Assembly (NCBI GenBank): GCA_024763035.1
Contig: JANTGG010000001.1
Span: 1 to 64,000, forward strand
DNA: 64,000 nucleotides
Direction: 5' to 3'
From: Desulfocapsa sp.
GTDB taxonomy: Bacteria > Desulfobacterota > Desulfobulbia > Desulfobulbales > Desulfocapsaceae
Below are positions 1 to 64,000 of the stretch, piece after piece. Numbering within the stretch: the stretch's first letter is position 1; every line of letters begins with the position of its first letter. Made by a program: the position numbers and the translations under genes. The notes beneath the pieces are model-generated. The model had not been told where the DNA came from. It made no database searches and saw only the letters and a program-made list of their open reading frames with translations.

Positions 1-800
1 TTTTTCATGGACCAGTGGATGGCAACGGCATGACCGCCGTTATCCCGCATAACCCCTTTGGGCATGCCCGTTGTTCCGGAAGTATACAGAATATAGAGGG
101 GATCTGTAGCAGCAACGGCAACGCAGTCTGCAGGCTCACTTGTGCGGCAGAGTTCTTTCCAGTCGAGATCCCGCCCCTCCTGCAGCTCAGCCTGAATCAC
201 GTCACGCTGAAAGATGATGCATTTCTCAGGTTTGTGGTCGGATTGCTCAATGGCTTTGTCCACCAGGGGTTTATAGGCTATGGTCTTTTTTCCCTCGACG
301 GCACCGGACGCGGTTACCAGCACCTTGGGTTGGGCATGGTCGATGCGGATGGCAAGCTCACTTGCGGCAAAGCCTCCGAAAACAACGGAATGCACAGCAC
401 CAAGACGTGCACAGGCAAGCATGGCGACGGCGGCTTCCGGGATCATGGGCATGTAGATAATAACCGTATCCCCTTTTTCCACACCCTGGGCCTTCAGGGC
501 ACCTGCAAACTGTGCCACCTCGCTCTGCAGCTCTTTGTATGAGATCTTACGAATGGTGTCCGTTACCGGAGAATCATAGATGATGGCAGTCTGCTCTCCG
601 CGTCCACCCTCCACATGCCGATCCACGGCGTTGTAACAGGTGTTGAGCTCAGCTCCCGGATACCAGCGGTAATGGGGAGGATTTGAAGCATCAAGGACTT
701 TGTCCCATTTCTTAATCCAGCTGATACCTTCTGCAGCTTTTGCCCAGAATTCTTCAGGCTGTTCAATGCTTTGTCTGAATAAATCGTCTAGTTGTCCCAT
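1..800 (-). CDS. prpE: Propionyl-CoA/acetyl-CoA synthetase, N-terminal part (cut by window edge)
   Basis: This is an AMP-forming acyl-CoA synthetase that activates a short fatty acid with ATP and CoA in the cytoplasm. The frame is open from an ATG at 800 to the left edge, so about 266 N-terminal residues are seen and the ORF track does not list it. It begins MGQLDDLFRQSIEQPEEFWA, with the family's ACS N-terminal domain. The AMP-binding P-loop reads YTSGTTGMPKGVMRDNGGHA near the edge, and a VVFGGFAASELAIRID segment precedes it. The wording of the N-terminus (LDASNPPHYRWYPGAELNTC) and of the P-loop is closer to PrpE (propionate) than to AcsA (acetate), so propionyl-CoA synthetase is preferred. 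Substrate cannot be settled without the C-terminal half. It is transcribed divergently from the signalling gene at 1086. Confidence 0.85.
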   Translation of the reverse strand, partial: MGQLDDLFRQSIEQPEEFWAKAAEGISWIKKWDKVLDASNPPHYRWYPGAELNTCYNAVDRHVEGGRGEQTAIIYDSPVTDTIRKISYKELQSEVAQFAGALKAQGVEKGDTVIIYMPMIPEAAVAMLACARLGAVHSVVFGGFAASELAIRIDHAQPKVLVTASGAVEGKKTIAYKPLVDKAIEQSDHKPEKCIIFQRDVIQAELQEGRDLDWKELCRTSEPADCVAVAATDPLYILYTSGTTGMPKGVMRDNGGHAVAIHWSMK

Positions 801-1085
801 GGTGTCCTCGAATAAATGTAGTATGGCGAGAAGGCGTTCTCTTTCTGTTACAGTGCCAGATTATGTATACCTAAAAGGAGTCCGTTGTTCAAGTTCTCCA
901 CAGAAGAGAGAACTCTTTTTGCATTCTTTCTTCAATTTTTTTCCACCGTATAGTATGCTTTAGGTGGTATTTGCATATGGAAGGTGTTGGAATCGATACG
1001 CTCTTGTGAATTTTATCGGTTACGATTATACGAAGGCTCCCAACACATTAGATGCTTCTTTTTTACGGTGATTTATAATCTTGGC

Positions 1086-2738
1086 ATGGGCGATAATCAA
1101 AAACAATCCATATTGCTGGTTGGCAAAGACACAGTCAGCCAGAAAGCCATCAGGAAAATACTGGCTGATCTTGACGTTGAGGTGGTAACAGCCGAATCCG
1201 TTGACGATGTTATGGGGCTTGTGATGGGATATGATTTTGCCCTGATCCTCTTTGATGTGGATCCTCCTGATACCCGCCCCTTTCAAACCGCAAGAATCCT
1301 TGCCGGCAATGAAAAAACCTGGTTTGTGCCTTTGATTTTTCAGTCTGAGGCGGATGATTTCCTTTTGCTTGAAGAAAAAGGTTATGATGCCGGCGGCGTG
1401 GATTTTCTTACCAAACCTGTAAATGCAACCATCTTACGGGCCAAGGTGAAGGTCTTTCTCGAACTCGACACCCGTCAGCGTCATCTGGCATTTGCCACCA
1501 ACAAGATTCAGGAACAGAATCTAAGACTGGAGCAGCGTGCCATCCGCGATGGTTTGACCGGCTTGTATAACCATAAGCATCTGCAGGAACAACTGGCAAG
1601 GGAGGTGTCACTTGCCAGACGCTACCATGCCCCTCTTTCGGTTTTTCTCATGGATCTGGACTTTTTTAAGGATGTCAACGATTCCTGCGGGCATCCATTC
1701 GGTGATTTTGTCCTAAAGGAATTTGCGGCGAGAGTGAAGGCGGACCTTCGTGTCTCCGATATTTTCGGTAGATACGGAGGGGAAGAGTTTCTTGTTATTT
1801 TACCCAATGTGGATCGTAAAAAAGCAGAAGTTGTTGCCGAAAAAATTCGTAAGGAAGTTGCGTCTGCTGTATTTTCCAACAAGCGGTATTCCCGGTATGT
1901 AACGGTATCCATCGGTGTTTATTCCGGTGTGGGCAACGAAGTCGTTTCTCCAGCTATGATCGTGGAGTATGTGGATAATGCCCTCTATGCGGCAAAGGCG
2001 GAAGGGCGAAACCGAGTGGTTCATTACTGTACGCCAAGAGAGCAGGTACATAGTAATGACGAGCATTTCAGTGATATCGTCGGCGGCTCTCAGCAGAGTC
2101 AGCTGAATAATACCATTGAAAAAGCCCGTGCCATGAGCCTTGCCTCCTTTGAGGCAATGGTGCATTCGCAGACCCGTGAGTACGATATGCTGGTGCAGCG
2201 GAACGATTTATTCGGCAAGGTGTTGCTGCAGGTTGCTGATAAGTTAAACCTTCCTGAGAAATTGATTCATTCCTTCCGGCGGGCGATAAAACTCCATGAT
2301 CTTTTCCGTTGCTATATTCATGATAGTTCCCTTGAAACAGAAGGAGCGCTTAGTAAAGAGCAGGAAGAGATGCTGTTTGATCAGCCGCTGATGCTGCGTG
2401 AGCTTACCACCATGTTTGATTTTTTTGCTTCCGAACGGGTTATTCTTTACTCTCACCACGAACATTACGATGGGACAGGGTATCCGGACGGGCTGAAAGG
2501 GAATGAGATACCCATGGCTGCCAGAATATTTTCGGTTATTGATTCTTTTGTGGCGATGATTGCTCCTGTCGCCAATAAAAAGGGCATGGATGTCGTGGAA
2601 GTGCAAAAAGAATTCCGGACGCATGCCGGAACGCAGTTTGATCCGTTTCTTGTGGATGTGCTGATGCAGGTTATCAGCGATGAGACATTTTTTCTAAGTG
2701 AGGAGGGTGAGGCGGATGCTGGGAAAACAGAATCCTGA
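1086..2738 (+). CDS. Response regulator with REC, GGDEF and degenerate HD-GYP domains
   Basis: This looks like a cytoplasmic c-di-GMP signalling protein. The track ORF begins at 984, but the receiver domain starts at QKQSILLVGKD, so I place the start at the ATG at 1086 (550 aa); the extra 34 residues look untranslated. The order is REC (about 1-120, phospho-acceptor Asp in LFDVDPPD, Lys in DFLTKP), a linker helix, GGDEF (about 150-310) with an intact GGEEF active site near 231 and an RVSD inhibitory site just before it, then an HD-GYP-like domain (about 360-530). That domain keeps HD (LHDLFR) and HHEHYDGTGYPDGL, but HDIGK is replaced and at least one other ligand region is altered. Cyclase activity is likely; phosphodiesterase activity is doubtful. 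The stop overlaps the start of the HDOD gene, so the two are probably co-translated. Confidence 0.85.
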   Translation: MGDNQKQSILLVGKDTVSQKAIRKILADLDVEVVTAESVDDVMGLVMGYDFALILFDVDPPDTRPFQTARILAGNEKTWFVPLIFQSEADDFLLLEEKGYDAGGVDFLTKPVNATILRAKVKVFLELDTRQRHLAFATNKIQEQNLRLEQRAIRDGLTGLYNHKHLQEQLAREVSLARRYHAPLSVFLMDLDFFKDVNDSCGHPFGDFVLKEFAARVKADLRVSDIFGRYGGEEFLVILPNVDRKKAEVVAEKIRKEVASAVFSNKRYSRYVTVSIGVYSGVGNEVVSPAMIVEYVDNALYAAKAEGRNRVVHYCTPREQVHSNDEHFSDIVGGSQQSQLNNTIEKARAMSLASFEAMVHSQTREYDMLVQRNDLFGKVLLQVADKLNLPEKLIHSFRRAIKLHDLFRCYIHDSSLETEGALSKEQEEMLFDQPLMLRELTTMFDFFASERVILYSHHEHYDGTGYPDGLKGNEIPMAARIFSVIDSFVAMIAPVANKKGMDVVEVQKEFRTHAGTQFDPFLVDVLMQVISDETFFLSEEGEADAGKTES

Positions 2739-3630
2739 ACAGGTACTGCTGTATAAACGGGTTTCGTCCTGTGTCGAAGGGTTTGCTCCGCTACCTTCTG
2801 TTGCCATGCGGGTTCTTGACCTGGTGACCGATCCCGATACCACTGTTGCCGATTTTGAAAAGGTGCTGCAGGGGGATGTATCCCTGGTGGCGGCAGTGTT
2901 GAAGCTTGCCAATTCGGCATTTTACGGGCTGAGAAGGCAGGTAGATTCGTTACGTCATGCTCTCACGCTTCTTGGAAAAAGTGAAGTGCAGAATCTTATT
3001 CTGATGAAGGTTCTGTTCCGGTCATTTAGGGCGACGGACAATCATCAGCAGGGAATTATGACCGCTATCTGGCGTCATGCTCTCGAGACAGCAACTGCTG
3101 CAGAGGCAATAGGTACAGTTGTTGATGAGGAGAGCCCGCTGTTGTTCCTGGGGGGGATGCTCCACGATATCGGCAAAGTCCTGATTGTCAGCGAGTTCTT
3201 TTCGGAGGTTGAAAAACTGGAATCCTACGGCATTCCGGGTGGAATCAGCAATGAGGCTGAGGAACAGGAAATCTTTGGCTGCGGTCACTCTAAACTGGGT
3301 GGTCAGCTGCTCTATCGCTGGCTTTTTCCTGTACACCTGGTGGATATTGTTGCCCAGCATCATGACTACGACACCATTGCTGAAAAGGAGGTGGCGGGAA
3401 GGATCCTGATCCTTGCAAATCTTCTCAGCTGTCTGGTCACCCTTATGGAATGGGAACACACCGTAATGAACAGAGAAGAAGAGCTTGCACAGGTTCGCTC
3501 GCTTCTGCTCAGCTGCGGGGAAGCATCTGGGTTGATCAGGGATGCTGAGAGTCTGGACAGTATTATTGATCTGTACCGGCAGCGTCTTGAAGATCGCAGA
3601 GACCTGCTTGAGCTGATGGCTGCCGGGTAA
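2716..3630 (+). CDS. HDOD domain signalling protein
   Basis: This is a single HDOD domain protein of 304 aa, a relative of HD phosphohydrolases used in signal output or stress control; the exact partner is unknown. The domain opens with FAPLPSVAMRVLDLVTDPDT and contains QGDVSLVAAVLKLANSAFYG, LGGMLHDIGKVLI and VAQHHDYD. The track gives a GTG start at 2698, but the ATG at 2716 has a GGAGG-like ribosome site directly upstream and is preferred. Either way it overlaps the end of the REC-GGDEF gene by about 20-40 bp, which suggests translational coupling and a shared pathway. A strong intrinsic terminator follows. Confidence 0.85.
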   Translation: MLGKQNPEQVLLYKRVSSCVEGFAPLPSVAMRVLDLVTDPDTTVADFEKVLQGDVSLVAAVLKLANSAFYGLRRQVDSLRHALTLLGKSEVQNLILMKVLFRSFRATDNHQQGIMTAIWRHALETATAAEAIGTVVDEESPLLFLGGMLHDIGKVLIVSEFFSEVEKLESYGIPGGISNEAEEQEIFGCGHSKLGGQLLYRWLFPVHLVDIVAQHHDYDTIAEKEVAGRILILANLLSCLVTLMEWEHTVMNREEELAQVRSLLLSCGEASGLIRDAESLDSIIDLYRQRLEDRRDLLELMAAG

Positions 3631-3703
3631 TTCTGCTGCGGCTGCTTTAAAGAAAGTTCGGAACCCTGCGGCTCTTGAACTGTCTGGAAATAATGTTTGC
3701 TAC

Positions 3704-3741
3704 AAGGGCATACCGTTAAAACCGGTATGCCCTTATCTTTT
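3704..3741 (+). terminator. Intrinsic terminator after the HDOD gene
   Basis: A perfect 12-bp inverted repeat (AAGGGCATACCG / CGGTATGCCCTT) with a 7-nt loop is followed by a T-rich run (ATCTTTTATT). It closes the two-gene signalling operon. It touches the 3' end of the convergent collagen-like gene; in the minus direction no T-run follows the stem. Confidence 0.85.
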
Positions 3742-4711
3742 ATTGTTGAAAGCAGTATATACGTTTGTATACATTACATTTGTCGTCTCCCTGACTTGTC
3801 CAGGCACTATTTGTTGCACTAGTCCTGCCCGTCTCTCCATTCCACAGTGATGAAAAAGTTGACCAGTCAGAACATGTTGTGGCAGCAGTTACCGCTCCGG
3901 AGCTAGAGGTGCCCGTCCATATCTCCTCTGTTGCTATTTGCACGTTATGCTCTTCACGGTTTATGGTGTGTTGAATTGTCCCGTCTGTCAGGTCTGCATA
4001 ATTCTCTGCCACTATCGTTGTCAGGTCGGGGAGCATGTATGGTCCCATACTTTTGCTGAATCGTGAGCCTGGAGAGCTGCTGCTTGTGCTGATCCATGCC
4101 TTATATGTTCCCGGCAGACCAGCCGCTGCAGCCAGATTGCTGCATCTGCTGTCTGCTCCACTGGCCCCTTCCATACTCCCGTGATACTTTGTACTGCTGA
4201 CAAACACTATTTTGTGATTGCACTGTATGTTTCCATTGGCGTCAATTCCCACCATTACACTGGATCCGGGACAGTGCTGGCTGGGAGCTACACCCGGAGG
4301 CCCCTGAATTCCCTGCAGGCCTTGAGCTCCCTGCACCCCTTGAGGTCCCTGTGCCCCCTGAGGACCTACGTCTCCGGACTCTCCCGGGATACCTTGAAGG
4401 CCTTGAGAACCGGCTGCTCCTTCCGGTCCAGTAGCTCCCGCCGCTCCCTGTGCTGCCAGGAGATCCCAGTTTGCAGACGGCGGATAGCTGCCGCCGTTGG
4501 ACTGGTGACCCTGCACGCACACATAGCTGCTTCCATTATACTGGACACCGTCGCCGATTTTATAGATGGCAGCGGCGTTCCATGTTCCCTGCCAGTACAT
4601 GTAATGTTGTGCACTGCCCAGGGGAATGACCACAACCTGTGCCGCCGCAGCCATTGCCGGTGCCAGAAAACAGAGGGCGGTAATTGCAGTTTTTACAATG
4701 CGTTTCTTCAT
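3740..4711 (-). CDS. Secreted collagen-like repeat protein with sugar-binding-type and DUF1554-type domains
   Basis: This is a predicted exported surface protein of 323 aa. Residues 1-24 form a Sec signal peptide ([15 protein letters not shown]). Residues about 38-88 ([20 protein letters not shown] and SSYVCV..NWDLLA) look like a chitin/carbohydrate-binding module of the CBM5/12 type. Residues about 90-143 are collagen-like Gly-X-Y triplets ([19 protein letters not shown]), ending in GPPG. The C-terminal 160 residues ([49 protein letters not shown]) match the DUF1554 / lectin-like fold seen in bacterial surface proteins, with several cysteines. A GAGG ribosome site precedes the ATG. The role is probably adhesion or matrix binding, by inference only. 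The nearest gene on the same strand is the hypothetical at 4757. Confidence 0.75.
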
Positions 4712-4756
4712 TTTTCTTCCTCATCTGTATGGTGGTATGTGAATGACCTTGTGCTT

Positions 4757-5140
4757 TTATGTTTTATAAAAGAGACCAAGCCGCTGTTTTCTGCGCTCGA
4801 GAATGTCGCCGCTGTTTTTCCAGAGTTCCAGCAGTTCATTCAGTTTTTTTTGTTTGCTCACTTCATTCCAGGGGAGTATTGCCGGATGGTCGCCGGGGGT
4901 GGCATCGATGTTTATTTCCGGCAGGCGCAGCAGGTAGGTGTTTGCTCTGATGTCGAGATGAATCTGGGCGATTCCGAGGTCACCGATCGCTCTTGCAGTG
5001 GCATCGTCACAGCGGAACAGTATGGAAAATCCTCCCCGGTAGGGATTGGGGCGGTTGACAGCACGCAGTACCTGGCATCCCCACTGTTCGAGCTGGAGGA
5101 TAAATGGCTGCAGACATCGTTGGCTCTCCTGATGATTCAT
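4757..5140 (-). CDS. Conserved-looking hypothetical protein
   Basis: I do not recognise this 127-aa soluble protein. It has no signal peptide or membrane segment. It contains a basic, aromatic middle (RAVNRPNPYRGGFSILFRCD) and a charged C-terminus (ILERRKQRLGLFYK). It lies 45 bp upstream of the collagen-like gene on the same strand and could be co-transcribed with it. The start has no clear ribosome site. The long plus-strand ORF over this area (4181-5407) is rejected because it runs antisense through the collagen-like gene. Moderate confidence that it is a gene at all. Confidence 0.5.
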   Translation of the reverse strand: MNHQESQRCLQPFILQLEQWGCQVLRAVNRPNPYRGGFSILFRCDDATARAIGDLGIAQIHLDIRANTYLLRLPEINIDATPGDHPAILPWNEVSKQKKLNELLELWKNSGDILERRKQRLGLFYKT

Positions 5141-5366
5141 GGTGCTGATTTACCATATTTACTGTGGAAAAGACATGAAAAGTTAAAAAAGGCGGGGACG
5201 GTGGAAAAAAAATCTCCATTACTTGTGCCGCTATATATTTTCAACAGTTACAGCCTTCCTTTGTACGTCATAATAAAGAGAAATTCCTGTGCCCCGGACA
5301 GGAGAGAATTCGGACGTTCATGTGTATCTGTCCGCCATCTGAAAAAGCATTTTTTTTACGAGAGAG

Positions 5367-5383
5367 GTCAAAAAATGTTTGAC
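5367..5383. promoter_or_regulatory. Short palindrome in the Rrf2/cyd promoter region
   Basis: GTCAAA-N5-TTTGAC is a perfect inverted repeat lying 10 bp upstream of the larger palindrome. A -35-like TTGACG (5379-5384) overlaps its right arm. Its size suits a dimeric regulator, but its owner cannot be named. Confidence 0.4.
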
Positions 5384-5392
5384 GGATTTTTT

Positions 5393-5435
5393 ATATGTGA
5401 TAAATAAGACTTTAAATATCTTATTTATCACATAT
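5393..5435. promoter_or_regulatory. Large perfect palindrome, probable Rrf2 operator upstream of the cyd cluster
   Basis: Two 17-bp arms (ATATGTGATAAATAAGA and its exact complement) flank a 9-nt centre, ending 14 bp before the ATG of the Rrf2 gene. It covers the likely -10 region (TTGACG, 16 bp, TAAATA at 5401; weak match). The centre (AAGA-N9-TCTT) has the shape of sites bound by Rrf2 proteins such as NsrR. Autoregulation by the adjacent regulator is the simplest reading. A hairpin in the leader RNA is the alternative; no T-run follows, so it is not a standard terminator. Confidence 0.65.
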
Positions 5436-5449
5436 GGGAAAGGTTCTGA

Positions 5450-5890
5450 ATGAGACTTACGCGTGCCGGAGAATACGCAGTCAGATGTATGATGTATCTG
5501 TCGCACAAGGGAAAGGGGGTTCTGGTTTCCAAACAGGAAATTGCAGAGCGGGCGGATATCCCTGCCCATTTTCTGGCAAAAATCGCCCAGGATTTGGCTA
5601 AGGCACATCTTATTGCCATCCGCCAGGGTCCCAAAGGCGGCTACAGTCTCAGCAGAAATCCTGATGAAATCACCCTTCTTGAGGTGGTGGAGGTGATGAT
5701 AGGAGAGATTTATCTGAACGATTGTGTGGGACGGCCGACGTCATGTTCTGCGAGTAATCGCTGCAGCGTACATGCGGTCTGGGAAGAGGCGAGGAATCAG
5801 CTGCGCGGCACCCTTGGCGGTGTCAGTCTTGCCGAGCTTTCTGAAAAGGAGTCTTGTATTCCCACTTTTCCTGTGCATAATATACAGTAA
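5450..5890 (+). CDS. Rrf2 family transcriptional regulator, probable Fe-S sensor
   Basis: This is a 146-aa Rrf2-family DNA-binding protein. The winged helix lies in the first 60 residues (MRLTRAGEYAVRCMMYLSHK, ISKQEIAERADIPAHFLAKI in related form, RQGPKGGYSLSRNPDEITLL). Three cysteines arranged C-x7-C-x5-C (DCVGRPTSCSASNRC) occupy the usual Fe-S ligand site, so the protein probably senses oxygen, NO or iron-sulfur status. It sits directly upstream of a DUF4492 gene and cydAB on the same strand, which suggests it controls the bd oxidase. The palindrome immediately upstream is the likely operator. It cannot be assigned to IscR, NsrR or RsrR by sequence alone. Confidence 0.85.
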   Translation: MRLTRAGEYAVRCMMYLSHKGKGVLVSKQEIAERADIPAHFLAKIAQDLAKAHLIAIRQGPKGGYSLSRNPDEITLLEVVEVMIGEIYLNDCVGRPTSCSASNRCSVHAVWEEARNQLRGTLGGVSLAELSEKESCIPTFPVHNIQ

Positions 5891-5933
5891 CCACTGATTT
5901 TTATTGAGAGGATATAAAAGGAGGAGCTGTGAC

Positions 5934-6161
5934 ATGACTACTGCAGCAACACGGGTACTCGACTTTTATCGTGACGGATTCAGGCGGATGACCGTTGGCA
6001 AAACGCTCTGGAAAATTATCATTATCAAGCTTCTGATCATGTTCGCCGTGTTAAAGCTTTTTTTCTTCCCAAATTTCCTGAAGACCAATTTTGAAACAGA
6101 TGAGCAACGGGCCGATTACGTTCTGGAGCAGATAACCAGATCACCGGTTCATAATAATTAA
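5934..6161 (+). CDS. DUF4492 family small membrane protein linked to cytochrome bd
   Basis: This is a 75-aa protein with one hydrophobic segment (IIIIKLLIMFAVLKLFFF) flanked by basic residues, matching the DUF4492 family found next to cydA in several anaerobes. The track start at 5904 is replaced by the ATG at 5934, which has a strong AAGGAGG ribosome site 8 bp upstream. It lies between the Rrf2 regulator and cydA on one transcript. A role as accessory or assembly factor for the bd oxidase is inferred from position. Confidence 0.8.
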   Translation: MTTAATRVLDFYRDGFRRMTVGKTLWKIIIIKLLIMFAVLKLFFFPNFLKTNFETDEQRADYVLEQITRSPVHNN

Positions 6162-6217
6162 TTGTTGGTCAGCACCTTGCAGCCGACGAACAGACAATAC
6201 TTTTTTAGGAGGAAAAG

Positions 6218-7750
6218 ATGATTGATGTAGATCTCAGTCTGGTGAACTGGTCACGGGCGCAGTTTGCGTTCACAGCCATGTATCACTGGATATTTGTGCC
6301 ATTGACTCTGGGACTGTCATTTCTGTGTGCATTCTATGAGACGATTTATCTCAAAACAGGGGATGAAGAGTGGAAAAAGATCACCCGTTTCTGGATGACG
6401 CTCTTTGGTATCAACTTTGCGATTGGCGTTGCCACCGGCATTATTCTGGAGTTTGAGTTTGGGACCAACTGGTCCAATTACTCCTGGATGGTGGGTGATA
6501 TCTTTGGAGCACCGCTCGCCATTGAAGGGATTTTTGCCTTTTTCATTGAAGCCAGTTTCTTCGCCGTTATGTTTTTTGGCTGGAATCGTGTGTCCAAGGG
6601 ATTTCACTGCTTCTCCACCTGGATGGTGGCGATCGGATCCAACCTTTCAGCGGTCTGGATTCTTGTTGCCAACGGCTGGATGCAGAATCCTGTGGGGATG
6701 GTTTTTAATCCGGAAACAGCCCGGTTTGAGATGGAGAATTTTGCGGCAGTGGTCTTTAATCCGGTGGCTGTGTCTAAATTTACCCATGCCTCTTCATCCG
6801 GCTTTGTGATGGCGTCTGCGTTTGTACTCACCGTTTCCTGCTGGTACCTGCTGCGGGGAAAACATGTGCAGATGGCGAAAAAATCCATCGTTGTTGCCTC
6901 GGTCTTCGGACTTATTGCTTCCGTCTTTGTCGGTTTTACCGGTGATGAGGCCGCTTATGAGGTTGCCCAGAAACAGCCCATGAAACTCGCCGCCATGGAA
7001 GGTCTTTTTACGGGGGAACGTGGTGCCGGGCTTGTGGCATTTGGAATCATAAATAATAGCAAAGGTCCCGGTGACGCTCAGGATGCCTTTCTCTTTGATG
7101 TGAAAATTCCCGGACTGCTCTCACTACTTGCTAATCGTGAATTCGGTTCTTTCGTGCCCGGTATTGATGATCTGGTATACGGCAATGAAAAAGAGGGTGT
7201 CATGGGGGTGAACACCATGATGGAAAAAGGAAAGCTTGCCCTTGCTGATCTTTCTTCCTTCAGGGAGGCGAAGAAAAACAACCTTGAGGATGCTGCAGCC
7301 GATGCTCTGGCAAGATTCGAGGTGAACAAGGAGTTTATGGGATATGGCTATCTGAATACACCGGAAGAGGCTGTACCCCCTGCCAATATTGTTTTTAATG
7401 CCTTTCATCTGATGGTCGTCATGGGAACACTTCTTCCGGCGATCTTTGCTGCATTTCTTTTCTTTACCTTAAAAAACAGTGTTACCAAGCAAAAATGGCT
7501 GCTTCCCGTGGGGCTGTTCACCGCCCTGTTTGCATTTCTGGCTCAGCAGGCTGGATGGGTGACCGCAGAAGTCGGTCGTCAGCCCTGGGCGATTCATGGA
7601 ATGATGCCGGTGAAAATTGCCACAACGAACCTTTCTACCACGTCTGTGCAGATTACTTTTGCAATGTTTGCGGCAGTTTTCACTCTGCTGCTCCTTGCTG
7701 AAATTTCCATTATGCTGAAACAGATAGCCATCGGACCGGAGGGCCATTAA
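6218..7750 (+). CDS. cydA: Cytochrome bd ubiquinol oxidase subunit I
   Basis: CydA is the heme-bearing, quinol-oxidising subunit of cytochrome bd in the inner membrane. The 510-aa protein has the normal length. It starts with the conserved VNWSRAQFAFTAMYHWIFVP, which carries the heme His, and contains FGINFAIGVATGI, FGTNWSNYSWMVGDIFGAPL and EGIFAFFIEASF. GWVTAEVGRQPWAIHGMM near the C-terminus is the CydA signature. The short loop between helices is of the bacterial short-Q-loop type rather than the E. coli long form, by eye. The ribosome site AGGAGG precedes the ATG. cydB follows after 2 bp. In a sulfate reducer this oxidase serves oxygen defence or microaerobic respiration. Confidence 0.97.
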   Translation: MIDVDLSLVNWSRAQFAFTAMYHWIFVPLTLGLSFLCAFYETIYLKTGDEEWKKITRFWMTLFGINFAIGVATGIILEFEFGTNWSNYSWMVGDIFGAPLAIEGIFAFFIEASFFAVMFFGWNRVSKGFHCFSTWMVAIGSNLSAVWILVANGWMQNPVGMVFNPETARFEMENFAAVVFNPVAVSKFTHASSSGFVMASAFVLTVSCWYLLRGKHVQMAKKSIVVASVFGLIASVFVGFTGDEAAYEVAQKQPMKLAAMEGLFTGERGAGLVAFGIINNSKGPGDAQDAFLFDVKIPGLLSLLANREFGSFVPGIDDLVYGNEKEGVMGVNTMMEKGKLALADLSSFREAKKNNLEDAAADALARFEVNKEFMGYGYLNTPEEAVPPANIVFNAFHLMVVMGTLLPAIFAAFLFFTLKNSVTKQKWLLPVGLFTALFAFLAQQAGWVTAEVGRQPWAIHGMMPVKIATTNLSTTSVQITFAMFAAVFTLLLLAEISIMLKQIAIGPEGH

Positions 7751-7752
7751 TA

Positions 7753-8901
7753 ATGATATCAAATTTAGATTATGTAACGCTGCAGCAACTCTGGTGGGTG
7801 CTCTGCTCTGTTGTCGGTGCTCTTTTTCTCTTTCTCACATTTGTTCAGGGCGGTCAGACACTGCTCTGGCAGGTGGCAAAGAATGAAACCGAGAGTGCAC
7901 TTATCATCAACTCTTTAGGGAGAAAATGGGAACTGACCTTTACCACTCTGGTTCTCTTTGGCGGCGCACTTTTTGCCTCTTTCCCTCTCTTTTATTCTAC
8001 CAGCTTCGGTGGTGCCTACTGGGTTTGGATTCTGATCCTCTTCACCTTTATCATCCAGGCAGTAAGTTACGAGTACCGGACAAAACCCGCAAATATATGG
8101 GGTGCCAAGACCTATGAGCTGTTTCTGCTTATTAACGGTGTGGTGGGTGTGTTGCTGATCGGAGCTGCTGTCGGTACGTTTTATACAGGATCCAGTTTCT
8201 CCCTTAATGAACTGAATCAGGTGAGCTGGCAGTATACCCTTGGCGGAGTGAATCTGCGTGGGCTTGAAGCTGCCTTCTCACTCTTTAATCTTTCCCTTGG
8301 ACTGTTCCTGGTTTTTAATGCGAGGGTCCTGGGGGCACTGTACCTGATCAACAATATTGACTTGACAGAAGTTCCTGCCCTTGAAGAACGCTTGCGTAAA
8401 CAGGTGTGGAGCAACTTTGTCTGTTCGCTCCCCTTCCTTCTCTTTGTGGTCGTTGCCATTCTTCTTCGAAAGGGATTTGGCGTTGACGAGAATGGAATGG
8501 TTTCCATGGTTTCTTTTAAATATCTCTTTAATCTGCTTGCCCTTCCCCATCTGCTGCTTATGCTGCTTGTCGGACTGGTACTGGTTATCTGGGGTGTGTT
8601 TGCAGGGGCGAAAAAGGGCAGTACTCAAGGGATCTGGTTTGCCGGACTTGGTACCGTACTCGTTGGTCTCTGTGTTCTGTGTGTGCCTGCCTTCAACTCC
8701 ACGGCATTTTATCCATCGACCGTTGACCTGCAGTACAGCCTCACCATTTATAATGCATCGTCAAGTAAGTTTACCCTGACGACCATGACCTATGTTGCAC
8801 TGGCCATTCCCTTTGTTTTGGGCTATGTGGCGTATCTGTGGAAACAGATGGACTCCAGGAAACTGACCACAGAAGAGGCTATGGACGGTGAGGCATACTA
8901 G
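7753..8901 (+). CDS. cydB: Cytochrome bd ubiquinol oxidase subunit II
   Basis: CydB is the partner membrane subunit of CydA. The 382-aa protein has about nine hydrophobic segments. It opens with LQQLWWVLCSVVGALFLFLT, where CydB carries its W-W/LxG-F signature, and contains FVQGGQTLLW and FPLFYSTSFGGAYWVWILIL. It starts 2 bp after the cydA stop, so the two are co-translated. It ends with a charged cytoplasmic tail. A 30-residue membrane peptide gene follows and may be a third subunit. Confidence 0.96.
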   Translation: MISNLDYVTLQQLWWVLCSVVGALFLFLTFVQGGQTLLWQVAKNETESALIINSLGRKWELTFTTLVLFGGALFASFPLFYSTSFGGAYWVWILILFTFIIQAVSYEYRTKPANIWGAKTYELFLLINGVVGVLLIGAAVGTFYTGSSFSLNELNQVSWQYTLGGVNLRGLEAAFSLFNLSLGLFLVFNARVLGALYLINNIDLTEVPALEERLRKQVWSNFVCSLPFLLFVVVAILLRKGFGVDENGMVSMVSFKYLFNLLALPHLLLMLLVGLVLVIWGVFAGAKKGSTQGIWFAGLGTVLVGLCVLCVPAFNSTAFYPSTVDLQYSLTIYNASSSKFTLTTMTYVALAIPFVLGYVAYLWKQMDSRKLTTEEAMDGEAY

Positions 8902-8954
8902 GAACGTGTCTGGAATGCCCTTTCCCGGACAAGCTCCAGGAGGCAGTTGTAACC

Positions 8955-8986
8955 GAATGTATAATATTTTGAATGTATAATATTTT
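8955..8986 (+). repeat. Tandem 16-bp duplication containing TATAAT
   Basis: GAATGTATAATATTTT occurs twice head to tail in the gap between cydB and the small peptide gene. Each copy includes a perfect TATAAT. It may give the small gene its own duplicated -10 element, though no -35 is obvious. Confidence 0.7.
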
Positions 8987-9006
8987 TTATCATAAAGGAG
9001 AAAACA

Positions 9007-9099
9007 ATGGCTGCTGTATTACTGATTGCCTATATTGTTGTAATCGTTGTGTCCTATAAGGGGGCTGTGATTGCCCTTGATAAGGCAGGTTTGCTGTAG
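9007..9099 (+). CDS. 30-residue membrane peptide downstream of cydB (CydX-like position)
   Basis: This small gene is too short for the ORF track. It encodes MAAVLLIAYIVVIVVSYKGA followed by ten more residues ending in ALDKAGLL. The reading frame is preceded by a strong ribosome site (AAAGGAG, 6 bp before the ATG). The product is one transmembrane helix with a short charged tail, the layout of CydX/CydS-type subunits that stabilise cytochrome bd. It sits about 105 bp after cydB and before the terminator hairpin, so it belongs to the cyd operon. Sequence is not recognisably CydX, so function is inferred from position, topology and ribosome site. Confidence 0.7.
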   Translation: MAAVLLIAYIVVIVVSYKGAVIALDKAGLL

Positions 9100-9123
9100 C
9101 TCCTGTCTGAATAAGAAAGAAGC

Positions 9124-9146
9124 AATGGGAGGCGCTGCCTCCCATT
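9124..9146 (+). terminator. Hairpin ending the cyd cluster
   Basis: A perfect 10-bp stem (AATGGGAGGC / GCCTCCCATT) with a 3-nt loop follows the small peptide gene by 24 bp. The T-tract is weak (TTGTGCGTTATT). It also indicates that the next gene starts beyond it, at 9182 rather than at the track start of 9071. Confidence 0.6.
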
Positions 9147-9181
9147 GTGCGTTATTCCCTCCCTTAACTTGTGTGAAAACC

Positions 9182-11446
9182 ATGTCAAATTGTGATCAGA
9201 AAGTGACCCTGCTGGGATCAAATGTAAAAATCAGAAATCTGCCGATTAAACAGGTGAGTCTGCTGGAAGAAGGCAATCTCCCAGCATACGGATATAATCC
9301 CGGAGATCATGTGGAGCTGATGGCGGGCGATATCTCTGTGGAGTTCGGGCGTCTTGAGCAGTTTCTCACCTGGCTCTCTGCCTATGTTGCGGAATCAGAT
9401 CTCTCTCCACGTATTCACTCCGTAACGTACGGGGAACAGAAAGACATCTTTCAGATTTTCAAGAAGTACAAAAATACCAAGATTGAGAGGGAGGATCACG
9501 GTTGGTTTATGGTCAACCAGTATCTGCCGGCGACCGGTCGCTCTGTCTCAGCTGAGAGCTTTGTTGTTGATGATTCCAACCGGGAACTTTTTTCTGAAAA
9601 TAACGGGCTGGTGGTTATAGATGATTCCGGGCATCCGCCGGAATTGACCCGGGAGGATCTTAAGAGAAATCCAAATGCCTGGGCAATTGCGATGGGTATC
9701 AGTGTCGCCCACTGGAGCAGTTGGGCAAAACGGCTTGGAGAACGTTTCACCCTGTTTTGCAGACTTTCGGATCTTGAAACCACCCGTATGGAGATGGATT
9801 GTTCGGTAAACTGGGAGACTATCGTTGCCATGTGTCTGCGGGCATTACGGACAGATGAGGTCGGCTTGTGGGATACTGCGGCGGGTAGATTTCGCTGCCA
9901 TATTATAGTGGAGATGTTCCCCCACGGAATTTTGTATATTGGTCCGGCTGGAAGTTTTTTTCGGCATCGCAGGGGGTGTCTGCCGGAAAAAAGTTCTCCC
10001 CGTCAGCGTGGTTCCGTTCCCTGTTACGATACGCTGGTTCCTGCCATGCTCGCCATGGATTCCCTGCGTTTTAGAGATTTTATTTTCAGCAGGAATTATT
10101 TCTATGACCTGTCCACCAGGGTATTAAATAACTGGGATGATCTGTATCATCACGGATATTATTTTAAAGGAAGCCTGGAATTTCCCAATCTGGATTTTTC
10201 CAAAAGTTTTCCCGGCGGCTATGCCTGTTCATTTATCGATCAGGGACCTCCGGATCCGAGCTTTTTTGAGCTGCCTCCGCTCACTGCTGATTTTGAATCA
10301 GTTCTGGAGCTTGTTGCCAGCCAGGTCTGGTCCAACGAAAAGAAACGTGCCCTCCGGCAGTTCTTTAATTTCAGGAAACCTTCACCTGCCTCTGTTAATC
10401 CATCCCTTGGCAGCACCCACGGCTATATGGATGAGATTGTCTCTGTTTTAAATAATTTAAAAGAAGAGGTAAACCGTAAGACAGGATTTGAAAACCTGCC
10501 AATTTTCCAGGTCGGGCATCTGCGAACAACAGATCCGGCAGAGATCGATCCGGTGATCACCCTGCAAAATGTGATGGATTCCTATGTTTCCAAGGAAAGC
10601 GTACTGCGTCCCCTCTGTCTGGGTGTTTTTGGTCCTCCGGGATCCGGCAAATCCTTTGCGGTAAAACAGGTGGCAGAGGTGATTGGCAGGAAATGTGAAG
10701 GTGATCCCTTTGACTTTTTTGAATTTAATCTCACTCAGTTTGCTTCCCCCGATGAGATCAACTCCGCCATTGAGCCGGTGCGTGCTTCTGTTGCGAGGGG
10801 AAAGGTTCCCATTGTTTTCTGGGATGAATTCGACTGTCGTTATGACGATTATGAGTTCGGATATCTGCGTTATTTCCTCCCCTCAATGCAGGACGGAGTG
10901 ACTTATGTTAACGGAATTCCTCATTTTATCGGCAGGGCGATTTTTGTTTTTGCCGGTGGGGTGAAGGCGAGCTGGTCGGGCATGGAGAGGCTGATTGATC
11001 AGTCCGACCGGGAAGAGCTTGCTCTGATGAAAACCTTGAAAATTCCGGATTTTATGAGTCGTTTGCGGGTGGTTCTTGATATTGACGGAATCGATCTGCC
11101 GGATATTCTGCTTCGTGATTCCGCCAACAGTGATGATCTTGAAGAGCTGCGCCGGGTTCTTTTAAAACGTGCCTTTATTATTGCCCACCAGATGGATACC
11201 CATTGGAAGACAGCGGCACGTAAGACATCGGGTCTTCTGTTGCGTTTGTTGCTTGGCCGCTATAAATTCGGAGCCCGTTCCATCGAGGCGGTTATTGAAG
11301 CCAGCCGTGCCTCAGACAGGCTGGTGTATGGACTGCCGGAACTGATAGCTCCTTCTGCTGCCAGGATCCATGCGGAGTGGCGTATTGACCTGGAACGTCG
11401 GATCGATCAGCTGCGAAAGCTCGAAGGTATGCGGGCAGTCTGGTAG
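9182..11446 (+). CDS. Large AAA-type ATPase with uncharacterised N-terminal half
   Basis: This is a 754-aa protein whose C-terminal half is a P-loop ATPase. Walker A is FGPPGSGKS near residue 484 and Walker B is VFWDEFD near 545, followed by a sensor-like IFVFAGG. The N-terminal 450 residues lack a domain I can name with confidence. The stretch around residues 160-250 (NPNAWAIAMGISVAHWSSW, CSVNWETIVAMCLRAL, GILYIGP) resembles the domain that in some bacterial proteins accompanies an RyR motif and an AAA module. Both track starts before the hairpin at 9124 are rejected; ATG 9182 is used, though its ribosome site is weak. It stands between the cyd operon and an Hpt gene, and context does not reveal its substrate. 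Confidence 0.7.
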   Translation: MSNCDQKVTLLGSNVKIRNLPIKQVSLLEEGNLPAYGYNPGDHVELMAGDISVEFGRLEQFLTWLSAYVAESDLSPRIHSVTYGEQKDIFQIFKKYKNTKIEREDHGWFMVNQYLPATGRSVSAESFVVDDSNRELFSENNGLVVIDDSGHPPELTREDLKRNPNAWAIAMGISVAHWSSWAKRLGERFTLFCRLSDLETTRMEMDCSVNWETIVAMCLRALRTDEVGLWDTAAGRFRCHIIVEMFPHGILYIGPAGSFFRHRRGCLPEKSSPRQRGSVPCYDTLVPAMLAMDSLRFRDFIFSRNYFYDLSTRVLNNWDDLYHHGYYFKGSLEFPNLDFSKSFPGGYACSFIDQGPPDPSFFELPPLTADFESVLELVASQVWSNEKKRALRQFFNFRKPSPASVNPSLGSTHGYMDEIVSVLNNLKEEVNRKTGFENLPIFQVGHLRTTDPAEIDPVITLQNVMDSYVSKESVLRPLCLGVFGPPGSGKSFAVKQVAEVIGRKCEGDPFDFFEFNLTQFASPDEINSAIEPVRASVARGKVPIVFWDEFDCRYDDYEFGYLRYFLPSMQDGVTYVNGIPHFIGRAIFVFAGGVKASWSGMERLIDQSDREELALMKTLKIPDFMSRLRVVLDIDGIDLPDILLRDSANSDDLEELRRVLLKRAFIIAHQMDTHWKTAARKTSGLLLRLLLGRYKFGARSIEAVIEASRASDRLVYGLPELIAPSAARIHAEWRIDLERRIDQLRKLEGMRAVW

Positions 11447-11663
11447 GCAGGAATGATGAACGATTCCCATACTGGCGAATTTCCTTTTTTTTCATTCTGG
11501 ATGGTGTAAGCTGATATGTAGCAAGGACGGAGCCGTCAGGCACAGTTCAGTGTTCCGGTTTTTTATGGGGCGCTCGATAGTCGAAGAGAACAACATGATA
11601 CCGTGGAACACAATGCAGAAACATGGACACTAAGGTATCAATTCAGCTGGAAAAAAGAGGGAA

Positions 11664-12038
11664 ATGGAAGAAAAACAGCAGACCCGTGATGGGGATCGTC
11701 CCGATATGATTGTAGATTTGGAACGACTGAAAACAAATTGTCACGGCAATCTTGATATTGTCGCGGAGCTTGTCGGTCATCTTCTGGAGAAGAGTCAGCC
11801 CAAGTGGACAGCGTCTCTTGAAGAGGGGATACGGGCAAAAGACAGTGGGGCTCTGCGAGAGACCTGTCACGCAATGAAGGGTGCAGCCGCCACTGTATTC
11901 GCCTGGCGTCTTTCTAATCTTGCCGCAGATCTGGGGGGCTATGCCCGGAGTGAAGATTTTACCGCATGTGAGCAGCAGCTGCTCTCCATCCGTGACGCCT
12001 TTACAGAACTCGATCAGTGGAAGAGGGAGAATTTGTAA
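11664..12038 (+). CDS. Hpt domain phosphotransfer protein
   Basis: This is a stand-alone histidine phosphotransfer protein of 124 aa. The phospho-accepting histidine lies in CHAMKGAAATVFA, the family motif, within a four-helix-bundle sequence. MIVDLERLKTNCHGNLDIVA forms the first helix. An AGAGGG ribosome site precedes the ATG. It would relay phosphate between a hybrid histidine kinase and a response regulator, none of which is adjacent. The 217 bp before it show no other gene. Confidence 0.8.
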   Translation: MEEKQQTRDGDRPDMIVDLERLKTNCHGNLDIVAELVGHLLEKSQPKWTASLEEGIRAKDSGALRETCHAMKGAAATVFAWRLSNLAADLGGYARSEDFTACEQQLLSIRDAFTELDQWKRENL

Positions 12039-12060
12039 TTCCGGCTTCCAGTATTTTTCA

Positions 12061-12130
12061 TGATCAGCACTGACGCTCAGGTAAATGCAAAATGGATCTG
12101 GATCAAATCCAGATTAACTGTGCTTTGATT
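12061..12130 (-). repeat. REP/MITE-like repeat, family 1, copy A (internally deleted)
   Basis: On the minus strand this copy begins ATCAAAGCACAGTTAATCTG and ends CATTTACCTGAGCGTCAGTG. Both ends match the copy at 16560, but about 80-90 bp of the central hairpin are missing. It fills the space between the Hpt gene and the convergent lipoprotein gene. Confidence 0.75.
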
Positions 12131-12631
12131 TTATTCTTTGGTACCGCAGCGTAAAAAGACCGCCTGTATGAGCAGGCTGTTATCAAAGGTTATATCCCCG
12201 CTTCCCAATGAGTCGGCTCCCAGATTGGACATGGTGTCAGCTTGGTCCAACTGGTCAAAACCAAATTTCCAGCCAAGCCATGTTTTCTGGAATGAGTAGG
12301 CATATTCAGGACCGTAGTAGCTAAACTCGTTTTCATCCAGATCTTCCTCTGTCAGTGTCCGTGCCATCCCCACAAGAACAAGATCTGCCCCTTTGGCTTC
12401 CGCTTCCTGAAAGAGTGCAGAAGCGATGTCGTCTCCTGTGGATTTTGCCTTACTGCCCATCACCAGGTGGGCAAACGCCGTACATTCAGGCGGGACACTT
12501 TCTTCCAAAAAAGTGAAAAAGCAATCTTTGGTCTGCGGATAACAGAGTCCATTATAGGTGGGCGTCTCTGAAAAACAGCCGCCAAGGAATGCGGTGAGGA
12601 GAAGGAGGGAAAAAAGTTTTATTCTTTGCAT
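12131..12631 (-). CDS. Predicted outer- or inner-membrane lipoprotein, function unknown
   Basis: This is a 166-aa lipoprotein with a type II signal peptide (LFSLLLLTAFLGGCFSE; lipobox LGGC, mature Cys near residue 19). The mature part has further cysteines (CYPQTKDCFF, VPPECTAFAH) and an acidic central region. It is probably periplasm-facing. I do not recognise a family. It is transcribed towards the Hpt gene, with repeat copy A touching its stop codon. A 23-bp palindrome lies about 60 bp upstream of its start. Confidence 0.65.
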   Translation of the reverse strand: MQRIKLFSLLLLTAFLGGCFSETPTYNGLCYPQTKDCFFTFLEESVPPECTAFAHLVMGSKAKSTGDDIASALFQEAEAKGADLVLVGMARTLTEEDLDENEFSYYGPEYAYSFQKTWLGWKFGFDQLDQADTMSNLGADSLGSGDITFDNSLLIQAVFLRCGTKE

Positions 12632-12692
12632 AATCAGACTGTAGTATAGAGGAATATCAGTGTCTTATAAATTGTGCTCATGCTTTTTGGGG

Positions 12693-12715
12693 AAAGTATC
12701 TGCCGCAGGTACTTT
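12693..12715. promoter_or_regulatory. 23-bp palindrome between the lipoprotein and VanZ-like genes
   Basis: AAAGTATCTGC-C-GCAGGTACTTT is an inverted repeat with 11-bp arms and one mismatch. It lies in the 271-bp divergent gap and has no following T-run, so it looks more like a protein-binding site than a terminator. A second GC-rich inverted repeat (ACCGGGG / CCCCGGT) occurs near 12840-12868. Confidence 0.35.
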
Positions 12716-12902
12716 TATACCCCGGGGAGAATATTTAAAATAGTGCTGCCTGCCCTTTGTCTCCAATGTCAGGCGGTACTTTTCAAACAAAGGAAAAATA
12801 CGCTATTTTTTCTCTTTTGACCACGATTTTTTTCTGTGAACCGGGGAGACCGGGTACAGGCCCCGGTGATTCCAGAGCTTTTCAGTGATTTTGGGCTGCT
12901 CC

Positions 12903-13415
12903 ATGGTAAATAAAAAAACAAAGGGAATGTGGTGTCTCTGGATAGTCTCGTTGTTGTTGATCCCCCTGCTTTCAATCTTTGGGAGGGGGCTGCAGCTTGC
13001 GCTCTATAAGTCGGTTCCCCTCTCTTTCCTTGCGTGTTGCGTTTATTCTCTTTTTGCTGTTTCTCTTCTCTGTTATCTTCTGTTGTTACGGAGGGCAGGC
13101 AGACTTTCCGACAGCTGGCAGCTGCTCTGGCTTGCCGGGCTGACCTGGTACTGTTATGGAGATCTTCACTTTGTGGAAAAGATTCATCTCCTGCTTTTTG
13201 GTATGTTCGGTTTTTTTTCTTACCTTCTGTTTACCTGGAAAACGGCACTTTTCACAGGGTTTGCCCTCTCCCTGCTCGATGAATTCCTGCAGTATCTCCT
13301 GGCGGCGCGGGTGGGTGACTGGCGTGACGTGCGACTGAATCTGTTTTCTGTATGTATTGGATTGTTCCTGGCGTCTCTTTTGCGAAGAGATGCTAATGAA
13401 GGACAGGTATCATGA
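12903..13415 (+). CDS. VanZ-like membrane protein
   Basis: This is a 170-aa membrane protein with four to five hydrophobic segments. The VanZ-family signature appears in order as VEKIHLLLFGMFGFFSYLLF, then LLDEFLQYLLAARVGDWRDV and RLNLFSVCIG. The ATG at 12903 is chosen over the GTG at 12885. Its stop overlaps the start of the next gene by 4 bp (ATGA), so the pair is translationally coupled. VanZ relatives are linked to teicoplanin tolerance in Gram-positives; no such role should be assumed here. Confidence 0.7.
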   Translation: MVNKKTKGMWCLWIVSLLLIPLLSIFGRGLQLALYKSVPLSFLACCVYSLFAVSLLCYLLLLRRAGRLSDSWQLLWLAGLTWYCYGDLHFVEKIHLLLFGMFGFFSYLLFTWKTALFTGFALSLLDEFLQYLLAARVGDWRDVRLNLFSVCIGLFLASLLRRDANEGQVS

Positions 13416-14293
13416 AGATTTTTGTTACACTGTTAACGGCGGCTGTTTGCGTCTGCACGGGAGGAGAATGCGTGGCTGAGCTGTATGTTGTGGTGTTTGA
13501 TGTGGGTATGGGACAAAGTATCTTTTTGATAGAGGGAGACCATGGCATACTGATTGACACCGGTGTTGCCGACCAGGCGCCTCATGTCCTGGAAAGAATG
13601 AGTGCGGCAGGACTGCAGCAGCTCGATTATCTGTTTCTCAGCCATCTCCATCCTGACCATGCTGCAGGGTATCCACAAATTCGGCAGGCGTGGCCACGGG
13701 CGATGGTGAAGGGGAACTGCCATTCACCGGACGGTGTGCAGTCTTCTGAAAGGGACACGGCTGTGGCACTCACCGGGCTTCTGGAGGGAGATGACCTGTA
13801 TGGATGTCTTGCTGCCGGTGATGTGATGCACTGGCGTGGTCACACGTTCAGCATCCTGTGGCCCGATACAACTGCCGGGAAAACAAACCTCAATGCTGCT
13901 TCACTGGTTATTCTGCTGACCACCCGGGATGGGCGAACGCTGCTCATAATGGGGGATGTGGATACTTCAGTGGAACTTCGTATTGCAGAGGAACTCCGGA
14001 CTGTTTTGCCTGCGGAAGGTGTTGATATCTTTGTCGCCGGTCATCATGGAGCTGCAGACAGCTGCAGTAAAGATCTGTTACGGCAACTCACGCCTCTTTA
14101 TGCGCTTGTCTCGGTTGAAGAAGGAAACCCTTTTGGCTATCCGGACGCACAGTCCATGGCAGTTTTAAGGAAATACAGTCAGCAGGTTTTGAGGACTGAT
14201 GAGGAGGGAGATATCTGTTTTGTTATGGGTGTGGGAGGAATTGTTCCCTGTGAAATGTTTCCGTCAAAGGAAAGCGGCAGGGGAACGGAGTAG
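13412..14293 (+). CDS. Exported metallo-beta-lactamase-fold hydrolase, ComEC C-terminal type
   Basis: This 293-aa protein begins with a signal peptide (IFVTLLTAAVCVCTGGECVA) and continues into a complete MBL fold. FDVGMGQSIFLIEGDHGILIDTG is cut here to two motifs, FDVGMGQS and LIDTG, both typical of ComEC and related hydrolases. The metal motif HxHxDH is intact (SHLHPDHAAG), followed by IMGDVD and FVAGHHGAAD. Unlike ComEC it has no transmembrane channel, so it is a stand-alone periplasmic or secreted enzyme, possibly a nuclease or phosphodiesterase. It overlaps the VanZ-like gene by 4 bp. Substrate is unknown. Confidence 0.8.
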   Translation: MKIFVTLLTAAVCVCTGGECVAELYVVVFDVGMGQSIFLIEGDHGILIDTGVADQAPHVLERMSAAGLQQLDYLFLSHLHPDHAAGYPQIRQAWPRAMVKGNCHSPDGVQSSERDTAVALTGLLEGDDLYGCLAAGDVMHWRGHTFSILWPDTTAGKTNLNAASLVILLTTRDGRTLLIMGDVDTSVELRIAEELRTVLPAEGVDIFVAGHHGAADSCSKDLLRQLTPLYALVSVEEGNPFGYPDAQSMAVLRKYSQQVLRTDEEGDICFVMGVGGIVPCEMFPSKESGRGTE

Positions 14294-14334
14294 TGCCCTC
14301 CCCCTGCTGCAGTTCTGATGATTCCGGCGATTGA

Positions 14335-15498
14335 TCAGCCCTGTGCCTCTTTCTGTGCCTTTGCATAAGCAGTGGCAGCACATTCGTTTTTGCCGAGATC
14401 CAGTTCTTCCTCTTTTTCTTCGTCGTACTGTTCCATATTGCCATTGGCAAGCCGGATAAGGGCATACTCTGCAGGTTGCTGCCGCATGTTTGTCTTGATG
14501 TACTCGAGAAATTCTTCTTTGCTGGCAATGTTGTAGACCGACTCGTTTCGTTTCTTTATTGTCCCAAAGTCCATCAGGAAGAGCAGGTCATCTGTTGCTT
14601 CCTGCCAGTCCATATAGTGACCGGGCAGGATGAGCAGATCGTCGGCGAGCTCTTTTTTTATCATAAGCATGGAGTTATAAAGAAGAACTGCCCAGTCCAC
14701 AGCCTGACCGCCGAGGTCGGGACGTCCAAGGGAATCGATAAAGATCATATCCCCTGAGATCAGATATTCTTTATTCACCATGAAACAAGACGATCCGGGG
14801 GTGTGACCGGGGGTGAAGATAACGGTGACTTCTGTGTCACCCTCACTGAATCGGTGAATGTCTCGGTCGACCAGGGGGGTGCAGCCGGCATTTGTGCCCT
14901 CAAAGTCGCTGCCGCCGAAGAATTCTGCGCCGGTTTTATCGGCAATCACACGAGATCCGGAAATATAATCCGCCTGCAGGTGGGTCTCAAAGGTCTTGAT
15001 GATTTTACACCCTTTGGAACCGGCGAAGTTGAGATAGAAGTCACTATTTCTGCTTGGGTCAAAGATCATCATCTCTTTACCGGAAAGAAGTCCATAGCTG
15101 CACGACGCCTTGCCGGGGCGGATAAACTGATAGAGGCTGTACGCGTCAGACTCTTTCACAACTTTCGGTACCAGGAGATTGCCCCAGGTTTTGATGCCTC
15201 CGGTGAGATACCCCACATCGTCAAAGCCGTGTTTTACCAGGATCTCCCCCACGTATTTGGCAGAACCTTCCTGGGCACAGACTATGCGGACGGCACGTCC
15301 TCTGGGAACTTTTGCCACACATTCATCTTCAATTTCCATGAAGTCATAGTAGGAGACGTTCAGCATATCAAAAGGATAGGGGGATTCCACCTGAAACCGC
15401 TTGAAATCCTTTTCGTTTCTGACGTCCAGTACGAGGATATCTTCTTTATCTGTGAACCACTGGAAAAGGTCTTTTGCTTCATAGGAAGTGAGGGACAT
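14335..15498 (-). CDS. Rhodanese-MBL fusion protein, persulfide dioxygenase-like with altered metal site
   Basis: This 387-aa protein carries an N-terminal rhodanese domain (1-110) with an active-site Cys in RIVCAQEGSAKYV, and an MBL domain (about 120-340) of the ETHE1/persulfide dioxygenase kind. The MBL motifs are ETHLQADYISG, TPGHTPGSSCFM, SGDMIFIDSLGRPDLGG and LPGHYMD. The first motif normally reads HxHxDH; here the second and last His are Gln and Tyr, so the iron site may be incomplete. A C-terminal tail rich in Glu and Lys follows. AAGGAG precedes the ATG. In a sulfur-metabolising organism it would handle persulfide or thiosulfate sulfur, by inference. Confidence 0.8.
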   Translation of the reverse strand: MSLTSYEAKDLFQWFTDKEDILVLDVRNEKDFKRFQVESPYPFDMLNVSYYDFMEIEDECVAKVPRGRAVRIVCAQEGSAKYVGEILVKHGFDDVGYLTGGIKTWGNLLVPKVVKESDAYSLYQFIRPGKASCSYGLLSGKEMMIFDPSRNSDFYLNFAGSKGCKIIKTFETHLQADYISGSRVIADKTGAEFFGGSDFEGTNAGCTPLVDRDIHRFSEGDTEVTVIFTPGHTPGSSCFMVNKEYLISGDMIFIDSLGRPDLGGQAVDWAVLLYNSMLMIKKELADDLLILPGHYMDWQEATDDLLFLMDFGTIKKRNESVYNIASKEEFLEYIKTNMRQQPAEYALIRLANGNMEQYDEEKEEELDLGKNECAATAYAKAQKEAQG

Positions 15499-15544
15499 GG
15501 CAACTCCTTAGGGTAGAGGGTGACAATGAATAAAAAAAAAGCTC

Positions 15545-15574
15545 CTAACAATATCTAACAATATCTAACAATAT
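15545..15574. repeat. Three tandem 10-bp repeats upstream of the rhodanese-MBL gene
   Basis: CTAACAATAT occurs three times without a gap, about 45 bp upstream of the minus-strand gene at 15498. The 10-bp period matches one DNA helical turn, so the copies face the same side, as in cooperative operator arrays or curved promoter DNA. Confidence 0.75.
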
Positions 15575-15675
15575 AATAATATCCTGGTTTGGAAAAGCTG
15601 TAATAAAAATCAGAGCTTCCGAATATTTTACATGGCAGCCCGGAGTGGGTGGAACGCCAGGTGCCATTTTATAAT

Positions 15676-15820
15676 GTGATTACCATAAAATCAGGCTGTA
15701 TTTGCAGCAGGAACTCGTCCTCGCCGGAGATTCAGGGTGTTTCCGGGCCTGGAAAATCGCTCGCAAGGGGCGAACTCCTGCAGTTCTATTTTGCATTTAC
15801 CTGAGTTTCAGTGTTGAGTC
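15676..15820 (+). repeat. REP/MITE-like repeat, family 1, copy B
   Basis: This copy begins GTGATTACCAT and ends CATTTACCTGAGTTTCAGTG, as does copy C, with the central GCTCGC hairpin diverged. It lies just downstream of the lysE gene, in the same orientation as copy C on the other side. The rest of the 15499-15856 gap holds only the tandem repeats and AT-rich sequence. Confidence 0.75.
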
Positions 15821-15856
15821 TTCTTTATAAGAAGGCTGAAAATGACCTGTTATTTT

Positions 15857-16477
15857 CTAGCCATGAAAACCCAGATATGTACCTGCTCCGATCATAATTC
15901 CGCCAGATGTTCGATTTAAGCCTTTTACTGCTCTCCGGGAAGTGAAGAATTTACGTGCTGAAGAGGCACATACAGCTACTGCCATGAGACCTGCCATCAG
16001 ACCAGAAAGAGTAAGTGTTGAAGCTAGAATAATATCAAATGATGTCAGGCTGTTGAGGTCAAGAATGGTCGGTAGAAAGGCTATGTAAAAGAAGATTACC
16101 TTCGGATTGGAGGCGGATATTAGAAATCCCTGCAATAAGCCCTTTGTCAGCGTAAAAGGAACATCGTTCACACCCTTGTAAATAGATGCTTCTGTGGAGG
16201 CATGCCACATTTTCCATCCCAGATACAGAAGGTAAAATGCACCGGTAATACGGATGAGTGTGAACAGTCCTGACCATTGTTCTGCAATGACAGCCAGACC
16301 GCAACAGGCAAAGACCAGATAAATTATATCACTGATTGCCATACCGAATGCCATGCCAACACAGGAATTGGCACCGGAAGACAGAGACCTTGCAATGAGA
16401 GCAAAAACCCCAGGTCCCGGGGTAATGGCAAAGATAAATATGATAAGTAAAAATGATATCGCATTCTCAAGGGACAT
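15857..16477 (-). CDS. LysE/RhtB family amino-acid exporter
   Basis: This is a 206-aa inner-membrane exporter of the LysE/RhtB superfamily with about six hydrophobic segments. The family signature follows the start: LLIIFIFAITPGPGVFALIA, then GMAFGMAISDIIYLVFACCG. FLISASNPKVIFFYIAFLP is the second conserved block. The ATG at 16477 has an AGGAG ribosome site, whereas the longer track ORF (start 16573) would read into repeat copy C, so the shorter protein is preferred. The gene is bracketed by two directly oriented family 1 repeats. Substrate is unknown; homoserine or lysine-type amino acids are typical. Confidence 0.85.
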   Translation of the reverse strand: MSLENAISFLLIIFIFAITPGPGVFALIARSLSSGANSCVGMAFGMAISDIIYLVFACCGLAVIAEQWSGLFTLIRITGAFYLLYLGWKMWHASTEASIYKGVNDVPFTLTKGLLQGFLISASNPKVIFFYIAFLPTILDLNSLTSFDIILASTLTLSGLMAGLMAVAVCASSARKFFTSRRAVKGLNRTSGGIMIGAGTYLGFHG

Positions 16478-16559
16478 TGAAACCTTACTCCTGATACTGT
16501 TGGTGAGCAATTCTCTTCGTTTGCTCAGGTTACTGCCGGGACTTTTTTTTATAAAATAA

Positions 16560-16707
16560 GTGATTACCATCAAAGCACAGTTAATCTGGATTTGATGTAG
16601 GAGCTCGCCCCTGCGAGCGATTCAAGGTGTTGCCAGACCTGGAAAATCGCTCGCAGGGGTGAGCCCCTGCAGTTCCATTTTGCATTACCTGAGCTTCAGT
16701 GCTAATC
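16560..16707 (+). repeat. REP/MITE-like repeat, family 1, copy C (most complete)
   Basis: This 148-bp element begins GTGATTACCATCAAAGCACA. Its core is a long hairpin: CTCGCCCCTGCGAGCGATT (16604-16622) pairs with 16645-16663 at 18 of 19 positions, preceded by TGTAGGAG. The core resembles bacterial REP sequences of the GTAGGAGC type. It ends TTACCTGAGCTTCAGTG. It lies upstream of lysE and downstream of the HAD gene. Confidence 0.8.
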
Positions 16708-16750
16708 ATGTATAAATAACGCAACCCCTACAGTGTTTACCGGTGCCGGA

Positions 16751-17431
16751 TTAGCGGATAAGTTCGTTAAAAAATGCAACAGACGGGTAGTTCTGCGAGT
16801 ATGTCACCGGCAGGCGGGTACTGGGGCGTGCCACCGACAAAAGAAATCCCATCCCGTACAGGCTTGCCGAGTGGAGCACTTTTTCCGTGTCGTCAGCAAG
16901 CAGGGTTCGTGATTTATCGAACTGCAGCATCACCTGCAGTTTTTCCCAGAACTCCGGTTGTTCCTTGGCATATCCAATCTCTTCTGCACAGACAATACGA
17001 TCAAAATGAGGACCGATTGCCGTTTTTCGAAGTTTGATTTCCAGTGTTTTGGAGTGGGCGTTGGTAACCAGATGCACAGTCTTGCCGATTTTTTTGAGAT
17101 ACTCCAGAAAGTCAATAACGTATGGGTGTACTTGAATCAAATGGTCGACTTTGCATTTCAACTCCGGAATATTGAGCCCAAGTTGTTCGGACCAGAAATC
17201 AAGATCGGTCCATTGTAGGGTGGATTCCACGGACTGATACCGTTTGAGCAGGGCTTTTCTCGCTTCCTGCCCGCTGAGATTGTTTGTCCTGGCAAAAACC
17301 TTTGGCACATATTCTTCCCAGAAGTAGTCGTCAAAGTATTTGTCGAGAAGGGTTCCGTCCATATCGAGCAGGATGGTGTCTATTTCAGACCAGGAAAAAG
17401 TTGCTTGTATCTGATGTGTCTGTGAGTTCAT
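16751..17431 (-). CDS. yrfG: HAD-family GMP/IMP nucleotidase (YrfG-like)
   Basis: This is a 226-aa HAD hydrolase. The nucleophile motif is LLDMDGTLLD, motif II is VTNAHSKT, the Lys motif is YAKEQPEFWE and the acidic motif is LLADDTEKVL. The cap begins FDDYFWEEYVPKVFA, which is characteristic of YrfG, a nucleotidase acting on GMP and IMP. The length matches. It lies 59 bp downstream of mfd on the same strand and may be read from the mfd transcript. No clear ribosome site is visible. Confidence 0.85.
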   Translation of the reverse strand: MNSQTHQIQATFSWSEIDTILLDMDGTLLDKYFDDYFWEEYVPKVFARTNNLSGQEARKALLKRYQSVESTLQWTDLDFWSEQLGLNIPELKCKVDHLIQVHPYVIDFLEYLKKIGKTVHLVTNAHSKTLEIKLRKTAIGPHFDRIVCAEEIGYAKEQPEFWEKLQVMLQFDKSRTLLADDTEKVLHSASLYGMGFLLSVARPSTRLPVTYSQNYPSVAFFNELIR

Positions 17432-17490
17432 TGTCGGTGAGGATCGGGTTCGGGGGCAGCTGCCGGCTGTTTGCTTCTTTTGTTTTGCTC

Positions 17491-20400
17491 TTAGCCCTGC
17501 AGGCCCTCAAGCTCCGTTAAAATTTGTTGCAATACATTAAACAGTCGGCTGTTGGAGTCAAGGGCGGCAGAGATAATGAGTCTGCCGTCGGGGGTGATCC
17601 GCGGGGCTGTTTGCTTCTTTTGTTTCCCTTTTTCCTCCAGATAGCTGAGCAGACGGGCTGGGTCAAGGGGAGTGGTCTCGGTGAAAGAGAAGACCAGTGT
17701 ATCTTTTCCTTTTTCAAGCTTTTTGATGCCGAGCTTTTGCAGAGATTTTTTCAGCAGGACTATCTTAAACAGATTGGCTGTCTCCTCCGGCAGCACCCCG
17801 TAGCGGTCAACAATCTCGTCAAGCAGATCGTCGTGACTCTGCTCATCAGCGGTGGAGAGAGCGGAAATCCTACGATAGGCAATGTAGCGCTGGCTGATAT
17901 CGGGGATGAAATCTTCGGGGATATAGGCTGAGAGCTGCAGGTTGATCTCTGTCTCCTCCTGTTCTGCAGGAGCAGAGATGTCTTCTCCAGACAGTGCCTT
18001 TGCCTTCATATCAGCGACAGTATTCTGCAGGAGATCCAGGTAGAGGTCGTAACCGATGGCGGCGATGTGCCCGGATTGCGAGACTCCAAGAAGATTGCCT
18101 CCGCCGCGGATCTGCAGGTCACTCATGGCGAGTTTGAAGCCGCCGCCGAGCTCATTGCACTCCATAAGGGCCCGCAGCCTGTCCTTTGAATCTTTGCTGA
18201 GGCTGTCAAGGGAGGGAACCAGTAGGTAGGCAAATGCCTGGGAGGAAGAGCGCCCAACCCTGCCGCGCAGCTGATAAATGCCTGCCAGTCCAAGCATATC
18301 GGCACGGTTGATGATAATGGTGTTTGCCGTTGGAATATCCAGACCGGATTCGATGATGGTGGTGCAGAGGAGCACGTCAATCTCCCGATTGACAAAACGT
18401 ACCATGATCTCTTCCAGCTCTTTTCCACTCATCTGTCCGTGAGCCACGGCAATTCGTGCCTCCGGGACAAGTTCCTGCACGGTGGTGGCCATTTTATAAA
18501 TGGACTTCACCCGGTTGTGAACGAAAAAGACCTGTCCGTCCCGACGCATCTCTTTGAGTACCGCTTCTTTGATCACCAGACCATCATATTTTGCGACAAA
18601 TGTTTTCACCGGCCGTCTGTGTTCCGGCGGGCTGGAGATGACAGAGAGGTCGCGGATGGAGAGTAGGGACATCTGCAGGGTTCTCGGAATGGGGGTGGCG
18701 GTGAGGGTAAGGATATCCACTTCCGCCTTGATCCGTTTGATCTTCTCCTTGTGGGCGACACCGAAGCGGTGTTCTTCGTCGATGATCAGCAGCCCGAGTT
18801 CGCGATATCTGACATCTTTTGAGAGCAGGCGATGGGTGCCGATAATGATGTCTATTTTACCGGCTGCAAGCTCTTTGATGATTCGTTTCTGTTCGGCTGG
18901 TGAGCGAAAGCGGTTGATGCACTCAACGGTCACCGGAAAGCCCTGCATCCGTTCCCGAAAGGTCTTGGCGTGTTGTTCGGCAAGGACGGTTGTGGGGACA
19001 AGGATTGCCACCTGCAGTCCGTCTTCCACCACCTTAAATGCTCCGCGCACGGCGACTTCTGTCTTGCCGTAGCCCACATCACCGCAGACCAGTCTGTCCA
19101 TGGGCTTATCTGAGGTGAGATCGTCAATGACATCGGTGATAGCCTTATCCTGACCGGGAGTTTCGTCGTAGGGAAAGGATTCTTCCAGTTCGTGATAAAG
19201 TTCACCTGCGGGAGAAAATCGCCTTCCCTCACGCAACTCCCGACGGGCATATATTTCCAGAAGATCCTGGGCAACTTTCCATACTTCTTCTTTAACTTTT
19301 GCCTTTGTGGAACGCCAGGAGCTGCTGCCCAGTTTGTCCACCCGTGGTTCTCTGTCGGAGAGCCCTTCGTAGCGGGTAACGAGATTGAGACGATCCACGG
19401 GCAGATATAATTTGTCGTTATCCCGGTACTCGATAAGCATATAGTCGTTCACAACGCCCTGCAGCTTCAGGGTTTCTATACCCAGATACCGTCCCAGTCC
19501 GTGATCCCGATGGACAACCACATCGTTGTGACTCAGCTCTGAAAAGCGGATGGGATCGTCCTGTTTCTTCTCTTTTCGCCTTCTGTTGCCAAGGCGCATC
19601 TCTCCAAACAGCTCACTTTCAGAGAGAATGTGGACACCCATGCTTGTCAGGCTGAATCCTGCACTGAGCGGACGGTCGCAGAGAAAAAGGGTGTCGGCTG
19701 TTGATTGCCGGGTGAGAAGATTCGGGGGAATGGGGGCTGAAATCAGCTGCACCGTATGCTCATGTTTGCTGAGGAGCTCGGTAAGTGTTGCCGCCTGACG
19801 ACTGGAGCGACAGCAGAGGATGACCTGTTCCTCCTGTTCCTGCCAGTTTCGGATTTGCTCGGAAAGGGGTGGGATAAGGCCGCTTTTCCGGCGACGGCGG
19901 CTGATTTCCTGTCTCAGTATCTGGTGATTACCCGATGCCAGAGGGTGGATTTGCTCCTGCCCGGCATGGCTGGAGCAGGAAATGGAGGCAAAGGATGCAG
20001 CCGTGCGGCGGATATCTTTTGCTGGAAGGAAAAGTGTTTCAGGTGGGAGAGCAGGGGTTTTCACTCCTTCTGCCTCCTGAAAATTATTGCTGATCCGTTC
20101 GTGCACAAGTTCTACTGCCTGGTCTTCAATGTCCGGGGAAAAATGGATCAGGCAGGTGTCGGATGGCAGAAAGCTGTAGACGGAGGCGAGTGTTTTCTCC
20201 TCGGGATAAAAGAGGGGGAGAAAAAATTCCATCCCCGGAAAACGGATACCGGAACTGACCTTATCGAGAATATCGGCTGTCTGCTCACTGTCCCAGGAGA
20301 GTTCTTTTGCAGTTTCTCTAAAATGGCGGCTGATTCGGGAGATCGTTTTTGCAGTCGGAGAATAGCAGATATCGCTTGCCGGCAGGAGCACAGCCTCTGC

Positions 20401-21036
20401 AATTTCCGAGATTGACCGCTGTGTATTTGGATCAAATCCTCTGAGAGACTCAACGGTGTCGCCAAAAAAGTCCAGTCTGATGGGCGTGGTGTGCAACGTG
20501 TCGTTTTCCAGAAAAGACGGGGGGAAGATATCCATGATGCCCCCCCGGATCGAATATTCACCCACACCCTGAACAAGCGGTGTCTGCTCATACCCGCACT
20601 GGAGCAGGTGCTGCACCAGCTGGTCCCGGTCACATTCTTCTCCTGCCAGGAGGAGTTCGGCATTATCCGAGAGAACAGCGGGGGGGAGTGTTCGCCGCAT
20701 CAGGGCTTCTGCCGAGACAACAAGGATAAAGGGGCTGTTGCTCTCCTGGATGCTATAGAGGGTGGAGATTCGTCTGGCGGTGGTCAGTGGATCTGGAGAG
20801 AGCGGTGTGTAAGGTGGAATCTCATAACCGGGATAGGTGAAGACAGGAAGGTCGGTGAACAGTTTCAGGTCTTCTTCGACCCGTTCCACCTGGTCTTCGT
20901 CAGGTACAATACAGCAGCAGGGCTGAGATTTTGCCTGGACGGCGGCAAGCAGTGCCGGTGCACCGCCCCGCATGGCAGGGTAGTCCAGATGGGTTGTCGT
21001 GGTGAGCAGGTTACTTGTGAACAGGGTCTCTAGCAT
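17491..21036 (-). CDS. mfd: Transcription-repair coupling factor
   Basis: Mfd removes RNA polymerase stalled at DNA damage and recruits UvrA. The protein is 1181 aa from the ATG at 21036; the track start at 21057 is a TTG without support. The order is UvrB-like region (CCCIVPDEDQVERVEEDLKL), RNA-polymerase-binding CarD-like domain (FSELSHNDVVVHRDHGLGRY), helicase motor with Walker A GDVGYGKTEVAVRG, DEEHRFG box and LTATPIPRTL, then motif VI QLRGRVGRSSSQAFAYLL, and the C-terminal TRCF domain (LQLSAYIPEDFIPD). All key motifs are intact. The HAD nucleotidase gene follows on the same strand. Upstream lies the bamA terminator. Confidence 0.97.
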   Translation of the reverse strand: MLETLFTSNLLTTTTHLDYPAMRGGAPALLAAVQAKSQPCCCIVPDEDQVERVEEDLKLFTDLPVFTYPGYEIPPYTPLSPDPLTTARRISTLYSIQESNSPFILVVSAEALMRRTLPPAVLSDNAELLLAGEECDRDQLVQHLLQCGYEQTPLVQGVGEYSIRGGIMDIFPPSFLENDTLHTTPIRLDFFGDTVESLRGFDPNTQRSISEIAEAVLLPASDICYSPTAKTISRISRHFRETAKELSWDSEQTADILDKVSSGIRFPGMEFFLPLFYPEEKTLASVYSFLPSDTCLIHFSPDIEDQAVELVHERISNNFQEAEGVKTPALPPETLFLPAKDIRRTAASFASISCSSHAGQEQIHPLASGNHQILRQEISRRRRKSGLIPPLSEQIRNWQEQEEQVILCCRSSRQAATLTELLSKHEHTVQLISAPIPPNLLTRQSTADTLFLCDRPLSAGFSLTSMGVHILSESELFGEMRLGNRRRKEKKQDDPIRFSELSHNDVVVHRDHGLGRYLGIETLKLQGVVNDYMLIEYRDNDKLYLPVDRLNLVTRYEGLSDREPRVDKLGSSSWRSTKAKVKEEVWKVAQDLLEIYARRELREGRRFSPAGELYHELEESFPYDETPGQDKAITDVIDDLTSDKPMDRLVCGDVGYGKTEVAVRGAFKVVEDGLQVAILVPTTVLAEQHAKTFRERMQGFPVTVECINRFRSPAEQKRIIKELAAGKIDIIIGTHRLLSKDVRYRELGLLIIDEEHRFGVAHKEKIKRIKAEVDILTLTATPIPRTLQMSLLSIRDLSVISSPPEHRRPVKTFVAKYDGLVIKEAVLKEMRRDGQVFFVHNRVKSIYKMATTVQELVPEARIAVAHGQMSGKELEEIMVRFVNREIDVLLCTTIIESGLDIPTANTIIINRADMLGLAGIYQLRGRVGRSSSQAFAYLLVPSLDSLSKDSKDRLRALMECNELGGGFKLAMSDLQIRGGGNLLGVSQSGHIAAIGYDLYLDLLQNTVADMKAKALSGEDISAPAEQEETEINLQLSAYIPEDFIPDISQRYIAYRRISALSTADEQSHDDLLDEIVDRYGVLPEETANLFKIVLLKKSLQKLGIKKLEKGKDTLVFSFTETTPLDPARLLSYLEEKGKQKKQTAPRITPDGRLIISAALDSNSRLFNVLQQILTELEGLQG

Positions 21037-21088
21037 AACGAATATACAAAAAAACAAAAAACAGAAAACAGAAAACAGAAAACAAAAT

Positions 21089-21119
21089 TGCCGTCTGCAT
21101 TACAAACATGCAGACGGCA
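21089..21119 (-). terminator. Intrinsic terminator after bamA with tandem heptamer tail
   Basis: GCCGTCTGCAT and its exact complement form an 11-bp stem with a 7-nt loop. On the minus strand it is followed by TTTTGTTTTCTGTTTTCTG, where a 7-bp unit (TTTTCTG) repeats three times. The T-rich tail makes it a terminator for bamA, 90 bp beyond the stop, and separates it from mfd. Confidence 0.8.
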
Positions 21120-21148
21120 GAAAAGAAGATGTCAGGGGAAGGTCAGGC

Positions 21149-21210
21149 TTTTATATCCCTTAATGGGGTACTGAAAAGAGTACCGGCTTACCATTCTTCA
21201 CCAGTGTTAG
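21149..21210 (-). repeat. Interspersed repeat, family 2, copy 1
   Basis: On the minus strand the copy reads CTAACACTGGTGAAGAATGG, TAAGCCGGTACTCTTTTCAG and TACCCC. The stop codon TAA of bamA lies inside its first six bases. Related copies lie at 29828, 38228, 43714 and 51725. Confidence 0.75.
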
Positions 21211-23900
21211 AATGATCCACCGATGGAAAAATCCCAGACTGACTGGTCTTCGTCAGGATCGGGGTCAAGATTGTATCCCCATACCAGGCGAAGTGGACCC
21301 ATGGGTGATAACCAGCGGAATTCAACGCCGGCGGCTTTGTTGATACTGTCGATGGTAAATTCCTCGTCTCCGGCGATAACCTTACCGGCGTCGAAGAAAA
21401 GCACGCCGCGAATACCCGCTTCAGGCATAATGGGAAAGACGTATTCGATATTTGAGTACCACATCTTGTCGCCGCCAATACGGTCTCCGGTGTCGGGGTC
21501 GATGGGGCTTGCTTTGCCATATTCAAAACCACGGATGGTGTTCATTCCGCCAAGATAAAAACGTTCATAAACAGGAAGTTTTCCCGTCTCATTTTCCCAG
21601 ATTTTTCCACCCGCCAGTTTAAAGTGGAACACTGTTGTCCATGGCATGGGAAAATACCAGGAGGTGAATGCCTCCAGTTTTGTGAACTCGGCATCACCGC
21701 CCAATGCACCACCCGCATATTTGAGTGTAATAGAGTTCTGTGAACCTCTGCTTGCACCGCTTATGCGGTCACGGGTATCACGAACCAGGGCAAACTTGAC
21801 AGCGCTGGTCACCCGAATATCCATGGAATCAAGGATGACTTGAGATGCCGTGGGGAGAACGTTTGTCAGTAAGGTGTCTGTATAGCTGTAACTGCCGTAT
21901 CCTCTCCACTTTTCATAAATAGGATAGCCGAAACGAAGTGCGCCACCCTTTGATTCTTTGTCATAGTCGTCATATTCCCGGGACCAGTTGAAGAGGTCGA
22001 TTCCGGCGGAGAGTTGCGAGTCGCGAAGGTGCGGATTGGTGTATCCCAGGTTGAAGCGGGTGGAAACACCGCTGAGATTGGCAGTAAAGGAGAGCTTGTC
22101 ACCCCGTCCGAGAAAGTTGTTCTCAGAGATATTACCCATCAGCATAAACGAATCAACGGAACTATATCCGGCGCCGATACTGAATTGTCCGGTACTTTTT
22201 TCCTTTACCTTGATGGTGACATCCATTTTGGATGGATCCATTGCCGGTTCGGGGATAATGTTTACCTCGTCAAAGAAATCAAGCCGCTGCAGACGCTGCG
22301 TACTGACGCGAAGGGCTTTGGAGTCAAACACACCGCCTTCAGCAATTTTCAACTCCCGGCGGATGACATTGTCCCGTGTCCGGCTGTTGCCCTTAATGAC
22401 TATGCGCTGAATGTACACCAGGTCACCTTTATTGATGTCGATGACGATATCCACTCGATTGCCGCTTTTGGAGCGGTTCATCCTGGGAGTGATTTCAGCG
22501 AAGGCATATCCGTGTTCAGCATAGTAGTCTGTGATTTTTAAACGGTCTTCCCGCAGGATTTTACTGTTCAGGAATTCCTGATCCTGGATCTTGAGAAGGT
22601 CACGCAGCTGCTGGGGATTGCTCAGCAGGTCTCCGCTGAAGCTCACTGTTCCCACGCGGTAGCGAGGGCCTTCTTCGATGGTGAAGGTGATGTAGAGCCA
22701 TTCATCTTTCTGCTCCACCATGGGGTCTGCAATCTTTACATTGAGAAAGCCGTTGTTGTGATAGAATGAACCCAGCCGGGCAACATCCTGGTCGAGCATC
22801 TCCTGCTTCATCAGTCCGGATTCCGTCAGCCATGAGAGCCAGTTTCTGGTGCTGGAGCCGATAATATCTTCGAGTTCGTCGGCATCATAACTCTTGTTGC
22901 CAACAAAGTTGATCTCTTTAATAAAGATCTTATCACCCTCGTCAATAACAAATCGCAGTTCGGCATGCCCCTCGTCGGGGTAACTGATCTGGGCAGTGAC
23001 CTGAGTGTTGTAATAACCCTTTGATTTGTAAAATGCCTTGATGGCAGCAGTGGCATTGTTGACCTTTGTCGTGTTGACAATGGAATTTACATTGATATTG
23101 GCAGCTTCCTGAACATCTTTTTCGGTCAACTCGCTGATGCCGGAATATTCAATCCGTTTAATCAATGGTTTCTCAACAACATGGAAGGTGACGATCTTTC
23201 CTTCATTGCTGTTTTCAACTTCGATGGAGACATTTTCAAAATATCCCATTCTGAAGATGTTTTTCAGGTCGGCACGTAACTGGTTCCGGTTATAAAAATC
23301 TCCGGCTTTTGTCTTGATCTTGAGGGAAATTGCACCGGAGTCGATGCGTTTGTTACCGCTGGGTTTAATGGAGGCGATGATGAATTCACGACTGGTGTAA
23401 GAAATCACGTCCCGCACAATCTCAGAGAGGGTACCTGTAAGTTCTTCCTTTGATTGTCCGTCACGGTAATAGTATTGCGGTTTATCCGGAGTCAGCAGAT
23501 CAAAAACCTTGATGTCGGCACTGATCTGATCGCCGATGACGGTAATACTGCCTGCAGCGACATAATCAAGTCCGGTAGCGGCGGCGATCTTTTCGAGCTG
23601 CGCCTGGGTGGGTGGCCATGAAGAAGAATAGTCTACGATTTCGGCAGCTTTTTCCCGGTCCATCATGGTGAAACCGGAGGGCAACAGGGCATCACGGAGT
23701 GCCTTGTCCGCCTGTCTGGTAAGTGCTGTTCTGTCGCCGGAGCTGTTTATCTTCAGGGGAAGGAAGGTGGTGTTTTGCTCAACGGCGTATGCGGGAAGGG
23801 AGAAGAACAGAGCAAAGGCGACCGCAGCAATGAGGATGCCGAAGAGGGAACTGCCTGCACTGCCGTTCAGCAGGTTGGTTGATTTCCTGAAATACTTCAT
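21207..23900 (-). CDS. bamA: Outer membrane protein assembly factor BamA with extra N-terminal domain
   Basis: BamA inserts beta-barrel proteins into the outer membrane. The 897-aa protein has a signal sequence (LIAAVAFALFFSLPAYA, cleavage after about 39), a domain of about 140 residues absent from E. coli BamA (VEQNTTFLPLKINSSGDRTA to IVRDVISYTS), five POTRA repeats (about 180-540; for example VSIEVENSNEGKIVTFHVVE) and a C-terminal barrel. The barrel has the conserved RGF motif (NTIRGFEYGK) and ends in Phe (FSIGGSF), the assembly signal. The extra domain resembles periplasmic CsgG/TolB-N-like folds (ATGLDYVAAGSITVIGDQIS). It is followed by a terminator and repeat. Confidence 0.95.
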   Translation of the reverse strand: MKYFRKSTNLLNGSAGSSLFGILIAAVAFALFFSLPAYAVEQNTTFLPLKINSSGDRTALTRQADKALRDALLPSGFTMMDREKAAEIVDYSSSWPPTQAQLEKIAAATGLDYVAAGSITVIGDQISADIKVFDLLTPDKPQYYYRDGQSKEELTGTLSEIVRDVISYTSREFIIASIKPSGNKRIDSGAISLKIKTKAGDFYNRNQLRADLKNIFRMGYFENVSIEVENSNEGKIVTFHVVEKPLIKRIEYSGISELTEKDVQEAANINVNSIVNTTKVNNATAAIKAFYKSKGYYNTQVTAQISYPDEGHAELRFVIDEGDKIFIKEINFVGNKSYDADELEDIIGSSTRNWLSWLTESGLMKQEMLDQDVARLGSFYHNNGFLNVKIADPMVEQKDEWLYITFTIEEGPRYRVGTVSFSGDLLSNPQQLRDLLKIQDQEFLNSKILREDRLKITDYYAEHGYAFAEITPRMNRSKSGNRVDIVIDINKGDLVYIQRIVIKGNSRTRDNVIRRELKIAEGGVFDSKALRVSTQRLQRLDFFDEVNIIPEPAMDPSKMDVTIKVKEKSTGQFSIGAGYSSVDSFMLMGNISENNFLGRGDKLSFTANLSGVSTRFNLGYTNPHLRDSQLSAGIDLFNWSREYDDYDKESKGGALRFGYPIYEKWRGYGSYSYTDTLLTNVLPTASQVILDSMDIRVTSAVKFALVRDTRDRISGASRGSQNSITLKYAGGALGGDAEFTKLEAFTSWYFPMPWTTVFHFKLAGGKIWENETGKLPVYERFYLGGMNTIRGFEYGKASPIDPDTGDRIGGDKMWYSNIEYVFPIMPEAGIRGVLFFDAGKVIAGDEEFTIDSINKAAGVEFRWLSPMGPLRLVWGYNLDPDPDEDQSVWDFSIGGSF

Positions 23901-24090
23901 GTTGTATTCTGTTGCTCCAGAGAAAGGAATGATTTGTTAACTGCTTGAAAATGGGTACCAGCATCACCAGTTGCTGGGAATGAAACATTATGCCATGTTT
24001 ATATAGTTTTGCAAAGAGCGGAACACCATAAAAATGTTTGAAAAAGTGAAAAAGAGGCGGGTGGCTGCTCTGTTCGGCTGGTTCACCGTG

Positions 24091-25314
24091 TTATCGTGTG
24101 ATTAAATCGCGGAAGGGGGCAGTGGAATCGGCGTGAATGGTTTCGAGGAATTTCCGGGGGGTTTGCTCGAACTCACCGGCCATGGAGCTGTTGTCGATGA
24201 TGGACTCATTAAAGGTGGAGATGAGGTTCTGGTGGGTCCAGCGGGTCAGGTAGTAGACGACCAGTTCCGGCAGTTTGGTGTAGATTGTCTCAGTGGGCAT
24301 GGGGTCGACAAAGCTTGATGCCCGTAATTTTTCGGATGACAGGGTCTGGGTTTTGTAAAAGTTTTCAAGAAACATAAGTTCTGCCGGCAGTCCGCCCTTC
24401 ATGCCGATGCGGGAAAATACCTTCAGCAGCATCTCCAGGGCTTTCTTGCCAAAAGTTGCCATGGAATAGGGAACGTAGATTTCCCTTGGTGTGCTGAGTT
24501 CCAGATAGGATTTGATGGTCAGAATCAGGTCTGCCAGTTCCACCGGGTTTTTATCTACAAAGTGATAGGTCTCCCCGCTGAACTCTTCCCGGTTTTTTAA
24601 AATGTGGTGAACAAAATAAGGGAATTTGTTGGCATTTGAGTAAGAATGCATAACCTTTTTCTTGGTAAAGAGAACAGGCATGGATTCGTCGGCAATGGAG
24701 AAAAACAGGCGGTGAAAGCCCTGGATTTTATGATCATGTTCGCCATAGACTACAGCAAGGCGAATGGCGGTGTAGTCCAGACCGACATTCTTGTACATAT
24801 ATTTCAGAGTTTGCTCTGCCATGAGCTTTGATTTCGCGTAGTTATTGAGCTTTGGCGAAATCTGCAGCTGGTCGTCCTCGACGAGGTCTTCACCATTTGG
24901 CAATGTGGCGGCGGAACTTACGTGAATATAAGGAATTTCCAGAGCAGCGGTGGCACGGGCAAGGTTCAGTGTTCCGAGATAGTTTATTTCAAGGGCAAGC
25001 TGTGAATCAGAACCGATATTGGCAATGGCTGTGTTGATAACAAAGTCCGGTTTGACACGTTTAAGATAGTCCCGGATATCCTGGGCGTTTCGAATGGAGA
25101 GCTTTTTTGAGCTTGGTGCCCGCAGTTCAATCTCATCCGGGGTTTTAGTCTTGAAGTAGTGGGCAAGCGTACCGCCGATCAGACCGGAACCACCGATTAA
25201 AACACCTAAAAGTTTTTTGGGGCTGGAGTTGTTGTGTGCCACAGAGTATATCTCTTTGAACCAGGACGAAAAGTTGACAAGTTGAGTAAAAAAAGTAAAA
25301 AAGCATTTTAGCAT
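24091..25314 (-). CDS. NAD(P)-dependent epimerase/dehydratase (extended SDR)
   Basis: This is an extended short-chain dehydrogenase-type protein. The Rossmann motif is GVLIGGSGLIGGTLA, the active-site pair is in NYAKSKLMAEQ, and HVSSAATLPNGE supplies the upstream Ser. AIRLAVVYGEHD is the family's downstream motif. The C-terminal 150 residues are unusual in length and may bind a lipid or sugar carrier. The ATG at 25314 has no ribosome site; a GTG at 25242 follows an AAGAGA site and starts just before the Rossmann strand, so the real protein may be 383 aa. It is probably involved in envelope sugar or lipid chemistry, given its place next to bamA; substrate unknown. Confidence 0.7.
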   Translation of the reverse strand: MLKCFFTFFTQLVNFSSWFKEIYSVAHNNSSPKKLLGVLIGGSGLIGGTLAHYFKTKTPDEIELRAPSSKKLSIRNAQDIRDYLKRVKPDFVINTAIANIGSDSQLALEINYLGTLNLARATAALEIPYIHVSSAATLPNGEDLVEDDQLQISPKLNNYAKSKLMAEQTLKYMYKNVGLDYTAIRLAVVYGEHDHKIQGFHRLFFSIADESMPVLFTKKKVMHSYSNANKFPYFVHHILKNREEFSGETYHFVDKNPVELADLILTIKSYLELSTPREIYVPYSMATFGKKALEMLLKVFSRIGMKGGLPAELMFLENFYKTQTLSSEKLRASSFVDPMPTETIYTKLPELVVYYLTRWTHQNLISTFNESIIDNSSMAGEFEQTPRKFLETIHADSTAPFRDLITR

Positions 25315-25529
25315 GGATTATTTCAAAAAACACTAAATTTACATGGGTATGCGTGAAAAAAGTAGCACAACAGAATTTGGTGGTGAGTAGAGAGGGGCAG
25401 ATGGCGACTCCTGGTTAAGGCGTGACAGATCTTCTTTCGCGACAGGTTGGGGGGCACCTGAAGCGCTTGCACAGGTTTTATGTCTTCTTTTTCAGGGGGG
25501 CAGAGGCTGAGTGGATGTCAAGGGTATTG

Positions 25530-26273
25530 TCAGACGAACTTGTCTGCCCGACATACAGTTAAGACATCGACTCTTTTTGCTCCGGTCGCTTTGAGTGCTT
25601 TTGCACATTCGTTTGCCGTGGAACCAGTGGTGAAAACATCATCAATGAGCACCGCTTTTTGCCCAGCTATCTTGTAAGGATTCCTGACACTGAAAGCATT
25701 CTTCAGATTTTTCCGACGTTCTGTGCCGCTTAATCCGGTCTGGTTTTGCGTGTTTGCCTTACGAGCAAGAAGGTCGACCCGTATTTTTTTCTTGTCATTG
25801 GGGAAAAGTTTCTGTGCCAGTATCAGAGATTGGTTGAATCCACGCTGCTGCAGGCGCTTTTTGTGAAGCGGAACGGGGAGGATAATATCGGGGGAATCGA
25901 AATCCTGTAATAAAGCACTTTGTGCACATATCCATTCAATGGTGTCAAGCCCGTTCATATCTCCTGCATATTTCAGATTGTGAATCAACCCCGCGATAAT
26001 TTCTTCATAGGCAAAAAGGGAACGGACCATGTCAAAAGCCCAGGATGATTTCAGGCAATCCCCGCATAAATGATTGTCGCCACAGCCAGAGAATACCTTG
26101 CCGCAGCAGGAGCAGTATGGTGCCGTGATATATTGAAGTTTAGAGTGACATTCCCGGCACAGGGGACGGTCGTTGTCTCCTGTCATTTTCTTGCAACACG
26201 GGCAGGATGGTGGAAAGAGCAGATCCAGACCAGCTGTCAGCATTTCGTTCATTTTGTCTTTCAGGGTCATCAC
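25530..26273 (-). CDS. comF: ComF family amidophosphoribosyltransferase-like protein
   Basis: This 247-aa protein has the ComF layout: an N-terminal zinc-finger region with paired cysteines (PPSCPCCKKM, CRECHSKL, CSCCGK, CGDCLK) followed by a type I phosphoribosyltransferase domain. The PRPP loop is VLIDDVFTTGSTANECAKAL, and ILPVPLHKKRLQQRGFNQS is the ComF signature. ComF proteins are tied to DNA uptake in Gram-positives and Haemophilus; dprA is also present at 55805. It lies 215 bp upstream of the SDR gene, and that gap shows no feature. Confidence 0.9.
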   Translation of the reverse strand: MMTLKDKMNEMLTAGLDLLFPPSCPCCKKMTGDNDRPLCRECHSKLQYITAPYCSCCGKVFSGCGDNHLCGDCLKSSWAFDMVRSLFAYEEIIAGLIHNLKYAGDMNGLDTIEWICAQSALLQDFDSPDIILPVPLHKKRLQQRGFNQSLILAQKLFPNDKKKIRVDLLARKANTQNQTGLSGTERRKNLKNAFSVRNPYKIAGQKAVLIDDVFTTGSTANECAKALKATGAKRVDVLTVCRADKFV

Positions 26274-26344
26274 GATAGGAGCATACCCTTTCTTTTGATT
26301 CTCTTCTGCATGCTCATAATTGCCTGAAATAACAATGTATGTGC

Positions 26345-26614
26345 TTATTTTTCTGCCAGTCTACCTGATACGTATTTGTGAAGAACACTGGTGATTAATG
26401 TTTGATATGGAATACCTTCTTCCAGTGCTTTAAGTTGCATTGCGTGGATGTCTTTGCTCGACATTCTGATATTTATTCGGCTATCTTTTTTGAAAGTGCT
26501 TTTAGCTATTTGTTGATATCTTGAAATTTCACTTTTCTTATTTTTTACAGATTGCCATTCGTCTCTTTCGTATGATTCAAGAAATGCTTTTTCTTCTTTA
26601 GTGTAATCAATCAT
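26345..26614 (-). CDS. BrnA/CopG-type antitoxin
   Basis: This 89-aa protein ends in a ribbon-helix-helix-like region (DSRINIRMSSKDIHAMQLKA, then LEEGIPYQTLITSVLHKYV). Such domains bind the operator of their own operon and neutralise the partner toxin. It overlaps the upstream toxin gene by 8 bp, so the two are co-translated, toxin first, as in brnTA loci. Both genes are much more AT-rich than their neighbours, which suggests recent gain. Confidence 0.8.
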   Translation of the reverse strand: MIDYTKEEKAFLESYERDEWQSVKNKKSEISRYQQIAKSTFKKDSRINIRMSSKDIHAMQLKALEEGIPYQTLITSVLHKYVSGRLAEK

Positions 26615-26891
26615 TTGCCTTACCTTGGTTTAGATATTTTTTGGTTGCTTTTCGGCTAGGGATAATTGTTTTAAGAAATATCTCATCTTCTCTTTCCACG
26701 AAAGGAACTTGCCATACATAGTCATGCATTTTGATAATGAATATTTTTTGATTTTTGTATTTTTCTTTGTTTTTATGCTCAATTACATCGAGTAATAATC
26801 CATGTTCAATAGACCAGACAACCTCTTCAAATGAGATTAGTCTCTCTTTTTTTAAGAGTTCATTCTTTTCATTATTCCAATTAAAATACAT
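26607..26891 (-). CDS. BrnT-like toxin
   Basis: This 94-aa protein begins MYFNWNNEKNELLKKERLIS and contains ISFEEVVWSIEHGLLLDVIE, followed by a KIFIIKMHDYVWQVPFVERE core and a TIIPSRKATKKYL tail. This is the pattern of small RelE-fold toxins of the BrnT group, predicted to cut RNA. It is the first gene of a two-gene toxin-antitoxin operon with 26345. No helper or mobile gene is intact nearby, but a transposase remnant lies 70 bp upstream. Confidence 0.75.
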   Translation of the reverse strand: MYFNWNNEKNELLKKERLISFEEVVWSIEHGLLLDVIEHKNKEKYKNQKIFIIKMHDYVWQVPFVEREDEIFLKTIIPSRKATKKYLNQGKAND

Positions 26892-26960
26892 ACTTCAAAT
26901 GTAACCATGTTGTGTGCCTTTTGTCAACATGTAGGTGCTATGGATTGAATTGCCAATCTT

Positions 26961-27176
26961 TTGAAGATATCATCTGCCGAAGTGCTGGTCGGCGGCAAGA
27001 AAAGACAAACTGTTGCGGTCCGGAGTTTATTGTGTTTTAGGGCGACAGGAGAGTTGGGATTAAGCCAGGCCTGGTTGGCTCGTAGGCTTGAAATATCGCA
27101 ATCCGCTGTCAGTTTAGCGGTTGAGCGTGGTGGAAATCTTGCTGGAGAAAAGGGGGTCACTCTCGTTGATCAATGA
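26961..27176 (+). pseudogene. Fragment resembling the C-terminus of a REP-associated (IS200-like) transposase
   Basis: Only about 70 codons remain. The stretch VRSLLCFRATGELGLSQAWL, then ARRLEISQSAVSLAVERGG, is like the helix-turn-helix tail of REP-associated Y1 (RAYT) transposases, whose family pattern is RSLLCYWAVRELG...LGLSQPAVS. The catalytic HUH and Tyr region is absent and no upstream frame supplies it, so it is a decayed end. It may be the relic of the enzyme that spread the REP-like family 1 repeats here. Confidence 0.5.
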
Positions 27177-29917
<2,741 letters not shown>

Positions 29918-29945
29918 ACTTTTTCGTATCATTAAAAAAAACTCT

Positions 29946-29988
29946 CCTCCGTCGGCTGTTTTTTGCAGCTGACGGGGGATTTTTTTTG
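29946..29988 (+). terminator. Intrinsic terminator after icd
   Basis: CTCCGTCGGCTG and CAGCTGACGGGGG form a stem with few mismatches around a T-rich loop, followed by ATTTTTTTTGCTC. It lies about 115 bp after the icd stop, beyond the repeat. Confidence 0.8.
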
Positions 29989-30723
29989 CTCTTTCCCGGA
30001 AAAGGATGGGTAGGGCAGGAAGCAGCAAAAAAACAGGTGATAATTGCATGATTGCCTTGTCAGAAAACGGGATTGTTTCCCATTTTCTGCTGTTACAGCG
30101 GTAAAATCAGAGCTTGGAATAATTGGATTCCGGTGTTGGAAAGAATAGTGCTGCAATTGCAAAAAATGAGAAAAAATAAAAATAAAAAAAAGATTTTTCC
30201 GGGAATGCCACGGAAACATTGATTCCATGGCATTCTTGATTCTTTGTGTTAGAAAATTGAAGGTATCTTTCAATATATTGACTTTTGTTGAGTAATATAG
30301 AGTTTAATAATAATAAAAAATTGTTGATAACTTCGGCTCAACTGCTCTAAAGACCAGAGGTGGCAAGGGAATGAGTTAAGGAATTTTACACGCCTGTAAA
30401 CAAAGGCTTTCAGCCCTGTTGAATTTGTAACTCCTTGTCTTTAGGGGGGAGGCGATGGGGTGTGGTAATCTGTGGTACTCTTGATAAAATTTGGATTTAC
30501 GGACTTTGACCAAATTGAGAATCCGGAGTCTATTGCTCCCCATGATTTGCAGAGACGGCTTCCTGTCGGCTCCCTTTTTTTACCGGGGGAATGCAATCCT
30601 TTGTTGTGTCTCGTACTGCCTTTGTTTTTCACTGGTTGTCTGGGTCTTAAAGAATAAAAGAAATGCTTTAATAGCTTGATTTGGTGAAATTTCACCGACT
30701 ATCGTATGCGTTGAGGGAAGATT
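29989..30723. other. Gene-free region upstream of dnaA with two similar hairpins
   Basis: No gene is convincing in these 735 bp. Two hairpins share one design: 30061-30089 (CAGAAAA-c-GGG, loop, CCC-a-TTTTCTG) and 30203-30235 (GAATGCCA-c-GGAA, loop, TTCC-a-TGGCATTC), each with one C-A mismatch. The second is bordered on its left by an A-rich tract, so on the minus strand it resembles an intrinsic terminator with a 12-nt gap before the T-run. The rest is AT-rich near 30270-30330 and contains no cluster of DnaA boxes by eye. It may hold a small RNA or the dnaA control region. Confidence 0.4.
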
Positions 30724-32046
30724 ATGATGTGGGAAAAAGCAAAAGAAGTTCTGAAAGAGAGCCTTGGTACATCTATTTATGGACTCTGGATAGAACCTCT
30801 TGAATGTGTTTATGCTGACGCTGAACAGATTCAACTTGCCTGTCCCGATCGTTTTTACCGGGCACATCTGGGGCGTACCCATTTTTCCACCATCCAGGAG
30901 AAGGTTAATCAGATAAGCGCTGTTCCCTGCAAGGTAAGCCTGTGTGACAAAGAGAGTGAGAAACTTCCGCCGGTACGTCCTAAAGGACAGCTGCGTCTTC
31001 CTCTGATGGAGAAGAGAAAATCTGTTGTCCGTGCTCTTCATCCGGGTTACACCTTCGATTCCTTTATGGTGGGTGAGTCCAACCTGCTGGCACAGTCTGC
31101 CTGTGCTTCCATGATCAGAAATGAAGATACCGTCGGTTCCTGTCTCTATATCAACAGTTCTACCGGGCTTGGCAAAAGTCATCTGACCCACTCCGTCGCC
31201 CACTGGCTGCTCTCCGAATCCCCCAGGACTCGTCTGCGCTATGTGACAGCTCAGCAGTTTGCCTCCGAGATGGTTCGTGGTATCCAGTCAAAATCCATGG
31301 AGCAGTTTAAGGCAGGCTATCATGAACAGTGTGATTTTCTGCTTGTGGAAGATATTCACGCCCTGAAGGGTAAGAAAAAAACCCAGGAAGAGTTGAACGA
31401 ATTGCTGGATTCTCTTATTAAGTCCGGAAAACGGGTTATCTTTACGGCTAATTCAACTCCGCGTGATTTGAAAGGAATAGACAATGAATTTCGCTCACGG
31501 ATGAGTTCGGGACTTGTCACCACCATTCAGGCACCGGATCTTGATACCCGGTATCGGATAGTGGTGCATAAGGCTGCTCATTTCGGCATGGATCTCAGCG
31601 AAGAGGCAGCGACACTTATCAGTGAACAGATAAAGGGTGATGTCCGTCGTATCGAATCCGCACTCCTTGCACTGCGGGCAAAGGCCGCCCTTGCGGACGG
31701 ACAGATAGAGATGGCGATGGTGCGTGAAGCAGTTGAAGACATTGTCGGACCTGTGAGCGATCTTACCACTGCTCTGATCGGCGAGATCGTCTGTCGTGAA
31801 TTCCAGGTAAGTCTTAAGGATCTTAAGTCACGTTCCCGTAAAAAGAACATCAGTTTTCCCCGGCAGGTTGCCATGTATATGGGACGCAAACACACCAGGG
31901 AATCCCTTGCCGATATCGGCCAGACCTTCAACCGGAATCATGCGACAGTTCTCCACGCCGTGAAGGTGATTTCAGATCATTGCCTGCGCGACACCTCTAT
32001 TCGTCGGCAGATGGAAATCCTTGACCGGAAGATGCTGGAGCGATAA
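30724..32046 (+). CDS. dnaA: DnaA-family replication initiator homologue
   Basis: The 440-aa protein has full DnaA architecture: domain I (MMWEKAKEVLKESLGTSIYG), short linker, AAA+ domain III from about 107, and domain IV. Walker A is STGLGKSHL (146-154) where most DnaA read GGVGLGKTHL. Walker B is LLVEDIHALKGK rather than IDDIQFL. The arginine finger region is FRSRMSSGLVT. The domain IV signature NRNHATVLHAVKVI is intact, so DNA-box binding is expected. It is not beside dnaN, gyrB or recF, and is flanked by icd and hemG. It may be the main initiator in a rearranged locus or a second, diverged copy. A GAGGGAAG ribosome site precedes the ATG. Confidence 0.88.
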   Translation: MMWEKAKEVLKESLGTSIYGLWIEPLECVYADAEQIQLACPDRFYRAHLGRTHFSTIQEKVNQISAVPCKVSLCDKESEKLPPVRPKGQLRLPLMEKRKSVVRALHPGYTFDSFMVGESNLLAQSACASMIRNEDTVGSCLYINSSTGLGKSHLTHSVAHWLLSESPRTRLRYVTAQQFASEMVRGIQSKSMEQFKAGYHEQCDFLLVEDIHALKGKKKTQEELNELLDSLIKSGKRVIFTANSTPRDLKGIDNEFRSRMSSGLVTTIQAPDLDTRYRIVVHKAAHFGMDLSEEAATLISEQIKGDVRRIESALLALRAKAALADGQIEMAMVREAVEDIVGPVSDLTTALIGEIVCREFQVSLKDLKSRSRKKNISFPRQVAMYMGRKHTRESLADIGQTFNRNHATVLHAVKVISDHCLRDTSIRRQMEILDRKMLER

Positions 32047-32133
32047 CGGGAGAGGATTTGCCTGTCGGCTCGCTGTGCTCTGTTTTACCTGAAAAAACAA
32101 ATGACTGCAGTGCTGGCAGGTATCGCTTCATGA

Positions 32134-32177
32134 TCATTAAAGCATGGTTCTATTTCGCATTTACCTGATCTTTAGTG
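32134..32177 (+). repeat. REP/MITE-like repeat, family 1, copy D (short)
   Basis: ATCATTAAAGCATGGTTCTA followed by TTTCGCATTTACCTGATCTT matches the two ends of copy C with the hairpin core missing. It lies between the convergent dnaA and hemG genes. No clear terminator is seen in this gap. Confidence 0.55.
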
Positions 32178-32196
32178 GGAGTCACCTATATTTTGC

Positions 32197-33600
32197 CTAG
32201 AAATAGATCTTCTTTACCTCTTGTGCTGCCTCTGTTTTGTCCTGAAGGCCTGCAGCAATGGCGTCACTTACCCGAAAGGCAGTTTTGATCATCTCGTTCA
32301 GCCCGATTCCCTCCCAGCCAAACCCCGTGATATAAAGACCTTTTTTCTGCTGCATCAGCTCGTTTCGCCATGCGAGAAGGGCGGGGTAACCCGCTTCCAG
32401 CTGGGGGATGCCTCCTTTTGGGCGCAGAACTTCAGCGTAGGCCGGCTCTCCCGGAAGATTGAGTAGTTGCTTCATGTCGCTGACGGCTTTACTGATAAGT
32501 GTATCGTCGTCAAGATTCAGGCGTTCCGGATGTCTGCGACCGCCAACCAGGGATTCGAGAAGAATATGACCCTTTGGTGCACGTCCCGGAAACATATTGG
32601 AGGAAAAGAGGGCTCCCAGGCAGAAACGTTTTTCCTGTTCCGGAGCAAGATAGCCGAAGCCCGGCGGCAGGCTGGCATCTTTACCAAAGCCCAAGGCAAT
32701 GGTGACGATTTTCCCTTCCGGAATTGCTGTCTGCGGAGCATTGTCGCTTATTGTGTTCAACAGTGAAAGGGCGGCGTTAACGGGAACTGCCAGTACCAGA
32801 TTACTGCTGCGGAACTGTCCTTTGCCTGTGCCCACAAGCCAGTGACTACCATCTTTTCTACAGCGGCTTACTCCGCAGCTGTGCAGGATCTCCTTTCCTT
32901 CACGCAGATCTTCGCCAAGTCTCTGCACCAGCCGCTCCATTCCTGCCGGGAAGCTGGTCATGGCAGGCAGTCCCTTTTTTTTGCCTTTTGGGGATCCTTT
33001 CCGGGCGACCTTCTTCTTTTTCACCAGTCCGCGGATAACAGAGCCGTGTTCTTTCTCAACCTGCCGTACTCCAGGCATCACAGCATCAATAAGCAGTCGT
33101 TCAAAGTCTCCGGCATAGGTTCCTGTAAAAACAGCATCAACGTAGGGGAGCAGGGCCTTCCCGAAACGGTACTGGACCCATTCACTCACCGTCGGTTCTC
33201 CGGTGAGCGGTTTTTTCCAGAGATCTGCCAGGACACGCAGTTTTGCAAGGGGAGAAATCAGGGGTGCGGCTATAATTTTAGGGGGGGACTGGGGAATACA
33301 TTTCAGGTCACCGTCAATGCACACATAGCGGACAAAGTTTGCAAGGGGTGCTTTTATACATTCCTTGTCAAGCCCGGTTTCCTGAAGCAGCTGCCTGCTT
33401 TGCCGGCAGTTATCCAGGTATCCGTGCGGACCTGCTTCTGCCTGATAGCCTGCTTTACTGCAGCTGACAACGGCCCCACCTGTTCTCGTGGATTTCTCCA
33501 GCAGAAGAAAGGAGTGATCCGGGATCTGCCGCAGCTTCCAGGCGACGGTGAGTCCGGAAATACCTCCGCCGATGATGATGGTGTCAAGTGTTTGCGTCAT
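32197..33600 (-). CDS. hemG: Protoporphyrinogen oxidase, FAD-dependent
   Basis: This enzyme oxidises protoporphyrinogen IX to protoporphyrin IX in heme synthesis (the oxygen-dependent HemY/PgoX-type flavoenzyme). The 467-aa protein starts with the FAD-binding motif TIIIGGGISGLTVAWKLRQI and EKSTRTGGAVVS, contains EAGPHGYLDN, and ends with VLRPKGGIPQLEAGYPALLA and LYITGFGWEGIGLNEMIKTA. An unusual basic insert (VKKKKVARKGSPKGKKKG, about residue 190-207) is present. It overlaps the stop of the upstream phosphoesterase gene by 4 bp. Heme for cytochrome bd (cydAB here) would need this pathway. Confidence 0.9.
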   Translation of the reverse strand: MTQTLDTIIIGGGISGLTVAWKLRQIPDHSFLLLEKSTRTGGAVVSCSKAGYQAEAGPHGYLDNCRQSRQLLQETGLDKECIKAPLANFVRYVCIDGDLKCIPQSPPKIIAAPLISPLAKLRVLADLWKKPLTGEPTVSEWVQYRFGKALLPYVDAVFTGTYAGDFERLLIDAVMPGVRQVEKEHGSVIRGLVKKKKVARKGSPKGKKKGLPAMTSFPAGMERLVQRLGEDLREGKEILHSCGVSRCRKDGSHWLVGTGKGQFRSSNLVLAVPVNAALSLLNTISDNAPQTAIPEGKIVTIALGFGKDASLPPGFGYLAPEQEKRFCLGALFSSNMFPGRAPKGHILLESLVGGRRHPERLNLDDDTLISKAVSDMKQLLNLPGEPAYAEVLRPKGGIPQLEAGYPALLAWRNELMQQKKGLYITGFGWEGIGLNEMIKTAFRVSDAIAAGLQDKTEAAQEVKKIYF

Positions 33601-34283
33601 TGTACCGAGGCACTCACTTTTCCCTTGTCGTCCACAAGCACTTCCACCCAGCCGCCGTCTGCGATCATGCCGGGATTGAGAACCAGCGTCTCTCCTATTC
33701 TGTCATTGCCTTTTGCCTCATGGATATGACCGGTGATACAGAGTGGAGGCTGGTTTTTTTCGATAAAATCGCGAACTGCACTGGAGCCCACATGGCTGCC
33801 GTTGGGCAGGGCATCAACCCGTGTGTTCAGGGGCGGTGTGTGAGAGACGAGAATTAAGGGGATCTCATGGCGCTCAAGGGGTTCGGTCAGTTCAATATAG
33901 GTTCTTGCCTGAAAAAATCCGTTTTCCAGGATATCTGCAAGTTCATTCTCTTTGAATTCCGTGGGGGTGGCAAAGGGGGTGATGTTTGATCCACCGCAGC
34001 CCATAATGCATACCGAACGCCGGAAAAGGCGGGCCTGGGCATGGATATTCATGTTCAGGGCGTCCAGGTAGGCGTTGATGGAAAAATCATCCAGGTTGCC
34101 CACCTGTGCCAGAACGTGCGGGTTAAGAGAGAGAACCCGGTTGAGGATATCCCTGGCATCTGTGATCTTCCCGTAGTTGCTGAGGTCGCCGGTGAGCAGG
34201 ATCAGATCGGCTGATGCAATATCGGGTATTTCATTGAATGCTCCAAGTGACATATGGATATCACCAAAGGCTATAATTCTCAC
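33597..34283 (-). CDS. Metallophosphoesterase (calcineurin-like)
   Basis: This is a cytoplasmic calcineurin-fold phosphoesterase of 228 aa. Metal motifs are FGDIHMSLG, LLTGDLSNYG, QVGNLDD (GNLD in place of GNHD), LVSHTPP and ITGHIHEAKG. The track start at 34427 is too early; a GTG at 34283 has a GGAGG ribosome site 5 bp upstream and begins MRIIAFGDIH, the usual start of the family. It is co-translated with hemG through an ATGA overlap. Substrate is unknown. Confidence 0.82.
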   Translation of the reverse strand: MRIIAFGDIHMSLGAFNEIPDIASADLILLTGDLSNYGKITDARDILNRVLSLNPHVLAQVGNLDDFSINAYLDALNMNIHAQARLFRRSVCIMGCGGSNITPFATPTEFKENELADILENGFFQARTYIELTEPLERHEIPLILVSHTPPLNTRVDALPNGSHVGSSAVRDFIEKNQPPLCITGHIHEAKGNDRIGETLVLNPGMIADGGWVEVLVDDKGKVSASVQ

Positions 34284-34372
34284 TGTATCCTCCATTTCCA
34301 AAGATGCACCTGCGGGGCAGCCGGCAAAGGGTCTGACCGGGGTCGAAAAACGGTACGCCTGTAACTGCAGAC

Positions 34373-34400
34373 TTGACAGCGGGGCAGGCATGTTTATCAT
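34373..34400 (+). promoter_or_regulatory. Sigma-70-type promoter for htpG
   Basis: TTGACA, a 16-bp spacer and TATCAT match the housekeeping consensus at 11 of 12 positions. It lies about 105 bp upstream of the htpG start. No sigma-32 or CIRCE-like motif is seen. Confidence 0.65.
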
Positions 34401-34507
34401 TTTCGCCGACTTTAGGAAAAAAAGCAACGGAATTGGGTGAGTGGGCTCCCATCGCCCTGTTCGTGAAGCTGTTGCATAAATTGAATAATGAGAAGGAGGG
34501 GCTTGTT

Positions 34508-36364
34508 ATGAGCACACATGAGTTTCAGGCAGAAACTAAAAAATTACTCGATATAGTTATCCATTCGCTCTACACCGAGCGTGATATTTTTCTTCGTGAG
34601 TTGATTTCCAACGCATCAGATGCCCTGGAAAAAATGCGGCACGAAAGTTTGACGGCAGAAGATGTCTTTGATGCCAAAGTACCCCTTGAGATCTCCATTG
34701 ATCTCGATGAAGATAAGCACACCCTGACCATCATCGACACTGGTGTCGGTATGACCAGAGAGGAGCTTGAAAAGAACCTGGGAACCATTGCCCACTCAGG
34801 TTCGGGGAATTTTCTGGCAGATCTTGCTGAAGCGGCACAAAAAGATGTGAACCTGATCGGTCAGTTCGGTGTTGGGTTTTATGCTGCTTTTATGGTAGCG
34901 GGCAAGGTTACCGTGCAGAGTCGCTCGTGGGATGGAAGTGAAGGAAATGAATGGGTTTCTGATGGTACCGGCAGCTTTACCATAGCGGATTGCCCCGGAC
35001 TGCATCGCGGCACGCGGCTTATCCTTGAACTGAAAGAAGATGCCCATGAATATGCGACGAAGTGGAAGATTGAGAATATCATTAAAGAGTATTCGGCTTT
35101 TGTTCCCTTCCCCATTAAACTCGAAGGGGAAACGGTCAATACCGTCCAGGCTATCTGGACACGCAGTAAGTCCGAGATCTCCGAAGACGAATATAACGAG
35201 TTCTACAAGTTTATCGGAAACGCGACGGATGAACCGCAGTTTCGACTTCATTTTTCAGCGGACGCCCCCCTTGCCATCAACGCCCTTCTTTTTGTTCCCA
35301 AGGAGAATTTTGAGAGTATGGGCTTTGGCAGAGTTGAGTCCGGTGTCAACCTGTACTGTCAGCGCATACTCATCGATCAGCATTCCGAAAATATTCTGCC
35401 GGAATGGCTGCGTTTCCTGAAAGGGGTGGTTGACAGTGAAGATCTGCCTTTAAATATTTCCCGGCAGTCACTGCAGGATAATGCCCTGGTCATGAAACTG
35501 CGTAAGGTTATTACCAAACGGTTCCTGAAGTTCCTGAAAGAAGAGGCAAAAAAAGATGAGGATTCCTATCTGGATTTCTGGAATACTTTTGGTATCTATC
35601 TGAAAGAAGGGGTTACCTCTGATTTTGAGTTTCAGAAGGAACTTGCCGAGCTGGTACGGTTTGAATCATCCCGTTCAGAGGATGGGAAGCCGACTTCCCT
35701 TGCAGAGTACGTGCTGCGAATGGGTGCAGATCAGGATACCATCTATTATATCAACGGTGCCAACCGGGCTGCCATTGAGGCGGGACCCTATGTGGAGATG
35801 TTCAATAAAAAAGATATTGAAATCATCTACACCATGGAACCCATTGATGACTTTGTCTTAAATCATCTCGGCGAATTCGACGGCAAGAAACTTGTTTCAG
35901 CAGATCGTGCCGATCTGGATTTGTCCGCCGATGGAGACAAGGAAAGTCAGGAAGAAAAAGATGATAAACTGGAGAGCGGTGCTTCCGGCGAGCTTATTGA
36001 CTGGCTGAAGAAGACTCTGGAAGATCAGGTGGCAGATGTTATCGAGTCGAAACGACTGGTTGACTCTCCTGCCATGATTGTGAACCCGGATGGCTATATG
36101 ACCTCTTCCATGGAGCGGGTCATGGCTGCAAGCCGCATGGAAAAGGGGCTGCCCCTTGAAAATTCCAAGAAGAATCTGGAAATCAACCTTGCCAGCCCGC
36201 TGATTAAACAGCTTGCGGAGTTGAGCAAAAGCGACGAGCCCTTTGCCGCCGAAGTTGCCGCCCAGATCTATGATAATGCCATGATCCAGGCAGGTCTGGT
36301 GGTGGATCCCATGGTAATGGTTGAACGAAACTATAAGATCTTGAATAAGGCCGTGGGGGTCTGA
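34508..36364 (+). CDS. htpG: Molecular chaperone HtpG (Hsp90)
   Basis: HtpG is the bacterial Hsp90 chaperone. The start is placed at ATG 34508, with an AGGAGG ribosome site; the 45 extra residues of the track ORF overlap the divergent phosphoesterase leader. The protein is 618 aa. The N-terminal ATPase contains YTERDIFLRELISNASDALE, IIDTGVGMTREELEKNLGTI, IGQFGVGFYAAFMV and SDGTGSF. The middle domain contains GVVDSEDLPLNISRQSLQDN. All GHKL ATP-site residues appear intact. A region rich in Asp, Glu and Lys lies before the C-terminal dimerisation domain. A long hairpin follows the stop. Confidence 0.96.
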   Translation: MSTHEFQAETKKLLDIVIHSLYTERDIFLRELISNASDALEKMRHESLTAEDVFDAKVPLEISIDLDEDKHTLTIIDTGVGMTREELEKNLGTIAHSGSGNFLADLAEAAQKDVNLIGQFGVGFYAAFMVAGKVTVQSRSWDGSEGNEWVSDGTGSFTIADCPGLHRGTRLILELKEDAHEYATKWKIENIIKEYSAFVPFPIKLEGETVNTVQAIWTRSKSEISEDEYNEFYKFIGNATDEPQFRLHFSADAPLAINALLFVPKENFESMGFGRVESGVNLYCQRILIDQHSENILPEWLRFLKGVVDSEDLPLNISRQSLQDNALVMKLRKVITKRFLKFLKEEAKKDEDSYLDFWNTFGIYLKEGVTSDFEFQKELAELVRFESSRSEDGKPTSLAEYVLRMGADQDTIYYINGANRAAIEAGPYVEMFNKKDIEIIYTMEPIDDFVLNHLGEFDGKKLVSADRADLDLSADGDKESQEEKDDKLESGASGELIDWLKKTLEDQVADVIESKRLVDSPAMIVNPDGYMTSSMERVMAASRMEKGLPLENSKKNLEINLASPLIKQLAELSKSDEPFAAEVAAQIYDNAMIQAGLVVDPMVMVERNYKILNKAVGV

Positions 36365-36402
36365 TAGATATAAACATTGAAAAAAGCGGTTTGTTAGGCT
36401 AT

Positions 36403-36447
36403 AGAGCGGTTGAAAATAATGGTTTTACGGTTGTTTTTGACCGCTCT
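36403..36447 (+). terminator. Long hairpin between htpG and the lipoprotein operon
   Basis: AGAGCGGTTGAAAATAA pairs with TTGTTTTTGACCGCTCT through 8 perfect outer base pairs and an A/T-rich upper stem with a few G-U pairs. It is followed only by TCTTGGTTTT. It may act as a partial terminator or a leader structure of the next gene, whose ribosome site begins 14 bp later. Confidence 0.5.
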
Positions 36448-36472
36448 TCTTGGTTTTGGAGGTTTTACGCTC

Positions 36473-36865
36473 ATGACTGTTCGTTCCCTGTGTGTTCTCT
36501 TTGTGCTGATGTTTTTTTCCGGTATGATTGCCGGCTGTTCCAGTGGACCGACCCGCTATCTTGCTTCCGATGTCTGCATGATAAAAGCAGGGCAGACCAG
36601 TCGTCAGGAGGTGCTTGAGCTTATGGGAGAGCCGGATGCCAGAAGGATGGTTGCCAAATCCACCGAGCAATGGGTCTATTATGAGGAAGATCGCTCGGCA
36701 CTGCAGGCAACACCGTTTGTGGGCGGAGCGTTTGATCCCAATGGTTTTCATATGGTTGTGGTTACCCTTTCGGGCGACACCGTTGCCACCTGTAAATACA
36801 GTGCGTATGACGAGGATGAGTTTGACTGGCAGGATGATTATTCCTGGCAGGAGATCGAAAAATGA
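36473..36865 (+). CDS. SmpA/OmlA-type lipoprotein
   Basis: This is a 130-aa lipoprotein with signal peptide [18 protein letters not shown] (lipobox IAGC). The mature region begins [20 protein letters not shown], the SmpA/OmlA/BamE-type motif (kxGqt..evl.llGeP). It ends with an Asp/Glu/Trp-rich tail. The ATG at 36473, with GGAGG upstream, is preferred over 36410. The stop overlaps the pcm start by 4 bp. It might be a BamE-like accessory of the outer-membrane machine, though bamA is elsewhere; this is inference. Confidence 0.72.
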
Positions 36866-37521
36866 TAGATGCGTTTGTCATGGTACGGGAGCGCATGGTC
36901 CAGGAACAACTGCTGGCTCGTGGTATTACGGATCAGGGCGTGCTGCGTACTATGGCAGAAGTGCCCAGGCATCTGTTTGTGGATGATGCCATGCAGGCAC
37001 GGGCCTACGGCGACCATCCTCTCCCCATTGCTGCAGATCAGACCATTTCCCAACCTTATATTGTTGCCGCAATGACCCAGGCCCTCCATTTGCAGGGGCA
37101 TGAAAAAGTTCTTGAGATCGGTACGGGATCGGGATATCAGGCGGCGGTTTTATCAAGACTCTGCGAACGAGTCTATACGGTCGAACGAATCAACGGGTTG
37201 CTTGCCGGGGCACGTAAGGTTTTCGATCAGCTGCATTACTACAATATACTCTCCCGTCTCGATGACGGCACCATGGGCTGGGAGGAACATGCCCCATTTG
37301 ATGCAATTATTGTCACCGCAGGTGGTCCCTCTGTTCCCGAATCTCTGGTACGTCAGCTTGCCGACAGTGGACGAATGGTGATCCCGGTCGGTGAGCGGGA
37401 GGTGCAGCAGTTGCAGCTTGTTAGCAGACATGATGGTGAAATTCAGATAGAACATCTTGAGAATGTTCGTTTTGTCAGCCTTATCGGTGAACAGGGCTGG
37501 GATGAATCAAGGGTTGTATGA
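36862..37521 (+). CDS. pcm: Protein-L-isoaspartate O-methyltransferase
   Basis: Pcm repairs isoaspartyl residues in aged proteins with S-adenosylmethionine. The 219-aa protein has the usual length and motifs: [15 protein letters not shown] in related form ([16 protein letters not shown]), [35 protein letters not shown], the SAM-binding loop [16 protein letters not shown] and VERINGLL. It overlaps its neighbours at both ends by 4 bp, which makes a tight three-gene operon. The SAH it releases would be handled by AhcY (63444) or MtaD (39148). Confidence 0.95.
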
Positions 37522-38126
37522 GTGAGGGAGTGAAAAAGAAAGGGATGATGCACAGGCTGTACGATGGGTGTATGGAATGGCTGCAGACCCCTTATGGTAC
37601 ATGGGTGTTATTCCTGATCGCCTTTGTTGAATCGTCGTTCTTTCCTATTCCTCCCGACGTATTTCTGATTGCTCTGTGCATTGCTGCCCCTGCAAAATCT
37701 TTCAAATATGCCGCTGTCTGTGCCATTGGCTCTGTGCTGGGCGGTGCCCTGGGGTACGGGCTTGGCATGTGGTTTATGGACAGTCTCGGACAGTCCATCA
37801 TGCAGTGGTACGGGCTCAGTGAAAAATATCTCACCGTGCAGGAGCTTTATCAGCAATACGATGCCTGGGCAGTTGGTGCCGCCGGGTTCACGCCGCTCCC
37901 CTATAAGCTGTTTACCATCACCGCAGGGGCGTTTCACATTAACTTCCCCACCTTTATGCTGGTTTCCCTGGTCGCCCGTTCCGCCCGATTTTTTCTGGTG
38001 GCCGGCTTTATCTGGAAATTCGGTGCTCCTGTGAAGGTGTATATAGAAAAATATTTTAATATCCTCTCCATCCTCTTTGTCGTCCTCCTGATCGGCGGGT
38101 TTGTGCTGATCAAATATCTGCTGTAA
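37518..38126 (+). CDS. YqaA/DedA family membrane protein
   Basis: This is a 202-aa inner-membrane protein of the SNARE-associated/DedA superfamily, YqaA branch. It contains [36 protein letters not shown] and [20 protein letters not shown], all conserved in YqaA. Four to five hydrophobic segments are present and the C-terminus ends in a long helix. DedA-family proteins are linked to lipid scrambling and membrane energetics. Start codon overlaps the pcm stop by 4 bp. Confidence 0.85.
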
Positions 38127-38227
38127 TCCTCACCTCTTCCTCTGAAGTCAGACAAAAGTGCCACTTTGTAACATTTACCTTGACTCTCCTGTTGATAATA
38201 AATATTATTAATTATGATGGTGTGGCT

Positions 38228-38400
38228 GGTAAGCCGGCGCTCTTTCAGTACCCCCGAGGGGGAGAGTGCCTCAAGATTTCGTACCTTGCCATCTGCTGAT
38301 GTTTGTACCGTTCTGACATAAAACTGAATAGGGAACTTCGTGTTTTTTATTACTGCTTTTCAGGAGTAGGGCTCTGACAGGTCCGGAATAATATTCTCAA
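38228..38400 (+). repeat. Interspersed repeat, family 2, copy 3 (long form with leader module)
   Basis: It begins GGTAAGCCGGCGCTCTTTCA and GTACCCCC, then continues into a module shared with the copy before metG: GGAACTTCGTGTTTTTT, CTTTTCAGGAGTAGGG and ATAATATTCTC. It fills most of the 288-bp gap after the YqaA gene and ends 15 bp before the next start codon. Confidence 0.8.
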
Positions 38401-38414
38401 ACGGGAGGTGTACC

Positions 38415-38810
38415 ATGCTGAGTGTCAAAGACTTGCAGAAAGACAGAAATCTTGTGAACAGTATCGATTGGACAATGACTCCGGAAAAGGCAGTGGAGAT
38501 GTATCTGGAGTGGGGGACAGGCTGGACCCGCGGCAACGATTTTGTCGCAAGTGACAGCGATGAATCCTTCTATTTCGTTATTTTTGACTGGGAGACAGAT
38601 CCGCCGGTTGCCACCCTTATTCACAGAACCGTGGAGGGGGCGGATGAACTGGCAAAGATTGAAGTCCCGAAAGAACTCTTCGATGCCTCCTGTGCCGAGG
38701 ATGGCAAAAGACCGGGCGGGACAGTGCATCCGCTGAACAGAAAGCTGAAAGAGTGGGTCAACGACATCATCCAGGGACCGCCCATCGAGTATTTTACCAT
38801 GACTCACTGA
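38415..38810 (+). CDS. Small conserved hypothetical protein, of a type seen in sulfate reducers
   Basis: This 131-aa acidic soluble protein starts MLSVKDLQKDRNLVNSIDWT and contains MTPEKAVEMYLEWGTGWTRG and SFYFVIFDWETDPPVATLIH, followed by NRKLKEWVNDIIQG. From memory it resembles a short conserved protein of Desulfovibrio and relatives (DVU0772 type) with no known biochemical role; I cannot check this. A GGGAGG ribosome site precedes the ATG. It is a single-gene unit: a family 2 repeat lies upstream and a strong terminator downstream. It probably has its own promoter in or near the repeat. Confidence 0.75.
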   Translation: MLSVKDLQKDRNLVNSIDWTMTPEKAVEMYLEWGTGWTRGNDFVASDSDESFYFVIFDWETDPPVATLIHRTVEGADELAKIEVPKELFDASCAEDGKRPGGTVHPLNRKLKEWVNDIIQGPPIEYFTMTH

Positions 38811-38873
38811 GGAGTTGCTTTGTTCCCCCTGTCAGCAGGGTAAAGGGAATGGCCAGGTGTTTAAGGATGCTGG

Positions 38874-38917
38874 AATCCGTGACTGCACTTTCGGGTGCGC
38901 TCACGGATTTTTTTTGT
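38874..38917 (+). terminator. Intrinsic terminator after the small hypothetical gene
   Basis: AATCCGTGA and TCACGGATT form a perfect outer stem, continued inward by TGCAC/GTGCG. A run of eight T follows. The 230 bp from here to the mtaD stop contain only short ORFs on both strands that I cannot support. Confidence 0.9.
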
Positions 38918-39147
38918 GAGGGAGAGTAATTCATTAATCGCTGCGGATTCCATGTCGATGCGGATATTTCCTGAAACATTTTCTGCAGCAGGTACAGAAA
39001 AAATGCTCCTGCATCAGCTCACTCTCTTTTCGGTGTTCTTGAAGGCTGCCATGGCATCGGGGGGCAGTGCTTTTATAAAAAAAACGTATTCCATGCGGCA
39101 GTTTGGGTAGATGCGAAAGGACGTACTGAACAAATAGGCTTTTTGTA

Positions 39148-40443
39148 TTAGATTCCTACAGCAAGCTGCCGCACCCTGTCCATACATTCCTGTATCTCAA
39201 AACTGAGCAGTTTTCTGTTTTTCACCACCACTTTTCCGTGGACTATGACGGTGTGTACATCACTTCCGCTACAGCTGTACACGAGCAGGTCTTTGTTGTA
39301 CAAAGGCTGCAGGTGCGGTTTTTTCAGGTCGAGCAGGATCAGGTCGGCACTGTTGCCCTCTCTAATCCTGCCAAGGGCAGGGAGACCGAGTATCTTTGCG
39401 TTTTGTTCTGTAGCTGTCGCCAGGACAGCATGTGCAGGCATGGCGGTGGCGTCAAGTGTTCGAGCCTTTTGGCTCTTGGCGAGCATATCCATCTCGCGGA
39501 AGAGGTCGAGGCTGTTGTTGCTTGCACAGCCGTCAGTGCCAATGCCCACAGGTATTCCCTGTGCCATCATCTCCGTTGTCCGGGCAATGCCTGATGCGAG
39601 TTTGAAATGGCTCTGCGGACAGACGATAACTCCTGCTCCGCTTTCTGAAATAATCTCCCTGTCCCCGTTGTCGAGCCAGACACAGTGAACGAGGACACTG
39701 TCTGAGTCCAGCAGGTTCAGGGCGAAGAGGTGGCGGATGGGACTTGTACCCTGCGGGTTTGCAATGAGCTGCTGTTCCCGGCTGGTTTCTGCGACATGAA
39801 TACAAAAGGGGACGTTGTAATTTTTCGCCAGCTGTTTTGCCTGTGTCAGGGTTTTCGGGGAGCAGGTGTAAGGGGAGTGGGCAAATATTCCGGGGGTTAT
39901 CCGTTCGTCCCTTCCCTGCCATTCCTGTAAAAATGTTTCTGCCGCTTCGATATTGCGGGCAGGGTCGGGGACTCCGGGGGCGGGGAAATCGATAATGCCC
40001 TGACAGGGGACTGCCCGCATACCGGCGTCACATAAGGCCCTTGCCGTGTGGGTCTCATGAAAATAGCCGTCGGCGACACAGGTTGTCCCTGAAAGCAGCA
40101 TCTCGGCGGCGGCAAGTTTTGAGCACTGGTACACCATCTCCGGATTCACATGTTTTGCTTCAGCGGGGAAGATATGTTCGTTCAGCCACTGGCCAAGCTC
40201 AAGATCATCGGCCAGTCCGCGAAAGAGGGTCATGGCACAGTGATTATGGCCGTTGATCAGACCGGGCATCAGCAGTTTGTCCGTGCCATCGATGGGGATG
40301 GCTGCCGGTATGTCCGGCATCTCTGCCATTGAGCCGAAGGAGTGAATCCGTTTGTCGCAGCAGAGCAGCCACTGGTCATCGACAATGCCGGCATTGGAGT
40401 CAGTGAGCAGTGCTGTGTTGGTGATGAGAATTGGTCTGGTCAT
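39148..40443 (-). CDS. mtaD: 5-methylthioadenosine/S-adenosylhomocysteine deaminase
   Basis: This is an amidohydrolase-superfamily deaminase of 431 aa. Metal ligands are in LMPGLINGHNHCAMTLFRG, CIHVAETSREQ (His and Glu), LVHCVWLDNGD and GIGTDGCASNNSLDLFREMD. The motif GHNHCAMTLFRGLADDLELG and the substrate-site wording place it in the MtaD group, which deaminates SAH and methylthioadenosine to the inosine forms. It is divergent from ychF. Together with AhcY it gives two routes for SAH disposal. Confidence 0.9.
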   Translation of the reverse strand: MTRPILITNTALLTDSNAGIVDDQWLLCCDKRIHSFGSMAEMPDIPAAIPIDGTDKLLMPGLINGHNHCAMTLFRGLADDLELGQWLNEHIFPAEAKHVNPEMVYQCSKLAAAEMLLSGTTCVADGYFHETHTARALCDAGMRAVPCQGIIDFPAPGVPDPARNIEAAETFLQEWQGRDERITPGIFAHSPYTCSPKTLTQAKQLAKNYNVPFCIHVAETSREQQLIANPQGTSPIRHLFALNLLDSDSVLVHCVWLDNGDREIISESGAGVIVCPQSHFKLASGIARTTEMMAQGIPVGIGTDGCASNNSLDLFREMDMLAKSQKARTLDATAMPAHAVLATATEQNAKILGLPALGRIREGNSADLILLDLKKPHLQPLYNKDLLVYSCSGSDVHTVIVHGKVVVKNRKLLSFEIQECMDRVRQLAVGI

Positions 40444-40631
40444 TTGGATCTCCGGGACAGCAAATGAAAAAAAAGGGCATTTTCTCTTTGGTCGGGGTAT
40501 ACTATTTTGTTTGTTGTCTTACAAATAATTTTTTTTCGGGTTGTTTGCCGGAAGAAGATGATCATCGGGAGTTTTGCACGGTTTGCCGTCTGGTGGGCTG
40601 TGAATATATATTTGTTCTGAAGGAGTGTTTC

Positions 40632-41729
40632 ATGGGGTTTCGTTGCGGTATAGTCGGTTTGCCAAATGTTGGCAAGTCTACTATTTTTAATGCATTGACA
40701 GCAGCAGGAATTGATGCGGAAAATTATCCGTTTTGTACCATTGAGCCAAATGTGGGGATCGTTCCGGTTCCGGACAAACGGTTGGATGTGCTGGCGGAAA
40801 TGGCAAAGACAAAGTCCAAGGTTGCCACCCAGATGGAATTTGTTGATATTGCCGGTCTTGTGAAGGGAGCCAGTCAGGGTGAGGGGCTGGGCAATCAGTT
40901 CCTCGGTCATATCCGCCAGGTTGATGCACTCGTCCATGTTATCCGCTGTTTTGCAGATGAGAACATTGTGCATGTGGACGGCTCCATTGATCCTGCCCGT
41001 GACCGGGAAGTGATCACCATGGAGCTGGTCCTTGCCGATCTTGATACCGTGGAAAAGAGGCTTAAGAAGGCACAGTCCATGGCAAAGTCCGGAGACAAGG
41101 AACTGAAGGCTCAGGCACTGTTTCTGGAAAAACTGAGAGATGTTCTGGACAGCGGGGCGTCTGCAAGAAGCCTCACTCCAGAAAACGATATGGAAAAAGA
41201 AACCATGCGTGATCTCTGTTTGCTCACCGACAAACCGGTGCTGTATGTGGCAAACGTTCTTGAAGATGACGTGACAGACGGCAATGAATATGTGCGGGTG
41301 CTGGAGGAGCAGGCGGCTTTAGATGGTGACGGAGTGGTTATTATTGCCGGATCCATCGAGCAGGAGCTCAGTCAGCTCGATGCTGAAGAGCAGCAGGAAT
41401 TTCTCGAAGATATGGGAATGACGGAGCCCGGTCTCAATCGTCTGATTGCTGCAGGATATGAGTTGCTGGGGCTTATCACCTATTTTACTGTTGGTGAAAA
41501 AGAGACCCGTGCCTGGACCATCAGGAAAGGTACAAAAGCCCCGGGTGCCGCCGGGAAGATTCATTCTGATTTTGAGCGTGGCTTTATCCGTGCCGAGACT
41601 ATCAGTTATGACGATTTTGTAGCCTGCAACGGTGAAGCCGGAGCGAAGGAAAAGGGCCTGATGCGTTCGGAGGGAAAAGAATATACGGTTGCTGACGGCG
41701 ATTGCATGAACTTCCGCTTTAATGTCTGA
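40632..41729 (+). CDS. ychF: Redox-regulated ribosome-binding ATPase YchF
   Basis: YchF is an Obg-family P-loop ATPase that binds the ribosome. The 365-aa protein starts at ATG 40632 with a GAAGGAG ribosome site; the track start at 40431 is upstream. Motifs are GIVGLPNVGKSTIFNALT (G1), FVDIAGLVKGASQGEGLGNQ (G3), the NMxE-type G4 replaced by YVANVLEDD as is normal in YchF (ATP preference), and the C-terminal TGS domain ETRAWTIRKGTKAPGAAG with IHSDFERGFIRAE. It is followed by holB after 33 bp. Confidence 0.97.
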   Translation: MGFRCGIVGLPNVGKSTIFNALTAAGIDAENYPFCTIEPNVGIVPVPDKRLDVLAEMAKTKSKVATQMEFVDIAGLVKGASQGEGLGNQFLGHIRQVDALVHVIRCFADENIVHVDGSIDPARDREVITMELVLADLDTVEKRLKKAQSMAKSGDKELKAQALFLEKLRDVLDSGASARSLTPENDMEKETMRDLCLLTDKPVLYVANVLEDDVTDGNEYVRVLEEQAALDGDGVVIIAGSIEQELSQLDAEEQQEFLEDMGMTEPGLNRLIAAGYELLGLITYFTVGEKETRAWTIRKGTKAPGAAGKIHSDFERGFIRAETISYDDFVACNGEAGAKEKGLMRSEGKEYTVADGDCMNFRFNV

Positions 41730-41762
41730 GGTTGCAAACTGTTACGAGACAAGCATCTATCC

Positions 41763-42776
41763 ATGAGTGCTGAGAAACAGATACCTGAGGGAGAAGAAGA
41801 GTTGCTGTTTATCGGCGGCAAGCAGCTCCTCGGGCAGAAACAGGCAGTCGGGCTTCTTACGAAGTCCATGGCTTCCGGGCGATTGGCACATGCGTACCTT
41901 TTTCGCGGACCGGATGGTGTCGGTAAACAGCTGCTGGCACGGATTCTTGCCGCGGCCGTTAATTGCGGGCAGGCTAAGGGGATGGCAGCATGCGGAAAAT
42001 GTTCGAGTTGTAAAAAGTTTGCCCTGTCGGCTCATCCTGATTTTGAGATTGTTTCCCCGGAAAAGGGTGCGATCAAAATTTCCCAGGTTCGTGAACTCAT
42101 AAAAAAACTCTCCTTTGCTCCCTATGAGGCGAAGATGCGGGTCGTCCTCATTGAAGATATTCATACCATGCGGCAGGAGGCGGCGAACAGTCTGTTGAAA
42201 ACCCTTGAAGAGCCGCCTGCAGACAATCTTCTGATCCTGACGGCTGATTCCTCCCGCACTGTTTTGCAGACGATTCTTTCGAGATGTCAGACCATTCCCC
42301 TGTATCCATTGAATGCGGAGGAGAGTGTCGAGGTGATCCTTCGTGAGAACAGTGAAATAGGACCTAAGGTTGCAAAGACCCTTGCCAGGTTGTCCGAGGG
42401 GAGTCCCGGAAGGGCTCTTCTGCTGCACCAGCAGGAGATTGTTCCCTTTTGTGAGAAGGTCGTCGGTCTGATTTGTGATCGGGAAAAGACAGCAGATCAG
42501 TATGCAGGGCTTGTCCTGCAGACCGCAGAACAGATGGCAGAGTTGAAAGAGGATTTACCTGTACTGTTTGGATTGCTGCGGCTGTTTTTTCGGGACGGGC
42601 TGGTCCATCACTGCTCTCCGGAATTGGACGGAGAGGGGGGTAAATATCGGAAAGACTGGAATTCTGATGATTATTTTGTTAAATTACAAGCAATTGATCG
42701 GGCGGAAAAGGAACTTGGTCGAAATTGTAACCGGCTCCTCGTCTGTGAGATACTTCTTTTTACATTACAGAAATAA
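41763..42776 (+). CDS. holB: DNA polymerase III subunit delta'
   Basis: This is the clamp-loader delta' subunit, 337 aa. An N-terminal AAA-like domain has HAYLFRGPDGVGKQLLARIL (a P-loop-like site), the zinc-ribbon CGKCSSCKKF, and the sensor segment NSLLKTLEEPPADNLLILTA with SSRTVLQTILSRCQ (SRC motif). It is followed by the PSP1 gene, an order conserved with Firmicutes (holB-ricT). No strong ribosome site precedes the ATG. Confidence 0.92.
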   Translation: MSAEKQIPEGEEELLFIGGKQLLGQKQAVGLLTKSMASGRLAHAYLFRGPDGVGKQLLARILAAAVNCGQAKGMAACGKCSSCKKFALSAHPDFEIVSPEKGAIKISQVRELIKKLSFAPYEAKMRVVLIEDIHTMRQEAANSLLKTLEEPPADNLLILTADSSRTVLQTILSRCQTIPLYPLNAEESVEVILRENSEIGPKVAKTLARLSEGSPGRALLLHQQEIVPFCEKVVGLICDREKTADQYAGLVLQTAEQMAELKEDLPVLFGLLRLFFRDGLVHHCSPELDGEGGKYRKDWNSDDYFVKLQAIDRAEKELGRNCNRLLVCEILLFTLQK

Positions 42777-42806
42777 GGGACAAGAGAAATCTTTTTCTCT
42801 GAAAAT

Positions 42807-43736
42807 ATGACAGAAGTGCAGGAAGATAACAGCGGCAAGTCTGAAAAGCAGACGGTCTTTTTCTATCGCTTTCGTTTCCGTGAACAGGGACAGGAGTTTA
42901 CTGCCCAGGCCACACTGGACGATTTGAAACGCGGTGATGTGGTGATGATTCGTGGTGAGTTTGGTCTTGAGCCTGCCTGTATCAGCGGTTCTGCCCCGGC
43001 ATGCCGGGATTCTGAGACTGTTCGCAAGGCGAGCTACGAGCTGATACGGCGGGCGGCACCGGAGGAGTGTAACCGTTATGCAAATATCCCTAAGGAAGAA
43101 GAGTCGGCTGAAAATTTCTGTAAAGAGTTGATTGCTAAACATTCTCTGCAGATGCGTCTGGTTCGGGTCGAACGGTTTTTTAACGGAAGTAAGATGATTT
43201 TTTACTTTACCGCCGATAAACGGGTGGATTTCAGGGCACTGGTAAAGGATCTTGTACAGGAATTTCGTACCCGGGTGGAGATGCGTCAGGTGGGCGTGCG
43301 TCACGAAACCAAGATGCTTGGCGGAATTGGAACCTGTGGTCGTGAATTATGCTGTTCCGGTTATATGAAAAAGTTTGATTCGGTTTCCATCAAGATGGCA
43401 AAGGAGCAGGATCTTCCCTTGAATCCTTCCAAGATATCTGGTGTCTGCAACCGGCTTCTCTGCTGTTTGACCTATGAATTTGAAACCTATAAGCGGGAAC
43501 GGAAGGGAATGCCCAAGCCGGGGAAGAAGCTGCAGGCGGGAAATACTGTTTACCGGGTAAAGCGGCAAAATCCCCTGCAGTCCAGGCTTCTGGTTATTGA
43601 CCAGGAAGGGGAACAGCATCTGCTGACCCGCGAAGAATGGCAGGAATGTACGCTGGTGAAACCGGAACCTGCACCCAAAAGAAAGAAGCAGGGCGACAAA
43701 GAAAAAAAGGGACCTAACACCGGTGATGAACGGTAA
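42807..43736 (+). CDS. ricT: PSP1-domain protein, RicT/YaaT-like
   Basis: This 309-aa protein has the PSP1 domain: RVERFFNGSKMIFYFTADKR, VDFRALVKDLVQEFRTRVEM, RQVGVRHETKMLGGIGTCGR and the conserved cysteines ELCCSGY and GVCNRLLCCLTYE. In Bacillus RicT (YaaT) these cysteines bind an Fe-S cluster in a complex that guides RNase Y and developmental decisions; here the partner is unknown. The C-terminus is Lys-rich, and its last codons (PNTGDER then stop) come from the family 2 repeat starting at 43714. Gene order holB-ricT-metG is the conserved one. Confidence 0.88.
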   Translation: MTEVQEDNSGKSEKQTVFFYRFRFREQGQEFTAQATLDDLKRGDVVMIRGEFGLEPACISGSAPACRDSETVRKASYELIRRAAPEECNRYANIPKEEESAENFCKELIAKHSLQMRLVRVERFFNGSKMIFYFTADKRVDFRALVKDLVQEFRTRVEMRQVGVRHETKMLGGIGTCGRELCCSGYMKKFDSVSIKMAKEQDLPLNPSKISGVCNRLLCCLTYEFETYKRERKGMPKPGKKLQAGNTVYRVKRQNPLQSRLLVIDQEGEQHLLTREEWQECTLVKPEPAPKRKKQGDKEKKGPNTGDER

Positions 43737-43880
43737 GCCGGCATAAGTGCCTCGAAGGTCTCGTGCCTCGCTATTTGCTTATGTTTGTAACATTTTGTCA
43801 TTAAAGCGAGTATGGAACTTCGTGTTTTTTGTTACAGCTTTTCAGGAGTAAGGCACTAAAGAGTAATATCTTCAAGAATA
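43714..43880 (+). repeat. Interspersed repeat, family 2, copy 4 (long form with leader module)
   Basis: It begins CTAACACCGGTGATGAACGG then TAAGCCGGCATAAGTGCC, and continues with GGAACTTCGTGTTTTTTG, CTTTTCAGGAGTAAGGCA and GTAATATCTTC. The later part aligns with copy 3 at 38228. It supplies the last codons and stop of the PSP1 gene and forms the whole leader of metG, ending 5 bp before its ATG. Confidence 0.8.
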
Positions 43881-43885
43881 CAGCC

Positions 43886-45826
43886 ATGACAACCTATATA
43901 ACCACCCCCATATATTACGTGAATGCGCAGCCGCACCTCGGGCATGCATATACTACCATTATTGCAGATACCTACAGCCGTTTTCGCAGGTTGGAGGGTG
44001 ATGATGTCCGCTTCCAGACGGGAACGGATGAGCATGGGGATAAAATTGCAGAGGCGGCAGAAAAGCAGGGGCTAAGTCCCAGGGAGTATGTGGATCGGAT
44101 CAGCGCCATGTTCCGTGATACCTGGCCGCTTTTACATATCACTCCGGATAATTTTATTCGCACCACCGACACCGGTCATATCGCTCTGGTACAGAAGCTT
44201 CTGCAGCAGGTATATGACAAGGGAGATATTTATTTTGACGAGTATTCCGGGAACTACTGCAAGGGCTGTGAGCGTTTCCTCACTGAAAAAGAGCTTATGG
44301 ACGGCAAATGCCCGGACCATCAGACAGTACCCGAAGAGATTACAGAGCAGAACTATTTTTTCCGGATGTCTAAATATCAGCAGCAGCTGATTGACCATAT
44401 TCAGACCAATCCCGAGTTTATCACCCCGGAGAGATATCGGAACGAAGTACTCTCATTTTTAAGCGAACCACTGGAAGATCTCTGTATCTCCCGGCCCACC
44501 TCCCGACTCACCTGGGGGATCCAACTGCCCTTCGACTCCTCATTTGTCACCTATGTCTGGTTTGATGCCCTTATCAATTATCTCACCGGTCTTGGATACC
44601 CCGATGATGAAAAATTTGCCAGATACTGGGGCTCGGCAGAGCATCTGATAGCAAAGGATATCCTGAAACCCCACGCGATTTTCTGGCCGACCATGCTCCT
44701 TTCCATGGAGATCCCCCTCTATAAAAAACTGCACGTCCACGGGTACTGGAACGTGGATGAGACGAAGATGTCCAAGAGCATCGGCAATGTGGTGCGTCCG
44801 GCAGAGCTTGTGGAGGAGTACGGAGCGGATTGCCTGCGCTACTTTGTTCTGCGGGAGATGTCCTTTGGGCTCGATGCCTCATTTAGTTCCGATGCCATTG
44901 TTGCCCGTAAAAACTCTGATCTGGCAAATGATCTCGGCAATCTTTACAGCCGTTCAATGGCGATGCTGGTAAAATATACCGGTGGTGTCGTGCCCGATCC
45001 CGGCAAGGATGACAGTGATGATACCCTGCTGCGGGATCTGGCGGCATCGGTGTTGATCCGTTACCGGAAGGCCATGTCGAATTTTGAATTCCACCGTGGA
45101 CTGCAGGCGGTGTGGGAGCTTATCAGCCTTGCCAACAAGTACATCGTCAGTAATGAACCCTGGACCCTTGTGAAGGATCCTGCCATGGAGGGGCGTCTGC
45201 ATGCGGTGCTTTATAACCTGATTGAGACCCTGCGCCTGCTGGCACTTATGCTTCAGCCGGTTATGCCGGAGACCTGTGCGAAGATGACTACGGGGCTGGG
45301 GCTGCCTGTCGATAGTCCGTTTGTAACGGATCTTGCTCAGGGGGGAGACTGGGGGCTGTTTCCGGCGGGTACGGGTCTTGTGGCAATTGACGCCCTTTTT
45401 CCGCGTATGGAGAAAAAGAAGGTTTCAAAAAAACAGCAAAAAAAAGGGAAGCCCGCAAAGAAAAAGAAAAAAGTGGTGGAGGAATCCCTGGAAGGCATGA
45501 TAAGCTTTGAGCAGTTTCAGGGTGTGGATCTGCGGGTGGCGGAGATTGTGGCTGCCGAGCCTGTAAAGAAATCTGACCGGTTGTTAAAGCTCACGGTGAA
45601 AGCACCGCAGGAACGGGTGATTGTTGCCGGAATTGCCGAGTATTACAGTGCCAGTGAACTGATCGGGATGCAGGTCCTGATTGTTGCTAATCTGAAACCG
45701 GTTCGCCTGATGGGCGTTGAGTCGCAGGGAATGGTGCTTGCCGCTAAAGAGGAAGTGGATGGCAGGACGCAGCTGGTTTTATCCACGGTGAGTGGAAAAG
45801 TTGCACCCGGCTCACGGGTGGCATAG
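43886..45826 (+). CDS. metG: Methionyl-tRNA synthetase
   Basis: MetRS charges tRNA-Met. The protein is 646 aa from the ATG at 43886; the track start at 43829 is inside repeat sequence. Signature motifs are YYVNAQPHLGHAYTTIIADT (HIGH class), a single zinc knuckle (CKGCERF, GKCPDH), and KMSKSIGN. The C-terminal tRNA-binding/EMAP II-like domain (FEQFQGVDLRVAEIVAAEPV, ANLKPVRLMGVESQGM) is joined by a very basic linker (KKVSKKQQKKGKPAKKKKK). The ribosome site is weak, and the gene is preceded by the repeat leader. Confidence 0.96.
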   Translation: MTTYITTPIYYVNAQPHLGHAYTTIIADTYSRFRRLEGDDVRFQTGTDEHGDKIAEAAEKQGLSPREYVDRISAMFRDTWPLLHITPDNFIRTTDTGHIALVQKLLQQVYDKGDIYFDEYSGNYCKGCERFLTEKELMDGKCPDHQTVPEEITEQNYFFRMSKYQQQLIDHIQTNPEFITPERYRNEVLSFLSEPLEDLCISRPTSRLTWGIQLPFDSSFVTYVWFDALINYLTGLGYPDDEKFARYWGSAEHLIAKDILKPHAIFWPTMLLSMEIPLYKKLHVHGYWNVDETKMSKSIGNVVRPAELVEEYGADCLRYFVLREMSFGLDASFSSDAIVARKNSDLANDLGNLYSRSMAMLVKYTGGVVPDPGKDDSDDTLLRDLAASVLIRYRKAMSNFEFHRGLQAVWELISLANKYIVSNEPWTLVKDPAMEGRLHAVLYNLIETLRLLALMLQPVMPETCAKMTTGLGLPVDSPFVTDLAQGGDWGLFPAGTGLVAIDALFPRMEKKKVSKKQQKKGKPAKKKKKVVEESLEGMISFEQFQGVDLRVAEIVAAEPVKKSDRLLKLTVKAPQERVIVAGIAEYYSASELIGMQVLIVANLKPVRLMGVESQGMVLAAKEEVDGRTQLVLSTVSGKVAPGSRVA

Positions 45827-45845
45827 ACACGTATGGAGTTTCCAG

Positions 45846-46145
45846 ATGTTTGTTGTAAATAATTTTATGATGGCTGTGGCGCAGCTGATAGATTTTCTTC
45901 TCACTGCCTATATGTGGGTTATTATAGGTCGGGCCGTTATCTCCTGGGTCAGTGCAGATCCTTCCAATCCCATTGTCCGGTTTTTATATGAGGCAACAGA
46001 GCCTGCGTTGAGTCGTATCAGAAGGTTTCTGCCCATGAGCATGGGTGGTATCGATTTCTCACCCATGATTCTGATTATGGCAATCATGTTTCTGCAAAGT
46101 TTTCTTGTCCCCACCTTAAAACAGCTTGCCATGGGAATGGGCTGA
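45846..46145 (+). CDS. yggT: YggT family membrane protein
   Basis: This is a 99-aa protein with two hydrophobic stretches and the YggT signature YMWVIIGRAVISWVSADPSN and PALSRIRRFLPMSMGGIDFS. The ATG at 45846 is used; the longer track ORF overlaps metG. The family (YlmG in Gram-positives) is linked to cell division and K+ homeostasis, and it sits next to divIVA here, as in many genomes. Confidence 0.88.
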   Translation: MFVVNNFMMAVAQLIDFLLTAYMWVIIGRAVISWVSADPSNPIVRFLYEATEPALSRIRRFLPMSMGGIDFSPMILIMAIMFLQSFLVPTLKQLAMGMG

Positions 46146-46199
46146 GTTGTCTGGAACGGAACTTATTAATCTGCTGATAGAAAAAAGGATGGATTCACC

Positions 46200-47222
46200 A
46201 TGTCTATAACTCCGCAAATGATTAAGGATCAGGAATTTGAAGTAAAGTTCAGGGGGTTTGACCCCATTGAGGTGCGTGATTATCTCGAAGTCATCGCCAA
46301 TGAGTTTTTTGCGATGCAGGAGGATTTTAAGGAGCAGCTCGAAGAACTTGACGAATTGCGTGAGGAGAAGGCAAATTCCGAGTCGCAAAACAGTTCTCTG
46401 GAAACGGACATGGAGTTCACCCGGAAGGTCACCGATGAACTTAAAGAGAGTTGCGCCCAGAAAGATGAGACCATTGAAGAGCAGCAAAAAGAGATTGAAG
46501 AGCTGCAGCTGCGTATAGCCGACATTGAGCAGGAAAAGGTGGAGCAGGAGGAGGAAGTCAGTGCGGCAGAGGCGCGAATTGAAGAGATGGAGAATGCTCT
46601 TGCCGCAGCACAGGAAGAAAAGGAAAGAGTTGAACGCAAGGCTGCTCTTCTTCAGGATAAGAACGAAGAGTTGCAGAAGGAGGAGGTCGATTTTAAATCC
46701 ACCCTTGCTGCTGCCCAGCATTTCGCTGAAGATTTGAAAGAGAAAAGCAGGGTTGAGGCAGAAGAGATGATTGCCGCAGCCCACGCCGAAATCAACACGA
46801 TCCGTGATAATGCCAAGGAGGAACTCGAACGACTGCCAAAAGAGATTGAGATCCTGAAATCCAAGAAGGGCAAGGTGAAAAACGAGTTGAAGGGTATCCT
46901 TGAAACCTACCTGGAAACGCTTGATGTCTTTTATCCTGAGGGGGAGGAACCACGGGGAGAGGACAGTAATGAGGCGGCAGATGAAAACGAGCTCTTTCAA
47001 AAAGTGGAGATCGGGGAGGATGGAACCATTACCCAGGAAGATCTTGATAAATTTGATCTTAATGGTGAAGATCCTGTTCTGAAGGGACCCGTGGATGATG
47101 AGGCACTTGCCACCCTGTTTGGTCAGGGGGACGAAGAGGAATCGGAATCAGATGAAGGGAATGATTTGCTGAAGGCCCTTGATGACGACATTGAAGGGGA
47201 TGGTGAAAAGGGGAGTTTCTAA
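46200..47222 (+). CDS. divIVA: DivIVA domain protein with extended coiled coil
   Basis: This 340-aa protein starts with the DivIVA membrane-binding segment (MIKDQEFEVKFRGFDPIEVR, DYLEVIANEF), followed by about 200 residues of nearly unbroken coiled coil rich in Glu/Lys/Gln, and an acidic tail (EEESESDEGNDLLKALDDDI). DivIVA-type proteins recognise curved membrane and organise poles or septa. The protein is longer than Gram-positive DivIVA. It is between yggT and yggU in a conserved cluster. The minus-strand 294-codon ORF over it is a shadow of the coiled coil. Confidence 0.85.
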   Translation: MSITPQMIKDQEFEVKFRGFDPIEVRDYLEVIANEFFAMQEDFKEQLEELDELREEKANSESQNSSLETDMEFTRKVTDELKESCAQKDETIEEQQKEIEELQLRIADIEQEKVEQEEEVSAAEARIEEMENALAAAQEEKERVERKAALLQDKNEELQKEEVDFKSTLAAAQHFAEDLKEKSRVEAEEMIAAAHAEINTIRDNAKEELERLPKEIEILKSKKGKVKNELKGILETYLETLDVFYPEGEEPRGEDSNEAADENELFQKVEIGEDGTITQEDLDKFDLNGEDPVLKGPVDDEALATLFGQGDEEESESDEGNDLLKALDDDIEGDGEKGSF

Positions 47223-47223
47223 G

Positions 47224-47523
47224 GTGCCCTTTCTTTCCCCCTGGAAGGATGGACGAACTCTCCTCAATCTGCACGTACAGCCAAAAGCATCCGCCAACCG
47301 CATGGTTGGTATCCACGATAATCGCCTGAAACTGGCACTCACCGCAGCACCGGTGGACGGCAAAGCAAACAGTGCTGTTATTGCATTCCTGGCCTCATTT
47401 CTGGGGTTGAAAAAAAAAGACATTGAGATCCGGCACGGCATGCATTCCCGCAGGAAAGCTGTGCTTCTTGATTGCCCGGACAGTGGAGAAATACGGGCGA
47501 AGATTATGTCTGCACTTCAGTAA
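47224..47523 (+). CDS. yggU: DUF167/YggU family protein
   Basis: This 99-aa protein belongs to the DUF167 family: LHVQPKASANRMVGIHDNRL, KLALTAAPVDGKANSAVIAF and KKKDIEIRHGMHSRRKAVLL. A GTG at 47224, one base after the divIVA stop and preceded by GGGGAG, gives the normal family length; earlier starts overlap divIVA. The biochemical function is unknown. Confidence 0.8.
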   Translation: MPFLSPWKDGRTLLNLHVQPKASANRMVGIHDNRLKLALTAAPVDGKANSAVIAFLASFLGLKKKDIEIRHGMHSRRKAVLLDCPDSGEIRAKIMSALQ

Positions 47524-47573
47524 ACACGTGTGCCAGCTACGGTATTATATGATAGTATTCCAAGGAGATGTGC

Positions 47574-48272
47574 ATGAAAAAGTATGTTGTCGGGAACTGG
47601 AAGTGTAATAAGGGGCGCCGGGAGGCCCAGAAGTGGTTCGCAGAATTTGCAGATTGTTATACGCCAGTTTCCAGTCTTGAGGTCATCGTTGCCCCATCCC
47701 TTGTCTGTCTCCTCACTCTGTCGCAGTATGTTGAAGCGCTGCAGCTCGAAAATGTTTCCCTCGCCGCCCAGGATGTTTCTCCCTTTCCCAAAGGCTCATA
47801 TACCGGTGCCGTGGCAGCTGATATGCTGAGAGGTCTTGTGGATTACGTGATCATCGGTCATTCGGAACGGAGAAGATACTTCCATGAGACGTCTCTGGAA
47901 ACGGCGAATAAGATGGCAGAATCTGTGGATGCCGGTCTCAAACCCATTGTCTGTATCGATCAGCCCTACGCCATGTCTCAGCTCACTGCTTTAAATGATA
48001 TCGACTGTGATGATATGCTCCTTGCCTATGGTCCGGTTGATGCGGTCACTGCACGTGTGCCTGAGGAGGTAAGCCGGGTTGCTGAAGCAGTTGATTTTAT
48101 CAAGCAGGTACAGCCCAAGCGTCCCGTTTTGTATGGCGGCTCTCTTCGCCCTGACAATGCGGAGGAGTATGTTGCCCTGTCCCAGCTCTCCGGACTGTTT
48201 GTGGGAGAGTCCAGCCTGGATGCGGGAACATTTGCTTCTATCTGTGCAATTGTTGGAAAAACCCTGGGCTAA
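47574..48272 (+). CDS. Triosephosphate isomerase homologue lacking the catalytic glutamate
   Basis: The protein (232 aa) has clear TIM-barrel triosephosphate isomerase features: VVGNWKCN with the catalytic Lys, DYVIIGHSERRRYFHE with the catalytic His, and the phosphate-binding VLYGGSLRPDNA and LFVGESSLD. The active-site loop, usually AYEPVWAIGTGKTA, reads AYGPVDAVTARVPEE: the catalytic Glu is Gly and the GTG hinge is gone. The protein is about 20 residues shorter than usual. It is therefore probably inactive as an isomerase or has another role. The ATG at 47574 has an AAGGAG ribosome site. It ends the divIVA cluster. Confidence 0.85.
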   Translation: MKKYVVGNWKCNKGRREAQKWFAEFADCYTPVSSLEVIVAPSLVCLLTLSQYVEALQLENVSLAAQDVSPFPKGSYTGAVAADMLRGLVDYVIIGHSERRRYFHETSLETANKMAESVDAGLKPIVCIDQPYAMSQLTALNDIDCDDMLLAYGPVDAVTARVPEEVSRVAEAVDFIKQVQPKRPVLYGGSLRPDNAEEYVALSQLSGLFVGESSLDAGTFASICAIVGKTLG

Positions 48273-48291
48273 GGGCTGTTCCTTGAATGGC

Positions 48292-49986
48292 TTACTTCTC
48301 CTTTTTCTTGGGAAGAAGAAAAGATATGACAAAACCGGCAGAGTAGAGCCCGGCACCCACCAGCCCGACAATCCCGAGTATCCCCAGAAATCCGGGCTTT
48401 TTAGAGAGTGAATCTGCCAGAATAAGGATGGATGAGCCGACGATGAGAGCCGATATAATCATTGATATTCCCATCAGTCTGCTGGAAAGTTCTACCTTAT
48501 CAGCGAGATGCTCAAAACGTCTCATCTCCAGGTTGAGGGTGAAGCGACCGCTTCGTATCTGATCGAGAATTCTCTGCAGGTCTCCCGGCATATTTTCAAA
48601 GAGCTCGATGTAACCGGTCATGCTCTTCTGCATGCGGTGACGAAGTGCCTCGAAACCGTATCGCCTGGTCACAACTTCTTGTATCTGCGGCTCCACATGT
48701 TCCAGGACGTTGAATGTGGGGTCGAAGTATTCTGCCACCCCTTCGATGGTGGTGAGGGCTTTGGTGAGAAAGAGCAGGTCGCCCGGACAGACGATATGGT
48801 ATCGCTGCAGCATGGCAAAAAAATCAGAGAGCAGCTTGGAGATATCGAGCTGTTTCAGGTTGGCATCCTGAAAACTAGCTGTAAACTGCCGTAGTTCCAC
48901 CCTGAAGTCGCGTCTGTCTGTGATTGCCGGATCCATGTCGGTGAGTTCAATGATCACCCGGCAGAGCTTGTCGATGTCGTCCTGACTGACTGCCGCCACC
49001 AGATCAATCAGCTGCTCTGCTGTTTTCTTGTCCAGATGACCTGTCATACCGCAGTCGATAAAACAGAGTCTTTGTCCGGGCAGCAGAAAGATATTTCCGG
49101 GGTGCGGGTCGGCATGAAAGAAACCAAAGCGGAGACACTGCTTAAAAACAGCATCTGTTCCGTTTTCGACGATTGTTCTCCGTTCTTTGGCAGTGAGTGC
49201 TTTGGGGTCAACCGAGGAGAGAGGCTGCCCCATTATTTCTTCTAAAGTAAGAATGTTTCTGGTGGATGCTGTTTCGTAGACTTTTGGAAAGCAGATATTG
49301 GGGTCATCCTCAAAGTATCGTCTCAGTCTGTTGGTTGCCTGAGCCTCCTGGTTCAGATTCATCTCTTTAGAGAGTTCTTTTGAAAACTCGGTGGAGGCGG
49401 CAATGGGACTGTAGCCCAGGTCCGAAAAGTAGGCTTCCACGAACTGGGCGAGTCCTTCAAGCAGTGCCATATCTTCTTCCACAATCCGGCGGACACCGGG
49501 ACGCAGCACCTTGATGACCACCCGTGTATTATCTTTCAGTCTCGCCCTGTGCACTTGTGCCATGGATGCGGCAGCAAGGGGTGTTTCTTCGATGGAGGAG
49601 AAAAGCAGCTCCAGGCGTCCGGGAAATTCGTCGGTCAGCACCTTTTCGATGTCTTCAAACGGGACAAGGTTACAGTTGTCCTGCAGCCTTTTGAACTCTT
49701 CCGCCCATTCCGGTGGAATAAGATCCGGGCGTGTGGCAAGGATCTGCCCCAGTTTGATAAATGTGGGACCCAGTTTCTCAAGAACCATGCGCATCCGGAC
49801 AGGACGTGCCAGCTGCAGATCCACCTCTTTTTCAGCGGATTCACTTTCAATCTTTTTATGACTGGTGAAGTTCTCCAGTCCAATATCTGTCAGAACCTCC
49901 TGGAAGCCAAAGCTTGAAAGCACCCTGATGATTTCTGTCAGTCGTTTGGTGCTGCGAATGTTCTTCTTGATATTAATAATTTTCAT
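48292..49986 (-). CDS. ubiB: ABC1/AarF/UbiB family kinase-like protein
   Basis: This 564-aa protein carries the UbiB atypical kinase fold. The KxGQ motif is in GPTFIKLGQILATRPDLIPP, the Ala-rich loop is EETPLAAASMAQVHRARLKD, the catalytic segment is FFHADPHPGNIFLLP and the DFG-like region is CFIDCGMTGHLDK. Two C-terminal hydrophobic segments (ISMIISALIVGSSILILA and the following one) anchor it. The family supports ubiquinone/isoprenoid quinone synthesis; here the quinone is probably menaquinone, by inference. It is convergent with the TPI-like gene. Confidence 0.9.
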   Translation of the reverse strand: MKIINIKKNIRSTKRLTEIIRVLSSFGFQEVLTDIGLENFTSHKKIESESAEKEVDLQLARPVRMRMVLEKLGPTFIKLGQILATRPDLIPPEWAEEFKRLQDNCNLVPFEDIEKVLTDEFPGRLELLFSSIEETPLAAASMAQVHRARLKDNTRVVIKVLRPGVRRIVEEDMALLEGLAQFVEAYFSDLGYSPIAASTEFSKELSKEMNLNQEAQATNRLRRYFEDDPNICFPKVYETASTRNILTLEEIMGQPLSSVDPKALTAKERRTIVENGTDAVFKQCLRFGFFHADPHPGNIFLLPGQRLCFIDCGMTGHLDKKTAEQLIDLVAAVSQDDIDKLCRVIIELTDMDPAITDRRDFRVELRQFTASFQDANLKQLDISKLLSDFFAMLQRYHIVCPGDLLFLTKALTTIEGVAEYFDPTFNVLEHVEPQIQEVVTRRYGFEALRHRMQKSMTGYIELFENMPGDLQRILDQIRSGRFTLNLEMRRFEHLADKVELSSRLMGISMIISALIVGSSILILADSLSKKPGFLGILGIVGLVGAGLYSAGFVISFLLPKKKEK

Positions 49987-50016
49987 TATTTGCCTGTGGC
50001 AGTTTTTCGTACGTAT

Positions 50017-50865
50017 TTACAGTGTCTTGATTGCACTGAGTCGTTGAATCCGCTCGGCAATGGGAGGGTGGGTGGAAAACAGATTTGCAAAATTGCCTCC
50101 GGCAAGGGGATTAACGATATACATCTGTGCCGTTGCCGGATTCACCTCCATGGGGCGGCGGCGATTGTAGTTCTCAAGTTGCTGCAGGGCTGTGGCAAGG
50201 GACATGGGATGCCCGCAAATGGCGGCTCCTGTGGCATCTGCTTGAAACTCCCTGCTTCTTGAAATTGCCATCTGAATAAGGGATGCTGCTAATGGGGCAA
50301 GAAACATCATCAGCAGGCTGCCGAGAAGTCCTCCACCGTCATCATCATCAGAACGTCCGCCGCCGAAGATCATAGCCCACTGGGCCATGGATGCCATATA
50401 ACTGATGGCTCCCGCCATGGTGGCGGCTATGGAGCTGATCAGGATATCACGATTTTTTATATGACCCAGCTCATGTGCCAGTACTCCTTCCAGTTCGTCG
50501 TGTTTGAGAATGTGCATCAGACCGGTTGTCACTGCCACTGCTGCATGCTCGGGATTTCTGCCGGTGGCGAAGGCATTCGGGGTATCCTGATGGATAATAT
50601 AGACCCGCGGCTTGGGCAGGCCGGCACGTGAGGCAAGCATGGCAACCATGGCATGCAGATCCCCCGCCTCTGCGGGAGAGACCTCTCTGGCACCACTCAT
50701 TTTCAGTGCCATTGTATCACTGTACCAGTAGGCAAAAAAGTTCATGCCCAGGGCAAGAATAAGGGCAAATACCATTCCGTTGCTGCCGCCGAGAAGTTGC
50801 CCCGCTACCATAAAAACTGCTGTCAGAGCTGCCATCAGCATCCCTGTTTTGATCATACTTGTCAT
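50017..50865 (-). CDS. htpX: Membrane zinc metalloprotease HtpX
   Basis: HtpX degrades damaged membrane proteins in the inner membrane. The 282-aa protein has two N-terminal hydrophobic segments, the zinc motif LAHELGHIKNRDILIS (HEXXH) and the downstream Glu in SREFQADATGAAI. LFSTHPPIAERIQRL is the conserved C-terminus. GGAGA precedes the ATG. It is 30 bp downstream of ubiB's start on the same strand, so it may be read first in a shared transcript. Confidence 0.95.
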   Translation of the reverse strand: MTSMIKTGMLMAALTAVFMVAGQLLGGSNGMVFALILALGMNFFAYWYSDTMALKMSGAREVSPAEAGDLHAMVAMLASRAGLPKPRVYIIHQDTPNAFATGRNPEHAAVAVTTGLMHILKHDELEGVLAHELGHIKNRDILISSIAATMAGAISYMASMAQWAMIFGGGRSDDDDGGGLLGSLLMMFLAPLAASLIQMAISRSREFQADATGAAICGHPMSLATALQQLENYNRRRPMEVNPATAQMYIVNPLAGGNFANLFSTHPPIAERIQRLSAIKTL

Positions 50866-50970
50866 AATGTTCTCCAGGCTGTTGTGTGTTTCCTGTCGTT
50901 CCTCCTCCTGTTTTATCGAAGAGATACGATAATAATGGACAGGATGCTGTCAAGCATTGCGGTTTTGTGG

Positions 50971-51687
50971 CTACAGGTTTTTCACGTCAAAATCGGGATG
51001 CAGTTTGCAGGCTCTGTTGGCAAGGGCGGTGAGCTCTGCCTTTATGCTGTCTCTTTCCGGTAGCTGTGGCAGCACCGGCAGGATCTTTTCCACTGGTTCC
51101 GGCGGATGCACCCGCATCTTCTGTTCCATATCCACCCCACTGTTACTGGTGATTCCACCGGACATGGGGCCGGATGTGGTGCCGCCTCCGTCCAGGTCGC
51201 GCAAAAACAGCATGATACCGCTGATATCGTTTTTCCTGTAGAACAAGTCAATTTCTTCGGCGATGACCTCATGGTCTTCTGCAAGATCAGCAATGCGTAT
51301 CCGGTAGTCGTTTATATGATCCCGCAGAGTTTTGTAGATGGCAAAAAACATATTCCTGAATCGGGATTTTCTGAAAAATCCGTGAACCGGCTGTTCAGCA
51401 AGGAGGCGTTTACGGATGGTGGGAGATTCACTCACGTAAGAGTCGAAAAAGAGGACATCACCCAGTTTGGTCAGCTGATAAAATTCCTTTATCAACTGGT
51501 CATCCTGGAGCAGGGTGTATATGCGGAGCAGGTCAAAGCCTATGTCCTTCTCCAGGGCGATGGCAGCGTCGATAATCTCCTGCTGATAGTTGCTTGAATC
51601 CTCTTCTATGATTTTCCGAAAGCCGAAATAGCGGTCAGCAATCTCTTTTTTAATCTCAAATGCCAGATTTGTTGCGAAATCTTCCAT
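50971..51687 (-). CDS. Hypothetical protein with helical N-terminal region
   Basis: I do not recognise this 238-aa cytoplasmic protein. The first 150 residues are predicted helical and charged (FRKIIEEDSSNYQQEIIDAA, YKTLRDHINDYRIRIADLAE). A Gly/Ser/Thr-rich linker (DGGGTTSGPMSGGIT) joins a Pro-rich tail (VHPPEPVEKILPVLPQLPER). The ribosome site GGAGA is well placed. It is divergent from dnaG and lies 105 bp upstream of htpX; a functional link is not evident. Confidence 0.65.
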   Translation of the reverse strand: MEDFATNLAFEIKKEIADRYFGFRKIIEEDSSNYQQEIIDAAIALEKDIGFDLLRIYTLLQDDQLIKEFYQLTKLGDVLFFDSYVSESPTIRKRLLAEQPVHGFFRKSRFRNMFFAIYKTLRDHINDYRIRIADLAEDHEVIAEEIDLFYRKNDISGIMLFLRDLDGGGTTSGPMSGGITSNSGVDMEQKMRVHPPEPVEKILPVLPQLPERDSIKAELTALANRACKLHPDFDVKNL

Positions 51688-51724
51688 GGTGTCTCCAATA
51701 CTGCCTCTTGCTTAGATCCGTGGT

Positions 51725-51841
51725 GTTTAGTACCTTACAGATAATTTTCTTGTTTTTTCCGCAAGAAAATTTCTAATAAGGTACTTATGCCGGCTTACCG
51801 TTCATCACTGGTGTTAGTAACTTACAGATAATTTTCTCGGA
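51725..51841 (-). repeat. Interspersed repeat, family 2, copy 5, with internal direct repeats
   Basis: On the minus strand it contains CTAACACCAGTGATGAACGG and TAAGCCGGCATAAGTACCTT, then TTTCTTGCGGAAAAAACAAG, a small hairpin. The phrase AGAAAATTATCTGTAAG occurs on both sides of the core (plus-strand TTACAGATAATTTTCT at 51735 and 51823). It lies between the hypothetical gene and dnaG. Confidence 0.75.
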
Positions 51842-51983
51842 GTCTTCGCTTACCTGTTTTTTGAAAAGAATTCATAAGGGCACGTCTCCCTCTCCGGTAA
51901 GTCCGGGAAAATGGATGGTTATAAGATATGTCAACCTCTTGTATAGTACAAGTTGTATCTTTTCTTTTTTGATTGGAACATGT

Positions 51984-53807
51984 ATGGGATATTCGGAATC
52001 AGGTGACGGAATTGCCGCTCGTGTAAAGGAGCAGGCTGATATTGTGCAGGTTATTGGGGAATACGTAGAGCTTAAGAAGGCGGGGGTGCGCTATCTTGGG
52101 CTTTGTCCGTTTCATGGTGAAAAGACACCCTCTTTTTCTGTGCACCCCGGACAGCAGTTTTTTTACTGTTTTGGCTGTGGTGCCTCCGGGGATGTCTACT
52201 CTTTTCTGATGAAGTATCATAACCTGGATTTCCCGGAAGCCCTGAAAAACCTGGCAGCTCGATATCAGATCGAACTTCCCGAGCGCAGGCAGTCGGCACA
52301 GGAAAAGGAGCGGGAACGGCTGCGAAAACGAATGTTTGCGGTGAATGAAAAAGCGGCTGCAATCTTTCGTGAATTCCTGATTCAATCACCCCGGGCGGCA
52401 ACTGCCAGGCGGTATCTGGAAAAAAGGCAGATTCCCCCGGAAACCCGGGAGCAATTTAAGCTTGGCTATGCACCGTCTCCCGACAGCGGCGGCTGGGATT
52501 TCCTCGGCAGTCAGCTCAATCGTGAAGAGTCGCAGATAGCCGAACAGCTCGGGTTACTGGTAAAAAAAGAGACTGGTGGAACCTATGACCGGTTTCGGGA
52601 CAGGGTGCTTTTCCCGATTTTTGACAGGCAGGGCAGAACTATTGGTTTTGGCGGCAGGATTCTCGGCGACGGGCAGCCGAAATATATGAACTCTCCGGAA
52701 AGTCCGATCTTTAACAAGAGTCGTTCTCTGCTTGGACTGTACCAGCAGGGTGATGCGATTCGTCGCAGACACCAGGCTGTACTAGTGGAAGGGAACTTTG
52801 ACCTGGTCTCCCTTGTTGTGCACGGATGCCCCAACGTGGTTGCACCCCTGGGCACTGCGCTGACCGTTCAGCAGTTACAGCTCCTGAAGCGATATGCAGA
52901 GGAGTGTGTTCTGCTTTTTGACGGAGATGCTGCCGGGGTGAAGGCTGCCATTCGTTCCGTGCCCCTTTTTCTCAGCGAACAGATGGCGGGCAAGGTTGCC
53001 CTGCTGCCTGCAGGACACGATCCGGATACTTATATTCAGGAAGAAGGGCTGGCAGCCCTGGAGGAACTTCTTGAAAAAGCCATGCCGCTGCCGGAATTTG
53101 TGCTTGCTCAGCTGGTGGAGGAACATGGTCTGACCCTTGACGGGAAGAACAGGATTATTCAGGAGCTTCGCCCCCTTCTGCAGGCAGCGGCGTCTCCGTT
53201 GCAGCGCTCTCTCATGCTCTCCCACTTCAGTGAAACCATAGGGCTTCCTGCAGAAGAGCTGGGGGCTGCTGTCACAGTACAGGATTCTGTTCCTCTGCCT
53301 CCCGAGCCGGAACGGCCGCAGGCAGCATCCCGGCAGATACTTGTGCCGCTGAGGTCTTCCCAAAAGCGACTGCTGACTTTTATGATCCTTTATCCTGCAT
53401 ACTTTAATAAACTTGAGGAGGCAGGGATTCGCTCCTGTCTGCGGGGAACGGTTGGAGAAATCCTTTTTCTGCAACTGATGGATCTGCTGAAGAAAAACAG
53501 TGAAGTCGAACCGGAAGAACTGCTGGCGGGCTTGCCGGAGGGAGGGGAACGGAAGATCGTGGCGGAGATCCTCCTGGAGTCATCTTCTGGAAACAATGAA
53601 CTTGGCTGTCAGGGAACAGATGCGGAGTTGAGTGAGTTGCTTCTGTGGTTGCAGAAAGAGGAATTGGGAGAACAGTCAAAAAAGTTAATGGAACAGATCA
53701 CAGAATGTTCCAGGCAAAATAAGGGAGTAGAATTGCAGGAATGTCTTCGCCAGAAAATGGAAGTGGATAAAAAGCTGCAGTCCCTTCGTCCCAGAATTCT
53801 CGAATGA
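51984..53807 (+). CDS. dnaG: DNA primase
   Basis: DnaG makes RNA primers at the replication fork. The ATG at 51984 (607 aa) is chosen; the 41 preceding codons of the track ORF are not primase-like. The CHC2 zinc domain is CPFHGEKTPSFSV with YCFGCGASGDVYSFL. The TOPRIM domain has VLVEGNFDLVSLVVHG (usually EGYMDV) and LLFDGDAAGVKAA. KYMNSPESPIFNKSRSLLGL is the RNA-polymerase-like core motif. The C-terminal helicase-binding region is rich in Leu and Glu. rpoD follows, the classic dnaG-rpoD order, but rpsU is not upstream. Confidence 0.95.
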   Translation: MGYSESGDGIAARVKEQADIVQVIGEYVELKKAGVRYLGLCPFHGEKTPSFSVHPGQQFFYCFGCGASGDVYSFLMKYHNLDFPEALKNLAARYQIELPERRQSAQEKERERLRKRMFAVNEKAAAIFREFLIQSPRAATARRYLEKRQIPPETREQFKLGYAPSPDSGGWDFLGSQLNREESQIAEQLGLLVKKETGGTYDRFRDRVLFPIFDRQGRTIGFGGRILGDGQPKYMNSPESPIFNKSRSLLGLYQQGDAIRRRHQAVLVEGNFDLVSLVVHGCPNVVAPLGTALTVQQLQLLKRYAEECVLLFDGDAAGVKAAIRSVPLFLSEQMAGKVALLPAGHDPDTYIQEEGLAALEELLEKAMPLPEFVLAQLVEEHGLTLDGKNRIIQELRPLLQAAASPLQRSLMLSHFSETIGLPAEELGAAVTVQDSVPLPPEPERPQAASRQILVPLRSSQKRLLTFMILYPAYFNKLEEAGIRSCLRGTVGEILFLQLMDLLKKNSEVEPEELLAGLPEGGERKIVAEILLESSSGNNELGCQGTDAELSELLLWLQKEELGEQSKKLMEQITECSRQNKGVELQECLRQKMEVDKKLQSLRPRILE

Positions 53808-53984
53808 AAGAAAAAAAGTGAATTTTAACGTATTATTAAATTGTTAGCGGTGAAGTATGTCTATCTCTTCTTATCTCCTTGAATTACCTTTGCTTTGTTC
53901 GTTTTTGCCGCCGGCCTTCCCTGTCGCCGCTCTTTGCTGATAACTGATATTGTCCTTTTTTTTTAATTATTTATCCCGAAAAAG

Positions 53985-54012
53985 TTGAATATCATTACGA
54001 TTTTGTTATAGT
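53985..54012 (+). promoter_or_regulatory. Candidate sigma-70 promoter for rpoD
   Basis: TTGAAT, a 16-bp spacer and TATAGT lie about 90 bp upstream of the rpoD ATG, in the 293-bp gap after dnaG. The -10 differs from consensus at one base and the -35 at two. Confidence 0.5.
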
Positions 54013-54100
54013 ACGAAACTGGGTAAACGGGAAATGGCTATTTGTGTTATACAGTTCGTTCTCAGGAACAGTTGAAAATGTGCTGCCAGGGTGAAGGGAA

Positions 54101-55723
54101 ATGATGGTATCTGAAAATAAGACAGTTGGGGGATCGTCCACCCAAGACAAAGGTGTTTCTGATCTTACGGGCATATTTGATGCCGGTGAACAGGTCAAGT
54201 CTGTTGGACTGCCCACGGGGGTGGAAGAGGATCGCCGTGACCAGAGCGCTCGTGATCGTCGTTCGGGACCCTTCTCAGATAGAAGGCGCAATCAGCGGCG
54301 ACTGGCCAGGGGACCTGCGAAACAGGCAGATCAGTCGGCTGATCCCATGAGTATATATCTTCGGGAGATGGGGACGCTTACGCTTCTCAGCCACGAAGAG
54401 GAGCTTGAACTTGCACGGATGATGGAAGAGGGGCTGATCCGGGTGCAGGATGCAGTATTGTCTACTCCCCTTGCTATTCCGGCATTGCGGCATGTTGCTG
54501 ACGATCTGCGTGCAGGGAACATAAAGATATTCCAGATTATCAGGGGTATTCAGGATAATCAGCCGGGAGTGGTGGAAAAGGAAAAAAAGGCTTTCCTGGC
54601 AAAGATCGATCAGGCGCTTGAGTTGGAGGAAAAACGGGTACTCCTGCAGGAACAGCTTGTACTGTGCGGTGAGGATGTTGAGCCAGCGGATGAGCTTACC
54701 GCTCAGATGCTGGCAATCGGCACGAAAATTTCACAGTTGTTTCGGGACCGGATCATCTGTACCCGTTGTATTAACGGAGTTGCCTCCAATCTGAAAGATC
54801 TGCAGAAGCGTTTCCGCAAGGTCAGGGTGGAGGTTTTAAAAGAGCATAAATTTGCCGGTGCGGATAATGGACAAGCGAATTTAAGTCCGGCGGAGCTTGA
54901 GCGGCGTATCAATATCCAGATGAAGGAGGATGCCGGGATCGGGTATCAGGCTTTAAATGCCATTTTGCATGAGCTTGAGACCGGGCGCGACATCAACAAA
55001 CATGCCAAGGAATCACTGGTGCGTGCCAACCTGCGGCTGGTTATCTCCGTTTCCAAAAAGTTTGTGAATCGCGGACTGCAGTTTCCCGATCTTATTCAAG
55101 AGGGAAATATCGGTCTGATGAAGGCCGTAGAGAAATTTGATTATCATCGCGGCTATAAGTTCAGCACCTATGCCACCTGGTGGATCCGCCAGTCCATCAC
55201 CCGTGGTATTGCCGATCAGGGGCGCACCATTCGTCTTCCTGTACATATGATAGAGACCGTTAACCGCCTGCTCAGGGTTTCCAAGGATTTTATCAGAGAG
55301 GAAAACAGGGAACCGAGTCCGGAAGAGATGGCAGAGCAGCTGGGTACTGACATCGAAAAGGTGAAGGCGGCCCTGAAAACGGCAAAAGATGCAATCTCCC
55401 TCGATACTCCGGTGGGAGATGACGAAGAGACCTTCCTTGGAGATTTTATTGAAGACTGCTCCACCCCCGGTCCCCATGAGGCCAGCATGGTTGAGAGTCT
55501 GAAGGAATGTCTCTGCAAGGTCATGTCATCCCTTTCTCCCCGGGAGGCAAAGGTTGTCCGTATGCGCTACGGTATTGATGTGGGCTGCGATCATACCCTC
55601 GAAGAGGTCGGCAAGTGTTTTGCTGTTACCCGAGAGCGTATTCGTCAGATTGAGGCACAGGCCATTAAAAAGCTGAAACATCCCTCGCGCATTGACGAAC
55701 TGCGGGTGTTTATGACCGATTGA
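54101..55723 (+). CDS. rpoD: RNA polymerase primary sigma factor
   Basis: The 540-aa protein carries region 1.2 ([20 protein letters not shown]), region 2 ([40 protein letters not shown]), region 3, and region 4 ([40 protein letters not shown]). The helix-turn-helix of 4.2 is complete. The N-terminal 80 residues are Arg/Asp-rich and disordered-looking ([20 protein letters not shown]) and show no recognisable region 1.1, the autoinhibitory domain of most RpoD proteins. A strong terminator follows. Position after dnaG supports its role as the main sigma factor. Confidence 0.93.
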
Positions 55724-55755
55724 CCTTTTGTTTATTGATTAAAGGTATTTATATC

Positions 55756-55785
55756 TCCCGGGCTCAGCCCGGGATTTTTGTTTGT
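55756..55785 (+). terminator. Intrinsic terminator after rpoD
   Basis: TCCCGGGC-TCA-GCCCGGGA is a perfect 8-bp GC-rich stem, followed by TTTTTGTTTGTTT. It lies 33 bp after the rpoD stop and 20 bp before dprA. Confidence 0.92.
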
Positions 55786-55804
55786 TTATCCTGTGTAGTG
55801 TCCC

Positions 55805-56908
55805 ATGGCAAATAACTCTCTGATTCATTGGCTTGCCTTAAGTCTTGTCCCCGGTTTGGGGAGCAAGTCAATCAGGCAGCTGGTGGACCGCTTCGGCGGT
55901 GCGGAGGAGGTCTTTGCCGCCTGTGTTCCCGGAAGTGAAAACAGTGAGAAGATCCGTGCCAATGTCTTTACTGCCCTTGGCACTCCCGAATCATTATACG
56001 AAGAAGCTGAAACGCAGCTGCAAGCCCTGAAAAAGCACGGGGCAGCAGTTGTCTGTCCCGATGATGCGGAGTATTCCCGGCTCCTGGAAACAATAAGCGA
56101 TCCGCCGCCTGTTCTCTATCTGCAGGGACGGATTGATCTCCTCTGCTCCCAATGTGTGGCGATGGTTGGTTCGCGCGCTGCCACAAGCTATGGCAGGCGC
56201 AGTTCCTTTACTCTGGCAAAGGGGCTTGCCGCTGCCGGTGTTACCGTGGTGTCCGGTCTTGCCCTGGGTGTGGATGGTGAGGCACACCGGGGAGCTCTTG
56301 CCGCAGGGGGAGCGACCGTGGCTGTCCTGGGCTGCGGTCTTGATGTCGTGTATCCACGGCAGAACGCAAAACTCCATGCAGCTATACGTCGTGACGGTCT
56401 GCTGGTCTCTGAGTATTTCCTGGGCACGCGACCGGACAGTTATCGCTTTCCTGCCCGCAATCGTATTATTGCAGGGTTGAGCAGTGGGGTTGTGGTGGTG
56501 GAGGCGGCTAAAAAATCCGGTTCCCTGATTACTGCTGAGATGGGGTTGGATGAAGGGAGAGAAATATTTGCAGTTCCGGGGCAAATCGATTCTTTTAAGA
56601 GTGACGGTACCCACTGGCTCCTGCAGCAGGGGGCGAGGCTGGTCTCTTCTGCAGACGATATTCTTGCCGGGCTGGATATTTACCGGTCAGCAGGTGGAGA
56701 GGCGGTCGAAAGTGGGGCGGTTGAGCAAAATGTGGATCCGGATGCGAGAGCACTCCTTACCGGAATAGATGTCTATCCGGTCCCAAGAAATGAGTTGATA
56801 GCCGCTTCCGGTCTTGATGCTGCAAAAGCGGCGGAACTGCTGCTTCTCCTCGAGCTTGAGGGGCTGGTGGAGATCCTTGCCGGTGACAGGGTACGGCGAA
56901 TACATTGA
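55805..56908 (+). CDS. dprA: DNA-processing protein DprA
   Basis: DprA loads RecA on incoming single-stranded DNA during transformation. The 367-aa protein has an N-terminal helix-hairpin-helix-like SAM region (HWLALSLVPGLGSKSIRQLV), the Rossmann-like core (VAMVGSRAATSYGRRSSFTL, TVVSGLALGVDGEAHRGALA, VLGCGLDVVYPRQNAKLH, SLITAEMGLDEGREIFAVPG) and a C-terminal winged helix (LLLLLELEGLVEILAGDRVR). Together with comF it hints at a competence system, but no pilus or ComEC channel gene is in the window. Confidence 0.96.
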   Translation: MANNSLIHWLALSLVPGLGSKSIRQLVDRFGGAEEVFAACVPGSENSEKIRANVFTALGTPESLYEEAETQLQALKKHGAAVVCPDDAEYSRLLETISDPPPVLYLQGRIDLLCSQCVAMVGSRAATSYGRRSSFTLAKGLAAAGVTVVSGLALGVDGEAHRGALAAGGATVAVLGCGLDVVYPRQNAKLHAAIRRDGLLVSEYFLGTRPDSYRFPARNRIIAGLSSGVVVVEAAKKSGSLITAEMGLDEGREIFAVPGQIDSFKSDGTHWLLQQGARLVSSADDILAGLDIYRSAGGEAVESGAVEQNVDPDARALLTGIDVYPVPRNELIAASGLDAAKAAELLLLLELEGLVEILAGDRVRRIH

Positions 56909-56954
56909 GCCTGCAGGCTCGAACAGATCAAAAACACAAAAAATGAGGACGGAA

Positions 56955-57638
56955 ATGCTTGATATCCAGTTTGCCCCATCCATTTTATCTGCCGATTTTG
57001 CACGGCTTGGCGAAGAGATCCGGGCTGTGGACGAAGCCGGTGCCGAGGTTATTCATATCGATGTGATGGATGGACATTTTGTGCCAAATATCACCATAGG
57101 GCCACTGGTGGTGAAAGCGGCACGACCTGTAACCGATAAGATCCTTGATGTGCATCTGATGATAGAAGACGCCGATACGTATATTGATTCTTTTGCCAAT
57201 GCCGGTGCCGACTGGATCACAGTGCATGTGGAAGCCTGTACCCACCTGCATCGAACTGTGGCGCGCATCAAAGAGCTTGGGAAAAAGGCAGGGGTTGTGC
57301 TGAATCCGGCAACGTCTCTGACAAGCCTTGATTATATCCTGGAAGAGGTGGATCTGGTCATGCTGATGAGTGTGAATCCGGGTTTTGGCGGCCAGTCCTT
57401 TATTGAGTCGACTCTTGGAAAAACAGACGAACTGAAAAGCAGAATAGACAAGCTGGGGCTGCAGGTCGGAATCGAAATCGATGGCGGTATCAGTCCAAAA
57501 TCAATTAAACGGGTGGCAGAGGCGGGGGCAAATATCTTTGTTGCCGGTTCTGCCATATATGGAAGCAATGATTACCGGGCAGTGATCGCCGAGATGCGTA
57601 CTCTTGCCGAAGAGGGGCGAGGGCTACGGGGAGTTTGA
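56955..57638 (+). CDS. rpe: Ribulose-phosphate 3-epimerase
   Basis: Rpe interconverts ribulose-5-phosphate and xylulose-5-phosphate. The 227-aa TIM barrel has APSILSADFARLGEEIRAVD, IHIDVMDGHFVPNITIGP, LDVHLMIEDAD, MSVNPGFGGQSFI and IEIDGGISPKS, with all metal ligands and catalytic Asp present. The ATG at 56955 is preferred for its GAGG site; one at 56943 is possible. The long track ORF from 56814 overlaps dprA and is rejected upstream. It is followed by pgi after 58 bp. Confidence 0.96.
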   Translation: MLDIQFAPSILSADFARLGEEIRAVDEAGAEVIHIDVMDGHFVPNITIGPLVVKAARPVTDKILDVHLMIEDADTYIDSFANAGADWITVHVEACTHLHRTVARIKELGKKAGVVLNPATSLTSLDYILEEVDLVMLMSVNPGFGGQSFIESTLGKTDELKSRIDKLGLQVGIEIDGGISPKSIKRVAEAGANIFVAGSAIYGSNDYRAVIAEMRTLAEEGRGLRGV

Positions 57639-57696
57639 AGGCCGGCAGCAGTGACAGTCGGATGATTGCATGAATTGGAAAGGAGTGGAGGACGAT

Positions 57697-59289
57697 ATGC
57701 AGCAGTGGAAGGCGATAAGGGAATGCAGGGCGTATACAGAATTGCAACGTTGTGCCGAAAATCTGCCTGATCTGACAGATACAGCAGTGCTCACTTCCGA
57801 GCGGATAGCACACTATGTATGCACAGGACCGGAGTTTCAGCTGTTGTACGGCTGTCAGCATATCAATGAGGAGATACTTGATCATTTCCAGGAAATTGCA
57901 GATGAATCCCGGCTGGTGGAGCAGTTCCGGCAGATGCGACGTGGAGCTGTGTTGAATAAGATTGAAGGGTATCCTTCGGAAGAGCGACAGGTTCTGCATA
58001 CCAGTTGTCGGGATATCTTCAGCACGCAGCCGGCAAGCCCAACGCAGACAGAGCAGGGGAAAGTAGAGTTGCAAAAGCTTAAGGAGTTTCTGCAGGAAGT
58101 GGAAAACGGCACACTTCGCGGCAGTTCCGGTGAGACATTTACAACACTTGTGCATGTGGGCATAGGCGGTTCTGATCTTGGTCCCCGTTCCATCTACGAG
58201 GCACTGCGTGCCTATCGAATAGGTGGACGAACGGTACACTTTATTGCAAATGTGGATCCTGATGATGCGGCGGATGTTCTCCAGGGGCTGGATCTGTCAA
58301 GGACACTGGTTGCAGTGGTCTCTAAGAGCGGGACAACACTTGAGACATTGAGCAATGAGACACTGGTGCGACAGGCATTAAAAGATGCCGGACTGGATCC
58401 TGCCGCACACTGTCTTGCGGTGACCGGTGAATCCAGTCCCATGGATAACCCGGAACATTACCTTCGTTCTTTTTATATGTATGACTATATCGGCGGCCGC
58501 TTCAGTTCCACGTCTGTGGTCGGCACGGTAATGCTTGGCTTTGCCCTCGGCTATTCCCGGGTGGAGTCTTTCCTGAAGGGAGCGGTACGAATGGATGAGG
58601 CGGCTGAAGAGGGTGATGTCCGTAAAAATCTGCCCCTTCTTCTTGCCCTGCTTGGGGTCTGGAATCATACACTTTTGCAAAAGCCCACAGTGGCAGTGCT
58701 TCCTTACAGTCAGGCGCTGCATAGATTTACCGCCCATCTGCAGCAGTGCGATATGGAATCCAACGGCAAGTCTGTACAGCGTAACGGTGAGCCGCTGCAG
58801 GGGCAAAGCGGTCCTGTGGTCTGGGGGGAACCCGGTACAAACGGACAGCATGCCTTTTATCAGCTGCTCCATCAGGGTACAGAAGAAGTTGCTGTGGAGT
58901 TTATCGGCTTTCGCAGGAGTCAGTATGGCAGGGATATGGTCATCAGGGAAACCACATCCCAGCAGAAACTTGTGGCGAACCTTCTGGCCCAGTCACTTGC
59001 CCTTGTGTCGGGCAAGGATGATGAGAACCCCAATAAGCGGTTTGCAGGTAATCGGTCAAATTCGGTCCTCATGGGAGATTGTCTGACACCGGAAAGTATG
59101 GGGGCATTGCTCGCTCTGTATGAGGCGAAGATAGTATTTCAGGGATTTTGCTGGAATGTGAACTCATTTGATCAGGAGGGTGTGCAGTTGGGAAAGGTGC
59201 TGGCTGGTCAGTTCCTTTCTGCAATGGTGGAGAAAAAGGTAGAAAATTCGGTGACAGGGGCATTCCTGCAGAGTGCGGGAATCGCCTGA
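57697..59289 (+). CDS. pgi: Glucose-6-phosphate isomerase
   Basis: Pgi interconverts glucose-6-phosphate and fructose-6-phosphate. The start is taken as the ATG at 57697 with GGAGG upstream, giving 530 aa; the track start at 57670 adds nine residues. Conserved blocks are HVGIGGSDLGPRSIYEAL, VVSKSGTTLETLSNETL, GGRFSSTSVVGTVMLGFALG, QQCDMESNGKSVQ and WGEPGTNGQHAFYQLLHQGT (both family signatures). Together with rpe upstream it suggests a small sugar-phosphate operon. A possible terminator/operator palindrome follows 17 bp after the stop. Confidence 0.96.
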   Translation: MQQWKAIRECRAYTELQRCAENLPDLTDTAVLTSERIAHYVCTGPEFQLLYGCQHINEEILDHFQEIADESRLVEQFRQMRRGAVLNKIEGYPSEERQVLHTSCRDIFSTQPASPTQTEQGKVELQKLKEFLQEVENGTLRGSSGETFTTLVHVGIGGSDLGPRSIYEALRAYRIGGRTVHFIANVDPDDAADVLQGLDLSRTLVAVVSKSGTTLETLSNETLVRQALKDAGLDPAAHCLAVTGESSPMDNPEHYLRSFYMYDYIGGRFSSTSVVGTVMLGFALGYSRVESFLKGAVRMDEAAEEGDVRKNLPLLLALLGVWNHTLLQKPTVAVLPYSQALHRFTAHLQQCDMESNGKSVQRNGEPLQGQSGPVVWGEPGTNGQHAFYQLLHQGTEEVAVEFIGFRRSQYGRDMVIRETTSQQKLVANLLAQSLALVSGKDDENPNKRFAGNRSNSVLMGDCLTPESMGALLALYEAKIVFQGFCWNVNSFDQEGVQLGKVLAGQFLSAMVEKKVENSVTGAFLQSAGIA

Positions 59290-59305
59290 CGGGGTGTTGC
59301 GGATA

Positions 59306-59329
59306 AAAAATGAATAATCATTCATTTTT
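59306..59329. promoter_or_regulatory. Palindrome 1 upstream of the dsr promoter (may also end pgi)
   Basis: AAAAATGAAT-AATC-ATTCATTTTT is a perfect 10-bp-arm inverted repeat. Its core TGAAT-N4-ATTCA recurs at 59390. It ends with five T, so it could also terminate pgi, but the stem is almost GC-free and would be a weak terminator. Confidence 0.55.
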
Positions 59330-59353
59330 CAGGATAATCAGATTCGTTTTTTG

Positions 59354-59382
59354 TTGACAAAGGTTACGTTCAGAGATATTCT
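59354..59382 (+). promoter_or_regulatory. Candidate sigma-70 promoter for dsrABD
   Basis: A perfect TTGACA is followed by a 17-bp spacer and TATTCT. It implies a start near 59389 and a leader of nearly 190 nt before dsrA. It sits between the two TGAAT-N4-ATTCA palindromes. Confidence 0.55.
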
Positions 59383-59389
59383 CCCTCGC

Positions 59390-59403
59390 TGAATGACTAT
59401 TCA
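59390..59403. promoter_or_regulatory. Palindrome 2, overlapping the predicted dsr transcription start
   Basis: TGAAT-GACT-ATTCA has the same arms and 4-nt spacing as palindrome 1. Its centre is 79 bp downstream of that of the first copy. It lies at about +1 to +15 relative to the predicted start, a typical repressor position. Confidence 0.5.
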
Positions 59404-59576
59404 ATAGTTTCGTTTCATATTCTGTCGTTTTTGTCATTGGCAAATGCAAAAAGCCGGATGACTTGAGGTGGGGTGAATGTTCTCATACTCTCCTTCGGTT
59501 TTTGAAGCAGTCGCTTTTGATGCGTATATTCTGGTAAAGGAAGAAGTATAATCAGTAATTTAAAGGAGGAAAATTC

Positions 59577-60857
59577 ATGGCAAAGCATGATACCCCCATG
59601 TTGGACGAACTTGAAAATGGCCCATGGCCAAGCTTCGTTACCGACATTAAGCGCCAGGCTGAGAAAAATCCAGATTGTTGGGATATCTTAGGTCAGGTTG
59701 AACTGTCTTACAAAGATAGAATCACCCATTGGAAACATGGTGGAATCGTAGGTGTTTTCGGATACGGTGGTGGTATCGTTGGTCGTTATTCCGACGTTCC
59801 TGCACAGTTCCCCGGTGTTGAGCACTTCCATACCGTTCGTGTAAATCAGCCTGCTTCCAAGTATTATTCCACAGAGAATCTTCGTGCACTGATGGATCTC
59901 TGGGAGAAACATGGTTCCGGTATGACCAACATGCATGGTTCAACTGGTGATATCGTTCTGCTTGGCTGTCGTACCGAAGCTCTTGAGCCTTTCTTCTATG
60001 ATCTGACCCATGAAATGGGACAGGATCTCGGTGGATCCGGTTCCAATCTCCGTACTCCTGCAAACTGTCTCGGAGAGTCCCGCTGTGAGTGGTCCTGCTA
60101 CGATACAGAGGAAGCATGTCATCATCTGACCATGCATTATCAGGATGAGATTCATCGTCCAGCTTTCCCTTACAAATTTAAGTTCAAATTTTCCGGTTGT
60201 CCCAACGACTGTGTTGCAGCACTTGCCCGTTCTGACTTTGCTGTTATCGGTAACTGGAAAGATGACATCCAGATGGATCAGGCTGCAGTAAAAGAGTATA
60301 TTGCCGGAAATATTCCATCAAACGGTGGTTCCCATGCTGGCAAAGACTGGGGTCCGTTTGATATCCAGGCTGAAGTTATTGACCTCTGTCCCACCAACTG
60401 TATGTGGATGGAAGGTGATGAACTGAAGATTGACAACTCCGAGTGTACCCGTTGCATGCATTGCATCAACGTTATGCCTCGTGCCCTGCGTCCCGGTAAG
60501 GTTCGTGGTGCTTCCATCAATATCGGCGCAAAAGCTCCTATCTTGGATGGTGCGCAGTTTGCTACCCTTATCATCCCCTTCATCGAAGTTTCTGCTGATA
60601 ACGAGTTTGAGAATGTGATCGAAGTCATCGAGAACATCTGGGACTGGTGGATGGAAGTTGGTAAAAACCGTGAGCGTGTAGGTGAGACCATGCAGCGTGT
60701 TGGTCTGCCCACCTTTATTCAGGTTATGGGTCTTGATCCTATTCCACAGCATGTCCGTGAGCCTCGCTCAAATCCCTACGTGTTTTGGCAGGCTGAGGAA
60801 GTTCCAGGCGGTTTTGATCGCGATGTTGATGAGTTCCGTAAACGTCACGCCGCATAA
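59577..60857 (+). CDS. dsrA: Dissimilatory sulfite reductase subunit alpha
   Basis: DsrA is the alpha subunit of the siroheme enzyme that reduces sulfite in the cytoplasm (reductive type when paired with DsrD). The 426-aa protein has the N-terminal MLDELENGPWPSFVTDIKRQ, the siroheme/[4Fe-4S] cysteine region (NCLGESRCEWSC and KFSGCPNDCVAALARSDF), and an inserted ferredoxin domain (CPTNCMWMEGDELKIDNSEC, TRCMHCINVMPRALRPGK). A perfect AAAGGAGG ribosome site lies 7 bp before the ATG. The codon usage is simpler than in neighbours (frequent GTT, GCT), as expected for a very highly expressed gene. Confidence 0.98.
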   Translation: MAKHDTPMLDELENGPWPSFVTDIKRQAEKNPDCWDILGQVELSYKDRITHWKHGGIVGVFGYGGGIVGRYSDVPAQFPGVEHFHTVRVNQPASKYYSTENLRALMDLWEKHGSGMTNMHGSTGDIVLLGCRTEALEPFFYDLTHEMGQDLGGSGSNLRTPANCLGESRCEWSCYDTEEACHHLTMHYQDEIHRPAFPYKFKFKFSGCPNDCVAALARSDFAVIGNWKDDIQMDQAAVKEYIAGNIPSNGGSHAGKDWGPFDIQAEVIDLCPTNCMWMEGDELKIDNSECTRCMHCINVMPRALRPGKVRGASINIGAKAPILDGAQFATLIIPFIEVSADNEFENVIEVIENIWDWWMEVGKNRERVGETMQRVGLPTFIQVMGLDPIPQHVREPRSNPYVFWQAEEVPGGFDRDVDEFRKRHAA

Positions 60858-60912
60858 GAAAATTAATCGAGTTGTCAGTTAGCTCGAGTACATATTCAAG
60901 GAGGTTATAATT

Positions 60913-62040
60913 ATGGGTTACGATCCCGAAAATCCCATGGCGGACAGGATTACAGATATTGGTCCCCCACACTATTCAAAAATGCATCCCCCGATTATTG
61001 CAAATAACAAGGGTAAATGGCTGTGGCATGAAATCACCCAGCCCGGTGTACTTGTTCATAAAGCAGAATCAGGAGATGAATGCTGGACCGTACGTGTTGG
61101 TGCTGCCCGTCTGATTTCCATCGAGCTTATCCGCGAAATGTGCGACATCGCTGATGCGCATTGCGAAGGATATCTTCGTTTCACTACCAGAAATAATGTT
61201 GAGTTCATGGTAGATTCCAAAGATAAAGTTCAGCCTCTGCTGGATGATCTTGCCTCTCGCGGCAACAAGTTCCCCGTAGGCGGAACCGGAGCCGGTGTGA
61301 CCAATATCGTTCATACTCAGGGTTGGGTACATTGTCATACTCCGGCTACAGACGCTTCCGGTGTTGTTAAAGCCGTTATGGATGAGCTGTTTGACTACTT
61401 TGTCACCATGACACTTCCTGCACAGGTTCGTATCGCACTTGCCTGCTGTCTGAACATGTGTGGTGCTGTACATGCTTCCGATATCGCCATCCTTGGTGTG
61501 CATCGTAAGCCGCCGATGATCGACCATAGTCGTATCACCGGTGTCTGTGAGCTTCCCCTTGCTATTTCCGCCTGTCCTCTTGGTGCTGTTAAACCTGCTA
61601 AAGCAGAGGTGAATGGCGAAGAGATCAAGACCGTTAAGGTTAACAACGACCGTTGTATGTTCTGTGGTAACTGTTATACCATGTGTCCTGCAATGCCTCT
61701 TGCTGATCCTGAAGGTGACGGAATTGCGATTCTGGTTGGTGGTAAGGTTTCCAACTCCAGATCCCATCCGAAATTCTCCAAGCTGGTTATTCCATTCCTG
61801 CCCAACACTCCGCCACGCTGGCCTGAGACCGTTGAAGCTGTAAAGAATATCCTGGAGACCTATGCAGGAGATGCAAAGAAATACGAGCGTGTTGGCGAGT
61901 GGGCCGAGCGTATCGGTTGGGAGAAGTTCTTTGAAAAATGTAACATCCCCTTTACCGTCAAGTCTGTCGATGATTATCGTCTGGCTTATGACACCTGGCG
62001 TACTTCTACTCAGTTTAAGTACACCAACGCAATCAAGTAA
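60913..62040 (+). CDS. dsrB: Dissimilatory sulfite reductase subunit beta
   Basis: DsrB is the beta subunit partner of DsrA. The 375-aa protein contains [72 protein letters not shown], the cysteine region [20 protein letters not shown] and [11 protein letters not shown], and ferredoxin motif [25 protein letters not shown] precedes the ATG. It lies 55 bp after dsrA, with a 90-bp gap carrying a hairpin before dsrD. Confidence 0.98.
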
Positions 62041-62054
62041 TTGACCTTATGGGA

Positions 62055-62081
62055 GCAGTCGGAGGCATTACCTTCGGCTGC
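62055..62081 (+). promoter_or_regulatory. Hairpin between dsrB and dsrD
   Basis: GCAGTCGGAGG and CCTTCGGCTGC pair at 11 positions with two G-U pairs around a 5-nt loop. No T-run follows. It may stabilise the dsrAB message or set the dsrD:dsrAB ratio by partial processing. Confidence 0.5.
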
Positions 62082-62129
62082 GCCTCTTTGGTTACTTGCC
62101 TGATAACACTTTTTAGAGGAGTATGTGTT

Positions 62130-62375
62130 ATGGGAATGAGTGACGATGAAATTAAAGCTGCTATGATCGAAAAGGCCACGAAGGCCCCGAAACCGCAGCT
62201 GTATGTCAAGGATTTCTACAAATGTGATCCTGACTCCAAAGCTCGTAAGATCAAGAACCTGGCAAATGAGCTGGTTAAAGAGGGAGAGCTGATGTTCTGG
62301 TCCTCCGGCTCCACCACCATGTATGCCCGTCCTGACCGTATCAAGGATGAAGAGGGAGATGAGGGTGTAAACTAG
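62130..62375 (+). CDS. dsrD: Dissimilatory sulfite reductase activator DsrD
   Basis: DsrD is a small winged-helix protein that stimulates DsrAB in reductive sulfite users. The 81-aa protein starts at ATG 62130, with an AGAGGAG site; the track start at 62049 is inside the hairpin region. Sequence is DDEIKAAMIEKATKAPKPQL, YVKDFYKCDPDSKARKIKN and ELMFWSSGSTTMYARPDRIK, with an acidic tail. Presence of dsrD argues for sulfite reduction (or disproportionation) rather than sulfur oxidation. A strong terminator follows. Confidence 0.96.
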   Translation: MGMSDDEIKAAMIEKATKAPKPQLYVKDFYKCDPDSKARKIKNLANELVKEGELMFWSSGSTTMYARPDRIKDEEGDEGVN

Positions 62376-62404
62376 ACCTTAATCTTTGTTCTCAATTTTT
62401 TGAG

Positions 62405-62446
62405 AAAGGGCACACGATTCTTTGGAATCTTGTGCCCTTTTTTTTT
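62405..62446 (+). terminator. Intrinsic terminator of the dsrABD operon
   Basis: AAAGGGCACA-CGATTC and GGAATC-TTGTGCCCTTT form a stem of about 16 bp with one weak pair and a 3-nt loop, followed by a run of T. It separates dsrD from birA, which would need its own promoter in the 155 bp that follow. Confidence 0.95.
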
Positions 62447-62601
62447 GTAACTGTTCAGTGCACTTCGTCTTCGTCCATTCCAGCCTTTTTCGGTAACATT
62501 CGTATGCTTTGAAGGCAGGAACGAACCCAAGGTAATCAGAATAGACACATTCCGTGCTTTATAAACCTTTCCAGCTCCTATGCTGAATGTTTTTTTTATG
62601 T

Positions 62602-63360
62602 ATGAAATCACTACTGCATCTTAAATCCACCAGCTCCACAAACCAGGATGCTTTTCAGCTTGCACTTGCCGGTAAGGCAGAGCACGGTTTTGGTGTTATC
62701 GCTGACAGCCAGCGTGAAGGCAGAGGACGTCTTGGCAGAGCATGGTCCTCCCCGGTCAATAGCGGGCTTTACTGCTCCATTATCCTTCGTCCCGATCTTC
62801 CCCTCTCTCAATTTCCGCAAATCACGCTTACTGCCGGTCTTGCTCTCTGCCAAATGGTTGAGTCCCTCGATATTCCAGACTTTGGCGTTAAATGGCCCAA
62901 TGATCTGTACTGTCTCGGAAAGAAATGTGGGGGGATCCTTGTTGAAAGCTCACCCCTTGCAGCGGATAGTGAAAACCTGTTTGTTGTTGTAGGGACAGGG
63001 CTGAACGTGAATACCGATGTGGCAGATTTTCCTGATGCACTTGTCCGGAGCGCTACCTCCCTGTTTCTGGAAACGGGGAAACGATGGCAGGTGCACACAT
63101 TGTATGAAAAATATCGTACACTTCTGTTGCAGAATATGAAGATTCATGAGGAGATTGGATTTTCAGCAATCCTTGAGGAGTGGAGGAAGAGAGATGTGCT
63201 TTTTGGCAGGGAAATGCAGTGGGTAACACGTGATAAAAAACTGATAGTCGGGAAGGGACTGGGACCGGATGCTGAGGGTCGGTTGCTTGCTGAAGATTCT
63301 GCCGGACATATCCATGAGATACTGTCAGGAGATGTGAGTCTCGTTGTGACAGAGGAATAA
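62602..63360 (+). CDS. birA: Biotin-[acetyl-CoA-carboxylase] ligase
   Basis: This enzyme attaches biotin to carboxylase carrier proteins. The 252-aa protein has the biotinyl-AMP site SQREGRGRLGRAWSSPVNSG, VKWPNDLYCLGKKCGGILVE and VVGTGLNVN, plus the C-terminal GRLLAEDSAGHIHEILSGDV domain. The N-terminal HTH of E. coli BirA is missing, so it is a class I ligase without repressor function. Two ATGs lie close by (62587 and 62602); the second begins nearer the conserved region. No clear ribosome site. Confidence 0.93.
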   Translation: MKSLLHLKSTSSTNQDAFQLALAGKAEHGFGVIADSQREGRGRLGRAWSSPVNSGLYCSIILRPDLPLSQFPQITLTAGLALCQMVESLDIPDFGVKWPNDLYCLGKKCGGILVESSPLAADSENLFVVVGTGLNVNTDVADFPDALVRSATSLFLETGKRWQVHTLYEKYRTLLLQNMKIHEEIGFSAILEEWRKRDVLFGREMQWVTRDKKLIVGKGLGPDAEGRLLAEDSAGHIHEILSGDVSLVVTEE

Positions 63361-63361
63361 A

Positions 63362-63410
63362 AAAAGGGGAATCTGCCCTCGTGCGTGATGCCCGGGCAGT
63401 ATTCCCTTTT
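63362..63410. terminator. Bidirectional terminator between birA and ahcY
   Basis: AAAAGGGGAAT-CTGCCC and GGGCAG-T-ATTCCC-TTTT form a long stem with A and T runs at both outer ends. It serves both convergent genes. Confidence 0.85.
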
Positions 63411-63443
63411 CCTGATTGCTGAATTTAAGCAGCCTTCCTGGTC

Positions 63444-64000
63444 CTAGTAGCGGTAGTATTCCGGTTTGTATGGTCCTTCAACGGGAACACCAATGTAATC
63501 CGCCTGCACTTTACTAAGAGTTGTGAGGTGAACGCCGATCTTGGCAAGGTGGAGTCGGGCTACTTTTTCATCAAGATGCTTGGGCAGGAAGTATACCTTG
63601 TTCTCGTATTTGTCAGAGTGCTGCCATAATTCAATCTGGGCAAGAACCTGATTGGTAAAGGAGTTACTCATAACAAAGCTTGGATGACCGGTGGCACAGC
63701 CAAGATTTACCAGGCGACCTTCTGCAAGGACAATAATTTTCTTTCCGTCGGGGAAGATGACATGATCAACCTGCGGTTTGATGTTCTCCCAGGGAAGATC
63801 CTTGATCCCGGCAATATCGATCTCAGAGTCAAAGTGTCCGATATTGCAGACAATGGCTTCGTCCGGCATCTTGTCCATGTGGGCACGGGTGATAACGTTG
63901 AGGTTCCCCGTACAGGTGACGTAAATGTTTCCCTCAGGAGCAATCTCATCCATTGTCACAACCTGATATCCTTCCATGGCAGCCTGCAAGGCACAGATGG
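63444..64000 (-). CDS. ahcY: Adenosylhomocysteinase, C-terminal part (cut by window edge)
   Basis: This enzyme hydrolyses S-adenosylhomocysteine to adenosine and homocysteine. The frame is open to the right edge; the track start at 63989 is internal. The visible 185 residues include [59 protein letters not shown], the conserved [20 protein letters not shown] and [16 protein letters not shown], and the family's C-terminal YKPEYYRY with the essential Lys-Tyr pair. Thus the NAD-domain end and C-terminal cap are intact. Confidence 0.97.

Follow-up and report, generated by a model that had tools for sequence, protein, structure and literature searches.

A candidate FadR-type TetR regulator at dsrABD and further sulfate-respiration and energy genes of Desulfocapsa sp. 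and its relatives

Dissimilatory sulfate reduction powers much of the anaerobic carbon cycle, and a search of the open literature retrieved no described regulator covering dsrAB together with sat and apr. In a 64-kb stretch of Desulfocapsa sp. DNA (referred to here as the window), the promoter of the dsrABD operon is flanked by two copies of the palindrome TGAAT-N4-ATTCA, raising the question of whether these copies are operators and, if so, of which protein. Genome comparisons point to a FadR-type TetR repressor, possibly activating from an upstream site, as the protein most likely adapted to serve as master regulator of sulfate respiration.

Both palindromes are exact at the positions where an initial annotation had placed them (Table 1), and they exceed chance. 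From base composition, 0.065 exact matches would be expected in 64 kb, and the probability of at least two of them in the 288-bp gap between pgi and dsrA is ~4e-8; no further copy was found in the 64-kb window, even at one mismatch. The TTGACA-N17-TATTCT promoter (59354-59382) proposed to lie between the palindromes and the distance of 79 bp between their centres were likewise confirmed. The transcription start of dsrA was inferred to lie 7 nt past the -10 box, and all operator positions at this gene are counted from there. The ORF following dsrB has no NCBIfam match and is named dsrD-like from its position and the usual make-up of dsrABD operons.

Table 1 Operators, promoter elements and genes of the dsr locus (positions in the window)
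Feature	Position	Strand	Remarks
Distal operator TGAATAATCATTCA (predicted)	59311..59324	.	centre ~-71.5 from inferred start; position conserved in family genomes
-35 element TTGACA, dsr promoter	59354..59359	+	invariant in 14 genus sequences
-10 element TATTCT, 17-bp spacer	59377..59382	+	start inferred ~59389
Proximal operator TGAATGACTATTCA (predicted)	59390..59403	.	centre ~+8.5, over inferred start; same place across order
dsrA, first gene of controlled operon	59577..60857	+	TIGR02064
dsrB	60913..62040	+	TIGR02066
dsrD-like ORF	62049..62375	+	likely start ~62130; position after dsrB

The dsrA upstream regions, whose alignment was proposed in the initial annotation, were read in 29 relatives and showed the pair to be conserved within the genus, where genomes with both sites have a spacing of 78-80 bp and centres at -71.5 (or -70.5/-72.5) and +8.5. 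In the 14-sequence genus alignment, the operator arms are 96-99% and the -35 box 100% conserved, compared to 64% for the stretch from the distal site to the -35 box. General promoter conservation as sole cause was discarded, as unrelated promoters share the motif and the arms are conserved but the linker is not. Both palindromes are supported as conserved operators of a regulator, as far as can be predicted from sequence. The +8 site is present in 14/14 TetR-bearing genomes read from other families of the order, where the distal site is usually absent. Within the family of the window itself, several genera have kept the distal (-72) site alone and lost the proximal one. Because the two dsrA sites were gained and lost independently across families and genera, they are regarded as separate units.

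Such independence weighs against looping between the two dsrA operators via cooperative repressor binding, a function suggested for the pair in the initial annotation. The fixed spacing within the genus would agree with looping, as would the two dsrA sites that lie 91 bp apart in G083, a genome from another family; most targets of the motif, however, have a single site, and 79 bp correspond to ~7.5 turns at 10.5 bp per turn. TetR dimers are not known to form loops. With sites that are not kept together and many single-site targets, looping finds no support and appears very improbable. Extremely unlikely is the alternative function suggested for the distal palindrome, i.e. that of the pgi terminator. 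Its 10-bp stem with a T run (-6.1 kcal/mol) would suit a terminator, but the stem is A/T-rich, no terminator call was made at this palindrome, and the identical motif occurs at promoters without any gene end. Moreover, in G002, G018 and G006 the pgi stop is located ~150 bp further up while the palindrome remains at -71.5; since the distal site does not track the pgi stop, this function was rejected.

Exact sites number 15 in the window's genome (G000; reversed control 0) and 13, 15, 14 and 22 in four relatives from the genus (reversed controls 0, 2, 0 and 0), i.e. 79 in the five genomes versus ~19 expected from composition and 2 in the reversed control. Those of the window's genome locate at dsrA (two), the dsrM operon, atpI-atpB, atpF-atpH, nuoA, a cytochrome c3 gene, a PhsA-like operon, the TetR gene and a few others, with two situated inside coding sequences and one where a terminator is likely. 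Targets repeated between genomes are atpI, atpF, nuoA, c3, SulP, YeeE/TusA, PhsA-like and tetR, and the relatives additionally have sites at SulP, a YeeE-TusA-DsrE locus, a multihaem cytochrome/Tmc-like operon and HU. Imperfect sites, slightly weaker than the exact motif, were detected just 3' of the -10 box of sat (TGAATGNNTGTTCA) and aprB (TGAGTGATGGTTCA) in nearly all genus genomes; at a matrix score of at least 10, the 159 kb of sat/apr loci contain 24 matches, essentially all of them at the sat and aprB promoters. The dsrMKJOP operon carries a site in most genus members as well as in seven other families. The 2.5-Mb genome G083, which lies outside the order, harbours 8 exact sites, and 7 of these are at yeeE, dsrA (two), atpB, tetR, dsrC and nuoA; it is also the genome in which the dsrC site was seen. 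In G069, which has the TetR gene and lacks a dsrA site, the 3 exact sites all lie away from these genes. The atpI site sits within the 3' end of hemL, and the five informative hemL codons over it are identical in four species (3/46 in the preceding stretch; P ~1e-6); protein-coding constraint was rejected as the cause of this site. The dedicated dsr regulator postulated in the initial annotation is thus retained as a predicted regulator but not as a dsr-specific one, as the motif extends over the full set of sulfate-respiration and energy genes.

The TetR-family protein encoded by one of the recurrent targets, P0001 (G000:C34:23895-24494, minus strand), matches the Pfam domains TetR_C_4 'YsiA-like' (PF08359; 1.1e-21) and TetR_N (PF00440; 3.5e-13). 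Its best PDB matches are all Bacillus FadR (5gp9/5gpc, 1vi0, 3whb), and it shares 35% identity with FadR of B. halodurans; the closest named records are from Desulfocapsa/Desulfobulbaceae MAGs. Like Bacillus FadR (YsiA), it combines TetR_N with a YsiA-like C-terminal domain and has the FadR recognition helix, the recognition segment VADGTIYLYFNNK being identical to that of 5gp9 and V37-K49 being invariant in 30 orthologs. In Bacillus, FadR governs the degradation of fatty acids, with long-chain acyl-CoA as effector; in contrast, control of fatty-acid degradation genes, which characterizes this subfamily, was not found at the exact sites examined, no beta-oxidation genes being recognised beside the exact sites of G000, G008, G009 and G083 or at the sites read in G012 and G002. 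The sites found here are instead at genes for sulfate respiration, ATP synthase and complex I and are mostly single 14-bp operators. The dsrA site corresponds to the first 14 bases of the Bacillus FadR consensus (TGAATGAMTANTCATTCA), and a TGAATGA...TCATTCA-type operator may be common to Bacillus FadR and the present regulator. The P0001 gene has its own promoter covered by a site (TGAATGAATAACCATTCA, ~+4.5). Sites at the gene's own promoter recur in nearly all 30 relatives and in the majority of 80 named loci, and the tetR promoters carry TGAATGAATNNNCATTCA(TTCA). In view of its gene bearing the motif that marks each core step of sulfate respiration as well as ATP synthase, the FadR-like protein is likely to be the master regulator of sulfate respiration across this large group of sulfur bacteria. 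Each palindrome is accordingly predicted, with a probability of about 0.84, to be a single-dimer operator of one FadR (YsiA)-type TetR regulator, P0001, acting on sulfate-respiration and energy genes.

Within a phylum set of 247 genomes, this TetR was detected in 107 (E<=1e-30) and dsrA in 122. Among genomes sampled across families, a dsrA site is present in 16/32 with and 2/27 without the TetR (Fisher P=5e-4; ranking the raw best scores of the same sample gives a weaker result, P=0.055), and 15/15 further TetR-bearing relatives have one. Half of the TetR-bearing genomes outside the order are devoid of the dsrA site, and the link therefore holds for one clade only. In the tree, the TetRs of operator-bearing genomes fall on one side of a branch (98/89), the outgroup branch being long; in this group, the dsrA sites of G037 and G053 were confirmed later, and G001, G010, G011, G016 and G019 were placed without a dsrA reading. 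The two exceptions with a site and no TetR are G200 (81% complete, with TetR-bearing relatives) and G051. Five lineages have apparently lost the TetR gene: the dsrA site is absent from G034, G025 and G045, decayed in G040 (where it is missing at sat and dsrM too) and kept in G051, with gene loss being less sure in G034 and G025 because these genomes are incomplete. G021 has the distal dsrA site and no detected ortholog. G012, G013 and G014 have sites and no detected TetR; since greA, its neighbour, is missing as well or lies at a contig end, these absences are probably assembly gaps, and the three genomes were set aside as counter-examples. The 1.7-Mb reduced genome G051 no longer has the regulator gene between greA and purD but retains a strong dsrA operator (L282), which seems to be true gene loss, either recent or accompanied by use of the site by another protein.

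The presence of the dsrA site in G051, which has no ortholog between greA and purD, and the commonness of such dyad operators would be compatible with some other protein binding the motif, be it a second TetR or a member of another family, and with the FadR-like gene being just one more target. This appears improbable considering that P0001 is the sole FadR-like TetR of G000 (which has one other, weak TetR match), that its recognition segment is the one of Bacillus FadR, and that site loss or decay accompanies gene loss in G034, G025, G045 and G040, the absences in G012, G013 and G014 looking like assembly gaps. As regards the mode of action of P0001, the sites downstream of the -10 box are in repressor positions, their centres relative to inferred starts being +4.5 (tetR), +8.5 (dsrA), +8.5 to +13.5 (c3), +13.5 (sat), +15.5 (atpF), +18.5 (apr) and +19.5 (SulP). 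The upstream sites, mostly about whole helical turns apart, occupy positions that activators use, i.e. -71.5 (distal dsrA site; -61.5 and hence one helical turn away in G029), -70.5 (atpI), -50.5 (nuoA) and -42.5 (PhsA-like), and those at -42, -50 and -71 are at odds with simple repression. A protein that is mainly an activator or dual, with the -42.5, -50.5, -61.5 and -71.5 sites on approximately one helix face in class I/II-like fashion and the downstream sites serving for tuning, would account for these positions, for the one-turn shift in G029 and for the retention of the distal dsrA site alone in some genera; TetR activators do exist, e.g., FasR (PMC7382501). Such a protein is nevertheless unlikely, if by no means far-fetched, as most sites (tetR, proximal dsrA, c3, sat, atpF, apr and SulP) are 3' of the -10 box. 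Judged from these positions, repression is most likely the main mode of P0001, with activation from the upstream sites being possible.

Rex operators are of the TTGTGAA-N4-TTCACAA type, and the TGAA half-sites of the present motif are 6 apart, not 4 as in a Rex-type site. HcpR belongs to the CRP/FNR family and recognizes TTGTGA-N6-TCACAA or atTTGAccnnggTCAAat (PMC545781). Both were excluded as binders by motif mismatch, bearing out an early impression that the palindromes are neither HcpR nor Rex sites. Both are known for sat/apr in Desulfovibrio only: the predicted HcpR regulon likewise comprises sat and aprBA (Rodionov 2004, PMC545781) but differs from the present one in that dsrAB is absent and ATP synthase and complex I are not named in the available part of its description, and NADH-sensing Rex is likewise a repressor acting at sat, in Desulfovibrio vulgaris, with dsrAB not named as target in the portion of the account at hand (PMC7531388). 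A TetR-type repressor has also been proposed for the SulP cluster for sulfate uptake of Desulfobacteraceae; in the accessible text it is a local one, described with neither a dsr/sat/apr/atp regulon nor an operator (PMC11887813). No regulon covering dsr, sat, apr and ATP synthase was found in the open literature, and novelty is provisional because subscription papers and RegPrecise lay outside this search.

P0001 is proposed to bind at its own promoter and at sat, aprBA, dsrABD, dsrMKJOP and dsrC as well as at the genes for sulfate and sulfur transporters, ATP synthase, complex I, cytochrome c3 and the PhsA-like reductase. Bound to the proximal dsrA site over the start, the protein would most likely block initiation and hence repress, while at the distal site, a class I activator position, it may either activate in addition or make repression stronger. 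If the protein behaves like FadR, its release would be brought about by an acyl-CoA-type metabolite, which would couple the machinery for electron acceptors and ATP synthesis to the carbon status of the cell; acyl-CoA as effector is a guess, drawn from homology because no beta-oxidation gene was seen among the exact sites. If it holds, electron-acceptor use and ATP synthesis would follow carbon supply, and models of sulfur disproportionation and isotope fractionation would be affected. A tentative scenario, conceivable rather than probable, is that an ancestor common to Desulfobulbales and several further lineages of the phylum captured an acyl-CoA sensor of the FadR type. This sensor would have become the master switch that sets the whole sulfate-respiration pathway (sat to dsrC/DsrMKJOP), ATP synthase and complex I as one unit, with repression exerted between +4 and +20 and activation from upstream sites in helical phase. 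Given the candidate protein, the operator sequence and the targets listed here, whole-pathway control becomes directly testable in cultured Desulfocapsa or Desulfobulbus.

Some further observations concern individual loci and residues. A palindrome overlapping the end of a TlpA-like thioredoxin gene (TGAATACTAATTCA in L008 (1501-1514), L057 and L104; TGAATCCTAATTCA in L047) was left out as operator, because, placed at the gene end in four genomes and surrounded by A/T runs, it is likely to be a conserved terminator whose match to the pattern is fortuitous. Exact motifs next to genes for a LarE-like sulfur transferase (G000 L015:242-255) and an unnamed, MoaA-like radical SAM protein (G000 L006:104-117) may mark further targets, and a copy upstream of a gene for an HU-type DNA-binding protein (L056, L058; G009, G002) possibly links the regulon to chromosome structure. 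TetR residues 47-50, following the recognition helix, differ between genomes, with NNK[FY]DIL mostly in those with the dsr operator and [EQHKR]NKDDIL mostly in those without it, and may represent a specificity marker.
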